Below are positions 1-64,000 of a DNA stretch of 64,000 nt, in pieces. Position numbers and translations under genes: made by a program. The first letter of the stretch is position 1, and each line of letters starts with the position of its first letter. The notes below the pieces were generated by a model that did no database searches, had not been told where the DNA came from, and saw only the letters and a program-made list of their open reading frames with translations. The DNA is from Gemmatimonadota bacterium (GTDB lineage Bacteria > Gemmatimonadota > Gemmatimonadetes > Longimicrobiales > Gaopeijiaceae), in the NCBI GenBank assembly GCA_021295815.1, contig JAGWBQ010000002.1:1-64000 (forward strand). Reading direction: 5' to 3'.

Positions 1-1
1 G

Positions 2-1222
2 GCGGCTTCGGCGCTGACTTCGTCGCCCGCGGTCCATGTTCCAGCCTCGCCGGCGCAGGAGGTGGTCGATCTTCCGGATGAAGACCGCCTCCTGGCTTTC
101 GAGACCGAGGAGCTCTTCTCCGTCGGCGGATTCGAGGCCACCGGCTGGGACGCTTTCGGAGACGTGGAAGGGGTGGCATTCGACGATTCCGGTCACCTGT
201 ACATCTTCGACGGTCAGGTGGCACGGATGTTCGTGCTCGACCGAGACGGCAGGCTGGTCCGGGATTTCGGTAGGCAGGGGGAAGGGCCCGGCGAGCTTCG
301 CGGACCGTGGGACTTCGCCGTCACGCCTGACGGACGCACTATCATCCACGATGCGGCTGATGGCGCGTTCGTGATCTTCGCTCCCGACGGGTTATTCGAA
401 CGACAGGTTTCCACGAGTGGTGGCTTCGAAGCCCTCGCCGCCGGCGGCAGTTTCAGTTTTTCGGGGGTATCAGTGGGTCGGTTTCGCGCCCTTGGGGAGG
501 GCGACGAGGTCGTTGCGTTCTCGGGTCGAAAGGTGACCCGCTGGAACGTCTCCGGTCAAGATGCCGAGAGCGCGGTCGTGCTCGAGGGCTGGGAGCCGCC
601 GCCGGCGCCAAGGCGCGAAGTTCCCCAGGGCCAGTTGTCGGAAGGGGTCAGCGTGAACTTACAGGTCGAGAGAGCGTTCACGCCGGGCATGTATGCCACT
701 TCGTTCGCGGACGGCCGCATCGCCTATTCCGACTCATCCGACTACGAGATCCGGTTGGCAGGGCCCGACGGGGAGATCTTTCGCGTTTTCCGTCGGGCCA
801 TAGCGTCCGAGACCGTCACGGAGGAGGTGATGGCCAACGAACGGGAAAGGAGAGAGCGACCAGAACGAGCACCGAAAAGCAGCTTTTCGATTGTGATGAA
901 CGGGGTGGACGTTGGTGGATTGATGCAGCAGTGGGAAGCGGATCCCAAAAACCTCGTCTTCTGGCCGGAGGTCCCGGTGTTGAGGGGCATCCGATCGAGC
1001 TGGGAAGGACTGCTCTGGATCCGCCGCAGGGGTGATAAACCTCACGAAATCGACGGACCCATCGACATCGTCCACCTTGCCGACGGCTACGTCGGCACTC
1101 TCGAAGGGGGCACCCCGTTGCCCGACGCGTTCGGACCGGACGGCATCGTCGCCTACATCGAGATGGACGAGTACGACGCACAGCGAGTGGTGGTAAGGAG
1201 GCTGCCGGAGGCGGTGCGCTGA
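2..1222 (+). CDS. Secreted 6-bladed beta-propeller (NHL-like) protein, 5' partial
   Basis: The frame is open to the left edge of the window, so the true start lies outside. The first residues seen read like the end of an export signal, with a likely cleavage before a Gln at 56-58 (ASPA then QEVV). The body has repeated blades of the type GVAFDDSGHLYIFD and a GRQGEGPGEL turn, the pattern of 6-bladed beta-propeller proteins common in Gemmatimonadota-type genomes. No catalytic motif is visible. Such propellers usually act outside the cytoplasm in binding or as scaffolds, but the ligand cannot be read from the sequence. An internal GTG at 62 is in frame but would begin after the presumed signal peptide, so it is not favoured. 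The following scpA is on the same strand after 85 bp and is probably not functionally linked. Confidence 0.75.
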   Translation, partial: AASALTSSPAVHVPASPAQEVVDLPDEDRLLAFETEELFSVGGFEATGWDAFGDVEGVAFDDSGHLYIFDGQVARMFVLDRDGRLVRDFGRQGEGPGELRGPWDFAVTPDGRTIIHDAADGAFVIFAPDGLFERQVSTSGGFEALAAGGSFSFSGVSVGRFRALGEGDEVVAFSGRKVTRWNVSGQDAESAVVLEGWEPPPAPRREVPQGQLSEGVSVNLQVERAFTPGMYATSFADGRIAYSDSSDYEIRLAGPDGEIFRVFRRAIASETVTEEVMANERERRERPERAPKSSFSIVMNGVDVGGLMQQWEADPKNLVFWPEVPVLRGIRSSWEGLLWIRRRGDKPHEIDGPIDIVHLADGYVGTLEGGTPLPDAFGPDGIVAYIEMDEYDAQRVVVRRLPEAVR

Positions 1223-1287
1223 CTCCGACTCCCGGTTCGGGCGCCTGACCGCACCTCGCTTCCGCCGACACCGTTCGCATGCTCACC

Positions 1288-1306
1288 CGGATCGTGAAAA
1301 GATCCG
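1288..1306 (+). other. Perfect inverted repeat abutting the scpA start
   Basis: CGGATC, a 7-nt A-rich loop (GTGAAAA), then GATCCG, ending one base before the first scpA ATG. It lacks a T-run, so it is not a convincing terminator. It could cover the translation start or be chance. Confidence 0.35.
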
Positions 1307-1307
1307 C

Positions 1308-2099
1308 ATGATGCCGAACATGGCCGCGAATTCCATGGAACCGGAACGCATTGGCGGCGGTGGAGCTCCCTCCAACGCACTCGTTGTCGAACTCGACGCC
1401 TACCATGGACCTCTGGGCCTCCTGCTCCATCTGATCCGATCCCAGGATCTGGACATTTTCGACATCCCGGTCGCGGGGATCACCGCCCAGTTCCTCGAGG
1501 TCGTCCACGGAAGCGGTGCGCTGCAGCTCGACGAGGCTGGCGAGTTCATGGAGACCGCCGCCATGCTCCTCCGCATCAAGTCGCAGATGTTGCTGCCCGA
1601 CCCCGACGAGACCGACTTCGAGGACCCGAGGGCGGAACTGGTTCGACGCCTCTTGGAGTACGAGCAGATGCGGGAGCTGGGACGCCGCCTCAGGAAGGCG
1701 GAGGAGGCTCGCAGGCTCCGTTACTCCAAGGGTTACGTTGAGGAACGTCCGACTCGAGAAAAACCGGAAGTCGAACTTCGGCTGAGCTGGAACGAGCTCA
1801 TGGAAGCCGCGCGCGATCTTGTCAGGCCGCCTCAACCTCCGCCGGTGCCGGCTCCGAGGGTGACGGTCGCCGAAAAAACCGCGTTGGTCGTCGAGCGGCT
1901 GCGGACGGCAAGACGCGTCGAGTTCCACTCCCTCATCGTGGATAGGGACGCCATGCAGGTCGCCGTCACCCTGCTGGCATGCCTGGAGCTTGTGAGGAAG
2001 CGAACGATCCGGCTGCGCCAGGTCCGCCAGTTTTCGCCGCTATGGCTCTACCGCGCCACGAGCGGTGGGCAGAGCGCAGACCCTGTGGAGGGAACGTGA
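1308..2099 (+). CDS. scpA: Segregation and condensation protein A
   Basis: ScpA is the kleisin of the SMC-ScpAB complex that compacts and separates newly replicated origins. The N-terminal part carries the family signature VELDAYHGPLGLLLHLI at about residues 28-44, followed by DLDIFDIPVAGIT, the region that binds the SMC neck. The C-terminal part ends in a winged-helix-like segment (VAVTLLACLELVRKR). At 263 residues it has the usual size. Several starts are possible (ATG at 1308, 1311, 1320, 1335). The first gives the longest protein but sits directly after a hairpin, and a start at 1335 would also keep the whole domain. The stop overlaps the GTG of scpB, so the two subunits are translationally coupled. 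Confidence 0.93.
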   Translation: MMPNMAANSMEPERIGGGGAPSNALVVELDAYHGPLGLLLHLIRSQDLDIFDIPVAGITAQFLEVVHGSGALQLDEAGEFMETAAMLLRIKSQMLLPDPDETDFEDPRAELVRRLLEYEQMRELGRRLRKAEEARRLRYSKGYVEERPTREKPEVELRLSWNELMEAARDLVRPPQPPPVPAPRVTVAEKTALVVERLRTARRVEFHSLIVDRDAMQVAVTLLACLELVRKRTIRLRQVRQFSPLWLYRATSGGQSADPVEGT

Positions 2100-2716
2100 G
2101 CCTGGATGTCTCCAGGATCGTCGAGGCGGTCCTCTTCGCCTCCGACGTGCCGCTCTCCGCCGACGAAATCGCGCGAGCCCATGAAGACCTGGACGAAGAG
2201 GCCGTAGACGGAGCGTTGGCGCAGCTCCAGATGGAGTACGCAATCGAGGGGAGGGCCTTCGCGATCGTGAACGCGGCCGGCGGACACCAGATTCTCACGC
2301 GACCGGAGTTCGCACCCTATCTCGAACGCGCGGCGAGCGTTCCGAAGGTGGCGAGGCTCTCGGCGCCCGCACTCGAAACTCTCGCGATCGTCGCCTACCG
2401 CCAACCCATCGGGCGGGTGGAGATCGAGCACGTTCGCGGCGTCGGTTCCTCCGGGGTGCTGCGCACGTTGTTGGATCGCGGGCTGATCGCTGTGACCGGA
2501 CGCGGTGAAGGGTTGGGAAGACCTCTGCTCTACGGGACCACCGACGGCTTCCTGGAGCACTTCGGCTTCACCGGCCTGGACGATCTGCCGCGGCCTGCCG
2601 ACCTTCCCGTCGTTCTCACCGACGAGAGCACGAACGCCGGCGACTCCGCCGAGGCCGATCAAGGCTCCACTGAAGCCGCCTCGGACTCCACCGCTCCCCA
2701 GACAGCCGAGGTGTGA
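2096..2716 (+). CDS. scpB: Segregation and condensation protein B
   Basis: ScpB is the dimeric winged-helix partner of ScpA in the condensin-like SMC complex. The start chosen is the GTG at 2096, which shares GTGA with the scpA stop and has GGAGG at 2087-2091 in front of it. A longer frame extends upstream but lies inside scpA and matches nothing. The sequence SRIVEAVLFASDVPLSADEIA opens the first winged helix, and LSAPALETLAIVAYRQPI near residue 95 is the hallmark of the second. The 206-residue protein has an acidic, Ser/Thr-rich tail (DESTNAGDSAEADQG), normal for the family. Its stop overlaps the next start (TGATG). Confidence 0.94.
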   Translation: MSLDVSRIVEAVLFASDVPLSADEIARAHEDLDEEAVDGALAQLQMEYAIEGRAFAIVNAAGGHQILTRPEFAPYLERAASVPKVARLSAPALETLAIVAYRQPIGRVEIEHVRGVGSSGVLRTLLDRGLIAVTGRGEGLGRPLLYGTTDGFLEHFGFTGLDDLPRPADLPVVLTDESTNAGDSAEADQGSTEAASDSTAPQTAEV

Positions 2717-3495
2717 TGTCGATCCGACTGCACAAATACGTCGCGAGCTGCGGTCGCGCCTCGCGCCGAGAAGCCGAGCGCCTGATGGCCGCCGGCAGGG
2801 TCGCGGTGAACGGCAAGCCGGTGAGCGAACCCGGCGCCCTCGTGGATCCGGAACGCGACCGAGTGACCGTGGACGGTGTAGCCGTCAGGGAGCGGCGCGT
2901 CCGCTGGATCGCGCTCAACAAGCCCAGAGGAGCGGATGTCACCCGGCACGACCCCCACTCGGAACTCTCGATCTATGACCTCTTGCCTCGGGAGCTCGCC
3001 CACCTGTTCTATGTCGGCAGGCTCGACCGTGAGAGCGAGGGGCTCCTTCTGATGACCAACGACGGCGCCAAGGCTCATGCCATCCAGCATCCTTCGGGGG
3101 CCGTCGATCGGGAGTACGAGGTGGAAGTCGCGGGAAGCGAGGTCCTTGCGAAAGTTTCCAGGCTCGCGAGGGGAGTCGCCCTCGAGGACGGGACGGCAAG
3201 ACCGGTCGATATCGGCGTGTCTTTCGGCTCGCGGGGAGAGGCGACTCTTCGCCTCGTGCTCAGGGAAGGGCGGAAGCGAGAGGTCCGCAGGATGATGGCC
3301 GCGGTCGGACTCGGGCTCAGGCGTCTCACGCGCACTCGTTTCGGTTCGGTCAGCCTCGGCTCCCTTCCCGCAGGCGAATGGCGCGACCTGACCGAGCGGG
3401 AAATGGACGGGCTCGCACAGGCGCCGAAGAACGTGGCTGGCGCCGCCACGCGAGACCGTCGCGGACTGCGGAAGCGACGTGGCCTCCAGGGGTGA
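2716..3495 (+). CDS. rluB: Pseudouridine synthase of the RsuA/RluB type
   Basis: This enzyme converts a uridine in rRNA to pseudouridine; RluB acts on the 23S peptidyl-transferase region. Residues 1-60 form an S4 RNA-binding domain (RLHKYVASCGRASRREAERL). The catalytic block is VGRLDRESEGLLLMTNDG with the nucleophile Asp at about residue 104, and GRKREVRRMMAAVG is the C-terminal family motif. The ATG at 2716 overlaps the scpB stop by one base; a GTG one codon earlier is also in frame. Position next to scpAB is very common in bacteria. RluB is preferred over RsuA because of the scpB linkage and the motif style, but the exact target uridine is not proven. Confidence 0.9.
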   Translation: MSIRLHKYVASCGRASRREAERLMAAGRVAVNGKPVSEPGALVDPERDRVTVDGVAVRERRVRWIALNKPRGADVTRHDPHSELSIYDLLPRELAHLFYVGRLDRESEGLLLMTNDGAKAHAIQHPSGAVDREYEVEVAGSEVLAKVSRLARGVALEDGTARPVDIGVSFGSRGEATLRLVLREGRKREVRRMMAAVGLGLRRLTRTRFGSVSLGSLPAGEWRDLTEREMDGLAQAPKNVAGAATRDRRGLRKRRGLQG

Positions 3496-3500
3496 AGGCC

Positions 3501-4148
3501 ATGAAGTCGGAGTTCTTCCCGAATCTCGTCGTGGTCGACCATCCTCTCGTCCGCGACAAGATGACCCGGCTTCGTTCAGCCGAATGCGGCGTCCGAGATT
3601 TCCGGGAGTTCGTTCGGGAGGCGACGGCGTTGGTGGCCTACGAGGCCCTGCGCGAAGTCGGCGAGGAGGCGGTGGCGGTAAGGACTCCCCTCGAACTCTC
3701 GGTGGGCTCGCGGGTGCCCGCCCGCACGTTGGCATCGGTCGTCGTCCTCAGAGCCGGTCTGGGCATGATCGAGGCGGTCGAACGGCTCGTCCCCGGCATA
3801 GCCGTGGGCCATGTGGGCATGGAGCGGGACCACGAGACGCTCGAGGCCTCCGAGTACTGCTTCAAGGTCCCGCCGGGATTGGAATCTCGGCACGTGCTGG
3901 TGCTCGATCCGATGCTGGGGACCGGGGGAACCGCCACCGCGGTCGTCACGGGGCTCAAGAAGCGGGGCGCTCGCAGCCTGGCGTTCATATGTCTGGTCAC
4001 CTGCCCTGAGGGCGCTCTGGCCTTCCAGTCCGCGCACCCGGACGTGTCCGTTCATACGGCCTCGTTCGATCGCGAGCTGAGCCGGTCCGGCTACATCCTC
4101 CCCGGACTCGGTGACGCCGGCGACAGGCTCTTCGGAACGGAGGGCTGA
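3501..4148 (+). CDS. upp: Uracil phosphoribosyltransferase
   Basis: Salvage enzyme that joins uracil and PRPP to give UMP. The PRPP loop DPMLGTGGTA is at residues 136-145, GLGMIEAVERLVPGIAVGH forms the conserved middle part, and the C-terminus GYILPGLGDAGDRLFGT is the uracil-binding segment typical of Upp. The 215-residue length from ATG 3501 is normal. An in-frame GTG at 3492 overlaps the rluB stop as GTGA and would add three residues; both starts are plausible. The gene sits in the same co-directional run as the condensin genes and the K+ transporter, without obvious pathway logic. Confidence 0.94.
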   Translation: MKSEFFPNLVVVDHPLVRDKMTRLRSAECGVRDFREFVREATALVAYEALREVGEEAVAVRTPLELSVGSRVPARTLASVVVLRAGLGMIEAVERLVPGIAVGHVGMERDHETLEASEYCFKVPPGLESRHVLVLDPMLGTGGTATAVVTGLKKRGARSLAFICLVTCPEGALAFQSAHPDVSVHTASFDRELSRSGYILPGLGDAGDRLFGTEG

Positions 4149-4151
4149 ACC

Positions 4152-5504
4152 GTGAAGGTCCTGATCGTCGGCGCCGGCGCTGTCGGCTTCGATCTGGCGC
4201 GACGGCTTGCGGACGAGAGCCAGGACGTCGTCGTCGTCGACAACGAGCCTGAAAGGATCGAGTTCATATCGAACCAGCTCGACGTGCTCGCCATCGGAGG
4301 CAACGGCGCATCGATTCCCGTTCTCTCGCGGGCCGGAGTCCGGGACGCGGGGCTCATTCTCTCGGTCACGAGCCGCGACGAAGTCAATCTCATCGCCTCC
4401 ATGGCGGGCAAGCGCATGGGCGCCAAACGGGCCATCGCGCGCATTTCCTCCCCGGAATACTACCAGAGCGGCAACGTGCTCTCCGGCGACGCTCTCGGTA
4501 TCGACCGGATGGTGAACCCTGAACGCGAGTGCGCTCGGGAGACCTACAACCTTCTCCGGAGCGAGATCGCCACCGAGGTCATTCCCATCGCCGACGGCCT
4601 CGTGTACCTGATCGGTCTTCGCCTCGACGCCGACGCTCCCGTGCTCGGTCGCTCGCTGAGCGTTCTGGGCGAGGAGCAGGCCGAAGCCGGCAAGCGCAGA
4701 TACTCGGCGGTCGCGGTGATGCGCGGGGACCGGACGATCATCCCGCGTGGAGACACCGTTCTGGAGGCAGGCGACAAGACCTACCTGCTCTGTCCGCCCG
4801 ACGCCATCGCGGACATCGGACGTCTCGCCGGGAAGGAGCGCTCCCACCTGCAGCGGGTCATGATCGCGGGCGGCAGCGCGGAAGGGGAGCGGCTGGCTCG
4901 CATCCTCTGCGACAACGGCATTTCCTGCACTCTGGTGGAAAGAGACAAACCACGCTCGCACGAGATCGCCAAGGCGGTGCCCAAGGCTCTCGTGATGCAT
5001 GCCGACGCCACCCACCTGGAGCTCCTGGAAATGGAAGGCGTGTCGGGCGTCGACGGCTTCGTGGCCGCTACCGGGAGCGACGAGACCAATCTGCTCGTCT
5101 CGCTGCTCGCGAAGAGCGCGGGAGCGCCCAAGGTCATCAGCCTGGTGCACGAGTTCGACAACTTGAGGCTCGTTCCCAAGGTCGGGATCGACGCCGCGGT
5201 GTCGCCGCGCATGTCCACGGTCAATGCCATCATGCGGTACGTCAGACGCGGGAAGGTCGCGACCCTTGCAGAGGTGATCGACGCCAGCGCGGAGGCGCTC
5301 GAGTACGTGATCGAACAGGAGACGCCGGTGGCGGGGCGTCCGCTCCGCGAAGACTATATGCCGGCGGGCGCCGTCGTGGGGGCCATTGTGAGAGACGGCA
5401 AGATGATCGTTCCTCATGGCGACGACGCGCCGCTTCCCGGTGACGAGGTGATCGTCTTCGCCCTGAGGAACGCCGTGCGCAAAGTCGCGAAACTCTTCAC
5501 GTAG
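4152..5504 (+). CDS. trkA: Trk system K+ uptake regulatory protein TrkA
   Basis: Cytoplasmic nucleotide-binding ring that gates the TrkH potassium channel. The protein has two tandem RCK modules: an N-terminal Rossmann fold with VLIVGAGAVGFDLARRL and acidic DNEPERIEF, then a second fold from about residue 235 (VMIAGGSAEGERLARIL). Each is followed by a TrkA-C type segment, such as APVLGRSLSVLG in the first half and TPVAGRPLREDYMPAG in the second. Length 450 is standard for the double-module form. It starts 3 bp after upp, and its TAG shares its last base with the GTG of trkH, so channel and gate are coupled. In other bacteria TrkA-C domains can bind c-di-AMP; a c-di-AMP phosphodiesterase gene is in this window at 30266. 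Confidence 0.95.
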   Translation: MKVLIVGAGAVGFDLARRLADESQDVVVVDNEPERIEFISNQLDVLAIGGNGASIPVLSRAGVRDAGLILSVTSRDEVNLIASMAGKRMGAKRAIARISSPEYYQSGNVLSGDALGIDRMVNPERECARETYNLLRSEIATEVIPIADGLVYLIGLRLDADAPVLGRSLSVLGEEQAEAGKRRYSAVAVMRGDRTIIPRGDTVLEAGDKTYLLCPPDAIADIGRLAGKERSHLQRVMIAGGSAEGERLARILCDNGISCTLVERDKPRSHEIAKAVPKALVMHADATHLELLEMEGVSGVDGFVAATGSDETNLLVSLLAKSAGAPKVISLVHEFDNLRLVPKVGIDAAVSPRMSTVNAIMRYVRRGKVATLAEVIDASAEALEYVIEQETPVAGRPLREDYMPAGAVVGAIVRDGKMIVPHGDDAPLPGDEVIVFALRNAVRKVAKLFT

Positions 5505-6952
5505 TGTCTCTCCGCAGAGTCGCCGCCGCCGTCGGCCTTCTCCAGCTCGCGGTGGGATTCGCCATGACGCTTGCCGCCGCAGTGGCGGCTCTCTACGGCG
5601 GGAAAGATGCCGGCGGGATCGCTCTGGCGGCGCTCGTAACCTTGGCGGCGGGCGCGGCGCTCAGCAGGGCGAACCGAGTCAAGGGCGGCCTCACGCACCG
5701 GGAGGGATATGCCGTCGTGGCGCTGGCGTGGGGTCTGGCGGCGCTTCTGGGCACTCTCCCCTATGTCCTGACGGGGACGCTTCCGCCTTTCCACGCCCTC
5801 TTCGAGTCCATGTCCGGCATCACTGCCACGGGCGCTACGGTGATCGGCGACGTCGAGTCCCTGCCCAAAGGTGTTCTCTTCTGGAGAGCGATCTCGCAGT
5901 GGTTGGGCGGCATGGGCATCATCGTGCTTCTGGTGGCGGTTCTGGGCCACCTGGGGGCTGGAAGCGTGCGCCTCTTCTCGGTGGAGGCCGCCGGCCCGAC
6001 CCCCGAGAGGATAAAACCCCGGATCACCCAGACCGCAAAGCTGCTCTGGCTGGTCTATCTGGGTCTTACCGCAAGCCACTTCCTTCTTCTTCTCGCCGGA
6101 GGGCTCAACGCGTTCGACGCCATCGCACACGCTTTCACCACGGTCGCGACCGGTGGCTTCAGCACCAACAACCTCTCGGTCGGCGGATTCGGATCGGCGT
6201 ACGTCGAATGGGTGACCACCTTCTTCATGTTCTGCGGCGGAGTCAATCTCGCCCTCCACTTCCGGGCCGCCACCGGAAAGCCGGTCTATCTGAAGAGCAG
6301 CGAGTGGCGCGTCTTCACCGTGCTGGCCGTGGGAACGGGACTCCTGATCGCGGCGCTTCGGATTGGTGGGGGAGCGGAGACGGGCGAGGCCGTCCGGCAG
6401 AGTCTCTTCCAGTCGGTGGCGATAATCACCACCACGGGCTACGCCGCCGGCGACTACGAGACCTGGGGCGCGGGCGCGCAGATGCTGCTCTTCATGCTCT
6501 TCCTCGTCGGCGGCATGGTCGGATCGACTTCCGGGGGCGTCAAGGTACAGCGGGTAATGGTGCTGGCCAAGCACGCCGGCAACCAGCTCCGTCGTCTTCT
6601 GCACCCGAAAGCCGTCCTCTTCCCCCGAATCGACAACAAGCCGGTGAACGAGGACATCCTCGCCGCCGTCACGGGCTTCATCGTTCTCTTCGGGGCGATT
6701 CTCCTGCTTGGAGCGGTCGCCCTGGCGACGATGGGGATCGATCCGCTGACGGCCATCGCGGCGAGCGCTGCCACCGTGGGGAACGTCGGTCCGGGGTTCG
6801 GAGAGGTGGGCGCCGTGGACAACTACGGCTGGATGCCCGCTCCGGCCCTCGCGCTGCTCTCCTTCCTCATGCTGGTGGGCAGGCTCGAGGTCTTCACCGT
6901 TCTGCTCCTGTTCCACCCGGACATGTGGAAGGGTTTGCGGGTCCGGAGGTAG
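5504..6952 (+). CDS. trkH: Trk potassium uptake protein TrkH
   Basis: Inner-membrane K+ channel subunit. Four pore-loop repeats can be read: SMSGITATGATVIGD, TTVATGGFSTNN, ITTTGYAAGDY and ATVGNVGPGFG, each with the filter glycine expected in the TrkH/KtrB superfamily. About ten hydrophobic segments surround them, and the C-terminus ends at LEVFTVLLLFHPDMWK, the usual family ending. Length 482 is typical. The GTG start overlaps the trkA stop by one base. The gene ends in convergent orientation to add; a short stem (AGGGC/GCCCT, 6951-6965) at the junction could help end transcription. Confidence 0.95.
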   Translation: MSLRRVAAAVGLLQLAVGFAMTLAAAVAALYGGKDAGGIALAALVTLAAGAALSRANRVKGGLTHREGYAVVALAWGLAALLGTLPYVLTGTLPPFHALFESMSGITATGATVIGDVESLPKGVLFWRAISQWLGGMGIIVLLVAVLGHLGAGSVRLFSVEAAGPTPERIKPRITQTAKLLWLVYLGLTASHFLLLLAGGLNAFDAIAHAFTTVATGGFSTNNLSVGGFGSAYVEWVTTFFMFCGGVNLALHFRAATGKPVYLKSSEWRVFTVLAVGTGLLIAALRIGGGAETGEAVRQSLFQSVAIITTTGYAAGDYETWGAGAQMLLFMLFLVGGMVGSTSGGVKVQRVMVLAKHAGNQLRRLLHPKAVLFPRIDNKPVNEDILAAVTGFIVLFGAILLLGAVALATMGIDPLTAIAASAATVGNVGPGFGEVGAVDNYGWMPAPALALLSFLMLVGRLEVFTVLLLFHPDMWKGLRVRR

Positions 6953-6965
6953 GGCGGTCGGCCCT
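6951..6965. terminator. Weak candidate bidirectional terminator between trkH and add
   Basis: A perfect 5-bp stem AGGGC/GCCCT with loop GGTCG lies in the 36-bp gap between convergent genes and overlaps the trkH stop. There is no T-run on either side, so support is structural and positional only. Confidence 0.25.
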
Positions 6966-6988
6966 CCGCGAAGCGGTTGGCTCGGTCG

Positions 6989-7999
6989 TCAGTTCTCCCA
7001 GATTTCGCGGATCAGCCCCTCGCGTTCCGCGTCGGGCAGGAATGCCGCCTCGAAGCCGTTTCGGGCGATAGTGCGCAGGGCTCCCTTGTCGAGGCCCAGG
7101 TCGTCGCGGGCGTGGCGATACTCGTCGATGAGATTCACGCCCGACATCAGCCGGTTGTCGGTACAGATGCTCGTGCGCACGCCCTCCTCGTAGAAACGGC
7201 GCAGGGGATGCTCCGCGTGAGTGGCCGCGACCCGGGTCTGTACGTTCGAGGTCTGGCAAACTTCGATAGTGACGCCTAGATCGCGGACGCGGGCGAGAAG
7301 CTCCGGATCTTCGACCAGACGCGTGCCGTGTCCGATGCGCCGGGCGAAACCTTCTTCGATCGCCTGACGGATCGAGCTCGGTCCCCAGGCCTCACCGGCG
7401 TGGATCGTGATGGGTAGACCGGCTTCCCTCGCCAGTTTGAAGGCTTCGGCATGATCGCGAACCGGATAGCCCTTCTCGGGTCCGGCGATGTCGAAGCCGC
7501 AGGCCGCGCGTCCGCGACGGCCGACTGCGAGCTCGGCCATCTCCATCGAGTGCGACGCCGGAAGACTCCTCAAAGCGGCGACGATCCCCTGAGCCCGACA
7601 ACCGGTATCGGCCTCGCCTTGGCGCAGACCTTCCTCCACTGCCGAAACGACCTTCTCGACGTCGAGTTCACCCTTGGCATGGAGGTGCGGGCAGTAGCGA
7701 ATCTCGACGTAGCGCGCGTTGTCGGCCGCCGAATCCTCGACGATCTCTCTCGTGACGCGGACGATGGAGTCTCGATCCTGCATGATCGAGAGGGTGAGCG
7801 CGAAGCCCCTAAGGTACTCGTTGAGATCTCGAGCGTCTTCCACGCACATGAAGTCCGCGAGCTGGTCGGCGGTCTCGACCGGCAGCGCCACGTTGCGCTC
7901 GCGAGCGAGCTCGAGCATGGTGCCGGGGCGCAGACTGCCGTCCAGGTGGATGTGGAGTTCGGACTTGGGAATGGATCGAAGCACGGATGATCCGCTCAA
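6989..7999 (-). CDS. add: Adenosine deaminase
   Basis: Zinc hydrolase that converts adenosine to inosine. Metal and catalytic residues are in place: HIHLDGS (His16, His18), HAGEAWG (His200, Glu203), GHGTRL (His224) and CTDNRLMSG (Asp281, followed by Asn282). The second residue of the last motif is Asn where many enzymes have Asp; a TDNRLMS form is also known within the family. Length 336 is normal. It is the last gene of the minus-strand purine operon, 18 bp after purF, which links salvage of adenosine with de novo synthesis. An N6-methyl-AMP or adenine deaminase is less likely given the motif order. Confidence 0.9.
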   Translation of the reverse strand: MSGSSVLRSIPKSELHIHLDGSLRPGTMLELARERNVALPVETADQLADFMCVEDARDLNEYLRGFALTLSIMQDRDSIVRVTREIVEDSAADNARYVEIRYCPHLHAKGELDVEKVVSAVEEGLRQGEADTGCRAQGIVAALRSLPASHSMEMAELAVGRRGRAACGFDIAGPEKGYPVRDHAEAFKLAREAGLPITIHAGEAWGPSSIRQAIEEGFARRIGHGTRLVEDPELLARVRDLGVTIEVCQTSNVQTRVAATHAEHPLRRFYEEGVRTSICTDNRLMSGVNLIDEYRHARDDLGLDKGALRTIARNGFEAAFLPDAEREGLIREIWEN

Positions 8000-8017
8000 T
8001 TGCGGTGGGGGCGGACC

Positions 8018-9409
8018 TCAGTTGCAGTGAGGCCCTTCGGCGGAGGCGAGACCTTTTTCGACATCGACGAGCGGAGCACGGTAGTTTCCGGAGAAGCAGG
8101 CGTCGCAGAAGCTCGAGTTTCCGTTCGAGGCTACCTCGATCATGCCCTCCAGGCTCAGGTAGGCGAGTGACTCGACCCCTAGCCGAGCCCGGATCTCTTC
8201 CGGTTCCATGGTGGCTGCGATGAGTTCGCCGCGGGTCGGCATGTCGATACCGTAGAAACACGGCCAGCGGACCGGTGGACTCCCGATGCGGAAGTGCACC
8301 TCGCTGGCGCCCGCCGCCCTGAGCATGCGCACGAGGGAGCGGCTGGTGGTGCCGCGCACGAGCGAATCGTCGACCACGACTATGCGCTTGCCGGCGATAA
8401 CCTCGTCGACGGTGTTGTACTTCATGCGCGCGGCGAAATCTCGATCGCGCTGAGAGGGTTTGATGAAGGTGCGACCGACGTAGTGGTGGCGGAGAAGACC
8501 GAGCTCGAACGAGATGCCGCTCTCCTCGGAGTAGCCGAGGGCGACCGAGTTGGCGCTGTCCGGAACCGAGATGACCGCGTCGGCCTCCGCCGGGTGTTCG
8601 CGGGCCAGCCGGCGACCCATCATGCGTCTGGCCGCGTCCACGCTGCGACCGTCGATCCGAGAGTCGGGCCGTGAGAAGTAGACGTGTTCGAAGACGCAGG
8701 GCGTGCTGCTGGCGGCGGGAGGTAGAGAGCGCATCGGGCGCTTCCGGCCGCTCTCGAAGCGGACGACCTCGCCGGGTTCGAGGTCGCGCTCGTATTCGGC
8801 GCCCAGGATGTCGAGAGAACAGGTCTCGCTGGCCACGACCCAACCGGGGTCGAGCCGCCCCAGCACGAGGGGTCTGAGGCCTCTAGCGTCGCGGGCGGCG
8901 TAAACGACGTCGTTGATGGCGAGCACCATCGAGAACGCCCCCTCCAAGTGCTGGAGAGCGTCGTCGAGTCGGGCGTCGGGGGTGTGGTGGCGCGACTTGG
9001 CGATGAGGTGGACGAGCACCTCGGAATCCGACGTGCCCCGGAAGATCGCACCTTCCTCCACCAGCCATTTCCGCAGGGTCAGGTGGTTGGTGAGGTTGCC
9101 GTTGTGGGCCAGAGCCAGAGCGCCGCCCGAGAACTGCGCCGTGGTGGGCTGGGCGTTGTCCGACCCGCCGCCGCCGGCCGTGGAGTAGCGGACGTGGCCG
9201 ATCGCGGTCTCTCCGGTGAGCTTCGCGAGCGACCAGGGCTTGAAGACGTCTCCCACCAATCCTTCGCGCTTGCGGATGTGGGCTCCGTCGTCCCTGTTGA
9301 ACGTGTAGATGCCTGCGGCCTCCTGCCCCCTATGCTGGAGCGCGTAGAGCGCCAGGAATGCGGCCTCGCAGGCCTTTGGCGCTCCGTTAACGGCTACGAT
9401 ACCGCACAT
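8018..9409 (-). CDS. purF: Amidophosphoribosyltransferase
   Basis: First committed step of purine synthesis: PRPP and glutamine give 5-phosphoribosylamine. The protein starts MCGIVAV, so the nucleophilic Cys of the Ntn glutaminase domain follows the initiator directly and no propeptide is visible. The PRPP-binding motif VVVDDSLVRGTTSRSL lies in the C-terminal half. Four cysteines in PCVFEHVYFSRPDS, WPCFYGIDMPT and SFCDACFSGNY match the 4Fe-4S cluster ligands of the Bacillus-type enzyme, suggesting an oxygen-sensitive form. Length 463 fits. It lies 48 bp downstream of purL and 18 bp upstream of add. Confidence 0.95.
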   Translation of the reverse strand: MCGIVAVNGAPKACEAAFLALYALQHRGQEAAGIYTFNRDDGAHIRKREGLVGDVFKPWSLAKLTGETAIGHVRYSTAGGGGSDNAQPTTAQFSGGALALAHNGNLTNHLTLRKWLVEEGAIFRGTSDSEVLVHLIAKSRHHTPDARLDDALQHLEGAFSMVLAINDVVYAARDARGLRPLVLGRLDPGWVVASETCSLDILGAEYERDLEPGEVVRFESGRKRPMRSLPPAASSTPCVFEHVYFSRPDSRIDGRSVDAARRMMGRRLAREHPAEADAVISVPDSANSVALGYSEESGISFELGLLRHHYVGRTFIKPSQRDRDFAARMKYNTVDEVIAGKRIVVVDDSLVRGTTSRSLVRMLRAAGASEVHFRIGSPPVRWPCFYGIDMPTRGELIAATMEPEEIRARLGVESLAYLSLEGMIEVASNGNSSFCDACFSGNYRAPLVDVEKGLASAEGPHCN

Positions 9410-9457
9410 CTTGCTCTTGCCCGTGCTCGGAGGGCGTTCCAGGAGGCTTCATCGACC

Positions 9458-11847
<2,390 letters not shown>

Positions 11848-11851
<4 letters not shown>

Positions 11852-12549
11852 GATGCCGCGCCCACCGCCGCCGAAGCCGTCAGCGACTCGAAGATGCCGA
11901 GTCCGTCGGTCGAACCCATCAGAATGTCGACGGCGCGCTCCGGATGCGGCATCATGCCCAGAACGTTGCCTCGGGCGTTGACGAGCCCGGCGATCGAATG
12001 CGCCGAGCCGTTGGGGTTGGCGGAGGGGTGCGTTTCGCCGCTTCGGTTCACGTAGCGGAAGGCGATGAGTCCCTCGTCCGTCACCCGTTCGAGCGTCGCG
12101 GCCTCGGCATAGTAGCGCCCCTCGGCGTGTGCGATAGGCATGTCGAGAACCGCCCCGGGCTCGAGCCGTTTGGTGAACGGCGTATCGGTCCGCTCGACCC
12201 GGACGCTCACCGTCTCGCTCTGAAAGCGGAGAGAGGTGTTCACGACGAGGGCGCCCGGAAGCAGCCCGGCCTCGCAGAGGAGTTGGAAGCCGTTGCAGAT
12301 GCCGAGGACGAGCCCGCCCCCGGCCGCGAAGCTCCGCACGTCGCGCATGACGGGGCTCAGCCGAGCGATGGCCGCCGGTCTCAGATGATCGCCGTAGGAG
12401 AATCCGCCCGGGAGCAGCACCGCGTCGAAGCCGTCGAGGTCGGCGTTCCGGTGCCAGACGAGCTCGGCGTTTCCGCCTGCCGCCGCGACGGCCTCGGCGA
12501 GATCGACGTCGCAGTTGGAGCCCGGAAAGGTGACGACCGCCGCCCTCAC
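11848..12549 (-). CDS. purQ: Phosphoribosylformylglycinamidine synthase glutaminase subunit PurQ
   Basis: Class I glutamine amidotransferase that feeds ammonia to PurL. The nucleophile elbow GICNGFQLL places Cys at about residue 85, and PHPERAVD near the C-terminus supplies the His/Glu pair. The N-terminus VVTFPGSNCDVD is the family signature. The start taken is the GTG at 12549, which overlaps the purS stop as GTGA; a longer frame upstream runs antisense-like through purS and purC and has no support. Length 233 is normal. The stop overlaps the purL start in the same way, so S, Q and L are made as a coupled set. Confidence 0.95.
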
Positions 12550-12809
12550 CCTTCGAGTTCCCGGCACTCGACCACGGCGAAGGACTCTGTCACGGGGTTT
12601 GCCAGCAGCTTCCGGCACATCGCCGCCGCGGCCTGCTCCGCCGCCGCGACGTCTTCCGCCTCGAGTTCGAGATGGACGGTCTTGCCCACTCGGGCGTCGG
12701 CCAGCTCCCGGAAACCGAGCGAGCGCAGGGCGTGGCGGATTGAGGAGCCCTGCGGATCGAGGAGTCCCTTGCGGGGCATGATGCGCACCTCGACCTCGTA
12801 GTTGGTCAC
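12546..12809 (-). CDS. purS: Phosphoribosylformylglycinamidine synthase subunit PurS
   Basis: Small bridging subunit that holds PurL and PurQ together. The 87-residue protein begins with VEVRIMPRKGLLDPQG, continues with IRHALRSLGF and has the VGKTVHLELEA strand, all family hallmarks. It overlaps purC by four bases (ATGA) upstream and purQ by four bases (GTGA) downstream. Confidence 0.94.
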   Translation of the reverse strand: MTNYEVEVRIMPRKGLLDPQGSSIRHALRSLGFRELADARVGKTVHLELEAEDVAAAEQAAAAMCRKLLANPVTESFAVVECRELEG

Positions 12810-13753
12810 GATCCGTCTCCGATGAAGTTCGGCGACTCGTAGTCGGAAAGCGACGTGCCGGTGAGTCGCTTGAAGGCGTCTCGGTAACGTTCGGAGGTCG
12901 CCTGGACCACCTCGTCGGGCAGGTCCGGCGCCGGCGGCGCGCGATCCCAGTCCGAGAGAGTCGCCAGCCAGTCGCGCACCGGCTGTTTGTCGAGCGAGGG
13001 CTGGCTGCGGCCAACGTCGTAGCTTTCACGCGGCCAGAAACGCGAGGAGTCGGGAGTGAGTACCTCGTCGATCAGAATGGGTTCGGCGTCGCCGGCTCCC
13101 ACCGGAATGCCGAACTCGAACTTGGTGTCGGCGAGGATGATACCGCCCCGTTCGGCGATCTCGCGACCGAAGAGGTAGATGCGGAGGGAGAGTTCGTGCA
13201 GCGTGCCGGCCAGTTCGTCCCCGAGGACCTCCTGCATCGCGGCGAAGGTGATGTTCTCGTCGTGCTCGCCGGCCTCGGCCTTGGTCGCCGGCGAAAATAG
13301 GGGAGGCATCAGCCTCTCGGACTCCTGGAGCCCCTCGGGGAGCGCTTCGCCCGCAAGGGTGCCGCTTCCGGAGTACTCGGCCCAGGCGGAACCGGTGATG
13401 TAGCCGCGAACGACGCACTCGACGAGGACCGGATCGGTCCGGCGAACCAGCATCGCCCTCCGCTCCCAGGCCGCTCGCGACCGCGCCAGGTTGGGGTGAC
13501 GCTCGACGATGGCGTCCGGATCCGCCGAAAGGAGATGGTGGGCGACCCTGCCCCTGAGCTTGTCGAGCCACCACGCGGTCATCTGGGTGAGCACTTCGCC
13601 CTTCCCGGGGATGGCTTGCGGAAGCACGACGTCGAATGCGCTGATACGGTCGCTGGCCACCATCAGGAGGGTGGTGTCGTCGACCTCGTACACTTCGCGC
13701 ACCTTGCCGCTGCGCAGGAGAGGGAGATGGATTGAAGGAGAAGGTTGGGTCAT
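12806..13753 (-). CDS. purC: Phosphoribosylaminoimidazole-succinocarboxamide synthase
   Basis: SAICAR synthetase: condenses CAIR with aspartate using ATP. Typical motifs are LLRSGKVREVYEVDD at the N-terminus, VASDRISAFDVVLPQAIPGKGEVLTQ, LVECVVRGYITGSAWAEY, and the metal-site region ILADTKFEFG with LIDEVLTPDSSRFW. At 315 residues it is the longer form found in yeast and several bacterial phyla rather than the roughly 240-residue E. coli form. The upstream gap to purB is 92 bp and contains a GAACCGGTTC palindrome (13833-13842) of unknown meaning. Confidence 0.94.
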   Translation of the reverse strand: MTQPSPSIHLPLLRSGKVREVYEVDDTTLLMVASDRISAFDVVLPQAIPGKGEVLTQMTAWWLDKLRGRVAHHLLSADPDAIVERHPNLARSRAAWERRAMLVRRTDPVLVECVVRGYITGSAWAEYSGSGTLAGEALPEGLQESERLMPPLFSPATKAEAGEHDENITFAAMQEVLGDELAGTLHELSLRIYLFGREIAERGGIILADTKFEFGIPVGAGDAEPILIDEVLTPDSSRFWPRESYDVGRSQPSLDKQPVRDWLATLSDWDRAPPAPDLPDEVVQATSERYRDAFKRLTGTSLSDYESPNFIGDGS

Positions 13754-13845
13754 GCTCTGTCGGGGGAGTCCGGTGTGGTCGGAGTTGGCTGCGCGAGGTC
13801 GGTGGTCGGGCCCCGTTCAGCGGGACTGCGGCGAACCGGTTCGGT

Positions 13846-15285
13846 TCACACGCGGAGCGACGCGTCTTCGAGCGAGTTCGCCTCCTCCAGGAAGGGGGCG
13901 ATGGCCGGACGGAGCCCTTCCAGGAAGCGGGCGACCTGATCGGGCGCCCGGCCTATGGCGGCGGCCGGAGTGCGCACCGCCTCGATCTCGTCGGGGTCGA
14001 CGGAACCGAAGGCGGCGTCGGAGGCTATCCGGTCGAGAACGTCGGGCGAGCCGCCGCTCTCCGTCTGCACGGCGCGTGATGCGAGGGCGTGAATCCGGAT
14101 GCGTTCGTGGAGCCGTTGCCGGTCGCCGCCCCGAGCGCTGGCCCGCATAAGGAGGGTTTCCGAGACCAGGTAGGGCAGCTCGGCGTCGAGTCTGCGGGCA
14201 ATGACGCCTTCGTTCACTACCAGCCCCGAAAAGACGTTTTCGGCGACCACCAGCGCACCGTCGAGAGCGAGAAAGGCGTCGTTCAGCGAGACCCGCCGGT
14301 TGGCGGAGTCGTCGAGGGTGCGCTCGAGCCACTGGGTGGCGGCGGTGACCGCCGGATCCTGCGCCAGCACGATGACGTGCCGGGCGAGGGCGCAGATTCT
14401 CTCCGAACGCATGGGATTGCGCTTGTACGGCATCGCCGACGAGCCTACCTGGTTCTTCCCGAAAGGCTCCTCGAGCTCCTGGAGGTGCGAAAGCAGTCTG
14501 ATGTCGTGGGCGCTCTTCGAAAGCGAGACCCCGACTCCGGCGAGAGTTGCGGCCACGGCCTGGTCGACCTTTCTGGGATAGGTTTGGCCGGTGACGGCAT
14601 AGCTCTCGTGGAAGCCCATCTTCCGCGAGACTGTCCGGTCGAGCGCGTCCACCTTGTTGCCGTCGCCGTCGAAGAGCTCCAGAAAGGAGGCCTGTGTCCC
14701 CGTAGTGCCCTTCGCTCCCCGGAAGCGCAGCGAGGCGGTCCTGTGTTCGAGCTCCTCGAGGTCGAGCAGGAGGTCCTGAGCCCATAGGGTCGCCCGCTTT
14801 CCCACCGTCGTCGGTTGTGCCGTCTGGAAGTGGGTGTAGCCCAAAGTGGGCAGCGCGGCGTAACGGTCCGCGAACTCAGCGAGAGCCAAGAGGCAGCGGA
14901 CCACGCGGGAGCGGATCAGATGCAGGGCGTCACGGGTGACGAGGAGGTCGGCGTTGTCCGTTATGAAGGCGCTCGTCGCGCCCAGATGAATGATGCCGCG
15001 GGCGGCGGGCGCGTCGTCGCCGAGGAGGTGCACGTGCGCCATCACGTCGTGGCGGAGCTTGCTCTCGTATTCGGCCGCGCGTTCGAGATCGACCGATTTC
15101 AGGACCGTACGCATCTCGGCGAGCGCATTGGGCGAAATGTCGAGTCCGAGCTCGGCCTGGGTTTCCGCCAGGGCCAGCCATAGCCTCCTCCATACCTCGA
15201 CCCGGCGTTGCGGAGAGAGCAGGTCGGCCATCGCCGCCGAGGCGTAGCGGCTCCCCAGCGGATGAACGTAGTCGTTTCGGTTCAC
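13846..15285 (-). CDS. purB: Adenylosuccinate lyase
   Basis: Lyase that acts twice in purine synthesis, cleaving SAICAR and adenylosuccinate to release fumarate. The fumarase/aspartase-superfamily signature SSAMPYKRNPMRSE is present, as are HLGATSAFITDNAD and TLGYTHFQTAQPTT. The start is set at GTG 15285 (product MNRNDYVHPLGSRYAS); a longer open frame upstream lies inside the transaldolase gene. The resulting 479 residues match the larger, animal-type PurB branch. It follows the transaldolase by 14 bp and leads the pur genes. Confidence 0.94.
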   Translation of the reverse strand: MNRNDYVHPLGSRYASAAMADLLSPQRRVEVWRRLWLALAETQAELGLDISPNALAEMRTVLKSVDLERAAEYESKLRHDVMAHVHLLGDDAPAARGIIHLGATSAFITDNADLLVTRDALHLIRSRVVRCLLALAEFADRYAALPTLGYTHFQTAQPTTVGKRATLWAQDLLLDLEELEHRTASLRFRGAKGTTGTQASFLELFDGDGNKVDALDRTVSRKMGFHESYAVTGQTYPRKVDQAVAATLAGVGVSLSKSAHDIRLLSHLQELEEPFGKNQVGSSAMPYKRNPMRSERICALARHVIVLAQDPAVTAATQWLERTLDDSANRRVSLNDAFLALDGALVVAENVFSGLVVNEGVIARRLDAELPYLVSETLLMRASARGGDRQRLHERIRIHALASRAVQTESGGSPDVLDRIASDAAFGSVDPDEIEAVRTPAAAIGRAPDQVARFLEGLRPAIAPFLEEANSLEDASLRV

Positions 15286-15299
15286 GGGCCGCGTCGGAG

Positions 15300-15956
15300 T
15301 CAGGAGCCGCCCTCGAGATCGGCCCAGTCGGCCATGAAGGCGGCGAGCCCGCTGTCGGTGAGGGGATGACGGGAGAGCTGTGCGAGCACCTTCGGCGGGA
15401 TCGTGCAGGCGTCCGCGCCGATCAGCATGGATTCGACCACATGGAGCGGATGGCGAAGAGAGGCCGCGAGAATACCCGTCTCGTAGTCGTAGTTGTCGTA
15501 GACGCGGCGAATCTGCCGGAGCAGTTCCACCCCCTGTCCGGAGAGGTCGTCGATCCTTCCCACGAAGGGCGAGATCCACGCGGCGCCGGCCTTGGCGGCC
15601 AGAAGAGCCTGCGAGACCGAAAAGCAGAGCGTGACGTTGACCTTTACACCCTCCCCGGCGAGTATTCGGCAGGCCAGAAGCCCGTCGTCGGTGAGCGGCA
15701 GCTTGACGACGGCGTTCCCTGCGATGCCGGCCAGGTCGCGCCCTTCCCGGACCATGGCTTCGGCGTCCATGGACACTACCTCCAGGGATACCGGGCCGTG
15801 GACCGCGCCGCAGATCTCGGCGTAAACCTCGCGAGGATCCCGCCGACCTGCGATCCTGGAGACGAGCGACGGGTTGGTGGTCACTCCGTCGATCAGACCG
15901 GAGTCTGCGGCCCGCCTGATCTCGGCGATATCGGCGGTGTCGAGGAAGATCAGCAC
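15300..15956 (-). CDS. Transaldolase / fructose-6-phosphate aldolase family (TalC-like)
   Basis: Small class I aldolase of about 218 residues. MLIFLDTADIAEIRRAADSG and DGVTTNPSL are the opening signatures. The Schiff-base Lys is at about residue 85 in VVKLPLTDDG, and the C-terminal half has VNVTLCFS and ISPFVGRIDD. The family includes both true small transaldolases and fructose-6-phosphate aldolases, which the sequence alone does not separate; a transaldolase that moves sugar carbon toward ribose-5-phosphate and PRPP would suit its place at the head of the purine operon. Start is GTG at 15956. Confidence 0.88.
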   Translation of the reverse strand: MLIFLDTADIAEIRRAADSGLIDGVTTNPSLVSRIAGRRDPREVYAEICGAVHGPVSLEVVSMDAEAMVREGRDLAGIAGNAVVKLPLTDDGLLACRILAGEGVKVNVTLCFSVSQALLAAKAGAAWISPFVGRIDDLSGQGVELLRQIRRVYDNYDYETGILAASLRHPLHVVESMLIGADACTIPPKVLAQLSRHPLTDSGLAAFMADWADLEGGS

Positions 15957-16071
15957 GGCGAGTTCCGTCGGTCGGTGGGCAGATGGCCGGAAACGCCCCG
16001 GGAGCGGATGCGCGTCAAGAGGCCGGGGAGCTGAAATCTATTAAATCCGGGAGACTCCGGTAGACCGGAGC

Positions 16072-16824
16072 TCATTCCTGACCGAGAGCCGGTTCGTAAT
16101 CCACACGCTCGAGAAAGAGTCCCGAAGGCGGTGCCGGCGGTGAAGTGACGAGGCCCGGCTTCCTGCGGAGCAGTCCATCGATGTCCGAGAGCGGACGCCT
16201 GCCCCGCGCGACATCGACCAAGGTGCCGACGAGGTAACGGACCATGCGGTGCAGGAAGCGGTTGGCGGTGATTCGGAAAGCCATGCCCAGCCGCCAGGGA
16301 ACCCACTCGGCGCCGCTGACCGTGCACACGTGACCGCGCTCGGATTGACCGGCGCGGGCGAAGAGCTCGAAGGAACGGCTGCCGAGCAGGAGCTCGCTCC
16401 CGCGTGCGAGGAGGCCGACGTCGAGCGGCAGGCGGAGAGGCCAGCAGCGTCCGACCTCGTGAGGAGACGCGGCGAGGGAATCCGTGCCGACCCGATAAAG
16501 GTAGGTGCGGGCTCTGGCGTGGTAGCGGGGATGGAAATCCGGACGAGCGACCGATGCGGATTCGATCCAGATGCCCTTGCCGACAGTGGCGTTCAACGCC
16601 GATCGGAGCTCCCGTGCGCTCCAGCGGATCGGAACGTCGACGGCCGCGACCTGTCCGGTGGCATGCACGCCCGAGTCGGTCCGCCCCGCTCCCGCGACCT
16701 TGACGCGCCCGCCGCCCTTGCCTAGCAGACGCCTCAGCGTCGCCTCAAGCTGGCCCTGGACCGTTCGGCTGTCCGGCTGGTACTGCCACCCCGAAAAGTC
16801 CGCACCGTCGTAGTGAAGTACCAT
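16072..16824 (-). CDS. truA: tRNA pseudouridine(38-40) synthase
   Basis: TruA isomerises uridines 38-40 in the tRNA anticodon arm. Key motifs are YDGADFSGWQYQP at the N-terminus, the catalytic VAGAGRTDSGVHATGQV with Asp at about residue 50, YHARARTYLYRV, and RFLHRMVRYLVGTLVDVARGR. ATG 16824 gives a 250-residue protein of usual size; the frame continues upstream but only as an antisense shadow of trpD. It lies divergent to trpD, with 190 bp between starts. A 115-bp gap separates it from the transaldolase, so it may or may not be co-transcribed with the pur operon. Confidence 0.92.
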   Translation of the reverse strand: MVLHYDGADFSGWQYQPDSRTVQGQLEATLRRLLGKGGGRVKVAGAGRTDSGVHATGQVAAVDVPIRWSARELRSALNATVGKGIWIESASVARPDFHPRYHARARTYLYRVGTDSLAASPHEVGRCWPLRLPLDVGLLARGSELLLGSRSFELFARAGQSERGHVCTVSGAEWVPWRLGMAFRITANRFLHRMVRYLVGTLVDVARGRRPLSDIDGLLRRKPGLVTSPPAPPSGLFLERVDYEPALGQE

Positions 16825-17014
16825 CCGGATCCGGACGGTTTCGTCCCCCGACCGGTCCGGTTCCGCGCATGCTCGGACCGAAACCTCGTTGCGGGTCGCG
16901 TCCTCGAACGATATCGACCTGTCGCTGCTGCCGATCCCGACCGCCGGCTTAAGCATAACTTTGGTGCTCGCCGCTCCCGTCAGGCCCACCTCCAGAGCCG
17001 GAGTCTTCCGAGCT

Positions 17015-18064
17015 GTGAATCCGGAACCCCACTTTCCATCTTTGATCGAACGCGCGCTCGACAGCGTCGACCTCTCGGCCGACGAATCCGCCGCCGTCTT
17101 CGGGGCGATCATGGCAGGCTCCGCGTCGGGAATCGAGACCGCCGGCTGGCTCATCGCCCTGCGCGCCAAGGGAGTCGCGGCTTCGGAGGTGGCCGGAGGA
17201 GCCAGAGCTCTGCGAGACGCGATGGTGCGGGTGCCGATACCCGATCCCGACTCGCTGGTGGACACCGCAGGAACCGGCGGCGGAACCGTGACGACCTTCA
17301 ACGTCTCGACGGCCGCCGCGATAGCGGCAGCGGGAGCGGGAGCGCGGGTCGCCAAGCATGGGAACCGGTCCTTCACCTCGAAGTGCGGGAGCGCCGACGT
17401 CCTGGAAGCGCTCGGGGTCGAGATCGATCTTCGCCCGCAGGAGATGGCGAAGGTGCTCGGGGAGACCGGGATGGTCTTCATGTTCGCTCCGAATCTGCAT
17501 CCCGCGATGCGTCACGTGGCCCCGGTACGTCGGGGGTTGGGAACGACCACGGTGATGAATCTTCTGGGTCCGCTCTCGAACCCGGCGGGAGCGAAGAGGC
17601 AGGTGGTCGGGGTGAGCGACCCCGCCATGATTCCGCTCGTGGCGGGGGCCCTTGCCGAACTGGGGTGCGCCCGGGCCATGGTCGTCCACGGTGAGCCGGG
17701 CATGGACGAGATCAGTCCGTGCGGCAGCACCCGGATCGCGGAGATTCGCGAGGAATCGGTCGCATTCCAGGAGATCGAGCCGGAAGAGCTGGGCGTGGAG
17801 CGGTGCGACCCGGCGAAACTGCAGGGTGGCAGCCCCGCGGAGAACGCTCGCTCGCTCGAAGCCGTAGTGACGGGCGAGCCCGGCGCCCGCCGTTCGGCGA
17901 CCGTCCTGAACGCCGCCGCCGCCATCTGGGCCGCCGGGCTCGTGGAGACTCTCGAAAAGGGTGTGGACGCGGCGGCGCGGAGCCTCGACTCGGGGGACGC
18001 CTCGGCGGTTCTCGAAAAGCTGAGGAGCGCAGGCGGGCGCGCGGGAAGCTTCGGAGCTCAATAG
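17015..18064 (+). CDS. trpD: Anthranilate phosphoribosyltransferase
   Basis: Second step of tryptophan synthesis: transfers phosphoribose from PRPP to anthranilate. The PRPP/Mg2+ motif DTAGTGGGTVTTFNVST begins at about residue 83, KHGNRSFTSKCGSADVLEALG binds anthranilate, and RRGLGTTTVMNLLGPLSNPA is conserved. Start taken at GTG 17015 (MNPEPHFPSLIERA), giving 349 residues; the frame is open further upstream, to 16889, but that part is unlike the family. It is a stand-alone trpD without the TrpG fusion, and trpE/trpG are not in this window. It converges with lexA, the two coding regions overlapping by 7 bp. Confidence 0.93.
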   Translation: MNPEPHFPSLIERALDSVDLSADESAAVFGAIMAGSASGIETAGWLIALRAKGVAASEVAGGARALRDAMVRVPIPDPDSLVDTAGTGGGTVTTFNVSTAAAIAAAGAGARVAKHGNRSFTSKCGSADVLEALGVEIDLRPQEMAKVLGETGMVFMFAPNLHPAMRHVAPVRRGLGTTTVMNLLGPLSNPAGAKRQVVGVSDPAMIPLVAGALAELGCARAMVVHGEPGMDEISPCGSTRIAEIREESVAFQEIEPEELGVERCDPAKLQGGSPAENARSLEAVVTGEPGARRSATVLNAAAAIWAAGLVETLEKGVDAAARSLDSGDASAVLEKLRSAGGRAGSFGAQ

Positions 18065-18678
18065 CGCCTGAGCATGCCGACGACTATGCCCTGCACCTGC
18101 ACGTCTTCCGCCTCGACGACGATCGGATCCATCGCCACGTTCGCGGGCTGGAGGCGGACCCGGCCGTCGGGTTCCCGATAAAGCCGCTTCAGGGTGGCGG
18201 ACTCGCCGTCGACGAGCGCGACCACGACTTGCCCGTTCTCGGCCGTCTCCTGGTGTCGCACGACGACGAAATCGCCGTCGCAGATGTGCTCCTCGATCAT
18301 GGACTCGCCCTCGACCTGGAGCACGTACGACGGTCCCCTGCCTTCGACCATGTCGGCGGGTACCGACAGCGTCTCTTGCTGCTCGACGGCCTCGATGGGC
18401 AGCCCGGCGGCGATCCTCCCGCGGAGCGGCAGCTCGACCGACGGCGCGAGTGCGGTGCCGGCCATCTCCTTGGGCAAGAGCTCGATCGCCCGGCTCGCCC
18501 GCGGGGACTTCCTCAGGTATCCCTTCTCCACGAGATTGGCGATATGCTCGTGAACGGTGGCCACCGATCTGTACCCAAGCTCCGAGGCGACCTCCGCCAA
18601 CGAGGGAGCGATTTCCCTGTCCTCGATGTACCTGGTCACGCACTTCAGCACTTCGTTCTGACGACGAGTGAGAGTCAT
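18058..18678 (-). CDS. lexA: LexA repressor
   Basis: SOS repressor that cleaves itself when RecA is activated by DNA damage. N-terminal winged helix: LTRRQNEVLKCVTRYI and PSLAEVASELGYRSVATVHEHI (recognition helix). The self-cleavage site is Ala91-Gly92 in GRIAAGLPIEA, and the catalytic dyad is Ser126 (GESMIEE) and Lys164 (ATLKRLY). Length 206 is typical. Its upstream region carries GTTC direct repeats spaced by 7 nt, which fits autoregulation and would also place the divergent trpCF promoter region within reach of LexA. Confidence 0.95.
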   Translation of the reverse strand: MTLTRRQNEVLKCVTRYIEDREIAPSLAEVASELGYRSVATVHEHIANLVEKGYLRKSPRASRAIELLPKEMAGTALAPSVELPLRGRIAAGLPIEAVEQQETLSVPADMVEGRGPSYVLQVEGESMIEEHICDGDFVVVRHQETAENGQVVVALVDGESATLKRLYREPDGRVRLQPANVAMDPIVVEAEDVQVQGIVVGMLRRY

Positions 18679-18705
18679 GAGGCCCTCCGGCCGGCTGGGG
18701 GTGTC

Positions 18706-18750
18706 GAACCGAACATCAACCGAACAACAATAACCGAATGATGACCGAAA
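18706..18750. promoter_or_regulatory. Candidate LexA operator: direct repeats of ACCGAA(C)
   Basis: Within the 81-bp gap between lexA (minus) and trpCF (plus), ACCGAA occurs four times, with GAAC/GAAT/GAAA at 18711, 18722, 18736 and 18747. The first pair is GAAC-N7-GAAC, which is GTTC-N7-GTTC on the lexA strand. This is the direct-repeat architecture known for alphaproteobacterial LexA boxes, unlike the E. coli or Bacillus palindromes. The repeat register is 11 bp, then 14, then 11, so the sites fall on roughly the same DNA face. Binding by this LexA is inferred. Confidence 0.6.
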
Positions 18751-18759
18751 GGGAAGGAC

Positions 18760-20226
18760 GTGGCTGAGGCCTCTGCCCTCGGCATCCTCGCCGAGATCGC
18801 CGCGACGAAGCGCGCCGAACTCGCGAAGCTCGCGTCCCGCAGGAGCGAGCTGGAAGCACTGGCGGCCGCAGCTCGCCCGGCCAGGTCCTTCGCCAGCTCT
18901 CTCTTGAAGGGCGACAGGGTCGCGGTCATCGCCGAGTGCAAGCGACGCTCACCGGGGGCGGGCCCGATCCGACCCGATCTGGACCCGGCACGCCTCGCCG
19001 CGAGCTACGAGGCCGCCGGCGTTTCTTGCATGAGCGTGCTCACCGACCGGAGCTACTTCGGAGGCTCCTCCAAGGACCTCGTGGCGGCCCGTTCGGCCAC
19101 ACGGCTTCCGACGCTGCGCAAGGATTTCACCCTCGATCCGCTCCACCTTCTCGAAGCCAGGGCGATGGGTGCGGACGCCGTGCTCCTGATCGTTCGCATT
19201 CTACCGGGGAGGCTGCTGGACGACCTCCATCGGGAAGCGTTGGCTCTGGGCTTGGACGTGCTCGTCGAGGTCCACGACGGCGAAGAGCTGGATCGGGCCC
19301 TCGATCTCGGCGCCGAGCTGGTCGGGATCAACAACCGCGATCTTTCCACCTTCACCACCCGCCTCGACACCACTCTCGCGCTCCTGGAACGTGTGCCGGA
19401 CGATGTCACGCTCGTCTCGGAAAGTGGCATCAGGAACGCCGCGGACGTGGCCGGCCTTGGCGACGCGGGCGTGGACGCCGTCCTCGTGGGCGAGTCGGTT
19501 CTCCGCGCGGACGACCCGGGAGACGCCGCCCGCGAGCTCGCCGCGACTCGGCGAAGGGAGAGGCGCTCCCGGCTCCTTCCGGGTCCTGAAATGAAGATAT
19601 GCGGCATCCAGCGCCAGGTCGACGCCCGTCTCGCCGCCCGACTCGGCGCTTCGTACCTGGGGGTGATCGCTTCAGACGGTTTCGGGCGCAGCGTGGACCC
19701 CGAAAGGGCCGCCCGAATGTTTGCCGGAACAACCGTGCCGAGGGTCGCGGTCATGGTGGACGAACCCCCCGAAGAGGCGGAGCGCCGGGCCCGGGCGCTG
19801 GGAGCCGACGTGCTCCAGCTCCATGGCAGCGAAACTCCCGAGGAGGTGCGACGGATCGCCGATGCCGGAGACTGGGACGTGTGGAAGGGCGTCAGGGCGG
19901 ACGGAGCCGAGTCGTTGTGCACCGCCGCAGCTCGCTATGCCTCCTCGGTGAGCGGATTCGTGGTCGAGGGCGCTGCCGGGAAACCGGGAGACGGCGGCGC
20001 CGAGCTCGGCGTCGAGCCGAAACTGGTGCGGGAAGTGCTTCCCGCAGGCGCTAAATTCGTGCTCGCCGGCGGCCTCGTTCCCGACAACGTCGCAGCGAAG
20101 ACGGCTGCTTTCGCCCCGGACGCGGTCGATGTCTCGTCAGGGATCGAGAGCCGGTCGGGCGGCAAGGACGCAGGTCTGCTCCGGGCCTTCGCGGCGGAGC
20201 TCGCCAACCTAGGAACCGACGTTTGA
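18760..20226 (+). CDS. trpCF: Fused indole-3-glycerol phosphate synthase / phosphoribosylanthranilate isomerase
   Basis: Two consecutive tryptophan enzymes in one chain. Residues about 1-265 are Trp[34 protein letters not shown] and [13 protein letters not shown]. Residues about 279-488 are TrpF: MKICGIQ with catalytic Cys281, [20 protein letters not shown] and [10 protein letters not shown]. The order C-F is that of the E. coli fusion. In the second domain the general-acid Asp, usual in an LLD motif before the glycine-rich loop, is replaced by Glu403 (GFVVEGAAG), so isomerase activity needs proof. GTG 18760 has GGGAAGGA in front. The gene ends in TTGA, shared with trpB. Confidence 0.92.
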
Positions 20227-21407
20227 CCGAGAGAGACATCACCAGATTCGGCCGCTACGGAGGTCGCTACGTCCCCGAGACTCTGACCCGCGCGCTCGAC
20301 GAGCTGGCGCAAGCCTACGCTGCGGCGCGGAACGACCCCGTGTTCCAACGGGATCTGGGCGACCTGCTGACCAATTACGTGGGACGCCCGACCCCACTCT
20401 ACGCAGCCGAGCGACTGTCGGAGCTCCTCGACGACACTCCCGTCTTTCTCAAGCGGGAGGATCTGAACCACACCGGCGCGCACAAGGTGAACAACACCAT
20501 CGGCCAGGGCCTGCTCGCCCGTCGCATGGGCAAGCGGCGCATCATCGCCGAGACCGGAGCCGGACAGCACGGTGTCGCCACCGCCACCGCCTGCGCGCTC
20601 TTCGACCTGGAATGCGTCGTCTACATGGGCGAGGAGGACATCTCGCGGCAGGCGCTCAACGTCTACAGGATGGAACTTCTGGGCGCGGAGGTGCGACCGG
20701 TGTCTTCGGGCACGCGCACTCTCAAGGACGCAACCAACGAAGCCATTCGCGACTGGGTGACGAACGTCGCCGACACCCACTACGTAATCGGTTCCGTGGT
20801 GGGGCCGGCTCCATTTCCCAGGATCGTTCGCGATTTCCAGTCCGTCATCGGCAAGGAGGCCAGGGAGCAACTGCTGGAGATGGAAGGCTCGCTGCCGGGG
20901 ACGGTGGTGGCTTGCGTGGGCGGAGGCTCGAACGCAATGGGCATCTTCCACACCTTCGTCACCGATGAAGAGGTCGCGCTCATAGGCGTCGAGGCGGCCG
21001 GCGAGGGACTTGGGAGCGGAAGGCACTCGGCCCCGCTCACAGCAGGAGAGCCGGGGGTTCTGCACGGCTCGCTGAGCTATCTGCTCCAAGACGACGACGG
21101 ACAGGTGTCGCCGGCGCACTCGATCTCCGCCGGACTCGATTATCCGGGTGTGGGGCCCGAGCACTCCTGGCTCCGTGACAGCGGCAGGGCCCGCTACGTC
21201 TCCGTCACCGACGAAGAGGCGCTCGACGCCTTCCACCGGCTGGCCCGTCTGGAGGGTATCGTCCCGGCACTGGAGTCGGCTCATGCGATCGCGCACCTTC
21301 TCGTCGAACGCGATCACTACTCGGGCCGGGATCTGCCGGTGCTGGTCTGCCTCTCGGGAAGGGGAGACAAGGATGTGGAGCATGTCCTCCGCCTTGCGAG
21401 AATCTGA
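20223..21407 (+). CDS. trpB: Tryptophan synthase beta subunit
   Basis: PLP enzyme that joins indole and serine. The PLP Lys88 is in [10 protein letters not shown], followed by AETGAGQHG with the catalytic Glu, VGGGSNAMG (phosphate loop), and [11 protein letters not shown] at the C-terminus. The HTGAHK and YVPETL motifs place it in the main TrpB1 type that works with TrpA. TTG start overlaps the trpCF stop (TTGA) with AGGA some 10 nt upstream; 394 residues is normal. Confidence 0.95.
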
Positions 21408-21408
21408 G

Positions 21409-22197
21409 ATGCCGACCCGGATCGACGAAACCTTCTCGCGCTGCCGGGAGGAAGGACGTTCCGCCCTCATCCCCTACTTCACCTCCGGGCACCCCGAAGG
21501 GAAGAGACCCGCCGAGATCATGGGCGCCATAGCCGCCGCAGGCGCCGATCTCATAGAACTGGGGATACCCTTTTCGGACCCTCTCGCCGACGGTCCAGTC
21601 ATCCAGGCTTCGTCGTTCGCCGCGCTCGCCGCAGGCGCTTCGGTCGCCTCCACGCTCGAGGGACTGCGCGAGTTCCGGACCGGCGATCCGCGTACGCCGG
21701 TGGTGCTCTTCAGCTATCTGAACCCGATCTTGGCCTACGGCGCGGAGTCGTTCGTCGCCGACGCGACAGCCGCCGGGGCGGACGGAGTCCTGCTCACCGA
21801 TCTTCCGGTCGGAGCCGATCCTGCACTCGAAGAACGCATGCGCGTCTCGTCGCTCGACCTGATCCGGCTCGTCGCCCCCACCAGCGGGCGCAGCCGGGTG
21901 CGGGAGATCGCGAATGACTGCTCGGGCTTCGTCTACTACATATCGAGGACGGGGGTCACCGGCGGCGAAAGCTCCTTGCGCGGGGAACTCGACGAAGAGG
22001 TGCAGGCGGTGCGCCACGCGGTGGGGCTTCCGGTGGCGGTCGGCTTCGGGATCGCCACGCCGCGACAGGCCAGGTGGGTGGCGGGGCTCGCCGAAGGCGT
22101 CGTGGTGGGCAGCGCTCTGGTTCGGGCCCTCGATGCCGGGGGGCTGCGGGCCGGGACCGCGTTCGTGCGCGAGTTGCGTTCCGCCATGGAGGGTTGA
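21409..22197 (+). CDS. trpA: Tryptophan synthase alpha subunit
   Basis: Cleaves indole-3-glycerol phosphate to indole, channelled to TrpB. Catalytic residues are Glu50 and Asp61 in LIELGIPFSDPLADGP, and YYISRTGVTGGES and VGFGIATPRQA form the phosphate-binding side. The start is ATG 21409, one base after the trpB stop, giving 262 residues; the longer frame upstream is a shadow of trpB. It closes the trpCF-B-A operon and converges with rqcH across 28 bp. Confidence 0.95.
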   Translation: MPTRIDETFSRCREEGRSALIPYFTSGHPEGKRPAEIMGAIAAAGADLIELGIPFSDPLADGPVIQASSFAALAAGASVASTLEGLREFRTGDPRTPVVLFSYLNPILAYGAESFVADATAAGADGVLLTDLPVGADPALEERMRVSSLDLIRLVAPTSGRSRVREIANDCSGFVYYISRTGVTGGESSLRGELDEEVQAVRHAVGLPVAVGFGIATPRQARWVAGLAEGVVVGSALVRALDAGGLRAGTAFVRELRSAMEG

Positions 22198-22225
22198 CGG
22201 ACTTCACGGTCGTCCGGGGGATTCT

Positions 22226-24010
22226 TCATGACTGTTCTTCTCTCATGCGAACGACGAGCCCGTGATCGGGCTCCACGAACACGGTCCTGATCCGTTCCGG
22301 GACGACCGCGCCCGGCGGCGACTTGCGCGGCTTCCGCACGTACTTGCGCAACGTCCAGTCCACCGGGACCACGCCGGCCCCCCTCGCCTTCGATTGCACC
22401 GCCGCGACGACCGCGGCCTCGCGCACTTCCTCCTCGGAGGGCATCTGGGAAGCGGAGGCTCGACGAAGTATCACGTGAGCTCCGGCGGAATGGCGGGCGT
22501 GGAGCCAGATGTCGTTCGGTGAAGAGTGGCGGAAGGTGAGATCGTCGTTGCGTTTCGCTCCCAGACCGACCCGGATCTCGGATCCCCCGGTGGTGCGATA
22601 GACCCGGTAGGGAAGCGATGCGCCTGCGGAAGTCCGCGAGTCCTTGCTCTTGGACTGATGCGATCCGCGCAGGTCCGCCGGAAGCGCGGCAATCACCTCG
22701 CCCTCGCTCACCGCCCCGGCCTTGAGCGCCGCAGTCAGTCGCGCGAAGCGTTCGAGACGGCGCCTCTGGTCTCCTTCCAACTCGGGCAGCCGCTTCGCCG
22801 CCTTCTCCGCTTTGGCGGCCTTCCGGAAGTAACGCTCGGCCGATTCCTGCACCGATCCACCCGGCACCAGCCGTACTGTGACCGGCTCACCTGAAAGATC
22901 GACGATCTCCGCCTCGGCTGTTCCCGGCCGTATCTCCGAGTAGCGGGCGAGGATCAGGTGACCCAACGCTCGTGCGGCACCGGGGTCCTCCAAGGCGGCT
23001 TTTTCACGTTCGAGGCTCGTGATCCTGCGTTCGATCCGCTCCCTCGCCTCGTCGAGACGGAGAAGGAGTCCGAGGTCCGGCGTTTCGGCCGGAGCTGACC
23101 CGCGGCCGGCGCTCGATGCGCCGTCGAGCCCGGATCGGAGGACATGGGATTCGAGGGTTCCAAGGCCGGGAGGCGCGGAGCCGGCCAGCTCGCCGAAGGC
23201 GCCCAGGAGCGATGAGACCTCGCGGGAAGGCGATCCCGGCAATGCGAACGGATAGGGCTGGCTCTTGCCGAGAATGACGGCGCCTTCGTCGGTCCCTTTT
23301 CCCGATTCCGTCGGAACGCTCGTTTCTGCGGCGACGCCGGGCTCCGTGGCGATCCCGGCCAGCCTCATCCAGAGCGCATGGGCGGCCTCCGCTCCCTCGC
23401 CGGCGTACACGTGTCGGAGCGCCTTCCGGTTGACGGTCGAACACCAGGCCAGTCGCGAAGCGAGCGAGCGTCCGTTCTCCTGCAGTATCTCCTCGAAACG
23501 ATCCAGGCTCAGGCCTGTCGCGCCTTCACGTCGAAAGGGTGCGGGCGGCAGGTAAGGACGCCCTCGCGCCAGGTGGCGAGGCCGGGACGGAGTGCGGAGC
23601 GCATGCCGGATCGTCCCGCTCCCGGCCTCGACCGCCAGACAGTTGAGCTGGCCGGCGAGGAGCTCGATCACCAGATCGGCGGGTCTCGGTCCGCTCCTGA
23701 GCGGCATGAACTCCATCACCATGACGCGTTCGTCGACGGGAGTTCGCACGCCGCGCAGACGCATGGGGAAGGGGAGCGCGGTCGAAGGCGGCTCCACCGC
23801 TTCCAACAAGGTCGGAAACGCGGCGTCGTGGCGCAGGCTCCAGCTAAGAGTCCCTTCCCTGAAGTAGACGAAGACTTCCCGTCGCCTGCCGTCGAAGAGG
23901 AGGGCTCGGCTCCTCCACCTCGCAAGCGCGCGATCCTTCTCTGCGGCGAGCTCCCTCGTCAACACGGCGTCCCACCGGACCACGTGCGCTCGACCGCCCG
24001 GCGAACTCAT
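22226..24010 (-). CDS. rqcH: NFACT family protein, RqcH-like
   Basis: Bacterial Rqc2 relative; RqcH binds stalled 50S subunits and adds C-terminal alanine tails that mark incomplete proteins for decay. The N-terminal NFACT-N domain (LRGVRTPVDERVMVMEF, ELLAGQLNCLAVEA) runs over about the first 250 residues, then come helical segments including EKAAKRLPELEGDQRR. The C-terminal NFACT-R domain has NDIWLHARHSAGAHVIL, the clearest family mark. The conserved Asp-Arg pair of NFACT-N appears here as D-E-R, which may affect tRNA handling. The 594-residue length is normal. It is divergent from rlmN, so two ribosome-related genes share a 58-bp gap. Confidence 0.85.
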   Translation of the reverse strand: MSSPGGRAHVVRWDAVLTRELAAEKDRALARWRSRALLFDGRRREVFVYFREGTLSWSLRHDAAFPTLLEAVEPPSTALPFPMRLRGVRTPVDERVMVMEFMPLRSGPRPADLVIELLAGQLNCLAVEAGSGTIRHALRTPSRPRHLARGRPYLPPAPFRREGATGLSLDRFEEILQENGRSLASRLAWCSTVNRKALRHVYAGEGAEAAHALWMRLAGIATEPGVAAETSVPTESGKGTDEGAVILGKSQPYPFALPGSPSREVSSLLGAFGELAGSAPPGLGTLESHVLRSGLDGASSAGRGSAPAETPDLGLLLRLDEARERIERRITSLEREKAALEDPGAARALGHLILARYSEIRPGTAEAEIVDLSGEPVTVRLVPGGSVQESAERYFRKAAKAEKAAKRLPELEGDQRRRLERFARLTAALKAGAVSEGEVIAALPADLRGSHQSKSKDSRTSAGASLPYRVYRTTGGSEIRVGLGAKRNDDLTFRHSSPNDIWLHARHSAGAHVILRRASASQMPSEEEVREAAVVAAVQSKARGAGVVPVDWTLRKYVRKPRKSPPGAVVPERIRTVFVEPDHGLVVRMREEQS

Positions 24011-24068
24011 CGACTCGGCTCCATAACGACCTTGAACCCATGATCGGCCCCAGGGTTACACCCTTCCC

Positions 24069-25175
24069 ATGTCCACCGCCTCTCCGGTCGTCACCGACCT
24101 CCTCTCGCTCCTTCCGGCCGATCTCAGGACCGTGCTCCGGGAACACTTCGCGGGTCGCGGCCAGCCCGGCTACCGAGCGGCACAGGTCGAGCGCTGGCTT
24201 TTCGAGGCCCATGCCTGCTCGATTCGGGAGATGACCGACCTGCCCGAGTCGGAACGGACCGGGCTCGCCGACGCATTTTCGGTGCGGGAACCAGAGTGCG
24301 CCCGGCTTCAGGAGAGCGTCGACGGCACCGTCAAACACCTCTGGCGACTGGATTCGGGCGGTCTCGTCGAATCGGTGCTGATCCCCTCCGGGAAGAGACT
24401 GACCCTCTGCATCTCGTCGCAGTCCGGATGCGCCCTGGCGTGCAAGTTCTGCGCCACGGGATGGGGCGGGTTCGACGCCCAACTGAACGCGGGCGAGATC
24501 GTGGCGCAGTATCGGGCTTCGGCGCGCTGGGCGGAAGAGACCGGGCGCGGCGGCATCACCAACGTGGTCTACATGGGCATGGGAGAACCGCTTGCCAACA
24601 GTAACTCCGTCATGAGTTCGCTCACCATCCTGAACGCCGGCTACGGTGTCGGCGCCCGCCGCATCACGGTATCGACCGTGGGGATGGTGCCAGGCATACT
24701 CGAGCTCGCCCGCCGACCCGAGCAGTTCGGCCTCGCGCTCTCGCTCCACGCGCCGCACAGCGATCTACGAAGGGAGCTCATCCCTCTCGAAAAGCGTTAC
24801 CCCATCGGCGAGGTGATGCAGGCCCTCCGAGAGTTTCGGAAGACGAAGGGCAGGCGCATCACCTTCGAGTACACGATGATCCGAGGAGTCAATGACGAGC
24901 TGAGCCTGGTACCCGCCCTCGCCGGTCTCTCGGCGGAGGTCGGCGCTTTCGTCAATCTCATCCCTTTCAACCCCATACCCTACAACGACTGGCGCCCGTC
25001 GTCCCACAGACACATCGCCGGTTTCGCCCGCGAACTCAGGGCTCGAGGCGTGACGGTCGCCGTGCGCGAGAGTCGAGGACGCGACATCGACGCCGCCTGC
25101 GGCCAGCTCAGAGCCCACGCGCTCTCGAGGGAGGCGGAAGATGAAGGGTCCGCCGGAGGGATTCGGCCCCATTGA
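24069..25175 (+). CDS. rlmN: 23S rRNA (adenine2503-C2)/tRNA methyltransferase RlmN
   Basis: Radical SAM enzyme that methylates A2503 of 23S rRNA and A37 of some tRNAs. The cluster motif is Cys121-x3-Cys125-x2-Cys128 in SGCALACKFCATGW. VYMGMGEPLAN is the SAM-binding GGE-like segment, and DIDAACGQL holds the second catalytic Cys near residue 344. The usual RKT/RRSRG of the C-terminus is VRESRGRDID here. ATG 24069 gives 368 residues. The 3' end overlaps the next gene by 35 bp. Confidence 0.93.
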   Translation: MSTASPVVTDLLSLLPADLRTVLREHFAGRGQPGYRAAQVERWLFEAHACSIREMTDLPESERTGLADAFSVREPECARLQESVDGTVKHLWRLDSGGLVESVLIPSGKRLTLCISSQSGCALACKFCATGWGGFDAQLNAGEIVAQYRASARWAEETGRGGITNVVYMGMGEPLANSNSVMSSLTILNAGYGVGARRITVSTVGMVPGILELARRPEQFGLALSLHAPHSDLRRELIPLEKRYPIGEVMQALREFRKTKGRRITFEYTMIRGVNDELSLVPALAGLSAEVGAFVNLIPFNPIPYNDWRPSSHRHIAGFARELRARGVTVAVRESRGRDIDAACGQLRAHALSREAEDEGSAGGIRPH

Positions 25176-25830
25176 CCGACTCGCGAACCTTCGCGAACGG
25201 GTTGCCGGGTCGCGTGTATCCGGACCGGTGCATCCCATCATCATGGCTGCGGCGGAGGGCGAGCTTCCTGGCTGGGCCGTCCTGGGCGCAAGGAGGCGGG
25301 CTCACGTCGAGCGGGTCGCTCTGCTCATGGACGCCTGGGCGGAGCGGCTGGGTGCGGATCGGTCGGACCGCAAGCGTTGGCGTGCCGCAGGCCTCCTCCA
25401 TGACGTGCTCCGCGAGGCGCCTGCGGACGAGCTCAGGCGAGAGGTGACCAGGGCCGACGCCGAGATCCTTCCGGACATCGTGCTCCACGGGCCGGCCGCG
25501 TCCGCGAGGCTCAGATCCGAGGGAGTTCGCGACGAGGAGCTGCTCCTGGCTGTCGCCCGGCACACGACCGGACACTCCGATTTCGGCCTCATGGGCAGGG
25601 CGCTCTACGTAGCCGATCTCGTCGAACCAGGCAGAAGACTCGGCCCGTGGCGGGACGCGATGCTGGTCGGACTCCCCGAAAGGCTCGTCGAGCTCACGCC
25701 CGAGGTGACGGCGCGAAGATTGACCCGCGCGATCGGTCAGGGCAAGCCGCTGATCTCGCACTCCGTTGCCTTCTGGAACGCCCTTTGTGCCGAGAACGGA
25801 AGCGACGAACGCGGAAATACAGGAATCTGA
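25141..25830 (+). CDS. yqeK: HD-domain protein, YqeK-like (Ap4A hydrolase family)
   Basis: HD phosphohydrolase of the YqeK type, a family shown in other bacteria to split Ap4A symmetrically. Metal ligands fit: His55 in RRRAHVERVALL, His87-Asp88 in AAGLLHDVLRE, His in VLHGPAASARL, ARHTTGHSDFG, and the final Asp in LYVADLVEPGRR. The N-terminal 40 residues are extra and variable. It begins inside the rlmN 3' end, so the two are likely co-translated, and it is followed by a LytR_C protein and lepB, a neighbourhood often seen with nadD and rsfS, which are not present here. Confidence 0.82.
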   Translation: MKGPPEGFGPIDRLANLRERVAGSRVSGPVHPIIMAAAEGELPGWAVLGARRRAHVERVALLMDAWAERLGADRSDRKRWRAAGLLHDVLREAPADELRREVTRADAEILPDIVLHGPAASARLRSEGVRDEELLLAVARHTTGHSDFGLMGRALYVADLVEPGRRLGPWRDAMLVGLPERLVELTPEVTARRLTRAIGQGKPLISHSVAFWNALCAENGSDERGNTGI

Positions 25831-25904
25831 CAGCCCGTGAACGAACTCGCGACGACCGTATTCGATCGACCGTCTCCACCGGCCCGCAACCAGGGAGGAC
25901 ACCG

Positions 25905-26474
25905 ATGAAACGCTGGGTAGGCATGCTCGGATGGGCTGGGTTCATCGGCGTCACCTCGGCGCTGCTCCTGTTCAGGTCCGGGGATCGCGAGTGCGTCGGG
26001 TCGGACCTCCCGACCGAGAGCGGTCTTCCGGAACCCGCGCTCAACTCGCTCCTGCTCGATCCGGGTCCGCCTCCCGGGACGAGGGTGCGGGTCGAGGTGT
26101 TGAACGCCGGCGGGGTCGCCGGTCTCGCATCCGACGCCACCGACTATCTGCGCGAACTCGGCTTCGACGTAGTCTCCTTCGGCAACGCGATCGAGTTCAC
26201 CGAGGAGGGCACGCGGGTGCTGGATCGGGCGGGAGACAGCGCCATGGCGGGTTCGGTGGCCCGGGCGCTGGGGGTTCGTGATTTCGAGATCGCACCCGAT
26301 CCCGAGCTCTACCTGGACGTCACGGTGCTGTTGGGAGCCGAGTGGCTTCGCCCCGGACAGCCCCCACTTGAACCGGAAGCGCGGTGGTGGGATGTGAGGC
26401 GGTGGTTCAGGCAACGTCCGAACCGGCAACCCGCGGGCGAGGCCTCCCAAGGCAGCGCGCGCGGCACCTTGTGA
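25905..26474 (+). CDS. Membrane-anchored LytR C-terminal domain protein
   Basis: 189-residue protein with an N-terminal membrane anchor (VGMLGWAGFIGVTSALLLF) and a LytR_C-like domain: VRVEVLNAGGVAGLASDATDYLRELGFDVV, continuing to DVTVLLGAEW. LytR_C domains occur at the end of LytR-CpsA-Psr proteins and alone as here; the role is unknown but is linked to the cell envelope. The ATG at 25905 is preceded by AGGGAGGA. A longer frame overlaps yqeK in another register and is not supported. The C-terminal 30 residues are basic (WWDVRRWFRQRP). Confidence 0.75.
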   Translation: MKRWVGMLGWAGFIGVTSALLLFRSGDRECVGSDLPTESGLPEPALNSLLLDPGPPPGTRVRVEVLNAGGVAGLASDATDYLRELGFDVVSFGNAIEFTEEGTRVLDRAGDSAMAGSVARALGVRDFEIAPDPELYLDVTVLLGAEWLRPGQPPLEPEARWWDVRRWFRQRPNRQPAGEASQGSARGTL

Positions 26475-26613
26475 TCGCCGTGGGCGGCTTGTCCACTCTC
26501 CTCTTAGGTATCTTTCCTGATGCGACGTTTTCCAATGGAGCGTGATCGAACAGCCACGTATTCGACTACCTTCGGAGCCGCAAGCGGGCTTCGGGCGTGA
26601 GGAGGAGGGTCCG

Positions 26614-26634
26614 GTGAAGGAGAAAAGGAATTGA
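26614..26634 (+). other. Six-codon upstream ORF coupled to lepB
   Basis: A strong Shine-Dalgarno run GGAGGAGGG (26601-26609) sits four bases before a GTG that opens MKEKRN and stops at TGA 26632-26634. That stop shares TTGA with the lepB TTG start. The strong site serves the mini-ORF rather than lepB, which has only a weaker GGAG at 26619-26622. Confidence 0.35.
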
Positions 26635-27383
26635 GGAAGGCGAAAACCGCCGGAGACGCGGCGGAGGCGGCTCCGTCGAACGGCAAGAAAAGGAAGGCCG
26701 AGAGGAAGCCGGCGACTCTCATCGACTGGTTGAAGTCAGCCCTTTTCGCGGGGGCTCTCTACCTGCTGATCAGGAGCTTTCTGATCCAGACCTTCGTCAT
26801 CACCTCCGGGTCCATGGAGAACACCCTCCTGGTCGGCGACATGCTGGTCGTGAATCGTGCGGCGCTCGGCGGCAAGGTGCCGTTCACCGACATCCGCGTT
26901 CCTGGATACGCGACCCCCGAGCGCGGCGACGTCATAGTCTTCGACCCCGCTCACGAGGACACGCTCACCCTAGTGAAGAGGCTCGTCGGACTCCCGGGCG
27001 ACACTCTGCACATGACCGACGGAGCGCTCTACTTGAACGGCGACGTGCACCCGGAGCCCTACGTGAGCCACCTCCCCGCCGAGGACGGCACGGCGCCATC
27101 CATGTACTGGCAGCGCACGGTCCTCGCCCCAGGCGTGGATCCGTCGACCTACCATCCCACCCGCGACAACTGGGGTCCGCTCGTGATTCCGGAGGACCGC
27201 TACTTCATGCTGGGCGACAACCGCGAGGCTTCTCTGGACTCGCGTTACTGGGGGCTCCTGGAGGGATGGCGGCTCGAGGGTCGGGTTTCCTTCACTTACT
27301 ACTCGTACAACAAGGGATCCTTTTCGCCGCTCCCCTGGCTGAGGGAAGTGCGCTGGAACCGGATCTTCCACGGCATCGATTAG
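26631..27383 (+). CDS. lepB: Signal peptidase I
   Basis: Membrane serine protease that removes signal peptides of secreted proteins. After a basic, Ala-rich N-terminus (KKRKAERK) comes one transmembrane segment (LFAGALYLLIRSFLIQTF), the nucleophile Ser61 in TSGSMENTLLVGD, and the base Lys116 in VKRLVGLPGD. The C-terminal box GDNREASLDSRYWG is complete. TTG 26631 is the only in-frame start compatible with the stop codon just upstream. Many genes to the right encode its likely substrates, which share a Gln just after the predicted cleavage site. Confidence 0.93.
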   Translation: MRKAKTAGDAAEAAPSNGKKRKAERKPATLIDWLKSALFAGALYLLIRSFLIQTFVITSGSMENTLLVGDMLVVNRAALGGKVPFTDIRVPGYATPERGDVIVFDPAHEDTLTLVKRLVGLPGDTLHMTDGALYLNGDVHPEPYVSHLPAEDGTAPSMYWQRTVLAPGVDPSTYHPTRDNWGPLVIPEDRYFMLGDNREASLDSRYWGLLEGWRLEGRVSFTYYSYNKGSFSPLPWLREVRWNRIFHGID

Positions 27384-27484
27384 CCCACCCTACTCGCAGC
27401 GCCCGTCCTCACCGCAGCCCTCGCGTGCATCCGGTCCGCAGCGTCGAGCCCGCTCCAAAGCATCCACGTCCAGCCTGATCCGCA

Positions 27485-29243
27485 GTGAGCACTGAAGCCA
27501 CAAGCCTTCGAACCCATCTCGTTGCCTCCATCTCCCGGGTGAGCGCGGGCGATCGGGTCACGCTCGCAGGCTGGGTGCACCGTCGCCGCGATCTCGGCAA
27601 CCTGATCTTCCTGGACCTTAGGGACCGGAGCGGCATCGGCCAGCTCTCCTTCGGGCCGGAATGGACACCCGCCGAACCGCTCGAGCTGGCCCGCTCCCTT
27701 GGCTCGGAATTCGTCGTGCGCGCTTCCGGAACGGTCAGGGAACGACCTGACGCGAACCCCGATCTCGAGACCGGATCGGTGGAGGTTCTCGTCGACGAAT
27801 TCGAAATCGTGTCCGGCGCGCGGACGCCGGAGATTCCGGTGTACCGCAGCCCCGGAGACGAGACCCCCTCGGAGAAGCTGCGCCTCCGCCACCGGGTCCT
27901 CGACCTCAGAAGGCTCGAGGTCCAGCGCGTCTTCCACATGCGCCACGAACTGGTGCTCGCGGCTCGCAACCACCTCGCCGGCCACGATTTTCTGGAGATC
28001 GAAACGCCGATCCTCACCCGCGCGACGCCGGAAGGCGCCCGCGACTACATCGTGCCCAGCAGGGTTCATCCCGGTGAATTCTACGCGCTGCCGCAGAGTC
28101 CGCAGATCTACAAGCAGGTGCTGATGACGGCGGGGTTCGACCGCTACTTCCAGATCGCCCGTTGCTTCCGGGACGAAGACCTGCGCGCCGACCGCCAACC
28201 GGAATTCACCCAGATCGACCTCGAGGCCTCCTGGGTCGGGGTGGACGACGTTCTGGGTTGGACCGAGGGGCTGATGGCGACTTTGGCCGGGGTGGCCGGG
28301 GTCGACGCCACCCCGCCTTTCTCCAGACTGACCTGGGCCGAAGCCATGGAACGTTACGGTTCCGACAAGCCGGACCTGCGCTGCGGTCTCGAGATCGTCG
28401 ACTGCTCCGTTCCGCTCGCCGGCGTCGCCATGAACTTCGTCCGCAACGCCATCGCCGAGGGCGAGAGGGCGAGGGCGGTCCGCCTGCCAGGCGGAGCCGG
28501 ACTCTCGCGCAGACAGATCGGATCCTTGGAGGATGTCGCTCGCGGGGCTGGCGCTCCCGGTCTGCTCTGGGCCAAGTGGGCGGGCGGGTCGGGGAGCGGA
28601 CCGCTGGGCAAATTCCTGACCGCGGAGGAAGGTCGGGGCATGGGCCTCGTCGACGGCGATCTCGCGCTGGTCGCGGTCGGGCCGGATTCGCTCACATCGC
28701 CGGTGCTCGCCGCGGTGCGCGACGCGGCAGGCGCCCGTGCGGGCAAGCGCGCGACCGAACACTCGTGGCTCTGGGTGACCGATTTCCCCGTCTTCGAGGA
28801 AGCCGACTGCGGCATCACGCCTTCGCACCACCCCTTCGTCATGCCGCATCCCGACGATCTCGATCTGATCGAGTCCGACCCTCTCGCGGTCCGGGGAACG
28901 GCGTACGATCTGGTGTATAACGGCTCCGAGCTCGGTTCCGGCAGCATTCGCGTGCATCTGCCCGATCTCCAGCGACGCATACTCATGGCTCTGGGCATCG
29001 GCAGGGGAGAGGTCGACGAACGCTTCGGCTTCCTCCTCCAGGCCTTGGGCGCGGGTGCGCCGCCGCATGGGGGGATCGCGCTGGGAATCGACCGAATCGT
29101 GCAGAAGTTTACGGGATCGCGTAGCTTGAGGGATGTGATCGCGTTTCCCAAGACCACCGCCGCCCGCTCCCGCTTCGAGGGTGCGCCCGCCCCGGTTCCG
29201 ACGACCGATCTCCAAGAACTGCGCATCTCCATCACCCCGGATA

Positions 29244-29269
<26 letters not shown>
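27485..29269 (+). CDS. aspS: Aspartyl-tRNA synthetase
   Basis: Class IIb synthetase charging tRNA-Asp. The OB-fold anticodon domain opens the protein (VTLAGWVHRRRDLGNLIFLDLRD). Class II motif 2 is FRDEDLRADRQPEFTQID and motif 3 is GIALGIDRIV, with the bacterial GAD insertion between. The 594 residues match the long bacterial form. Whether it also charges tRNA-Asn cannot be told from the sequence alone. GTG start at 27485. Confidence 0.95.
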
Positions 29270-30265
<996 letters not shown>

Positions 30266-30269
<4 letters not shown>

Positions 30270-32521
30270 GCTTTCTCCCGGCCGGCGCGAGCTTCCATGC
30301 GGCGAGGTGGCTGATCGCGGTGGCGGTGGCTCTCTGGGCCACGCTGCTCTTCGTGCGCGACGCCGGCTCGCGCTCGCAGCTCGACTTCAGCGAATGGGAG
30401 GTGGCGCCGCGGCAGGTCGTAGCCGAGATCGAGTTCGAGGTTCGCAAGAGCTCCGCCGAATTGGAGTCGGATCGGATAGCCGCGATGGCAGCGGTTCCTC
30501 CGACCTTCCGGCATATCCCCGAGGCTAACGACTCCACCCGCGTCCTGGTGGAAGCCGCCTTCGCCAAACTGGATTCGGTCAGGGAGGCGGCCGGGGTCGA
30601 AGCGGCCATCGAGCTTCTCGACTCGATCTGGGGAATCGAGATCTCCTCCGAGCTTTCCCAGGCGCTTGCCGGCCCCGAGATCTGGCTTGTTCTGAGGACG
30701 GCGGTTCGGCGGGCGGTCGACGGGCTCGACGCGATCATCGACCCGATGCAGGCTTCCTCCATCACGGCCGACAGCCTAATAGTCCGGGGACCGAGCGGCG
30801 TCGATTCCATCCGCCCGACCTCCGGTTTGCTGACCTCGACCGCGTTTCTCGACGAGACCGAACGTTTTCTCGCCCCGGACGTTTCCGCCGAGGTCGTCGA
30901 TCTCTACCGTCGGTTTCTCGGCGCCCACCTCCAACACTCGCTGAGGTTCGATAACGTAGCCACCGGACGCGACCGGACGCAGGCGTCGGACGGCGTCGAT
31001 CCGGTAATCGAGACCATCCATGCCGGCCAAGTGATCGTGCGTCCCGGAGATGCGGTCGACGAGGAGGTCCGGAGACGTCTCCAAGCTCGTGAGGACGCCA
31101 TGGTCACCGGACGTCCGGCCGAGGTGGGACGGACGAGTGGCTTCTTAGGACTCTTCATCGTCCAGATCGTTCTCCTCGCGGTCTTCTGGCTCTTCATTCT
31201 CGTCTCGCACCGGGAGATATACCGCAACGTCCGTTGGATCGGCCTGATCGGCATACTCGCGTTCGCGTTCTTCGGCCTGGCTTCGCTCATTCACAGTTCC
31301 CAATTGCCGGGCGAGTGGTTGCCGCTCATCTTCGTGATCTTCCCGGTGGCCGTGCTCTGGAATTCCAGCGTCGCTCTGGTGCTCTCGGCGGTCCTGGTGA
31401 GCATGACCTGGGCGCTTCCGGCGTACCAGGGGTCGGACGCGACCCTGCTGGCTCATTTCGCGACTGGGGCGCTCGCCGCGCTTTGCTCCATGATCGTGCC
31501 CAGACGGTCGCGCGTGTGGCTGGCCATCGTGATACTCTCGGCAGTGGGCGCTCTGGTGATCGTCGCCCACGCCCTCTTCACCGAGGTTCCGTTTCTCGAA
31601 GCGCTCGGCCGGACCCCGGCGCTTCTGGGGAACGTGGTCATATCGTTGCTGATCAGTTTGGGACTGCTTTACATCTACGAGCTCTTCACCGGAATCACGA
31701 CGGTCCAGACCCTTACCGAGTGGGCCGATCCCCTGCGTCCGTTGCTGAGAAAGCTCTCAATACAGGCCCCGGGCACCTACGCGCACAGTGTCGCGGTCGC
31801 CAATCTCGCCGAGTCCGCCGCCGAGCGTATCGGTGCGAACAAACTGCTGGCACGCGTCGGAGCCTACTACCACGACATAGGCAAGCTTGTCCGGCCCGAG
31901 TGCTTCATCGAAAACCAGGGCGGGGCCAGCAATCTCCACGACGAGATCGAGCCCGAACTCTCCGCCAGCCTGATCAAGGAGCACGTGGTAGAGGGCGAGC
32001 GCCTGGCGCGTGAATACCGTTTGCCGCGCTGCATACTTCCTTTCATCACCGAGCACCATGGAACTCAGCGTATCGGCTTCTTCCTGGAAAAGGCTAGAGA
32101 AGCCGCTGCGGCCCTGAACGACGGACCGCCCGAGAAGCCGAGGATCGACGAGCGGCACTTCCGATATCCCGGTCCCCGTCCTAGATCGAAGGAAACGGCG
32201 GTGCTGATGTGCGCCGACTCCTGCGAATCGGCGGTGCGAGCCATCGACCGCCCCACCAAGGAGCAGATTCGGGAGCGGGTGCGCAAGGTGATTACCGGAA
32301 AGCTGTTGGACGGACAGTTCGACAAGGCGCCGGTCACTCTCGCCGATCTTGCCGAGATCAGGGACGAGTTCGTGCGGGTGCTGGACGGAAGCGGACACAT
32401 ACGGACCGTGTACCCGGAGCTGGTGGCCGCCGGAGACGAGGTTACGACCCCGGATGCCGGACCGGCGGGCGATCCGGATTCGGCCCCGGATTCGGCCCCG
32501 ACCTCGGGGGAAGAGTTTTGA
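30266..32521 (+). CDS. pgpH: 7TM-HD cyclic-di-AMP phosphodiesterase (PgpH type)
   Basis: Membrane HD-domain hydrolase that degrades c-di-AMP in other bacteria. An N-terminal transmembrane helix is followed by an extracytoplasmic 7TMR-HDED domain (about residues 45-290), then seven membrane segments (about 295-480) and a cytoplasmic HD domain with APGTYAHSVAVANLAE, YYHDIGKL, ITEHHGTQ and LMCADSCESA as metal-site motifs. The C-terminal tail ends with a duplicated Pro-Asp-Ser-Ala unit. It is fully coupled between phoH and ybeY, a widely conserved order. No diadenylate cyclase is in this window. Confidence 0.92.
32476..32499 (+). repeat. 12-bp tandem duplication in the pgpH 3' end
   Basis: GGATTCGGCCCC is present twice head to tail, coding for repeated PDSA in the C-terminal tail. 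It keeps the reading frame and lies outside the HD domain. Confidence 0.8.
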
Positions 32522-33024
32522 CTGCGGGACCGCCCGTGGCGTTCACCGACGATGCCGTGATCTCCATCGAGTCCGGTCCCTTCGATATCCGGACGGAGTT
32601 GATCGAACGCGCGGTCAGGAGAACGCTGGAGGAGCGGGGCGGGGGAGGCGACATTTCGATCACCGTGCTCCCGGACTCGGAGATGGCGCGGCTCAACCTA
32701 AAGTACCTCGGAAAGGAAGGCCCCACCGACGTCATCGCTTTTTCGCTGGGGGAGGAGTTCTGGCCCTTGGGAGACATCTACCTCGGAGGTGATCAGGCCG
32801 CCCGCCAGGCGGCCGAACACGGGGTGAGGCTCGATGAGGAGATGACGCGACTAGCCATCCACGGCACCCTCCACGTGATCGGTTTCGATCACCCTGACGG
32901 CGAGGCCCGCTGTTCGTCGGCCATGTTCGATCTACAGGAGACACTGGTCGAGCAAGTGATGGCGACGGATCGCCGGACGGATGCCTGGTCCGAACGGGAC
33001 GACCCCGCAGGAGGCCGCCGCTAG
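32518..33024 (+). CDS. ybeY: Endoribonuclease YbeY (16S rRNA maturation)
   Basis: Zinc metalloprotein needed for 16S rRNA 3' processing and ribosome quality control. The metal motif HGTLHVIGFDH (His-x3-His-x5-His) is exact, and LNLKYLGKEGPTDVIAFSL is the other family signature. The TTG at 32518 overlaps the pgpH stop and follows GGGGGAAGAG; an in-frame GTG at 32536 is the alternative. The longer frame upstream to 32209 lies within pgpH and has no similarity. The C-terminus has a basic/acidic tail of about 15 residues not typical of the family. Confidence 0.92.
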   Translation: MTAGPPVAFTDDAVISIESGPFDIRTELIERAVRRTLEERGGGGDISITVLPDSEMARLNLKYLGKEGPTDVIAFSLGEEFWPLGDIYLGGDQAARQAAEHGVRLDEEMTRLAIHGTLHVIGFDHPDGEARCSSAMFDLQETLVEQVMATDRRTDAWSERDDPAGGRR

Positions 33025-33037
33025 CGGCGGGAAGACG

Positions 33038-34393
33038 ATGGCGGATCGGGGAGGCGGCCGTTCGGCTCGCGAGCCGCAGGCCGACGGCTCCCGGGAAGAG
33101 CACGCCGCTCTGGCCGAACGGCTCGCCCGGCTTCACCCGTCCGACATTGCGGACATAATCGAAGGGCTTCCGGAGTCCCAAAGAGTAGCGGTAATCGAGG
33201 TCCTCTCGACCGAGACCGCTTCCGAGACCCTCGCCGAGATGGAGGAAGGCCCCGACCGCGGAGCGCTGCTCGCGGCCCTCGCCCCCGAAAGAGGCGCCGA
33301 GCTCGTTCACGAGCTGGCCGACGACGATGCCGTCGATCTCATCGCCGAGCTCGGACCCGACGAGCGGCGCGCCATCCTCAGCGCGCTCCCGGATGAGGCC
33401 GAGGCCGAGATTCGAGAGCTGATGGTGTACGACGATGACACCGCCGGTGGGCTGATGACTTCGGAGCTCGTCAAGGTAGAGGGTAGGATGAACGCCGGGC
33501 GGGCTATCGCCCGGGTACGCGAGTCGGGAAGGGATGTCGAGGACTTCTACACCGTCTTCGTCGTGGATCCGACCGACAAGCTGCTCGGCACCGTCAAGCT
33601 CGACGACCTCGTGATCGCCGAAACCCACGAACCCATCGAGTCCATCGTCGAGGAACCCGTCGCGGTGGTCCGGCCCGATGTGGATCAGGAAGAGGTGGGC
33701 AGGCTCATCGCCCGTTACAACCTCGCTGCGATCCCTGTCGTGGACGACGATGGCAAGTTGCTCGGGCGCATCACCTTCGACGACGTCATCGACGTCATCG
33801 AGGAAGAGGGCACCGAAGACATCCTGCGCCTTGCCGGCGTCGCCAACGAGGACGAACTCCGCCACACCTGGGGCGAATCGGTCAGGGCGCGTCTGCCCTG
33901 GCTGCTGCTCAATTTGGTGACGGCGGCGCTAGCTGCGGCCGTGATCCTGGTGTTCGAGGACGCCATCCGCCAAGTGGCCACCCTGGCCTTCATCGCGCCG
34001 ATAATCGCCGCTCTCGGGGGAAGTTCCGGCACTCAGTCGCTGGCGGTCACCATCAGACGTCTGACGCTAGAAGGTGGAGCCAGCAAGGCCGCGCTCTCGG
34101 CCGTCGGACGGGAGTCCGCCATCGGTCTCGTCAACGGCGCCGCCCTCGGAGCCGGGGTGGCTCTGCTGGCGATGCTCGTTCCCGGCGGGGACGTCCGGCT
34201 CGGCCTCGTGGCGCTGATCGCCATGTGGGGGAACCAGATCGTCGCCGGGTTCGCCGGAGCCTTCTTTCCGACGCTGCTCGAACGGCTAGGAGTCGATCCC
34301 TCGGTGGCTTCGTCCGTCTTCGTCCACACTTTGACCGACCTCTGCGGCTTCTTCCTACTTCTGGGGCTGGCTTCGAGAATGTTGATGGGATGA
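33038..34393 (+). CDS. mgtE: Magnesium transporter MgtE
   Basis: Mg2+ channel with a cytoplasmic sensor. Residues about 20-150 form the MgtE N domain (LHPSDIADIIEGLPE, AAELV-type acidic helices). Two CBS domains follow (EDFYTVFVVDPTDKLLG; NLAAIPVVDDDGKLLGRI), and five membrane helices end in MWGNQIVAGFAG and VHTLTDLCGFFLLLG, whose TD residue belongs to the pore region. ATG 33038 follows GGCGGGAAG and gives 451 residues. It stands where ybeY is often followed by ybeX/corC, another CBS-domain Mg2+ protein. Confidence 0.93.
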   Translation: MADRGGGRSAREPQADGSREEHAALAERLARLHPSDIADIIEGLPESQRVAVIEVLSTETASETLAEMEEGPDRGALLAALAPERGAELVHELADDDAVDLIAELGPDERRAILSALPDEAEAEIRELMVYDDDTAGGLMTSELVKVEGRMNAGRAIARVRESGRDVEDFYTVFVVDPTDKLLGTVKLDDLVIAETHEPIESIVEEPVAVVRPDVDQEEVGRLIARYNLAAIPVVDDDGKLLGRITFDDVIDVIEEEGTEDILRLAGVANEDELRHTWGESVRARLPWLLLNLVTAALAAAVILVFEDAIRQVATLAFIAPIIAALGGSSGTQSLAVTIRRLTLEGGASKAALSAVGRESAIGLVNGAALGAGVALLAMLVPGGDVRLGLVALIAMWGNQIVAGFAGAFFPTLLERLGVDPSVASSVFVHTLTDLCGFFLLLGLASRMLMG

Positions 34394-34405
34394 CACCGGG
34401 CGAGG

Positions 34406-36118
34406 CTACATCGACATCTTTCGGGCGGGTTCGGGCTGCCGAACCACCCCTTCGACCCTCGCGAGCACGAGCGCCGAAGATTCCGCCATCTCACGGTAGT
34501 AGCCGACGAACCTGTCGGTCTCCGTCGCGTCGTACTCCGCCAGATTCTCGGCCCACCGATAGGCGATGGGCTGGAACCACAGCTCGGCTTCGACCCTGAA
34601 GGGGCCGCTCGACGGGTTCACCGCGACCGAGTAGCGCACGGCGTCCGATCCGGGCAGGAAGTCGGAATCGTCGGTCGCGGCTCCTGCGGGACGGGTCCGC
34701 GAATCGGCCGATGCCGCGTCGTAGCCCAGCGGGAGGATGCGGTTGTCCTTGGTCCAGCTCGCGGCCGACATCAGTCCGGTGGTGATTTCGCCCGCGGCGT
34801 TAGCCATGACGCCCTGGTAGACCTGAACCTGGTCCGACGACTCGATCATGTCGTAATGCGGCTCGAAATCCTTGCCGTCGAGATCGTGGTCGTCCCCCGC
34901 CACGCTGCCGTCCGGCGCGAACGCCCCTGACTCGAACACCCTGTTCCCGTCCGCGTCCATCACCGCGAACCTGATCCAGGCGCGGCGCGAGGGATATGCG
35001 GTGGGGAATTTGTGGCCGGCCAGGTTGCGCACGAGCACGGTGGCTTCGAGCCTGCCCTCACCCACGCCCACCCCGACAAGTTCGAGCTCGACCGTGGCAG
35101 TCCGCAGATGATCGGCGGTTCGCGCGGCGGCGATTTCTAGCTCCTGCGGCAGGGCCGTCACTCCGAGCTCGCTCCGGAAGCGGTTCAACATACGGAGCAT
35201 GAAGAAATTGCCGCCCCGAAAAACGTGTCGGGAAACCTCCGGACGCGCCTGCCCGAGCACCATGGTCACGGGAACGTCTTCAGCGACTTCCGGCATGTGG
35301 CAGTCCTGGCAGCTCCGCTCGAGGAATCCGCCCTCGGCGTAGTCGCTCGCCAGCCACTCCAGATAAGGCGACTGTTCGGGGAACGCGGTTTCGGTTCCGC
35401 CGTCGCGCACCGGACGGGTGATGACGGTGTGGCAACTGGCGCAGAATCCCGAAGAGGTGACGTGTTCGCCCAGACGAGGTTCGAACCCGGTGGCGGAGTG
35501 CATGATGCCCGCGCCGCCGGCGTCGGGTTCGAATGGACCGAATAGAGCTCGTGCGTTGGGATCGCCGGCGCCTGCTCCGCTTGACGATCCGCTTGCCATT
35601 CCCGCGATGTGGAAGCGAGCGGTGAAGCTCTCCTCCTCGCCGAGACCGTCGGGCTGGATCTGATGGCAAAGTGCGCACGACACTCCGTCTGCCGCAAGAT
35701 CGGCGAACTCGCCTCCGGCGCCCCCGACGGGTAGGTTGGCGAAGACCTGTCCGATCTCTCCAGTCGCCGCTGCGGCGACGCTCGCCATGGGCATGTGACA
35801 GCGGGCGCACTCGCCCTCGATGTCCGCGGCCGCGTTCGGATAGTCCATGATCTCGCGTCTGACTGCGGCTTGGAAGTAGGGGTCGCGAGCGCTGTTGGCC
35901 ATCATGGAGGCGCGCCAGTCGAACCCTATGGAGAGGTCGTCGCCGTCCGGGCCGAACACCCCCTTGTGGCAGGCGATGCAGCGACCCGAGGTGCGGAAGA
36001 GTTCGCCGGGGTTCTCCTGAGCGGGCGCATCGAGAGCGGCGAGAGCGAGGGCTGCGGCCGCCAGGGGCGCCGCGCCGGGCCGCCGGCTTCGCGATTTGGT
36101 CGATATCACCCTCACCAC
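34406..36118 (-). CDS. Secreted pentaheme c-type cytochrome
   Basis: Exported multiheme protein of 570 residues. A basic N-terminus and Ala-rich hydrophobic segment end at DAPA before Gln-Glu-Asn. Five CxxCH heme sites are seen in order: CIACH, CARCH, CALCH, CASCH and CQDCH, all in the first 300 residues and spaced like cytochrome c554/NrfB-type electron carriers. The C-terminal half, with GHKFPTAYPSRRAWIRF, has no CxxCH and looks beta-rich. GTG at 36118 or 36115 overlaps the end of the cytochrome-barrel gene. It is most likely a periplasmic or surface electron carrier; substrate reduction is unproven. Confidence 0.82.
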   Translation of the reverse strand: MVRVISTKSRSRRPGAAPLAAAALALAALDAPAQENPGELFRTSGRCIACHKGVFGPDGDDLSIGFDWRASMMANSARDPYFQAAVRREIMDYPNAAADIEGECARCHMPMASVAAAATGEIGQVFANLPVGGAGGEFADLAADGVSCALCHQIQPDGLGEEESFTARFHIAGMASGSSSGAGAGDPNARALFGPFEPDAGGAGIMHSATGFEPRLGEHVTSSGFCASCHTVITRPVRDGGTETAFPEQSPYLEWLASDYAEGGFLERSCQDCHMPEVAEDVPVTMVLGQARPEVSRHVFRGGNFFMLRMLNRFRSELGVTALPQELEIAAARTADHLRTATVELELVGVGVGEGRLEATVLVRNLAGHKFPTAYPSRRAWIRFAVMDADGNRVFESGAFAPDGSVAGDDHDLDGKDFEPHYDMIESSDQVQVYQGVMANAAGEITTGLMSAASWTKDNRILPLGYDAASADSRTRPAGAATDDSDFLPGSDAVRYSVAVNPSSGPFRVEAELWFQPIAYRWAENLAEYDATETDRFVGYYREMAESSALVLARVEGVVRQPEPARKMSM

Positions 36119-37329
36119 CCCTCGAAGAAGCCGCCGTCGAACCAGTCGAGAAGCAGGTAAAGGAAGAGTCGGGGCCGACGGGAGTCAACGGCCTCCCCCA
36201 CCGGGAGCATGACCCCGACGTTGGCAAGCACGTGCTGACGGGTGTTGAGCGCCACTTGCACTTGCGGCACGAGGTCCATGGTCGTGGTCCCGCCGTCCTC
36301 CAGACCCAGCTTGGCCTGGAATTCCAGCATGGGAGACCATGTGCGCCCCCATGGTCCCTCGGTTCGGCTCAATCCAAGCAGGACGCGTGCGAAGGCCTGG
36401 TCGCGCCCGTCCTCGTACAAAGGAAGCCCGTAACGGTAGTGGGCCCCTACCTCCATCCCCCCTTGCGCCTGCAGAAACGCGTCCGAGGGCAGGAGCTGAC
36501 CTGCGGAGAGGAAGATTTCCAGAGCCCCCTCGCCACCCTGTTCGCGCGGGCTCGTGGGGAGAATCGCCTCGCCCATGATCGAGAGGATGGCACCTCGTTC
36601 CAGCGAATGGTAGAAGGCGTGCTTCCAACCGAGGGAGACGTTGCCGACCGTCAAATCTCCGGTCGGTTCGCCTTCGTCGACCAGCGCCCCGCCTTCCCCT
36701 TCTCTGCGAGACACCTCGCCGCCCTCCCGCCTCCAGCGGAAAGGAACGGCCACTTCAAGCTGACTCCGAGGGCCGAAACGATGCTCGTAGACGTAGGCTC
36801 CACCCGCGTCGCCTCCGTCTTCGATGTCGAAGTCGGCTTCGATCACCCATTCGTCTTCGGGATACGCCTTCTCCGTCAACAGCGCTCGGGGCAGGTTCAA
36901 CTCCCCCCTCGGCCAGGCCTCGTCGGTGCACAGGGTCCGGATGTGGCCCATGACTCGGGCAAGCTGCTCCTCGGTCAGGGCTCCTCTGAACGCCGGCATC
37001 ATCTCGCTGAACCCCCTGACCGGCCCTCCCTCGTGGGCGACCGCTATCCAGTCGCCGTCCGGTTCCCGAGCCGCGAAGTCGCAGTCCGAGAAGTCGGGAA
37101 GCTCCTCTTCGAATCCGACCAGGGACGGGGGCAGGCCGGTTCCGTCCATCCCGTGGCAGTTGGCGCACGACCCTGAGTAGATCCGTTCGCCGCTCGCGTC
37201 GACCAGCTCGGCTCCGGTGGCCGGCGGATAATTCTGAGCCGCCAACGCGGCCGGCACCACTGCGAGCGCACAAGCCGGCAGCGCCGCCGAGGTCAACCGA
37301 CGACAGGCCATGCGGACGGCCGTATTCAC
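36112..37329 (-). CDS. Cytochrome c fused to predicted outer-membrane beta-barrel
   Basis: Two-part exported protein of 405 residues. After a signal peptide ending LAA before Gln, residues about 35-135 form a single-heme cytochrome c domain: GSCANCHGMDGTGLPPSL with CxxCH, and EMMPAFRGALTEEQLARV with the axial Met. Residues about 160-405 alternate polar and hydrophobic strands with aromatic ends (LEVAVPFRWR, AFLQAQGGMEVGAHYRYGLP, LFLYLLLDWF), the look of an outer-membrane barrel. The GTG overlaps the stop of the VPS10 gene, and its own stop overlaps the pentaheme start, so three genes form one operon. The barrel call is inferred. Confidence 0.72.
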   Translation of the reverse strand: MNTAVRMACRRLTSAALPACALAVVPAALAAQNYPPATGAELVDASGERIYSGSCANCHGMDGTGLPPSLVGFEEELPDFSDCDFAAREPDGDWIAVAHEGGPVRGFSEMMPAFRGALTEEQLARVMGHIRTLCTDEAWPRGELNLPRALLTEKAYPEDEWVIEADFDIEDGGDAGGAYVYEHRFGPRSQLEVAVPFRWRREGGEVSRREGEGGALVDEGEPTGDLTVGNVSLGWKHAFYHSLERGAILSIMGEAILPTSPREQGGEGALEIFLSAGQLLPSDAFLQAQGGMEVGAHYRYGLPLYEDGRDQAFARVLLGLSRTEGPWGRTWSPMLEFQAKLGLEDGGTTTMDLVPQVQVALNTRQHVLANVGVMLPVGEAVDSRRPRLFLYLLLDWFDGGFFEGW

Positions 37330-40300
37330 GAGATCACCCTCATGCCTTCCGCCGTCAACCGTGAGTTGAATTCGGCGAGATCCTCCTCCATCAGGCGCGA
37401 AATGTCTCCGGCGATCCGCGCCAGTCGTTCCTCGAGGATGACCTTGACCTCCACGGCCGAATCGGTCGGGCGGAAATCGGCCACGCTCACGGCGGACATC
37501 AGATAGTTGAGTCTCTCCATCAGCCTGGTCGGGTAGCGGATCCCGTCCTGGCCGGTGCCCGTGGCGCGGAGTTGAAAGAGCCCCTCCTCGGCTTCGACGA
37601 ACCTCGCTTCCAAGGAGTCGGCGGCTTCCGCCAGCGTATCGAGTCCGTCATGGTCATCGCCATCGGCACGCTCTCTGAGCGCATCCGCGACATCGAGAAG
37701 TTGCCGACGCACCGACTCCACGGCGTTGACGAGAGCCGCAGCGCTGTCGGCGCTCGACCGCAGCTCCGTCAGCATCCCGAACTGCTCGGCGATCTCCTCC
37801 TCCGATCCTTCGGAGTGCGGGTCCTTGAGAACCTCGAGCTCCCGGGTCATCGCGGCGCCCTCCGCCTCCACCCCGTCCAGGTGCAGAGTGACCGTGTAGG
37901 TCCCAGGCTTCTGGAGCAGGGCGCTGGGACCGGGTCCGCCGAACAGTCCGCCGGGGAAGGGGCGCTCCCGCTCCTCGCCCAGCTCGAAGTCGTCGGCATG
38001 CATCGGCTTGGTGCGCAGCCGAATGTCGCGGATCGGTTCTCCTCTCAGATCCCACCACACGCGGTTCACTCCAGCCTGCCCGGTTCCCGCCAGTTCTCGC
38101 ACGGTCTCCCCGGAGGCGTCGGCTATCTCCAGCGAGACCGGGCCGTCGACACCGTCGCGCAGCCAGTAGCTGATGGACGCGCCGTAGGGCGGATTTTCGC
38201 CGTCCGACTGATCGTCCGACATGGAGAACTCTTCCGAAACCGGTCGGAATCTCCACGCTTCCCGGGGGCTGAAGAGATGCGCCGGCGATGCCGCCACCTC
38301 GGCAGTGAGCTGCTGGAGCGGCGTGACATCGTCGAGTATCCAAAATCCGCGCCCGTAGGTGCCGATCACGAGATCGTTGAAGCGCTCCTGGACCACGATG
38401 CCGTACATGGGGGAATGGGGAAGGTTCGTGTGGAGCGACTGCCAGGAATCGCCGTCGTCGAAGGAGAGCCAGAGGCTCGCCTCCGTCCCCAGGTAGAGCA
38501 GACCGGGTCGCACGGGGTCTTCTTGGACGCTGCGCGTGTAGCTGAGGACGCCGTCGTCGATGCCGCCGGAGATCGGGGTCCAACTCTCGCCGTAGTCCTC
38601 CGTCCTGTAGGCGCGGGCCTCGAAGTCGCCCACCTGGTGGTGCTCGATCACCATGTAGGCCTTCCCCGTGGCGTGGCGGGAGGCGTCGATTCCCCTGACC
38701 ACGCCGTCGGGCGGGAGGTCGGGGACGTTTCGGGTGACGTCGGTCCAGCTTTCGCCGCCGTCCCTGCTCACCTGCACGAGGCCGTCGTTCGTTCCCGCCC
38801 AGAAAACTCCCTCCTCCAGGGGCGACTCGTCGAACGCGTAAATGACGCAGCAGAACTCGACCCCGATGTTGTCCGGTGTGAGCCCTCCGCTGATCCCCAT
38901 GCGGGATCGGTCGTTGGTAGTGAGGTCGGGAGAGATCACCTCCCAGCTCTGACCGCGGTTCCGGGTGCGGTGCACGTGCTGCGAGGTGACGTAAACGGTC
39001 TCGTTGTCGTGAGGGGAGATGAGAAGGGGGAAGGTCCACTGGAAGCGGTAGCGGACGGAGTCGGCGGGATGACCTGTCGTCGTCTCGGGCCAGACCTCGG
39101 TTTCGCGGTACTGGCGGCTCTCCGAGTTCCAGCGCACGACGATGCCGCCGCCGGCACCCGCCCCGGAAGCGCTCGACCACACGATCCGCGGATCGGTCGG
39201 GTCAGGCGTGGCGAATCCCGACTCGCCGCCGCCGACCGTGTGCCAGAGGCCGCGCGGAATCCCGCCCGCGATGAAGCCGCCCTGAAGGCGCGAGTTGCTC
39301 GGGCCGCGGGTGGAGGGGCCGTCCTGGCGGTTGCCGAGAACGTTGTAGGGTATGGCGTCGTCCGCAGTGACGTGGTACATCTGAGCAACCGGAAGCTGAA
39401 TCCGGAACCAACTCCTGCCCCGGTCGTTCGAAAACGAGACGCCTCCATCTCCGGCCACAGCCTGACGTTCGCCGTCGGTGGGATCGATCCACATGTCGTG
39501 GTGATCCCAATTGGGGGCTTGGCCGAAGGCCGCCGACTCCGAGGTCACCCCGCCGTCGAGCGAATAGGAGTACGCCGCGGCGAGAAAGAAGATCTCGTTC
39601 TCGTTGTCGGGACTCACCTCGCAGCGGCTATAGTAGGCGGTGCGCCCTGCGAGGTCGCGGTCGTAGCTGGTCAGCGCCCAGTTCGCGCCGCCGTCGTCGC
39701 TGCGCCAAAGCTCGCCGCCGGTGGTCTCGCCTCCCTCCCAAGGTACGCCGTCGCCGGTCTCGATGAGCGCGTAGATGCGCCGTGGGTTGTCGGGGCTCGT
39801 GCACAGGGCGATCTTGCCCACGTCGGTTTCCGGCAGGCCGGCGCCTTCGAGTCGGGTCCAGGTGTCGCCGCCGTCCCGCGACATGTGGATGGCGCTGCCG
39901 GGGCCGCCCGAACGGCGGTTCCAGGTGCGGATGGCGAGCTGCCAGGTGCCCGCGAAGAGCGTGCGCGGATTGGACGGGTCCATGACGAGATCGCTGGCGC
40001 CGGTCTCCTCGTCGACGAAGAGAACGTGTTCCCAGTTCCGCCCCCCGTCGACGGTCCGGTAAACGCCGCGGTCCGGCTGTGGCGAATAGCCGTGACCCAT
40101 CGCGGCCGCGTAGACGACGTCCGGGTCGGTGGGATGAACGATGATGCGGGAAATGCGCCCGGTGGCGTCGAGCCCCATGTGCTCCCAGCTCTCGCCCGCG
40201 TCGAGCGAGCGCCAGACGCCGTTTCCGATGGAGACGTTCGAGCGGATGAAGGGCTCTCCGGTCCCGACCCAGACGATGCTCGGATCGGAACGTGAGACCG

Positions 40301-40604
40301 CCACCTCGCCGATGGCGTGGATCTTGTGATCGTCGAAGACGGGGCGCCATTGGAGGCCGCCGGTCTCTGTCTTCCAGACCCCGCCGGACGCCGCGCCGAC
40401 GTAGTAGGTCAAACGGTCGCCGGGCACCCCGGACACCGAGGTGATGCGGTTGCCCACGGGTCCGATGTGGCGGAAACGCAGCGCATCGAGCGCGGAGGTC
40501 GGGATTTCCTGACCTGAAGCTCCAGGCCTCCCGCCGAGCAGGGTCAGGCCTAGCGCGAGGAGCGAACAGGAGCGGAGGAAGGAAAGGCGGGGAACGGGGA
40601 GCAT
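37326..40604 (-). CDS. Secreted VPS10/sortilin-type BNR-repeat protein
   Basis: 1092-residue exported protein. A signal peptide ends GASG before Gln-Glu-Ile. Two sortilin-like propellers follow, with many BNR Asp-boxes such as SRDGGDTW, SNDRGRSW, SRDGGESW and SFDDGDSW, and blocks such as GGVWKTETGG. From about residue 780, an Ig-like FlgD-type segment (RVWWDLRGEPI) and a helical C-terminal region finish the chain. This architecture is common in Gemmatimonadota and Bacteroidota and is often labelled a glycosyl hydrolase, but no catalytic pair is evident. ATG 40604 is chosen since upstream sequence reads as a shadow frame. It is first in the cytochrome operon. Confidence 0.82.
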   Translation of the reverse strand: MLPVPRLSFLRSCSLLALGLTLLGGRPGASGQEIPTSALDALRFRHIGPVGNRITSVSGVPGDRLTYYVGAASGGVWKTETGGLQWRPVFDDHKIHAIGEVAVSRSDPSIVWVGTGEPFIRSNVSIGNGVWRSLDAGESWEHMGLDATGRISRIIVHPTDPDVVYAAAMGHGYSPQPDRGVYRTVDGGRNWEHVLFVDEETGASDLVMDPSNPRTLFAGTWQLAIRTWNRRSGGPGSAIHMSRDGGDTWTRLEGAGLPETDVGKIALCTSPDNPRRIYALIETGDGVPWEGGETTGGELWRSDDGGANWALTSYDRDLAGRTAYYSRCEVSPDNENEIFFLAAAYSYSLDGGVTSESAAFGQAPNWDHHDMWIDPTDGERQAVAGDGGVSFSNDRGRSWFRIQLPVAQMYHVTADDAIPYNVLGNRQDGPSTRGPSNSRLQGGFIAGGIPRGLWHTVGGGESGFATPDPTDPRIVWSSASGAGAGGGIVVRWNSESRQYRETEVWPETTTGHPADSVRYRFQWTFPLLISPHDNETVYVTSQHVHRTRNRGQSWEVISPDLTTNDRSRMGISGGLTPDNIGVEFCCVIYAFDESPLEEGVFWAGTNDGLVQVSRDGGESWTDVTRNVPDLPPDGVVRGIDASRHATGKAYMVIEHHQVGDFEARAYRTEDYGESWTPISGGIDDGVLSYTRSVQEDPVRPGLLYLGTEASLWLSFDDGDSWQSLHTNLPHSPMYGIVVQERFNDLVIGTYGRGFWILDDVTPLQQLTAEVAASPAHLFSPREAWRFRPVSEEFSMSDDQSDGENPPYGASISYWLRDGVDGPVSLEIADASGETVRELAGTGQAGVNRVWWDLRGEPIRDIRLRTKPMHADDFELGEERERPFPGGLFGGPGPSALLQKPGTYTVTLHLDGVEAEGAAMTRELEVLKDPHSEGSEEEIAEQFGMLTELRSSADSAAALVNAVESVRRQLLDVADALRERADGDDHDGLDTLAEAADSLEARFVEAEEGLFQLRATGTGQDGIRYPTRLMERLNYLMSAVSVADFRPTDSAVEVKVILEERLARIAGDISRLMEEDLAEFNSRLTAEGMRVIS

Positions 40605-40923
40605 GCGGACGGACGGAGGGAGGTTGGACGGGTCGAGAATTGTGCGGGCGATGGCGCGCAACGCGATCTCGCGTCGCCCGGTCCTGACGCCACGATACCT
40701 GCGGAGGGCCGGGCTCGCAAGGGCATGGCGCAAACACGCCACGCGCATCGAGGATTCCCTTGCATCCTGTCGCTCCGAGCCTCTCCGGCGTCCGCCGCCT
40801 GTCGCTATCTTCACGGATGCCGTTCGAGAGCGCCCGCTGGCGCCGCCACGTCAAGCCAAGTTCATCGGTCATCGCCGGTCGAGCGGGGACCGCCCTCCCG
40901 ATCGTCACCCAGGGTTCGACGAG
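40605..40923. other. Divergent intergenic region, VPS10 gene / MATE gene
   Basis: About 320 bp without a supported gene. It must hold promoters for both the minus-strand cytochrome operon and the plus-strand MATE gene, but no clear -35/-10 pair was recognised. The MATE frame is open through it, so the MATE start could lie further left. Confidence 0.5.
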
Positions 40924-42297
40924 TTGGCCGTAAGGAAGCGGTCGCTCGACAGGTCGATCGTCGAGGGTCCTGTGGGAAGGGCGGTGTGGCGGCTCGCCTG
41001 GCCCACCATGCTTCAGAACGTGATCGGCGGTCTCCAGGGGATCGTCGACCACGCCATGGTCGGCCACACGGTCGGATTCACGGGCAACGCCGCAGTGGGG
41101 GTGGCCGGGCAGATCTTCATCGTGGTGATCGTCTTCATCGCGTCGATCTTCACGGGAATGGGCATCCTGGTCGCCCGGTTCGCCGGGGCCGACGAGCCCG
41201 ACAAGGTCGACCGCGCCGTCTACCAGGCCTTCCTCGTCGCGCTGGCCCTCGCGGTAGGGGTCATGGCGCCGCTCGGCTACTTCCTCTCCCCGGTCCTGCT
41301 CGACCTCGTGAACGCGGAACCGTCCGTGCAGGCGGAGGCGCTGCCGTATCTCCGCATCATGTTCCTCTTCAGTTTCGGCATGATGATGTTCTTCATGCTG
41401 AGCGGAGCGCTGCGCTCGGCCGGGGACGCCAAGACACCCCTTCGGCTGGGCATCGCGCTCACCGTGCTCAACCTGGCGCTCAACCTGGTCTTCATTCCCG
41501 TCTGGGGTACGGCCGGCGCGGCCATCGGAACGGTTCTGGCGGGAAGCGCAGTCGGTCTCTATTCGCTCTACCGACTCATCTCGGGAAAATGGGTGGTCCA
41601 CTTCACCCGCGGCATGGGGTTGCGTCCCGACTGGAAGATCATACGGGAGCTCTTCCGCTTCGGGCTTCCTACCGGCTTCCAGGGCATCGCCATGAACGTG
41701 GGCGGCGTCCTGCTCCTAGGCTTCATCGGCTCGCTGGCGAACAGCGCGGAGGCGCAGGCCGCGTATTCGGTGGCCTACGCTCAACTCTTCTCGCTGATCA
41801 CCTGGACTTCGGTGGGGCTGATGGGCGCGGCCGCCACCGTGGCCGGCCAGAATCTCGGCGTGGATCGCCCGGAGCGCTCCGTCAGGGCGGTGAGGACCGC
41901 AGCGATCATGGGACTCGGTGTGGCGACGATGGCTGGTGCGCTCTTCGTCCTCCTCCCCGATCATCTTCTCTCGCTCTTCAACATGGAAGACGAAACCGTG
42001 GTCGCGATCGGGCGTGAGCTCCTGGCCTTCCTGTGCGTCTCCGGGTTCTTCGTCACGTTGGCGCTGACCTATACCGGAGGCCTCCAGGGCACGGGCGACA
42101 CCCGGGGCCCGCTTTACATCTCGCTCATCTCGCAGGTGGCCGTCCCGCTCCTGATCTGCTCGGTGGCGTCCGGGACGCTCGGCCTCGAGGCACGTCACGT
42201 CTGGTTCGCCATCGTGGTCGGCCATATGGTGCGCGGTCTGCTGAGCATGCTGCGTTTCGACCGGGGAAGGTGGCGCGACATAGAGATTCGGGTTTAG
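40924..42297 (+). CDS. MATE family multidrug/metabolite efflux transporter
   Basis: Twelve-helix exporter that uses an ion gradient. GPVGRAVWRLAWPTMLQNVIGG opens helix 1, and IVDHAMVGHTVG, YLRIMFLFSFGMMMFFMLSGALRSAGDAKTP and the mirrored second half (FGLPTGFQGIAMNVGG, TYTGGLQGTGDTRGP) are family hallmarks. Start is set at TTG 40924, giving 457 residues, the usual MATE size; the open frame continues to 40603 without similarity. Substrate cannot be inferred. The subfamily looks closer to NorM/DinF-type than eukaryotic MATEs. Confidence 0.88.
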   Translation: MAVRKRSLDRSIVEGPVGRAVWRLAWPTMLQNVIGGLQGIVDHAMVGHTVGFTGNAAVGVAGQIFIVVIVFIASIFTGMGILVARFAGADEPDKVDRAVYQAFLVALALAVGVMAPLGYFLSPVLLDLVNAEPSVQAEALPYLRIMFLFSFGMMMFFMLSGALRSAGDAKTPLRLGIALTVLNLALNLVFIPVWGTAGAAIGTVLAGSAVGLYSLYRLISGKWVVHFTRGMGLRPDWKIIRELFRFGLPTGFQGIAMNVGGVLLLGFIGSLANSAEAQAAYSVAYAQLFSLITWTSVGLMGAAATVAGQNLGVDRPERSVRAVRTAAIMGLGVATMAGALFVLLPDHLLSLFNMEDETVVAIGRELLAFLCVSGFFVTLALTYTGGLQGTGDTRGPLYISLISQVAVPLLICSVASGTLGLEARHVWFAIVVGHMVRGLLSMLRFDRGRWRDIEIRV

Positions 42298-42561
42298 CTG
42301 CCCATGGCTGAGTTTCACGAACACCGAGTGCCATGAAGCTCCGCGCGCTGAGGGACTGCAGCGCCGCTCTTCGCCCGGAGAGCGACACCGAGCGTGGCCT
42401 ACCGAGTTGAGACGGCGTCGCGCAGCCTCTGTTGGCGTTGTCCACGGGCTGTCGTTCGACCTACCGCCGGCGCCGGCGCCGGCATATGTTATCCGGCGGA
42501 GCACCGATGCGCGTGACCGCGCCTGCGGCCGCGAACGATTGACCTGCAGCCCGGAGCCCTC
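42298..42561. other. Gene-free stretch after the MATE gene
   Basis: No coding frame with family-like sequence was seen. It contains the GCCGGC triplication at 42466-42483 and a Shine-Dalgarno-like CGGAG at about 42552 that serves the small ORF at 42562. Confidence 0.5.
42466..42483. repeat. Three tandem GCCGGC units (palindromic)
   Basis: Eighteen bases made of GCCGGC three times, hence a perfect dyad that can form a GC hairpin. It lies between the MATE stop and the lysozyme mini-operon. No T-run follows. Confidence 0.6.
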
Positions 42562-42675
42562 ATGCTACGTCAGATTCTCGCCGCTGTCGCCGGCTACGTG
42601 GTCGACGACCTCCCCGCCGTCGGCACCGGGGCGCCGTTCGGCAGCGAATTCGTCGTCGGAAGAAGCGCGACGTGA
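42562..42675 (+). CDS. 37-residue ORF coupled to the lysozyme gene
   Basis: Short frame too small for routine calling. It begins MLRQILAAVAGYVV, which resembles the first half of a membrane helix as found at the start of many small integral membrane proteins, then turns polar (DDLPAVGTGAPFG) and stops. CGGAG stands six bases before the ATG, and the stop TGA shares GTGA with the lysozyme GTG, so it is likely translated if the lysozyme is. It could be a remnant of a small membrane protein cut by a frameshift or deletion, or a functional leader ORF. It is too short for a holin. Confidence 0.4.
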   Translation: MLRQILAAVAGYVVDDLPAVGTGAPFGSEFVVGRSAT

Positions 42676-43349
42676 GCGACAACCGGCGCGTTCCGGCGGC
42701 GGTCTGGATCGTGCTCGGCGTCGTCCTGGGCGTCGTGATCGCTCGGACCGGCTTCCCTGACGGATGGCGCTGGACGTCCTCACCTTTGACCCTGAACCCC
42801 GGCATGGCCGCACCGGACGGGGCTGCCCAAGCCGCCGAACGGGCAAGCTGGACCGCCCTCGCCCACGAGACGGTCGGTCGGCACGGCGCGATCGAGCCGA
42901 TCCTCGGGAAAGGCGCGACCGTGCGCCTGCTGGTGCGGCTGGCCGAGCAGGAAGGCTACCGCGCACATCCCTATCCCGACGCCGAAGGCTGGACGGTCGG
43001 CATCGGCAAGCACGCGGGTGTGACCCACGCTCATCCGCTCGTCACAAGGAGGGAGGCGCTGGAACAGGCGCTGGCCGACGCGCGGACCCAATGCGGGCGG
43101 TTCGAGACCGGATGGCCGCCGCTGATGCAACAGCCGATAGGTCTGCGCATCGCCCTCTGCGACGCGGCGTTCCAGCTGGGCTCCGACGGGTTGCTGAGCT
43201 TCCAATTGGCGCTGGGGGCTCTGGAGACCGGCGATTGCGATCAGGCTGCTTGGGAATTCCGGGATTCGAGGTGGACCGACGACACGCCGCGCAGGGTGGC
43301 GGCGCTGGCGAGCACCATACTGGAGACCTGCACAATGGGAACACCATGA
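42672..43349 (+). CDS. Membrane-anchored phage-type lysozyme (GH24)
   Basis: 225-residue muramidase of the T4/P21 endolysin family. An N-terminal anchor (VWIVLGVVLGVVIA) is followed by a linker and the lysozyme domain from about residue 85. Catalytic triad: Glu94 and Asp103, eight residues apart, then Thr108 in EGYRAHPYPDAEGWTVGIG; the Asp-Thr spacing is one residue shorter than in T4 lysozyme. The rest (LCDAAFQLGSDGLLSFQLALGALETGD) fits the helical GH24 lobe. No other phage genes are nearby, so it is a domesticated or chromosomal enzyme. It overlaps the peptidase gene as ATGA. Confidence 0.82.
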   Translation: MSDNRRVPAAVWIVLGVVLGVVIARTGFPDGWRWTSSPLTLNPGMAAPDGAAQAAERASWTALAHETVGRHGAIEPILGKGATVRLLVRLAEQEGYRAHPYPDAEGWTVGIGKHAGVTHAHPLVTRREALEQALADARTQCGRFETGWPPLMQQPIGLRIALCDAAFQLGSDGLLSFQLALGALETGDCDQAAWEFRDSRWTDDTPRRVAALASTILETCTMGTP

Positions 43350-44827
43350 ACGCTTCCTGCCGCCCCCGCTCCACTCCGGAGAAGTCCGCCGCGGAGGAAC
43401 GCGGCCGTACGGAATCGGTGTCCCGGCTCGCCGCCCGAACCCCGAGGCCGCCTTTCGCCGCGCTGCTCGCGGGTGCCCTGTCGTGCGCCTCACTTCTGCC
43501 CGCCGGCGCCGGGGCTCAGGCACCTGCGGTCCTCCCCGAAGGCGTTCCCGCCCGGATCCAGCCTCTTCCCTCGCTCAGGCAGCAGGCCGAGGAACAGCAG
43601 GAGTGGCTCCGCCTCCGGCTCGAGCGCGTACTTCCCAGGCTGATGACGGAATACGACGTCCGCATGTGGATCCTCTCCATGCGAGAATACGCCGAAGATC
43701 CCGTCTTCGACGCCATCAAGTCGCCCACGACCTTCGCGGCCCGGCGTCGATCCATCTACGTCTTCACCAGACAGGAAGACGGCAGCGTGGAACGGCTCGC
43801 CCTCGGCGGAACGAGCCAGGGCGGACTCTTCACGGCATACCGTTCCACCCGTCCGGCGCCTACCCGGGAGACGGTGGAGCTGTGGGGAAGCGAGCAGTGG
43901 ACGCTGCTGAGGGAGGTCGTCGAGGATCGCGATCCTGAGAACATCGTCCTCAACATCGACCCGGTTTGGGCTTTTTCCGACGGACTGCACGCCGGGGAAC
44001 GGGAGGCTCTCGAGGAAGGGCTGGGAGCCGAATACGTAGCGCGGGTCAAGCGGGAGCCCCGCCTCGCGATGAACTACATCGCACTCCGTCCGCCCGAGAT
44101 GATGCGGCGCTACCGAAAGATCCAGGAGACCGTGCACGCGGTGATCTCGGAGGCGTTCTCGAACGCGGTCGTCACTCCCGGCGCGACCACGACCGAGGAC
44201 GTGCGCTGGTGGCTACGCCAGCGCGTGCGCGATCTCGGCTACACAACCTGGTTCCACACCTCGGTCGACGTCCAGCGCGACGGGGAGCTTCCGGCGGACG
44301 GGCCGGTCGTCATCGAGCGGGGCGACCTGCTCTGGACCGACTTCGGCACCCAGGCGATGAATCTCCACACCGACACCCAGCATCTCGGCTACGTCCTGCG
44401 CGAAGGCGAGACCGGGCCTCCCGCAGGGCTTGTTCGTTGCCTGGCCCGATCGAACCGCCTCCAGGACATCCTTCTCGAGAACATGGAACCGGGGCTGACC
44501 GGCAATCAGATACTCGGTGCGGCTCTGGCCCAGATGCGCGAGGAAGGGATCGACGGCACAATCTATACGCATCCCATCGGCGATCACGGCCACGGGGCCG
44601 GCCCGCTCATCGGGCTGTGGGACCGTCAGGAGGGCGTGCCCGGCAGGGGCGACGCGGTGCTGCTGCCCTCCACCTGGCACTCCATCGAGCTACAGGCGAC
44701 CGTCCCGATCGACGAGTGGGGCGGGAAGCCCGCGAGATGCAGGCAGGAGGAAGAGGCCTACCTCGACACCGAGGGCGACCGCCACTGGGCGTTCAGACGC
44801 CAGACCGAGTTCCACATAGTCTGGTAG
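43346..44827 (+). CDS. Secreted M24 family metallopeptidase (Xaa-Pro aminopeptidase-like)
   Basis: 493-residue exported pita-bread peptidase. A long basic N-terminus precedes a hydrophobic signal (FAALLAGALSCASLLPAGAGA before Gln). The C-terminal catalytic half keeps all five metal ligands of M24: Asp in LLWTDFG, Asp in NLHTDTQHLG, His in DHGHGAGPLIG, Glu in HSIELQATV, and Glu in RQEEEAYLD. The N-terminal creatinase-like domain is DVRMWILSMREY-type. The ATG overlaps the lysozyme stop, linking a wall hydrolase to a peptidase. The likely role is degrading proline-containing peptides outside the cytoplasm. Confidence 0.86.
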   Translation: MNASCRPRSTPEKSAAEERGRTESVSRLAARTPRPPFAALLAGALSCASLLPAGAGAQAPAVLPEGVPARIQPLPSLRQQAEEQQEWLRLRLERVLPRLMTEYDVRMWILSMREYAEDPVFDAIKSPTTFAARRRSIYVFTRQEDGSVERLALGGTSQGGLFTAYRSTRPAPTRETVELWGSEQWTLLREVVEDRDPENIVLNIDPVWAFSDGLHAGEREALEEGLGAEYVARVKREPRLAMNYIALRPPEMMRRYRKIQETVHAVISEAFSNAVVTPGATTTEDVRWWLRQRVRDLGYTTWFHTSVDVQRDGELPADGPVVIERGDLLWTDFGTQAMNLHTDTQHLGYVLREGETGPPAGLVRCLARSNRLQDILLENMEPGLTGNQILGAALAQMREEGIDGTIYTHPIGDHGHGAGPLIGLWDRQEGVPGRGDAVLLPSTWHSIELQATVPIDEWGGKPARCRQEEEAYLDTEGDRHWAFRRQTEFHIVW

Positions 44828-44889
44828 GTGCCGGGTCGGCGGCCCGTAAACCTGTTCGGCCGCGGTACCTCAGCCGCCTGCCGGATAGT

Positions 44890-46002
44890 TTAGTTCGCGG
44901 TGCGTACCGCCTGCACGATCGCCCGGGCGAGCGCGTCCGCCGCGAGCGCTCCCACCAGCATCACGTCGGCGCCGCTCTCCAGAGTGCCGGTCGCAAGTGA
45001 AAAGACGGTGTCTCCGTCGCTGGGCGTGTGGGCGGGATAGATAGCTCTGGCGATGCCGTCCTGGGCCATCTGAGCCACCTTGGTCGCCTGTGCCTTGGTG
45101 AGGACGGCGTTGGTGGCGACCACGGCTATGGTCGTGTTCGCTCCGGGTAGAGAAGTGAGTGCGGCTCCGGCTCCCGCAGCGTTGCGCCCCGGCGCTGCAC
45201 GCCCGCGCAGGACGAGCCGGGCGTCGAGCAGTTCGCCGCTCGCCGGATCCCGGATCCCGGCCACCACCTCGCCGGTTCCCGGGTCGATCACGTCGCCGAC
45301 CGAGTTGACGACGACCGCTGCGGCCACCACCAGACCGTTCTCCATCCGGATGGCGAAGTTGCCGAATCCGCCCGCCATCGCCCGTTCGGCTCCCATGAGC
45401 TTGCCCACGGTGGCGCCTGCACCTGCGCCGACCCGTCCGACGAGGGCGGGTGGCGGAGGATTCTCGCTTTCGGCTCGCGCCATCCGCTCCGCCGCCATCT
45501 CGCTCGCCTCGTATCCGCACTCGGGGCCGGGTCGGACTTTGGTCTCCCCCTCGAGTCCGAGATCGTAAATGATCGCGCCGGCCACGATCGGCACGTTCTT
45601 CGAGCCGACCTTGAACCCGATGTCACGCTCATCGAGCGCCCGCACCAAACCGTCGCGTACCGCGAGCCCGAACGCGGATCCGCCCGAGAGAAAGAGACCG
45701 TGCACCACCGAAACGGTGTTCACGGGGTCGAGCAGGTCGGTCTCGACCGTTCCCGGCGCACCGCCGCGCACGTCCACGCCTCCCACAGCCCCTCCCGGAA
45801 CCCAGATCACGGTGCATCCGGTCGGCCTCTCCGAGAGCGTGCGGTGCCCGATCGCCACGCCGGCCACCGCCTCGATTCCGCGGTCCTCGTTTTCCGGCGA
45901 CTGGCCCTGGGCCGTCGCCCCAGGGCCTAAGGCGGCGAAAGCGGCCGCGCCGGCCAGAAGCGCCCGGACCTGACCGGAGGGCCGGGTCCGGTCATGGTTC
46001 AC
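44890..46002 (-). CDS. Secreted P1 family peptidase (DmpA/L-aminopeptidase type)
   Basis: 370-residue self-processing Ntn-type peptidase. A short signal (ALLAGAAAFAALGPGATA before Gln) leads into AGVAIGHRTLSERPTGCTV, the family opening, then VHGLFLSGGSAFGL and GRVGAGAGATVGKLMG. The processing site region is ANTTIAVVATNAVLT, with a Thr in the nucleophile position as in many bacterial relatives of DmpA. It ends in SLATGTLESGAD. GTG 46002 overlaps the stop of the PQQ dehydrogenase gene; the longer frame into that gene is a shadow. Known relatives release N-terminal D- or beta-residues; specificity here is unknown. Confidence 0.86.
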   Translation of the reverse strand: MNHDRTRPSGQVRALLAGAAAFAALGPGATAQGQSPENEDRGIEAVAGVAIGHRTLSERPTGCTVIWVPGGAVGGVDVRGGAPGTVETDLLDPVNTVSVVHGLFLSGGSAFGLAVRDGLVRALDERDIGFKVGSKNVPIVAGAIIYDLGLEGETKVRPGPECGYEASEMAAERMARAESENPPPPALVGRVGAGAGATVGKLMGAERAMAGGFGNFAIRMENGLVVAAAVVVNSVGDVIDPGTGEVVAGIRDPASGELLDARLVLRGRAAPGRNAAGAGAALTSLPGANTTIAVVATNAVLTKAQATKVAQMAQDGIARAIYPAHTPSDGDTVFSLATGTLESGADVMLVGALAADALARAIVQAVRTAN

Positions 46003-47990
46003 TGAGGAGGCAGGCGCAGCGCCACGAGCGATCCGCTCATGCCGGCTCCGCCTACCGAGAGAACGACGTATTGAACGCCTTCGTGCACGTAGCTCATGGG
46101 AGCTGTCGTCGTCGGAGCGGGGATCTCGACCGAACCCAGGTGCTCGCCGGTCATCTTGTCGACACCGTGGAGGAGAGGCGCCTGACCCCGTCCCTCCGCG
46201 TACAGGAACATCGTCTTCGTCACCACGGCGGTGGCGTGGCCGTTGCTTCCGGTGTTGCCGGTCTCGACGCCTTGGAGATCCGGGTGGTTGCGGATGCGCT
46301 CGGGCGTGAACCCGTTCGGGATGCTCCAGAGATGCTCGCCGGTGTTCATGTCGATGGCCGTGATGCTCGCGTAAGGCGGTTTCCACAAAGGCAGCCCCCG
46401 AAGGCTGGGCACCCCTCCCGGACCCACCGAGACGTAGTCGACGTTCGACTCCGGATCGACCTCGGTCCCGGGCCGCAGCCGAGGAGCGCTGCATCCTCGC
46501 TGGCTCGCGGTGTAGAGTATTCCGGTTTCCGGGTCGGCCACCGTTCCCCCGGGGATGTTGGTGCCGCCGTTCGCCCCCGGGCAGTGAATCGCGCCGAGTA
46601 TCCCGTCTTCGTCAGTGACCATGGGCGGGTTGAAGAGAGGACCCATCCGAAAGCGGCTCAGGATTTCCATGGCCTGCGCTCTGAGCTCGGGCGTGAAGTC
46701 GACGATGTCGTCCTCGCCGAGCCCCTGCATCTCGTACGGCGCCGGCCAGGTGGGAAAGGGTTGGGTGGGCGAGGTCCACTCGCCGGGCACGTCGGTCTGC
46801 GGGACCGGTCTCTCCTCGATGGGCCAGATGGGTTCCCCGGTCTCACGATCCAGCACGTAGACGAACGACTGCTTAGTGGTCTGGGCGAGGATCTTGCGCG
46901 GTTCGCCGTCGATGGTCACGTCGAGGAGCGAGGGCTGGGCCGGGTTGTCGTAGTTCCAGATGTCGTGGTGGACCGTCTGAAAGTGCCAGGCCCGTTCGCC
47001 GGTGGCCACGTCGATCGCGAGGATCGTGGTGGAGAAGAGGTTCTCGCCGGGATGGAAGCCTCCGAAGTAGTCGATGGTGGGCGGGTCGGTGCCCACGTAG
47101 ACGAGGCCGAGCTCGGGATCGGCGGTCATGGGCGCCCAGGCGCTGACGTTGCCGGTCCACTGCCAGGCGTCGTTCAGCCAGGTGTCGTTGCCGAACTCGT
47201 CTTCCTGCGGGATGACGTTGAAGGTCCACATGTGCTCCCCGGTCCCCGCGTCGAAGCCCATGATGTTGCCGGGGACGTTCTCCTTTCGGGTCTGGTAGTA
47301 GCCCTGCTCGTGGGAGTTTCCGACCACCACCACGCCGTTCACTATCATCGGCGGCGTCGAATTGGTGATGTAGCCGATCTCGGGCGGAAGGCCGTCTTCC
47401 CGATCATGCTTCCACGGACCCAGGTACTCCAGCAGGTCGACCTCTCCGCTCTCGCCGAACTTCTCCACCGGATAGCCGGTCTCCGCATCGAGCGCCCAGA
47501 GGAAGAAGGCGGGAGTGACCAGGTAGATGCGGTCCTCGTCCCCCACCCGATGGTAGGTGACGCCCTTGCCGTAGTTTTTGCGCATGGAGTCTTCCCAGCG
47601 TTTGGTCGGCGGTTCGCGGAAGGTCCACAAGGTCTCTCCCGTGGACGGGTCGATGGAGACTGCGGTCCGGCGCTGGCCGGCGACCGTGTAGAGCCTGCCG
47701 TCCACGTAGATGGGTGTGGAGCGGAGCAGGGGATCGGGCTCGTTGGGAGAGAAGTTGTCGCCCTTCCAGATCCAGGCGACCTCCAGATCCCGGAAGTTAT
47801 CGGGGCCGATCTGATCAGCCGGGGTGTAGCGCGTACCATAGTAGTCGGCTCCCCAGAAGCGCCATTCGCCTTCGGGCGTGCCGCGTTCCTGCGCCGCGCC
47901 CGCGCCCGCCGGCAAGCTAAGGAGGATGGTGACGGCGGTCCGGACCAAGACGGCCCGGGTCCGAGCCGAAAGCCGGCGAGCGTCCCTCAT
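45999..47990 (-). CDS. Soluble PQQ-dependent dehydrogenase (glucose/quinate/shikimate type)
   Basis: Exported quinoprotein of 663 residues. A signal (VRTAVTILLSLPAGAGA-A before Gln) replaces the five-helix membrane domain of membrane-bound glucose dehydrogenase. The eight-bladed propeller has repeated DxxTGExLW units (DPSTGETLWTF, DAGTGEHMWTF, DVATGERAWHFQ, DMNTGEHLW). HHDIWNYDNPAQPSL is the hallmark of the glucose/quinate/shikimate branch. It oxidises a sugar or polyol in the periplasm and passes electrons on; the acceptor is unknown. ATG 47990 overlaps the lectin-like gene. No pqq biosynthesis gene is in the window. Confidence 0.86.
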   Translation of the reverse strand: MRDARRLSARTRAVLVRTAVTILLSLPAGAGAAQERGTPEGEWRFWGADYYGTRYTPADQIGPDNFRDLEVAWIWKGDNFSPNEPDPLLRSTPIYVDGRLYTVAGQRRTAVSIDPSTGETLWTFREPPTKRWEDSMRKNYGKGVTYHRVGDEDRIYLVTPAFFLWALDAETGYPVEKFGESGEVDLLEYLGPWKHDREDGLPPEIGYITNSTPPMIVNGVVVVGNSHEQGYYQTRKENVPGNIMGFDAGTGEHMWTFNVIPQEDEFGNDTWLNDAWQWTGNVSAWAPMTADPELGLVYVGTDPPTIDYFGGFHPGENLFSTTILAIDVATGERAWHFQTVHHDIWNYDNPAQPSLLDVTIDGEPRKILAQTTKQSFVYVLDRETGEPIWPIEERPVPQTDVPGEWTSPTQPFPTWPAPYEMQGLGEDDIVDFTPELRAQAMEILSRFRMGPLFNPPMVTDEDGILGAIHCPGANGGTNIPGGTVADPETGILYTASQRGCSAPRLRPGTEVDPESNVDYVSVGPGGVPSLRGLPLWKPPYASITAIDMNTGEHLWSIPNGFTPERIRNHPDLQGVETGNTGSNGHATAVVTKTMFLYAEGRGQAPLLHGVDKMTGEHLGSVEIPAPTTTAPMSYVHEGVQYVVLSVGGAGMSGSLVALRLPPQ

Positions 47991-48703
47991 CGCACGGTCC
48001 TCATAGCACCGAGAAGGGAGGGCGACGGCGGGTTCGGCGGAGTGGTCGCGAAGCAGTAGTAGAAGCCGTTGCCGCCCGTGGCCTGAAGGTTGGCCTGGCT
48101 GCATCCCCGGGAAGAGTGGGCCGAGTTCCAGGAGGTCGGGTTCTCGCCCCCGCCCGTACGGTCGTGGTGTCCGACGCGGGCGCTTCCCGAACCGTCGCTC
48201 GCGCTAGTCCAGTTGTCGCAGTTGTCGTAGCCCTCGCCGCCCATGTAGGCCATTCCGTCGAGCGTCGATCCGGTCAGGATGTCGTGCATGTTGGGGGAGT
48301 CGCCCCGCCCGTTCACCATCTCGCCCGTCTCGGTGAGGATGGTCTCCTTGGTGAGGTTGGCGTCGTCGGTGTGGAGTTGATCCGGATCGCGGGCGATTTC
48401 GACCCCGCCGTAGTTGTGCCATGGTCCGCCGCCGATGCGGTCGCGGGCGTGAACGGCCTCTTCGCCGTCCGCCGGTATCGCGCTCAGGTAGGCCATCCAG
48501 GTGGCTTCCCCGGCGTCGACGGCCTCCGCCAGACTCTGGCAGTGCGCGTCCGCTCCTTCGAGGCCGCCCAAGTTGGCGCCGTCGCCGGGACCTTCGCTGG
48601 TGATGAAGAAGCTCATGTTCGCATCCTGGCTCCCGAACGACGGGACCGGGAAGGCGACGATGGCCAGCACGGCCGCGAAAGTGGTCAGTGTACTCTGCTT
48701 CAC
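47987..48703 (-). CDS. Secreted lectin-like (collagenase NC10/endostatin-like fold) protein
   Basis: 238-residue exported protein. GTG 48703 follows AGGGAG by 8 nt. The signal (FAAVLAIVAFPVPSFGS before Gln-Asp) is followed by FFITSEGPGDGANLGG and ADAHCQSLAEAVDAG, the opening typical of proteins annotated as lectin or endostatin-like. Four Cys residues (HCQSL, DNCDNW, RGCSQ, YYCFA) and the WHNYGGVEIARDPDQLH block support that fold. It precedes and overlaps a PQQ sugar dehydrogenase, so a role in binding sugar or holding the dehydrogenase near its substrate is a fair inference. Confidence 0.7.
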   Translation of the reverse strand: MKQSTLTTFAAVLAIVAFPVPSFGSQDANMSFFITSEGPGDGANLGGLEGADAHCQSLAEAVDAGEATWMAYLSAIPADGEEAVHARDRIGGGPWHNYGGVEIARDPDQLHTDDANLTKETILTETGEMVNGRGDSPNMHDILTGSTLDGMAYMGGEGYDNCDNWTSASDGSGSARVGHHDRTGGGENPTSWNSAHSSRGCSQANLQATGGNGFYYCFATTPPNPPSPSLLGAMRTVR

Positions 48704-48960
48704 GTTGGACTCCCTAGTGGTGAGGATCGGGGTTGGCGAGAAGCGGCCTTGCGGGAACGCCGGCTCCCGCCGCGATCTCGAACGCTTCCTAATCTTCCCC
48801 GAAATCGCGGGTCGAGCAAGGGGAGGTCGTGGAAATTGGCCTGGGGATCCGAATCCACGTCGAGGACGACGTCTAGCCCAAGGGTGAGCGTCACAACGAT
48901 GGCCTCCGCGATCATCCGTTCTGTCGCTTGAGAGTCACCGGGGGAAAGCCGCCAACTTGT

Positions 48961-49647
48961 TCAGAACGGCACCCCGAGCGCAAGGCAAAGCCATCGCTGA
49001 AAACCGGCCCCGTCGCGGCACAGATCCGCGAAGGTGTCGATGAAGTCCGGCGCCGTCACAGTTCCCGCGTCGAGCTTCGCAACCCCTATGAAATCCTTGC
49101 GTCTGAGGTCTTCGATGAGCGGGTGCCCGACGCTGAAGCCCATCGGCGCGCGGACGAGCGCATCTCCCACAAGCTCGAAAGACCTGCGAAAACGCTCGCT
49201 CCGGGAAGCGTCCTTCCAGGCGCCCGGGCTCTCGTCGATGTGCGCCCGGATCCTTCGAAGCGCGGGTCCGGCCGGACGCCAGACGCCGCATCCGGCGAAG
49301 CAGTGGCCAGGCTCGAGGTGCAGGTAGAATCCCGGAGCGTGGGCGTCGCTGGTCGTTTCGTGGCGAAAGTGAATGCCGGCATGGGTCTTGTACGGACTCT
49401 TGTCCCTGGAGAAGCGCGTGTCGCGGTAGATCCGGAAGAGAGAGCCTCCGTTGGCCCTGGGGTCGGCCCGGAAGTGCGTGCTGATTTGCCTTAGCGACGG
49501 TCCGAAGTCCGAGATGAACCGAAGCGCGGGTTCCTTCACATGCGCCTCGTACCGGGGCTTGTTGGTCTGGAACCACGAGCGGTCGTTGTTCTCGGCGAGC
49601 TCCGCGAGGAATTCGAAGACGGCGTCGGTGAAGTGGGGTGGGGTCAT
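48961..49647 (-). CDS. DUF2461 domain protein
   Basis: 228-residue cytoplasmic protein of the TIGR02453/DUF2461 family. Landmarks are FLAELAENNDRSWFQTNKPRYEAH at the start, LFRIYRDTRFSRDKSPYKTHAGIHFRH in the middle and GFYLHLEPGHCFAGCGVWRP. The function of the family is unknown. Whole-length match with no truncation. It lies alone between the lectin-like gene and an MBL hydrolase. Confidence 0.86.
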   Translation of the reverse strand: MTPPHFTDAVFEFLAELAENNDRSWFQTNKPRYEAHVKEPALRFISDFGPSLRQISTHFRADPRANGGSLFRIYRDTRFSRDKSPYKTHAGIHFRHETTSDAHAPGFYLHLEPGHCFAGCGVWRPAGPALRRIRAHIDESPGAWKDASRSERFRRSFELVGDALVRAPMGFSVGHPLIEDLRRKDFIGVAKLDAGTVTAPDFIDTFADLCRDGAGFQRWLCLALGVPF

Positions 49648-49690
49648 CGACGGGTTGGCGGACAGCCGATCATTCGGTGAAACAACGAGT

Positions 49691-50695
49691 TCACCTGTGT
49701 CCGTGCTCCATGGGTCCGTCGCCTTCCGATCCCGAAAGGCTCAGGAACACGGTCTCCAGCCAACGGTCGGTGCTGATGAACCCGCTTCCCCATCCGTCCC
49801 ATTCGTCCGACACGCCGGCGGCCTTCACGTCGTCGACACTGCCGCCGGCCGCGATCTGGCCGCGCACGCTCTCGATGGTTTCGACGATCATGCGATGATA
49901 GAGGCGCAGGTCGTTCATGTCGGAAAGGGGACCGTGGCCTGGAATGATGCGCACGTCGTCCGGTGCGTTTTCCAGCACGTGCGCGATGGCGCGCTCCAGT
50001 CCCTCGACGCTCCCTCCGCTCGCGATGTCCACGAACGGGAAGCGGCCCGCAAAGAAGTCGTCGCCCAGATGGACGACGTTCGAGGAGAGGAAATGGACCA
50101 CGGCGTCACCGTCCGTGTGGCCGTCGGGCAGGTGCCGGACCCTGACCTCCTCTCCGTTGAAGTGGATGGAGAGTCCGTCGTGGAAGGTGATGACGGGCCA
50201 CGCCTCCGCCGGGGCCGGAGGAGTGACGTTCGTCCCGCGTCGCTGCTCCGTCGAGAGGCGGACGCGCACGTTCTCGTGGGCGATAATGGTGGCGTCCGGA
50301 GCGAACTCGGCATTGCCGCCGGTGTGGTCGCCGTGCCAGTGGGTGTTCAGGACGAACTCGGGCGCACCCGAATCGCCGCCGGCGATCTCGCCGAGCGCGG
50401 CTCGGATCTTGTCGGCGAGCGGAGCGAACTGGTCGTCGATGATCAGGAAGCCGTCCTCGCCGTAGGAGACGCCGATGTTGCCGCCTCTTCCGCTGTCGAG
50501 CACCCAGACGTTTCCGGCGACGTGCGTCACCTCGAATTCGACGTCTGAGAATCCCTGCGCGATGAGCGGCCGGGCGGATAACGTGGGAACGGCGGCGAGG
50601 GTCAGGAATGCCAACGAGCACACGGTCGTGGCGACTCGGGTCGGGTGCGGGGTCGTGGGGGAAGATGGTCGGGAAGATGAGGGAGCGGTCAGCAT
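49691..50695 (-). CDS. Secreted MBL-fold metallo-hydrolase
   Basis: 334-residue exported metallo-beta-lactamase-fold protein. The signal ends LIA before Gln-Gly-Phe. Zinc motif: NTHWHGDHTGGN (His-x-His-x-Asp-His), then His in LPDGHTDGD, Asp in VHLGDDFFAG, and His in IIPGHGPLSD, so a two-metal site is complete. It resembles the cyclase/glyoxylase-like MBL proteins of Gemmatimonadota rather than true beta-lactamases. ATG 50695 is favoured; an earlier in-frame start at 50737 would put 14 polar residues before the signal. Confidence 0.86.
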   Translation of the reverse strand: MLTAPSSSRPSSPTTPHPTRVATTVCSLAFLTLAAVPTLSARPLIAQGFSDVEFEVTHVAGNVWVLDSGRGGNIGVSYGEDGFLIIDDQFAPLADKIRAALGEIAGGDSGAPEFVLNTHWHGDHTGGNAEFAPDATIIAHENVRVRLSTEQRRGTNVTPPAPAEAWPVITFHDGLSIHFNGEEVRVRHLPDGHTDGDAVVHFLSSNVVHLGDDFFAGRFPFVDIASGGSVEGLERAIAHVLENAPDDVRIIPGHGPLSDMNDLRLYHRMIVETIESVRGQIAAGGSVDDVKAAGVSDEWDGWGSGFISTDRWLETVFLSLSGSEGDGPMEHGHR

Positions 50696-51036
50696 GCGGA
50701 TGTTCCTCGTTCGGTCGATTTGGGGATGCTCCGGCATGGAGTGCGCCGGGTAGCGCAGCAGGTTTGCTGTGCGGGCAAGAAAGATACGTCACGGAGTGGA
50801 AGGATGTCCGGCTTCAAATTCGCCACCGCCACCTGAGGTCACTTGGATCCGCCTGCAACCGAAACGCATCGCCGCCGGGAGAGGTGGGCCTTGCCCTGCG
50901 GTCCGCGTCGGCCGATTTGGCGCTCGACGTCGAAGGAACTTACGTTCTTCCTGAACCGGTCCACTCGCCCGGGAGACTTCATGCGCTCTCAATGCCGATG
51001 AGGCGTACCGGCGACCTCCGACCGCCTGACAAGCCC
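50696..51036. other. Gene-free stretch between MBL hydrolase and permease remnant
   Basis: No supported gene in about 340 bp. It contains a GAAC-N4-GTTC inverted repeat at 50936-50947 of uncertain meaning and no recognisable promoter. Confidence 0.4.
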
Positions 51037-51540
51037 ATGTCGCGAACCCGCCCAGGCGTCCGCTACCAGCCCGACGACCAGCCGCCGCTACCCGTAACCG
51101 TCGGGCTGGGCGTGCAGTATGTGAAGTTCGCGGCGAGCAAGGGATGGGCCGAGGAGATGGAGAACCGGCTGCGGGCGGTGGGCGAGGAGACGATGCAGGT
51201 TCTGACCAGTGTCGCCGGGAACGGGACCGGCGCCGCGGAGCGCAGACTGCTGGTGATCGCTCGCGCCGACCGCGAGGCGGCGGACCTGGAATTCATCGCC
51301 ACCACCGACGCGACCAACATCGAGGACCAGCTCGCTATGCTGACCGCCTCGGCCGAGGTCCCGGACGAAGCCGAGACCCCGCTGCGACTAATGCGGCACC
51401 ACGCCTCGTCCATCCGCCACCAGCAGTATCGCGACATCGACATCCTGACGATCCGGGTGGAAGATGCCGCAGGGCGCGAAAGCCGTTCGCCCTTGCACGG
51501 GAGCCTTGCGGATCGTAGTGTTCGAATCTCGAGAGAGTGA
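51037..51540 (+). pseudogene. NCS2 nucleobase permease collapsed in frame (transmembrane core missing)
   Basis: The 167-residue frame starts MSRTRPGVRYQPDDQPPLPV followed by GLGVQYV, the N-terminal signature of xanthine/uracil (NCS2) permeases. It then jumps directly, near 51123, to KFAASKGWAEEMENRLRAVGEE and a soluble tail (LLVIARADREAADLEFIATTD; RHHASSIRHQQYRDIDILTIRVE) like the cytoplasmic C-terminal domain some of these permeases carry. All of the expected dozen or so membrane helices are absent, yet the frame is intact. This suggests an internal in-frame deletion. It could be a decaying gene, a new soluble protein, or an assembly error. The ORF is open upstream to 50608 without similarity. 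Confidence 0.55.
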
Positions 51541-51577
51541 CGCGAGAGCCTCGAGAGCTCGCAACGGAAGCACGAAC

Positions 51578-52630
51578 ATGAACAGCACCAGAAATATCAA
51601 GCTCCTCGTCGGCGTCGCGTGCACGACGACGCTCGTCGCGGCCGCCTGGACCGCCGCATCGGGACGTTCCCCCGAGACCTCGGACGACGGGGTCGCGGAG
51701 GCGGCAGCCTTCTTCCTCGATCTCCTCGGCGACGACGCTCTCGCCAAGGTCACCTACGACCTCGGCCACGACGAGCGGTTCAACTGGAACTTCACGCCCG
51801 TGTCGAGGAACGGCCTTCCTCTAAAGGCAATGACGCTGGAGCAGCGCTCGGCCGTTCACGCCATGCTCCAGGCGACCCTGAGCAGCCAGGGGTACCACAA
51901 AACCAACGCCGTTATCGAGCTCGAACGGATCCTCGGCATCATCGAGAATCGTCCGGAGCGGCGCGATCCGGAGAACTACTTCGTCACCGTATTCGGCGTT
52001 CCGGCCGCAGGCGAGGCGTGGGCGTGGCGCTTCGAGGGCCATCATCTCTCGCTGAACTTTTCGTCGCCGGCGAACGACCTCATGGTGGGCCCGGCGTTTC
52101 TGGGCGCCAACCCCGCGACCGTCCCGTCCGGCCCGAAGGCGGGCTGGCGACCGCTCGGCCGCGAAGAGGACCTGGCACGAGCTCTGGTGCTGAGCATGGC
52201 CGATGGGCAGAGAGCGCTGGCGATGATCGCCACCGACGCCCCCCGGGACATCATCACCGGGAACGAGCGCGAGGCGAGGCTGGAACATTTCGAGGGGATA
52301 GCGGCTTCGGCTCTCGGCGAGACCCAGCGCGAAATGCTCTTCGCCGTGATCGCCGAGTATGTGGGAAACATGGAGGCCGACGCCGCGCGCGCGTGGATGG
52401 CGCGGATCCGAGACGAGATCTCGCCGGACGACCTCTACTTCGCCTGGGCGGGTTCGACCGAGCCGGGCGAGGGCCACTACTACCGCGTGCACGCACCGCC
52501 ATTCCTGATCGAGTACGACAACACCCAAGGAAACGCCAACCACGTGCATTCGGTGTGGCGGGATCTGGAGAACGACTTCGGTGGGGACGCGCTGTCCCTT
52601 CACTACGAGGTAGGGCACCCGCACGGATGA
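51578..52630 (+). CDS. DUF3500 domain protein, exported
   Basis: 350-residue protein with a hydrophobic N-terminus (LLVGVACTTTLVAAAW) and a DUF3500-like body: ERFNWNFTPVSRNGLPLKAMT, QRSAVHAMLQATLSSQGY, WRFEGHHLSLNFS, MVGPAFLGANPATV and YRVHAPPFLIEYDNTQGNANHVHSVWRD. The biochemical role of the family is not known. The frame upstream of ATG 51578 overlaps the permease remnant and is not supported. Unlike most exported proteins here, no Gln follows the hydrophobic segment. The gene lies 37 bp after the remnant. Confidence 0.82.
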   Translation: MNSTRNIKLLVGVACTTTLVAAAWTAASGRSPETSDDGVAEAAAFFLDLLGDDALAKVTYDLGHDERFNWNFTPVSRNGLPLKAMTLEQRSAVHAMLQATLSSQGYHKTNAVIELERILGIIENRPERRDPENYFVTVFGVPAAGEAWAWRFEGHHLSLNFSSPANDLMVGPAFLGANPATVPSGPKAGWRPLGREEDLARALVLSMADGQRALAMIATDAPRDIITGNEREARLEHFEGIAASALGETQREMLFAVIAEYVGNMEADAARAWMARIRDEISPDDLYFAWAGSTEPGEGHYYRVHAPPFLIEYDNTQGNANHVHSVWRDLENDFGGDALSLHYEVGHPHG

Positions 52631-52670
52631 ACGCGCGAGGCCGGCGCGAACCGGGCGGGCGCCGTCCTTC

Positions 52671-53693
52671 CTAAGGGATCAGCACCACCTTCCTCCATCC
52701 GACCTTCCCGGATCCGAACGCCCGATAGGCCCGGATCGCTTCGGTCAGCGGAAGCCGGTGCGAGACGAGCGAGGCGAGCGTCCCGTCATCCGCCTCCAGG
52801 ACTTCAAGAGCCCACTCCATGTAACGTCTCGCCGGACATCTTCCTGTTCGATAGGTGACGTTCCTGTCGTAGAGCTCCGAAGGCGATATGGCGAGGTGCG
52901 GGTCGGTGTTCACGGCCACGGCCGCGACGGCTCCGCCCGGTCGGACGAGCGAGTAGGCCAGACGCGAGGCGGCGGCCGTGCCGGCCGCATCGATCACGGC
53001 GTCGAAGGCACGGCCTTCGGCGGCCGCAGCTTCGGGATCGGTCGCCTCCCGGGCCCCGAACCGGGTTGCCAGCTTCGACCGGTCGGGGTTGATGTCCACC
53101 GAGAGCGCGCGGACGCCTCTTCGTCGCGCCACGAAGGCCGCCAGGAGGCCGACGGGTCCGCAGCCGATGATCGCCAGGCTGCCGCCGTCGCATACGCCCG
53201 CGAGCTCTACGGCGAAGGCGGCGGTGGGAAGGATGTCCGCAGCAAGAACCGCCATGCCGTCGTCGAGTTCGGCCGGTACATGGACCAGGGTGGTGTCCGC
53301 GAGCGGCACTCGGGCGAACTCCGCCTGGACGCCTTGGAGTCCGACGCCGTTCTCGACCCAGCCGAAGAGCTGACCGCGATCGCAGCGGGACGGCAGGTCT
53401 CTCCGGCAGGCTCCACAGGCTGCGCAGCAGGTGGAGAAGGGGGCCGCAACCCGATCCCCCGGCTTGAAGCGAGAGACGTCCGGGCCTGTTTCCACCACTT
53501 CGCCGACCAGTTCGTGGCCCATGACCGTGCCTGGATCGAGCCCGCGTTCACGACCGAAGTAGGGGTGAAGGTCGGAGCCGCAGAGGCCGGCGGCGCGGAC
53601 CCGGACGATCGCGTCGTCGTCGGCCTCGACGACGGGATCGGCTAAGGCGGCCAGCTCGAGCTCTTCGGTTCCGTGAAAGATTACGGCTTTCAT
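52671..53693 (-). CDS. Zinc-dependent alcohol dehydrogenase family protein
   Basis: 340-residue medium-chain dehydrogenase. Catalytic zinc ligands are in AAGLCGSDLHPYFG and GTVMGHELVGEV; the structural zinc site is CCAACGACRRDLPSRC. The nucleotide-binding fold has IIGCGPVGLLAAFVARRRG with Asp in SVDINPDRSK, favouring NAD over NADP. It resembles sorbitol/threonine-type dehydrogenases, but the substrate is not defined. It converges with the DUF3500 gene. The ATG lies six bases after a TATACT box, so the transcript may lack a leader. Confidence 0.86.
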   Translation of the reverse strand: MKAVIFHGTEELELAALADPVVEADDDAIVRVRAAGLCGSDLHPYFGRERGLDPGTVMGHELVGEVVETGPDVSRFKPGDRVAAPFSTCCAACGACRRDLPSRCDRGQLFGWVENGVGLQGVQAEFARVPLADTTLVHVPAELDDGMAVLAADILPTAAFAVELAGVCDGGSLAIIGCGPVGLLAAFVARRRGVRALSVDINPDRSKLATRFGAREATDPEAAAAEGRAFDAVIDAAGTAAASRLAYSLVRPGGAVAAVAVNTDPHLAISPSELYDRNVTYRTGRCPARRYMEWALEVLEADDGTLASLVSHRLPLTEAIRAYRAFGSGKVGWRKVVLIP

Positions 53694-53699
53694 GCGGGG

Positions 53700-53705
53700 A
53701 GTATA
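53700..53705 (-). promoter_or_regulatory. Candidate leaderless promoter (-10 TATACT) of the alcohol dehydrogenase gene
   Basis: On the minus strand TATACT ends six bases before the ATG, so transcription would begin at or next to the start codon. No Shine-Dalgarno sequence and no clear -35 are visible. Confidence 0.35.
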
Positions 53706-54031
53706 ACGAGCGCCGAACGTGGACGGGCGTCTCGCGAGCGTGGCCCTTCGAACGGCTCGCGGCGGTGTTCCCGCCAGCGTCCCGTGTGACCGACCACCTG
53801 TGCCTGGCCGTAGCCTCGCCGAGGGCGGACGCTCTTACGCGCCTTGTTGGAGCGTGGGCGTCCACGTAGATTCGTTTCACCCCCGCCGATCGAGATCGAT
53901 GTAGCGAAGGGGAACCTCGGGGCGTGGTCCCTGGGCACGATATCACCTTAACCGCTTGGGACGAACGTCATGGGTAAGCTCCTGTCTGTCTGCTCGTGGT
54001 ACTCCACTACGGAGAAGAAGCGAACTCGATC

Positions 54032-54060
54032 TTGACGCTCTTCCAGTTGGGCGGGTAGGT
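54032..54060 (+). promoter_or_regulatory. Candidate promoter for phoD
   Basis: TTGACG at 54032-54037 and GTAGGT at 54055-54060, 17 bases apart, about 50 bp before the phoD ATG. The -35 is good and the -10 weak. Confidence 0.3.
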
Positions 54061-54110
54061 CTCGTTCTGAGGTCGTAGACGGTTCCCGAAACAACTCCCT
54101 CGCACAGCCC

Positions 54111-55691
54111 ATGAAAACCAGCGAACAGCAGTGGTACGACCTTTTTCACGCCAAGGCCACCCGACGCGACTTCCTCCGCGTCGGCGGATCGGTGGCGGGC
54201 CTCGTCGCCCTCGGCGGCGTCGGGTGCTCGCGTGGCGACGACGCTCTCCGCCGCACCCCGGTCGATCCCTTCCCGCACGGCATCGCGTCCGGCGATCCCG
54301 GACCGGATTCGGTCGTTCTCTGGACCCGCCTGGCGCCGGAAGCGGTCGAGGCGTCGGGCGGTCCTGCCACGGACGTCTCCCTCGCCTACGAGATCGCGTC
54401 CTCGGAGAGCTTCTCGAAAATCGTGGCCACCGGTTCGATAGTCGCTCCGGCCGTTCTCGGTCACTCGGCCCACGCCGAGGTCGGCGGCCTGGAACCCGAC
54501 CGGGAATACTTCTATCGCTGGATCGCGGGGGGCGAGGCGAGCCTGATCGGGCGCACCCGCACCGCGCCGTTGCCGGACGCCGATATCGATCGCTTCCGTT
54601 TCGCCTTCGCATCCTGCCAGCAGTACGAACACGGGTTCTACACGGCGTACCGCCACATGGCGGAGGAGAATCTCGATCTGATCGTGCATCTGGGCGATTA
54701 CATCTACGAAACCTCCTGGGGAAGCGATCTCGTCCGCCATCACGAGGGACCGGAGATCGTCACCCTCGACGACTACCGCGCCCGTTACACTACCTACCGT
54801 TCGGACCCCGACCTCCAGGCGGCCCACGCTTCGGCCCCCTGGGTCGTCACCTGGGACGATCACGAGGTGGACAACAACTACGCGGCAGGGATTCCCGAGG
54901 ACGATCAACCCCTCGACGGCTTCGCCCTGCGCCGCGCCGCTGCCTACCAGGCCTTCTACGAGTTCATGCCGCTGCGCAGATCCGCTATGCCCCTCGGACC
55001 GAACATGGGTCTCTACCGGGCGCTCCGGTTCGGTAAGCTTCTCGACATGAGCGTGCTCGACACCCGACAGTACCGTGACGACCAGCCGTGCGGCGATCGC
55101 CGAGGCGAGTGCGCCGAGCGACACGCGTCGGGACGCACCCTGCTCGGCGACGAACAGCGGAACTGGCTCCTCGAGCGGATGGCATCGGCCGACGCTACCT
55201 GGAACGTGCTCGCGCAACAGATCGTCATGGCCGAAGTGAACAGCGGATCGGACGGCGAGGACTCCTTCTCCATGGACGCCTGGGACGGCTACCCGCACGA
55301 GCGCCGGGAGCTGCTGGAAACGATTAAACGGACCGGCACGCCCGGCCCCGTGGTTCTCACCGGCGACACCCACTCGAATTGGGCTTCGGAGCTGAAGACC
55401 GACTTCGCCTCGATTTCATCCGCACCGATCGGAACGGAGTTCGCGGGCACGTCGATCAGCTCGGGAGGAAATGGCCGGGAGACGACCTCGTGGGGCGCGG
55501 CCGCTCTCTCCAACAACCCTCATATCAAGTTCCACAACGGCCAGCGCGGATACGTCACCGCGACGCTGACTCCCGAGAGCTGGACGAGCGACTATCGGGT
55601 GGTGCCTGTGATCACCGAGCCCGACGGTGAGGTCGAAACGAAGGCGAGATTCGTGGTCCGGACCGGAAGTGCGGGGATCGAGAGGGGATAG
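54111..55691 (+). CDS. phoD: PhoD family alkaline phosphatase, Tat-exported
   Basis: 526-residue phosphodiesterase/alkaline phosphatase of the PhoD type, usually Ca2+/Fe3+-dependent. The N-terminus has a twin-arginine signal (ATRRDFLRVGGSVAGLVALGG) followed by GCS, so it may be lipidated. Family motifs are FPHGIASGDPGPDSVVLWTR, FAFASCQQYEHG, IVHLGDYIYE (metal Asp), TWDDHEVDNNY and VVLTGDTHSNWA. It probably releases phosphate from organic esters outside the membrane. No pho box was recognised. Confidence 0.92.
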   Translation: MKTSEQQWYDLFHAKATRRDFLRVGGSVAGLVALGGVGCSRGDDALRRTPVDPFPHGIASGDPGPDSVVLWTRLAPEAVEASGGPATDVSLAYEIASSESFSKIVATGSIVAPAVLGHSAHAEVGGLEPDREYFYRWIAGGEASLIGRTRTAPLPDADIDRFRFAFASCQQYEHGFYTAYRHMAEENLDLIVHLGDYIYETSWGSDLVRHHEGPEIVTLDDYRARYTTYRSDPDLQAAHASAPWVVTWDDHEVDNNYAAGIPEDDQPLDGFALRRAAAYQAFYEFMPLRRSAMPLGPNMGLYRALRFGKLLDMSVLDTRQYRDDQPCGDRRGECAERHASGRTLLGDEQRNWLLERMASADATWNVLAQQIVMAEVNSGSDGEDSFSMDAWDGYPHERRELLETIKRTGTPGPVVLTGDTHSNWASELKTDFASISSAPIGTEFAGTSISSGGNGRETTSWGAAALSNNPHIKFHNGQRGYVTATLTPESWTSDYRVVPVITEPDGEVETKARFVVRTGSAGIERG

Positions 55692-55702
55692 GTTTCAGGG
55701 AG

Positions 55703-56455
55703 TCAGCCGGTCCAAGCGAAAACGTCGACCGCGGTCCGCGCAGACGAAACGACCTCTTCCTCACCGCATCCGCCCTCCGCGACCGAAGCGGCGCCGACCC
55801 GAAGCAGGTCCTCCCGACAGGCTTCGACGTTTGCGGACGGAGCCGCGCCTTCGGTCCACCCGGCACCTTCCACCGACCCGTCTTCCGGACCCGCGTAATC
55901 TACGCAACCGGGGACTCGCCAGGGACCACCCTCGACCACGCCCACCGCCGGCACCTCGACGCAGGCGGGTTCGTAGACCCGCACGATCCGTTCGCTCGCC
56001 TGCACGATTCGGATGTCGCCCCGGGCGGCCACCAGGTCGTCTATCTTCGGCTGTCGTCGGATCTCCTCGAACTCCCGCTCCGGATATCCCGGCGTCAGCG
56101 GCTCCTTCGCCGAATCGGCGGGTCCGCGAATGCGCCAGTGCCCGGTGCTGACCGAGATGTGCGCTCCGAGGGCGGCCAGGGCCCGGTCTCGCCATCCCGG
56201 ATGAACGTGGATGGTCATGGAATCTCTTGAGGCATAAGCGATCGTCGCCTCATCCGCAGCGGCGGAGGAGGCTATGCGAACCGCCGAGTCGCCCAAAGGA
56301 AGAAGCCGGGTGAGAGTTGTCGGCGACCTGACGCCACCATCCTCGCTTCCGCCTCCGTCCCTTTCGCAGGCGGCCAACAGGGGACCGGCAATCCCGGCTC
56401 CCAGCCCCAGACGAACGAAGCGTCGCCGGGTAAGGGTCTCTTCCGCCAACGACAA
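55703..56455 (-). CDS. Tat-type lipoprotein of unknown function
   Basis: The protein has a clear twin-arginine/lipobox leader: TLTRRRFVRLGLGAGIAG then LLAAC, so it should be exported folded and lipidated. The mature part of about 220 residues has no recognised domain. It contains SMTIHVHPGWRDRALAALG, HWRIRGPADS and several Cys residues. TTG 56455 is chosen because it puts the RR motif near the N-terminus; a GTG at 56530 is the alternative with about 25 more residues. It sits between convergent phoD and the S9 peptidase end. Confidence 0.5.
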   Translation of the reverse strand: MSLAEETLTRRRFVRLGLGAGIAGPLLAACERDGGGSEDGGVRSPTTLTRLLPLGDSAVRIASSAAADEATIAYASRDSMTIHVHPGWRDRALAALGAHISVSTGHWRIRGPADSAKEPLTPGYPEREFEEIRRQPKIDDLVAARGDIRIVQASERIVRVYEPACVEVPAVGVVEGGPWRVPGCVDYAGPEDGSVEGAGWTEGAAPSANVEACREDLLRVGAASVAEGGCGEEEVVSSARTAVDVFAWTG

Positions 56456-56548
56456 GACCTGCGGCCCCCTCCCGAGCAGCTCTCGACCGACTCCGAACGA
56501 CCCGGATCGGCATGAACGCTCGCAGGCCACGATTCCCGAGGCTCTGTC

Positions 56549-58840
56549 CTAACCGATCGGCGGCTCTTCCCCGAAGTGCTCGCCGAACCAGTCGAACATG
56601 CGCTGCCAGTGATCCACGAAATCCGCGGCGGTGCTCGCCCGCCCGGCTCCGTGCCCACCTGCGGTGTAGTGGACCCAAACCACCTCCTTGCCCAAGCGGC
56701 GGAGGGCGTAATACATCTCTCGCTGGTTCGTCGCCGGCACGTTCCAGTCGCCCTCGCCCGAGAGCATGAGCAGAGGCGTCTCGATGCGGTCCGCGAACAT
56801 GACCGCCGAATGGTCCACGTACTTGTGCGGCTGCTCCCACAGGGTCGCGCCGATCCGATCCTGCCCGACCTCGGCGGCGGCGTAGTTCCGCGTGGTGATC
56901 TTGGGCGAATCTCCCAGGAAGGAGATGATGTTCACCTTGCCCGAGACGTTGGCGGCGGCGGCGAAGCGGTCGGTCTGGGTGATGAGCAGGTTGGTCGCGT
57001 ATCCGCCGTAGCTCTGCCCGTAGACACCGACCTTTTCCGGATCCACTAGCCCGCGTTCGACGATCTTGTTGATCGCGTTGGGAACCGCCTTGAGCCACGC
57101 TTCGCCCGGGTAGCCTTCCTCGAAGCGGACCGAGGGCCTGAACCCGAACCATCCCTGCGAAGTGATCAGGTTCATGTTCTCGTTGAAGCCGTTGTTGAAG
57201 AACTGTTCGTAGATCTCCGCGACGAGCGGGTACTTCGTTCCCGGCCGGTAGTTGGCCGGATAGTAGAGGATACCGTAGAGGTTGTTGCCGTCCACGTCCA
57301 GGTACTCGACGAGCTCGCTTCTGGTGAGCGAGACCTCGGCGAGCTGCGGATTGGCGTCGGTCAGCCTCATCGGATTCGACCACTCGCCGTCGTTCGCCCA
57401 GAGATCGGCGGGACGATCGCCGTCGGACATCGAGTAGACGATAGTGCCGCCGTCGTCCGAGAACCGCCACGACCCGTAGAGATTTTCGTCGAGGACGAGA
57501 GTCTCGACCGCGCCGGTCGAGGTGTCGAGTCGCTTGAGGCCGCGTTCCCAGCGATCGGTCGCCGACCAGGTGAAGTAGATGCGACTTCCGTCCGCGCTCC
57601 ACGCGACCGGGTTTCGGTTCGGACGACCTTTCGAATCTCCGAGGTCGAGCAGGTCGCGCATTGCGTCCGCCTCCAGGTCCAGCAGGTGCCAGGCGTCCTC
57701 GGACGAGAGCAGCAGGGAGCCGCCACCCGGACTCCAGCGTTCGACCGAGTAGCGGACGCGGGCGGAGTCGGCCTCGCTCTCCGGATCGTCGTCACCGGCC
57801 TCGTCTCCCCTTTCCTCGGCGGGCATACTCCCGTGCGCGGCCGTCACGTCAACCGCCTCGGGCTCGTCCAGCCGCCGTACGAAGACGGAGCCCCTCTCGG
57901 TGAAGGCGAACGCGTCTCTCGCCGGGTTCCAGCTGACGCTCGTCCTCTCTTCGCCGGTGGAACGGAGTGACTCGGGCGTCGCGCCCGCGGCCAGATCGAG
58001 ACGGAAGAGCTCGTACTCGGTCCCGTCGCGGCGCGTGTACGACGTTCGGGTTCTGGTCGTCGTCGAATAGGTGACGTAGGATCCGTCCTCCGAAAACCCG
58101 ACGCCCTGCGGCGTGTGCTCGGAGACCAGGTCGCGCACCGCCCCGTCCGCGACCGAGACCAGGACGGTCTCTTGGAGGTTCGCCAGATTGCGCACCCGGT
58201 CCCAGGCCAGGAAGTCGTTCCGCGAATCCTGCACGATCACCGCTGCGGTGGTCAGTCCCCGGAAGGCCTCGCGCGCTCTTTCCGCCCAGCCCTCCGGCCT
58301 GAGGCCGATCAGGAGTTCGGCGCCCTCCGGCGACCAATCCAGCGGTGAAGTCGACGCGACCTCGCGCTCGGTGCCTAGCCCGACCGTCCGCTTCTCGTCT
58401 TCGTGCGCGTCATAAATCCGAAGTTTGTAGGGACCGTGCTCGCCTTCAGGGTCGTCCACGATCCGTTCCGAGGCGAAGTAGGCCAGGTAGCGACCGTCGG
58501 GGGACCACGAGAAGCCCCTCAGCGGCAGCGGCTCCGGCTCCACCCACCTCTCGTCTCCCGAGGCGGTCTCGATCACGGCCAACCTCGTCCCTGACGACGA
58601 CACGTATGTGGGGTCGCCGAAACGTCCGTGGTCGGTACCGGTCCGGTCCATCCGACTCCGGTAGGTGACCGCCGCGAAACGCCCGTCGGCGCTCAGCGCG
58701 GCTACGCCCGGGCTGCGCACCTCGAGCGCGATCTCCGGAGTGAAGGGTTGCTGCGCCGAGAGGAGCTTCGGTGCGGCCAACGCGAGGAGTAAGACGAGCG
58801 CGCCCGGTTTCGCCGATCGAAGAAAGGTTTGTGACGACAT
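56549..58840 (-). CDS. Secreted S9 prolyl-oligopeptidase-type peptidase
   Basis: 763-residue serine peptidase. The signal ends LLSA before Gln-Gln. An N-terminal propeller (VSADGRFAAV-type blades: FSWSPDGRYLAYFA, WSADGSRIYFTW, FSDDGGTIVYS) covers the first 480 residues and gates a C-terminal alpha/beta-hydrolase. Catalytic triad: Ser in GVYGQSYGGYATN, Asp in LSGEGDWNVPATN, His in YTAGGHGAGRAS. It cleaves short peptides in the periplasm or outside. A consensus TATAAT lies 45 bp upstream of the ATG on the same strand. Confidence 0.9.
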   Translation of the reverse strand: MSSQTFLRSAKPGALVLLLALAAPKLLSAQQPFTPEIALEVRSPGVAALSADGRFAAVTYRSRMDRTGTDHGRFGDPTYVSSSGTRLAVIETASGDERWVEPEPLPLRGFSWSPDGRYLAYFASERIVDDPEGEHGPYKLRIYDAHEDEKRTVGLGTEREVASTSPLDWSPEGAELLIGLRPEGWAERAREAFRGLTTAAVIVQDSRNDFLAWDRVRNLANLQETVLVSVADGAVRDLVSEHTPQGVGFSEDGSYVTYSTTTRTRTSYTRRDGTEYELFRLDLAAGATPESLRSTGEERTSVSWNPARDAFAFTERGSVFVRRLDEPEAVDVTAAHGSMPAEERGDEAGDDDPESEADSARVRYSVERWSPGGGSLLLSSEDAWHLLDLEADAMRDLLDLGDSKGRPNRNPVAWSADGSRIYFTWSATDRWERGLKRLDTSTGAVETLVLDENLYGSWRFSDDGGTIVYSMSDGDRPADLWANDGEWSNPMRLTDANPQLAEVSLTRSELVEYLDVDGNNLYGILYYPANYRPGTKYPLVAEIYEQFFNNGFNENMNLITSQGWFGFRPSVRFEEGYPGEAWLKAVPNAINKIVERGLVDPEKVGVYGQSYGGYATNLLITQTDRFAAAANVSGKVNIISFLGDSPKITTRNYAAAEVGQDRIGATLWEQPHKYVDHSAVMFADRIETPLLMLSGEGDWNVPATNQREMYYALRRLGKEVVWVHYTAGGHGAGRASTAADFVDHWQRMFDWFGEHFGEEPPIG

Positions 58841-59160
58841 CGTGTTCAGTACCGGTTCGAGGGAAGGAGTTGAGCACCCATGATATTATAGGAGTTTGCT
58901 CCGCTCCTCGCCGAGAGGTCTCTTCCGCCTGCTCGCGTCAGTTGCGTCCCCCGTGTCCTTGGCGGTTGGAGCGATACGCACGAGATCGGACTCGTGCGTC
59001 ACTCTTCCGCCGACCGCTCAACGGCACGCATACCGGCGGCGGCGTGTAATTCTTCGGGCGTCAGGCAGTTTTTCTCGGTCCACCGGACGTGGAGGCTGTC
59101 CGTCCCACACCCTGAATCGTCGTCTTCGACGGTCAGCCCCCTGGTAACCAAGGAACGCTA
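58841..59160. other. Divergent intergenic region, S9 peptidase / EF-hand protein
   Basis: About 320 bp without a supported gene. It holds the TATAAT box on the minus strand and, near the right end, AAGGAA before the 59161 start. Confidence 0.5.
58885..58890 (-). promoter_or_regulatory. Consensus -10 box (TATAAT) for the S9 peptidase gene
   Basis: A perfect TATAAT on the minus strand in otherwise GC-rich DNA. Transcription would start near 58878, giving a leader of about 38 nt. No convincing -35 is found 17 or 18 bases upstream. Confidence 0.5.
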
Positions 59161-59808
59161 ATGCTGATTTCTCTCGGTACTCGCCTCGTCCTCACACTGC
59201 CGGTCCTCCTGGCCGCTCTCTCCGCCTCCGCGGCGGCCGCCCAGGACGTGTCGCCGTCACAGGCCCACGTCGGCCATGTGGCGGACGGCTTCCGCGGCAC
59301 GCCGGATGGCGTCGGTCTCCTGCCTGCGGCGATGGTCGAGGCGGAGGTGGCCGCTCAGCACGCCGCTCTTGCCGCCGTCGATCCGTCCGACCTGGCTTCG
59401 GTCCAGCGCCACGTCGCTCACGTTCAGCACGCCCTCGTCGCCGAGTCCCAGGAGCGCGGACCGGGCAAGGGCTACGGCCTTATTCGGGCTGCGGAAGGCG
59501 TGGTCCGTCACATCGAGCTCGCCGCCGGCTCGGAGGGAGCTTCCGACGGTGTCGTGAACCACGCCAACCACGTCGCCACCTCGGCGCGCAACACCTTGGA
59601 ACGGGCCCGACGCATGATGGAGATAGCCTCTGCGATATCCGAGATCGAGGGCGGAGACGCCACTGAGCTGGTCGCCGAGCTGGCCGAACTCTCTTCGATG
59701 CTCATCCCCGGCCACGACGCCGACGGTGACGGACGCATAGGATGGCAGGAGGGCGAGGGCGGGCTGGAACAGGCCCGGATCCATCTCGGACTATTGAAGC
59801 GCGGCTAG
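59161..59808 (+). CDS. Exported helical protein with EF-hand-like Ca2+ loop
   Basis: 215-residue protein with a clear signal peptide (LVLTLPVLLAALSASAAAA before Gln-Asp). The middle is rich in His and Ala helices (HVQHALVAES, VVRHIELAAGS, VVNHANHVATSARNTLERA). Near the end, GHDADGDGRIGWQEGEGG is a canonical EF-hand loop with Asp at positions 1, 3 and 5 and a Glu at 12. No family was recognised. AAGGAA stands 8 bases before the ATG. The repeated His pattern could bind metals or heme, but no CxxCH is present. Confidence 0.6.
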   Translation: MLISLGTRLVLTLPVLLAALSASAAAAQDVSPSQAHVGHVADGFRGTPDGVGLLPAAMVEAEVAAQHAALAAVDPSDLASVQRHVAHVQHALVAESQERGPGKGYGLIRAAEGVVRHIELAAGSEGASDGVVNHANHVATSARNTLERARRMMEIASAISEIEGGDATELVAELAELSSMLIPGHDADGDGRIGWQEGEGGLEQARIHLGLLKRG

Positions 59809-59823
59809 TCGGTACCGGCTAGC
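59804..59823. terminator. Candidate hairpin terminator between convergent small genes
   Basis: GCTAGTCG and CGGCTAGC pair over 8 bp (one G-U) around a GTAC loop, overlapping the stop codon of the EF-hand gene. No T-run, but placed between convergent genes. Confidence 0.35.
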
Positions 59824-59826
59824 GGA

Positions 59827-60186
59827 TCACGGCCCGGAACGGCCGGACGCGGGTCGGTTTTCCCCCTCGATAGGCGTTCCCAGCCGTGTCTCCACTTCGT
59901 CCCACACCTCGCGCATGAACGCCAGATCCTCGCCGCGCAGCTCGACGAACTCGACGAGCTCCTCTTCGGTCACCCCGTTGGCTCCCAGGATCGCCGATCT
60001 GGTGGAATCGCTGATCTCCGAGCCCGAAGTCAGCGCGGCCGTCCTGAGTTCGACGTAGGTCGTGACGAAGGTCTCACGATCGACGGTATCCGGGCCGGAG
60101 AGCGACCCGCAGGCGGCCAGGGCGAGCGAACCCACGAGCGGGAGCGCGGCTAGGGTTCGGGTCTTCCGTGTTCTGACGCTCTTCAA
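59827..60186 (-). CDS. Small lipoprotein of unknown function
   Basis: 119-residue protein with a lipoprotein signal (LAALPLVGSLALAAC, lipobox LAAC). The mature part is acidic and helical: RETFVTTYVELRTAALTSG, TEEELVEFVELRGEDLAFMREVWDEVETRL. No known function. Similar short helical lipoproteins are common in this kind of genome, but no family can be named. A hairpin (60269-60287) and TTGACA lie upstream on its strand. Confidence 0.6.
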   Translation of the reverse strand: MKSVRTRKTRTLAALPLVGSLALAACGSLSGPDTVDRETFVTTYVELRTAALTSGSEISDSTRSAILGANGVTEEELVEFVELRGEDLAFMREVWDEVETRLGTPIEGENRPASGRSGP

Positions 60187-60558
60187 CAGGGGTCCGGGCT
60201 CTCGTCCTGAGGTGACTGCGGGTCGGATCTGAATGCTGCGAGCGCGCCCGCGCTGCAGGCGTGCGCCCGTCTGCCTTCACGGCAGACTCTACATGTCAAA
60301 GCGGCCGTGGTTCCGCCGCCCTCCCCCGAACTTGCAGGATTCGACCGGGTCCGGATCTTGACTGTCCGATTCGGCGGCGGATTCACCGTCCCTGAGCACG
60401 GTGGAGTTCGCTGTCCCGATACGACATTGTAATGTCCCGGGTGGCGAGTGAGATTCCTCGCCTGATGTCCGTCCCCGGAGGTTCGTTCCGTCCCGGACCT
60501 CTTGCGGCCGGAGGCGCCCGGCCTCCCAACCTGATTTCAAAACCAAGGAGCTGTGATC
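60187..60558. other. Divergent intergenic region, small lipoprotein / clpB
   Basis: About 370 bp without a supported gene. It holds a 7-bp hairpin GTCTGCC/GGCAGAC at 60269-60287, TTGACA on the minus strand at 60294-60299, and the GACATT/AATGTC inverted repeat upstream of clpB. Confidence 0.5.
60423..60436 (+). promoter_or_regulatory. Inverted repeat GACATT-GT-AATGTC upstream of clpB
   Basis: A 6-2-6 palindrome about 120 bp before clpB, flanked by two TGTCCCG copies (60412 and 60433). It is neither CIRCE nor the HspR repeat. A heat-shock regulator site is a guess from position. Confidence 0.35.
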
Positions 60559-63168
60559 ATGCTCACTCCCGAACGGCTCACCGTGAAGGCCGGCCAGGCG
60601 CTGCAAGCGGCGCAGGCCGAAGCTCGAACGCGCGATTCCGCCTCCGTCGACGGCTTGCATCTCCTTTCGGCGCTCATCGAACAGGAGGGAGGCATCGTGC
60701 TTCCCATTCTCAGCAAGCTCGAGGTCAACGCCTCCCTGCTGCGCTCGCGGTTGGCCGACGCCCTCGACTCCCTTCCCAAGGTCCGGGGCGGATCGGATCC
60801 GACCCTGTCACGTGATCTCAGGCGCGCGCTCGATCGCGCACTCGCCGTATCCGCCGAACTAGAAGACGAGTATGTCTCCACGGAACACCTCCTTCTCGCC
60901 CTCGCCGAAGGCAAGGGAGACGCCGCCCGCATCCTCCAGGGCCTGGGCGCGAAGCCGAGGGAGCTCCGGACGGCGCTGGAGGCCGTGCGCGGTTCGCACC
61001 GGGTTCTCGACGACACCCCCGAAGATTCCTTTCGCGCCCTGGAGCGGTACTCCCGGGACCTCACCCGCATCGCTCGCAGCGGCAAGCTCGACCCGGTCAT
61101 CGGTCGGGACACCGAGATCCGCCGCGTGATTCGGGTCCTCGCGCGTCGCACCAAGAACAACCCGATCCTCATAGGCGAGCCCGGCGTCGGCAAGACCGCC
61201 ATCGCCGAGGGGCTGGCCCAGCGGATGGTGGCGGGCGACGTTCCCACCACCCTCGCCAACAAGAAGCTGCTCCAGCTCGACATCGCTGCCATGCTCGCCG
61301 GCGCAAAATACCGCGGCGAGTTCGAGGAGCGTCTGAAGACGGTGCTGAAGGAGATCACCGAGGCCGAGGGTCGCTACGTCGTCTTCATCGACGAGACCCA
61401 CACCATCGTGGGGGCGGGAGCGTCCCAGGGCGCGGTCGACGCCGGCAACATGTTCAAGCCCGCCCTCGCTCGCGGAGAGCTGCGCATGCTCGGCGCCACA
61501 ACGCTCGACGAGTACCGGAACCACATCGAGAAGGACCCCGCCCTCGAGCGCCGCTTCCAGCCGGTCTTCGTGGCCCCGTCTTCGGTCGAAGACGCCATCG
61601 CCATCCTGCGCGGGCTCAAGGAGCGTTACCAGATCCACCACGGGGTCCGCATCCGCGACGAGGCGGTGGTTGCCGCCGCCCGGCTCTCCGACCGCTACGT
61701 GGGCGGACGCTTCCTGCCGGACAAGGCCATCGACCTCCTAGACGAAGCCGCGAGCCGGCTGCGGATCGAGATCGACTCGCTTCCGCACGAGATCGACGTG
61801 ATCGAGCGCCGCATCACCCAGCTCGAGATCGAACGTCAGGCCCTCAAGGGCGAGGAAGGGAAGGAGTCCAAGGAGCGATCAGGTGCGATCGAGACCGAGC
61901 TCTCCGAACTGCGCGAGTTGAGCCAGAGCCGGAAGGCGGCCTGGCAGGCGGAGAAGAATCTGATCGAGCGCATCCGCGAACTCAGGGCGCGAACCGACGA
62001 TCTGCGCCTGGAGGCCGAGCGGGCGACGCGCACGGGCGAGCTCAACCGCGTGGCCGAGATACGCTACGGCGAGATCCCTGCGGCCGAAGGCGAAATCGAG
62101 TCGCTGACCGTTCGTCTGGACGAGCTCCAGTCGGTGGAATCCTTCCTGCGCGAGGAGGTGAGCGCCGACGACATCGCTGCGGTGGTGGCCGAATGGACAG
62201 GCATTCCCGTCACCCGCCTGGTGTCGAGCGAACGCGATCGCCTCGTCGATCTCGAGGTCCATCTCGGGAGTCGCGTGATCGGCCAGCCCGCCGCTCTCGC
62301 CGCCGTATCCAACGCGGTGCGACGGGCCCGCGCCGGAATTCAGAATCCGGATCGTCCGGTGGGCTCCTTCATCTTCCTTGGGCCGACCGGGGTGGGCAAG
62401 ACCGAGACCGCCCGCGCTCTTGCCGACTTCATCTTCGACGACGAACGCGCCATGGTGCGCATCGACATGTCGGAGTACATGGAGAAGCACGCGGTGTCGC
62501 GGCTTATCGGAGCGCCGCCCGGGTACGTGGGCTTCGAAGATGGCGGGCAGCTTACCGAGGCGGTCCGGCGCAGGCCGCATGCGGTCATCCTTTTCGACGA
62601 GATCGAAAAGGCCCATCCCGAAATCTTCAACGTCCTGCTCCAGCTTCTGGACGACGGCAGACTCACCGACGCCAAGGGACGGGCGGTCGACTTCCGAAAC
62701 GCGGTGGTCATCATGACCTCCAACATCGGCGGCGACCGCATTCTCCAAGCGGGTGAGCGAGGAACCGTCGAGACCGAGTGGGAAGCGATCGAAAGGGATG
62801 TTCGGAGCGGACTCCGCTCCCGCTTCCGACCCGAGTTCCTCAACCGGGTGGACGAGATCGTGGTTTTCCGACCGCTGGGAGTCGAGGCGCTCGCCGAGAT
62901 AGTCGAGATCCAGCTCGCAAAAGTCGCCGAGCTGGCGCGGAGCGCGGGCATCGAACTCGAGACCACCCCCGAAGCGCGCCGCCGGCTCGCGGTCCGAGGC
63001 TTCGATCCCGCCTTCGGAGCGCGTCCCTTGAGGAGGGAGATCCAGCGATCCGTCCAGGATCCGCTCGCCCTCCTCATGCTCGAAAGCGAACTTCCCGAAA
63101 ACGCGCGCGTCGTCGTCGAAACGGAAGGGGATGCGCTGCGGCTGCGGGTTTCGGGAGAGAAAGAATGA
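60559..63168 (+). CDS. clpB: ClpB disaggregase (Hsp100)
   Basis: AAA+ chaperone that pulls proteins out of aggregates with DnaK. Order of parts: N domain (about 1-145), NBD1 with GEPGVGKT and [12 protein letters not shown], a coiled middle domain (about 405-520, rich in [12 protein letters not shown]-type helices), and NBD2 with [14 protein letters not shown] and [13 protein letters not shown]. The arginine fingers and GAPPGYVG pore loop are present. ATG 60559 follows AAGGAG by 8 bases, better than the GTG at 60553. Length 869 is standard. Its stop overlaps the next lipoprotein gene (ATGA). Confidence 0.96.
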
Positions 63169-63698
63169 AGCCCGGGCCGCTCCTGGTCGTTCTGCTCTCG
63201 ACCTGGTTCGCCGGTTGCGCAGCCGCCGGAATCCAAGAGACCGGCACGGAGGCCATGACGCCTGCGGATAGCCGGCCCCCGGCGGCCGGGCCGCGGTCCA
63301 CCGACCTTCCGCCTTTGGCGGCGGCCCGCACCCTTTCCAGGAGGAGGACGGCCGAGGGCTCCGTGCTTTCCTTCCTCGCCGCGACCAGGGAGCGCGACCT
63401 GGCCGTCATGGGAGAGCTCTTCGGAACCCGAGCAGGGTCGATCACCAACCGGGACGGAGATCGTGACGCCCAGGTGCGCATGGAGGCGATGGCTTCCATC
63501 CTCACCTTCGAGTCGTGGCACGTCGTCGGCAGCGAGGAGGTCGCCGGGGAGCTCGGCGGCGCCGTCAGATTCCTGATCGACCTGGAGCGGGAGACCGGGA
63601 CTGTGAACGCCGTGCCCTTCGTAGCCGTGCTGGGAGTCGATCGACGCTGGTACGTGCGCGAGGTGGACCTGGCCCTCGTGATGGCCGGGAGGAGCTAA
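63165..63698 (+). CDS. Lipoprotein of unknown function downstream of clpB
   Basis: 177-residue protein with a lipobox (LLSTWFAGC). After a Pro-rich linker, the C-terminal 110 residues look like a small alpha/beta fold of NTF2 type: EGSVLSFLAATRERDLAVMGELFGT, RVRFLIDLERETG-like strand and VPFVAVLGVDRRWYVREVDL. The ATG shares ATGA with the clpB stop, so it is translated with clpB, an unusual partner for a chaperone. It converges with the epimerase gene, overlapping by four bases. Confidence 0.65.
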   Translation: MKPGPLLVVLLSTWFAGCAAAGIQETGTEAMTPADSRPPAAGPRSTDLPPLAAARTLSRRRTAEGSVLSFLAATRERDLAVMGELFGTRAGSITNRDGDRDAQVRMEAMASILTFESWHVVGSEEVAGELGGAVRFLIDLERETGTVNAVPFVAVLGVDRRWYVREVDLALVMAGRS

Positions 63699-64000
63699 TC
63701 CCGTTCGACCAGTTCCACGAGCACGCCACCTGCGCTCCCGGGATGCACGAACGCCACCAGACCGTGGGCTCCCGGCCTCGGCTTCTCGTCGATCAGCCTA
63801 ACTCCTTTCCGGGTAAGGAGCCCGAGCTCCTTCTCGATGTTCTCCACGCGGAAAGCCACGTGGTGAAGCCCAGGCCCGCGTCTCGCCAGGAAGCGCCCGA
63901 CCGGCGTATCGGGACCGAGCGGTTCCAGAAGCTCCACGCCACCGACGAAGGCCACCCTGACGCCCTGGTCGGCGATCTCGACGACCGGCTCGGCTCGGTC
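63695..64000 (-). CDS. mce: Methylmalonyl-CoA epimerase, 5' partial
   Basis: The gene runs off the right edge; only the last 101 residues are visible. VEIADQGVRVAFVGGVELLEPLG and GLHHVAFRVENIE are hallmarks of the vicinal-oxygen-chelate methylmalonyl-CoA epimerases, with the metal His in LHHVAF and Glu in the final VLVELVE. It interconverts (R)- and (S)-methylmalonyl-CoA in propionate and branched-chain use. The GTG at 63955 is not the start, since similarity continues upstream of it to the window edge. Confidence 0.85.
   Translation of the reverse strand, partial: DRAEPVVEIADQGVRVAFVGGVELLEPLGPDTPVGRFLARRGPGLHHVAFRVENIEKELGLLTRKGVRLIDEKPRPGAHGLVAFVHPGSAGGVLVELVERD

Follow-up and report, generated by a model that had tools for sequence, protein, structure and literature searches.

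A conserved gene pair encodes a pentaheme cytochrome and a monoheme cytochrome c that carries a predicted outer-membrane barrel

Three genes on the minus strand of a 64,000-nucleotide stretch of Gemmatimonadota DNA (contig JAGWBQ010000002.1; the window) raise the question of whether their products work together to pass electrons across the outer membrane. A preliminary description had read them as a VPS10 propeller, a one-heme cytochrome fused to a barrel and an exported five-heme cytochrome, which together could make up a porin-cytochrome conduit. The three open reading frames are present as first described, overlapping by a few bases (ORF list and junction check), and are flanked by a convergent mgtE on one side and a divergent MATE transporter gene on the other. 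The propeller reading frame extends over 37326-40814, with a better ATG at 40604. The features of the locus are:

37326..40604, minus strand: VPS10/BNR propeller gene, a local upstream neighbour that overlaps gene 1 of the pair and lies outside the conserved module
36112..37329, minus strand: gene 1 of the pair, monoheme cytochrome c with a predicted 12-strand outer-membrane barrel, 405 aa (Pfam, AlphaFold, fold matches, orthologues)
36928..37200, minus strand: class I cytochrome c domain, residues 44-134, with CANCH at 55-59 and Met111 (Pfam, conservation)
36853..36927, minus strand: connector, residues 135-159 (WPRGELNLPRALLTEKAYPEDE), before strand 1, the probable barrel plug (conservation, COG4313 structure)
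36145..36852, minus strand: predicted 12-strand barrel, residues 160-395 (AlphaFold, fold matches, alternation test, PF13557 in homologues)
36115..36144, minus strand: conserved C-terminal tail WFDGGFFEGW, predicted to lie on the periplasmic side (conservation, predicted topology)
34406..36118, minus strand: gene 2 of the pair, pentaheme cytochrome c of c552/ExtKL (PHC) type, 570 aa (motifs, model, fold match)
34424..35107, minus strand: pentaheme C-terminal beta domain, residues 338-565, with the invariant His369 in NLAGHK (model, fold match, conservation)

The two cytochromes

As modelled, the 405-residue protein consists of a class I monoheme cytochrome c joined to a predicted outer-membrane barrel of 12 strands, and the fusion first proposed for it holds up. 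Its single CXXCH lies in a cytochrome c domain (PF13442, 6.5e-8; PF00034, 1.3e-6), and AlphaFold, run with 69 homologues, predicted 12 strands over residues 160-395 (pLDDT 83.2, pTM 0.79), a barrel rather than a soluble fold. Neither this model nor that of the pentaheme protein contains heme. The C-terminal half had no match in a Pfam search, PF13557 included; that profile, of the COG4313 family, is matched by 48 of the 69 homologues (best 6.4e-9), the window protein itself not among them. The best structural matches of the model are 12-strand outer-membrane barrels, the nearest solved folds being FapF (Z 20.9; Foldseek 1.1e-8), the COG4313 channel Pput2725 (Z 20.1; for 4rl8, over 222 residues with rmsd 4.4), KdgM (Z 19.8) and NanC (Z 18.6), and the copper barrel PcoB is also among the matches (Z 12.9). 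In a test independent of the AlphaFold tertiary fold, the inside/outside alternation of strand hydrophobicity was 1.40, against 0.64 +/- 0.13 in shuffled columns, a value reached by none of 5000 shuffles.

All 69 homologues have one CXXCH and an aromatic C-terminal residue, and the terminal Trp of the tail is invariant. Met111 is also invariant and, judging from the alignment, is probably the axial ligand of the heme. Conservation is highest in the C-terminal tail (0.85), with the connector second only to it (0.80) and the barrel at 0.53. The crystallised COG4313 channel has the stretch ahead of strand 1 tucked into its lumen, where it blocks the pore (PMC4493636). This position, together with the conservation, suggests that the connector may be a lumen plug bearing the heme domain. 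The predicted periplasmic turns are better conserved (0.75) than the extracellular loops (0.36), though outer-membrane proteins in general often vary in such loops. The lumen face is net acidic in every one of the 69 homologues, with a mean net charge of -6.3.

The second protein fits the exported five-heme cytochrome of the preliminary description. Five CXXCH motifs occur in its 570 residues (at 47, 104, 148, 226 and 270), and among solved structures its AlphaFold model (pLDDT 85.8) finds a single clear relative, the penta-heme cytochrome c552 of Thermochromatium tepidum (Z 24.4 and rmsd 2.9 for 351 residues at 20% identity; Foldseek 1.5e-13). It has the features by which the PHC family is recognised, five hemes and a C-terminal beta domain with the c552 fold, and shares them with both c552 and ExtKL. 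Unlike ExtKL itself, it scores 31.8 bits against the ExtKL model (NF040886), far under the curated equivalog cut-off of 250; 48 of 50 pentaheme homologues also match this model below the cut-off. Several residues outside the heme motifs are nearly invariant, including His219, His298, His369 and His421, with Met73 and others, and the four histidines make at least four bis-His hemes plausible. Cable-bacteria pentahemes have been grouped with ExtKL in a published analysis, which noted their likeness to c552 and refers to a proposal that c552 is related to archaeal cytochrome nanowires (PMC11976967).

Conservation of the pair and its exceptions

A full-length homologue of the barrel-cytochrome gene was found in 13 of 57 relatives, with the pentaheme gene directly downstream in 12 of them; in the thirteenth the contig ends about 1.1 kb past the barrel gene, and no pentaheme gene lies within that stretch. 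The surroundings of the pair differ in every one of these genomes. Scanning named genomes turned up 137 relatives; the 80 retained are mostly metagenome bins, and some come from the same genomes as among the 13. The pentaheme gene directly follows the barrel gene in 72 of these 80 loci, and the hosts include Gemmatimonadota, Acidobacteriota, Aminicenantes, Latescibacterota, Balneolota, Rhodothermaceae, Gammaproteobacteria, Planctomycetes and others. As this adjacency recurs across many phyla, it is not due to chance, and the barrel-cytochrome and the pentaheme protein are a conserved two-gene module. No other neighbouring family occurs in more than 12 of the 80 loci, and those that recur do so apparently among close relatives. 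Distances among the barrel-cytochromes track those among the pentaheme proteins (Mantel r 0.78, 50 pairs), as common descent alone could bring about. No barrel gene was found on plasmids.

The gene order expected from the preliminary description is thus conserved for the barrel and pentaheme genes and not for the propeller. The 37326-40604 product is a sortilin/VPS10-type propeller (PF15902, 2.4e-24), and among the compared loci its gene adjoins the pair in this genome only. Just one VPS10 homologue lies near another pair on the same strand, about 5 kb from the barrel gene, at L056 (same genome as L117); at L094, a locus without the pentaheme gene, a VPS10 homologue follows on the opposite strand. 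The window's own 2.47 Mb genome has 17 further stretches that match the propeller, amounting to at least 15 other genes. The propeller belongs to a lineage-abundant family that is strongly expanded here, and its adjacency to the pair is most simply incidental. With no conserved adjacency and so many homologues elsewhere in the genome, we rejected it as a member of the module.

The partner of the barrel-cytochrome is not always the pentaheme protein. Palauibacter and related bins have no pentaheme gene; in its place, a protein of about 260 aa begins at most about 40 bases from where the barrel gene ends. Five of these slot proteins share invariant H141, C179, H182 and M185 (H...C-x2-H-x2-M), and a His with C-x2-H-x2-M is the ligand set of type 1 copper. 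Solved structures gave no cupredoxin match for the slot protein, and we call it cupredoxin-like provisionally, because its match to the cupredoxin profile PF13473 is weak (E 0.067). The five proteins (L108:9160-9909, L112:9136-9912, L115:2918-3721, L094:9123-9932 and L156:7097-7867) also have a CarboxypepD_reg-like C-terminal domain. Within family f7, four genomes encode the cupredoxin-like protein next to the barrel and lack a pentaheme orthologue, and two have the pentaheme; both states are present within genus g94 (G160 and G165). A search of the window's own genome with the cupredoxin-like profile gave no match.

Two other families depart from the pair in different ways. Family f4 has a diverged barrel-cytochrome without any pentaheme in nine genomes, so the pentaheme partner is not obligatory. 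At the f4 loci (L143, L145-L148) a 5'-deoxyadenosine deaminase-like gene lies just upstream, across genera, with an MsrP-like oxidoreductase and a b-type cytochrome nearby. The sampled genomes of family f3 have no barrel gene. Their six-heme proteins (L060:8879-11500, L061:8565-11219 and L062:2928-5711) combine an N-terminal P460-type domain (PF16694, below cut-off) with a pentaheme c552-like domain.

Comparison with known cytochrome-porin systems

Like MtrAB, MtoAB and PioAB, the pair combines an outer-membrane barrel with a multiheme cytochrome. MtrB-type porins form 26 strands around a decaheme protein (PMC8406198). That decaheme is a separate, enclosed protein, whereas here a single heme is fused to a barrel of 12 predicted strands, and the pentaheme appears too large to insert into it. 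The MtrAB-like conduit first suggested is therefore unlikely, as a barrel of this predicted size, set against the published 26-strand porins (PMC8406198), would be too narrow for a heme chain and could not enclose a multiheme protein. The MtrB/PioB porin model TIGR03509 had no hit in the window's own genome, but its controls gave none either.

The covalent joining of heme and barrel had also been taken as unusual, a view that overlooks Cyc2 and Cyc572. Cyc2 unites a monoheme cytochrome and a 16-strand porin in one protein whose oxidation of Fe(II) has been demonstrated, and Cyc572 too is described as a fusion of cytochrome and porin (PMC8406198, PMC10654088). Like these proteins, the barrel-cytochrome is exported, carries its one CXXCH in an N-terminal domain joined to an outer-membrane barrel, is spread widely over the phyla and has a soluble electron carrier downstream. 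It is not, however, a Cyc2. The Cyc2 family has the motif AXPXFAR[QK][TY] upstream of CXXCH and a 16-strand OprO/OprP-like barrel (PMC8406198), whereas PXFAR occurs in none of the 69 barrel-cytochrome homologues and the predicted 12-strand barrel resembles COG4313 and FapF rather than OprP. On these grounds we rejected membership of the family. The cytochrome domain here is also a full class I domain, in contrast to the short one of Cyc2, and the pentaheme is a fixed partner. Cyc2 is nevertheless the closest functional analogue, and the pair looks like a separate, uncharacterised counterpart of it.

The barrel half resembles the COG4313/Phenol_MetA_deg channels (Pput2725, SphA) in its 12 predicted strands, in the PF13557 matches among its homologues and in a conserved stretch ahead of strand 1, where those channels have their lumen plug. 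Unlike the fusion, they show no heme domain in the structure that has been solved. ExtI, the porin beside ExtKL, is said to lack a heme motif and to resemble phosphate-selective porins. In open-access papers and the named family libraries we found no account of a 12-strand cytochrome fusion or of its pairing with a pentaheme protein.

Possible roles of the pair

Our preferred reading, held tentatively and at somewhat less than an even chance, is that the pair acts as a small Cyc2-like redox gate at the outer membrane, with the pentaheme or the cupredoxin-like protein as carrier. Its computed parts are the fusion, the barrel prediction, the heme motifs, the pentaheme fold, the conserved pairing and the partner swap; its orientation, plug, electron flow and substrate are what we infer. 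The barrel protein would span the outer membrane, its class I heme domain facing the periplasm and its connector closing the lumen as a plug. From outside, the narrow acidic barrel would admit a metal ion or a small, diffusible redox compound, and this would trade one electron with the heme at the periplasmic end of the pore. We place the heme domain there because both ends of the barrel should be periplasmic, as in Cyc2; in that position the heme would meet only substrate that enters the pore. The electron would then move between the heme and its carrier, which would be the pentaheme c552-type protein or, in some lineages, the cupredoxin-like protein, and so connect with the respiratory chain. 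We tentatively favour electron uptake, that is oxidation of the substrate. One COX1-type oxidase is encoded in the window's own genome, which makes uptake of electrons to oxygen possible without proving it. In favour of the gate count the barrel prediction with its strand alternation, the acidic lumen, the conservation of connector and periplasmic turns, the likeness of the pentaheme to a solved electron-transfer cytochrome, the adjacency of the pair and the swap of its partner. In Acidithiobacillus the carrier downstream of Cyc2 is rusticyanin, a cupredoxin, and the cupredoxin-like partner supports the redox gate by matching this arrangement. The Cyc2/rusticyanin pathway is named in PMC10654088. 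It counts against the gate that most hosts belong to uncultured lineages, that we know of no record of metal oxidation among them, and that the diverged barrel-cytochrome of f4 does without the pentaheme.

A substrate channel with a tethered carrier would explain some of the same features. The COG4313-like barrel would import a small, perhaps hydrophobic compound, the pentaheme would be a periplasmic redox enzyme acting on that compound, and the fused cytochrome would dock this enzyme at the pore and feed it electrons. The barrel half does match the COG4313 channels in predicted fold, as most homologues match their profile PF13557, and such channels have been implicated in the uptake of hydrophobic molecules (PMC4493636), and the sub-threshold ExtKL matches of the pentaheme homologues point towards a protein with a proposed role in selenite reduction (PMC5877670); the P460 domain fused to the pentaheme in f3 relatives also fits an enzyme. 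We nevertheless think this rather unlikely, as the cupredoxin-like replacement suggests that the pentaheme is a carrier and not the sole catalyst, and the lumen is polar and acidic. That conserved acidity would suit another role, in which the barrel binds Fe, Cu or Mn and oxidises or reduces it for uptake or detoxification rather than for energy. PcoB is among the structural matches, but such matches are unspecific among 12-strand barrels, and no metal-transport or efflux genes are conserved beside the pair in the 80 loci, leaving redox-coupled metal handling improbable. Least probable by far is a three-part conduit in which the VPS10 surface protein, the barrel-cytochrome and the pentaheme pass electrons to an external solid acceptor. 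The genes overlap in this genome, but the propeller does not travel with the pair and has its many homologues elsewhere, and one heme in a 12-strand barrel would, going by the model, leave no heme chain across the membrane.

The redox gate can be extended to a broader claim, which we doubt more than we trust but regard as possible: that the pair represents a second, independently evolved class of fused cytochrome-porin, with a 12-strand COG4313-type barrel and an exchangeable periplasmic carrier (pentaheme or blue-copper-like), giving many aerobic lineages of soil and sea a way to draw in electrons from outside the cell. If this is true, outer-membrane electron exchange by a fused cytochrome-barrel reaches far beyond the Cyc2 family, into abundant Gemmatimonadota, Acidobacteriota and other lineages, hosts for which we know of no record of such exchange by a fusion of this kind. 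Present iron-gene models, built on the Cyc2 motif, would then miss the barrel-cytochrome. The exchange of a pentaheme for a copper-type protein in one gene slot offers a natural test of which carrier receives the electrons of the barrel heme, and Fodinibius sediminis DSM 21194, a culture-collection strain of the Balneolota that carries the intact pair, offers a direct way into experiment.

A few kb from the pair, the window also encodes a PQQ-type quinoprotein dehydrogenase (45999-48104, minus strand; PF01011, 2.8e-169), a possible separate electron source. Beyond the MATE gene are an M24 metallopeptidase (42764-44827, plus strand; PF00557) and a Peptidase S58 family protein (44890-46494, minus strand; PF03576).
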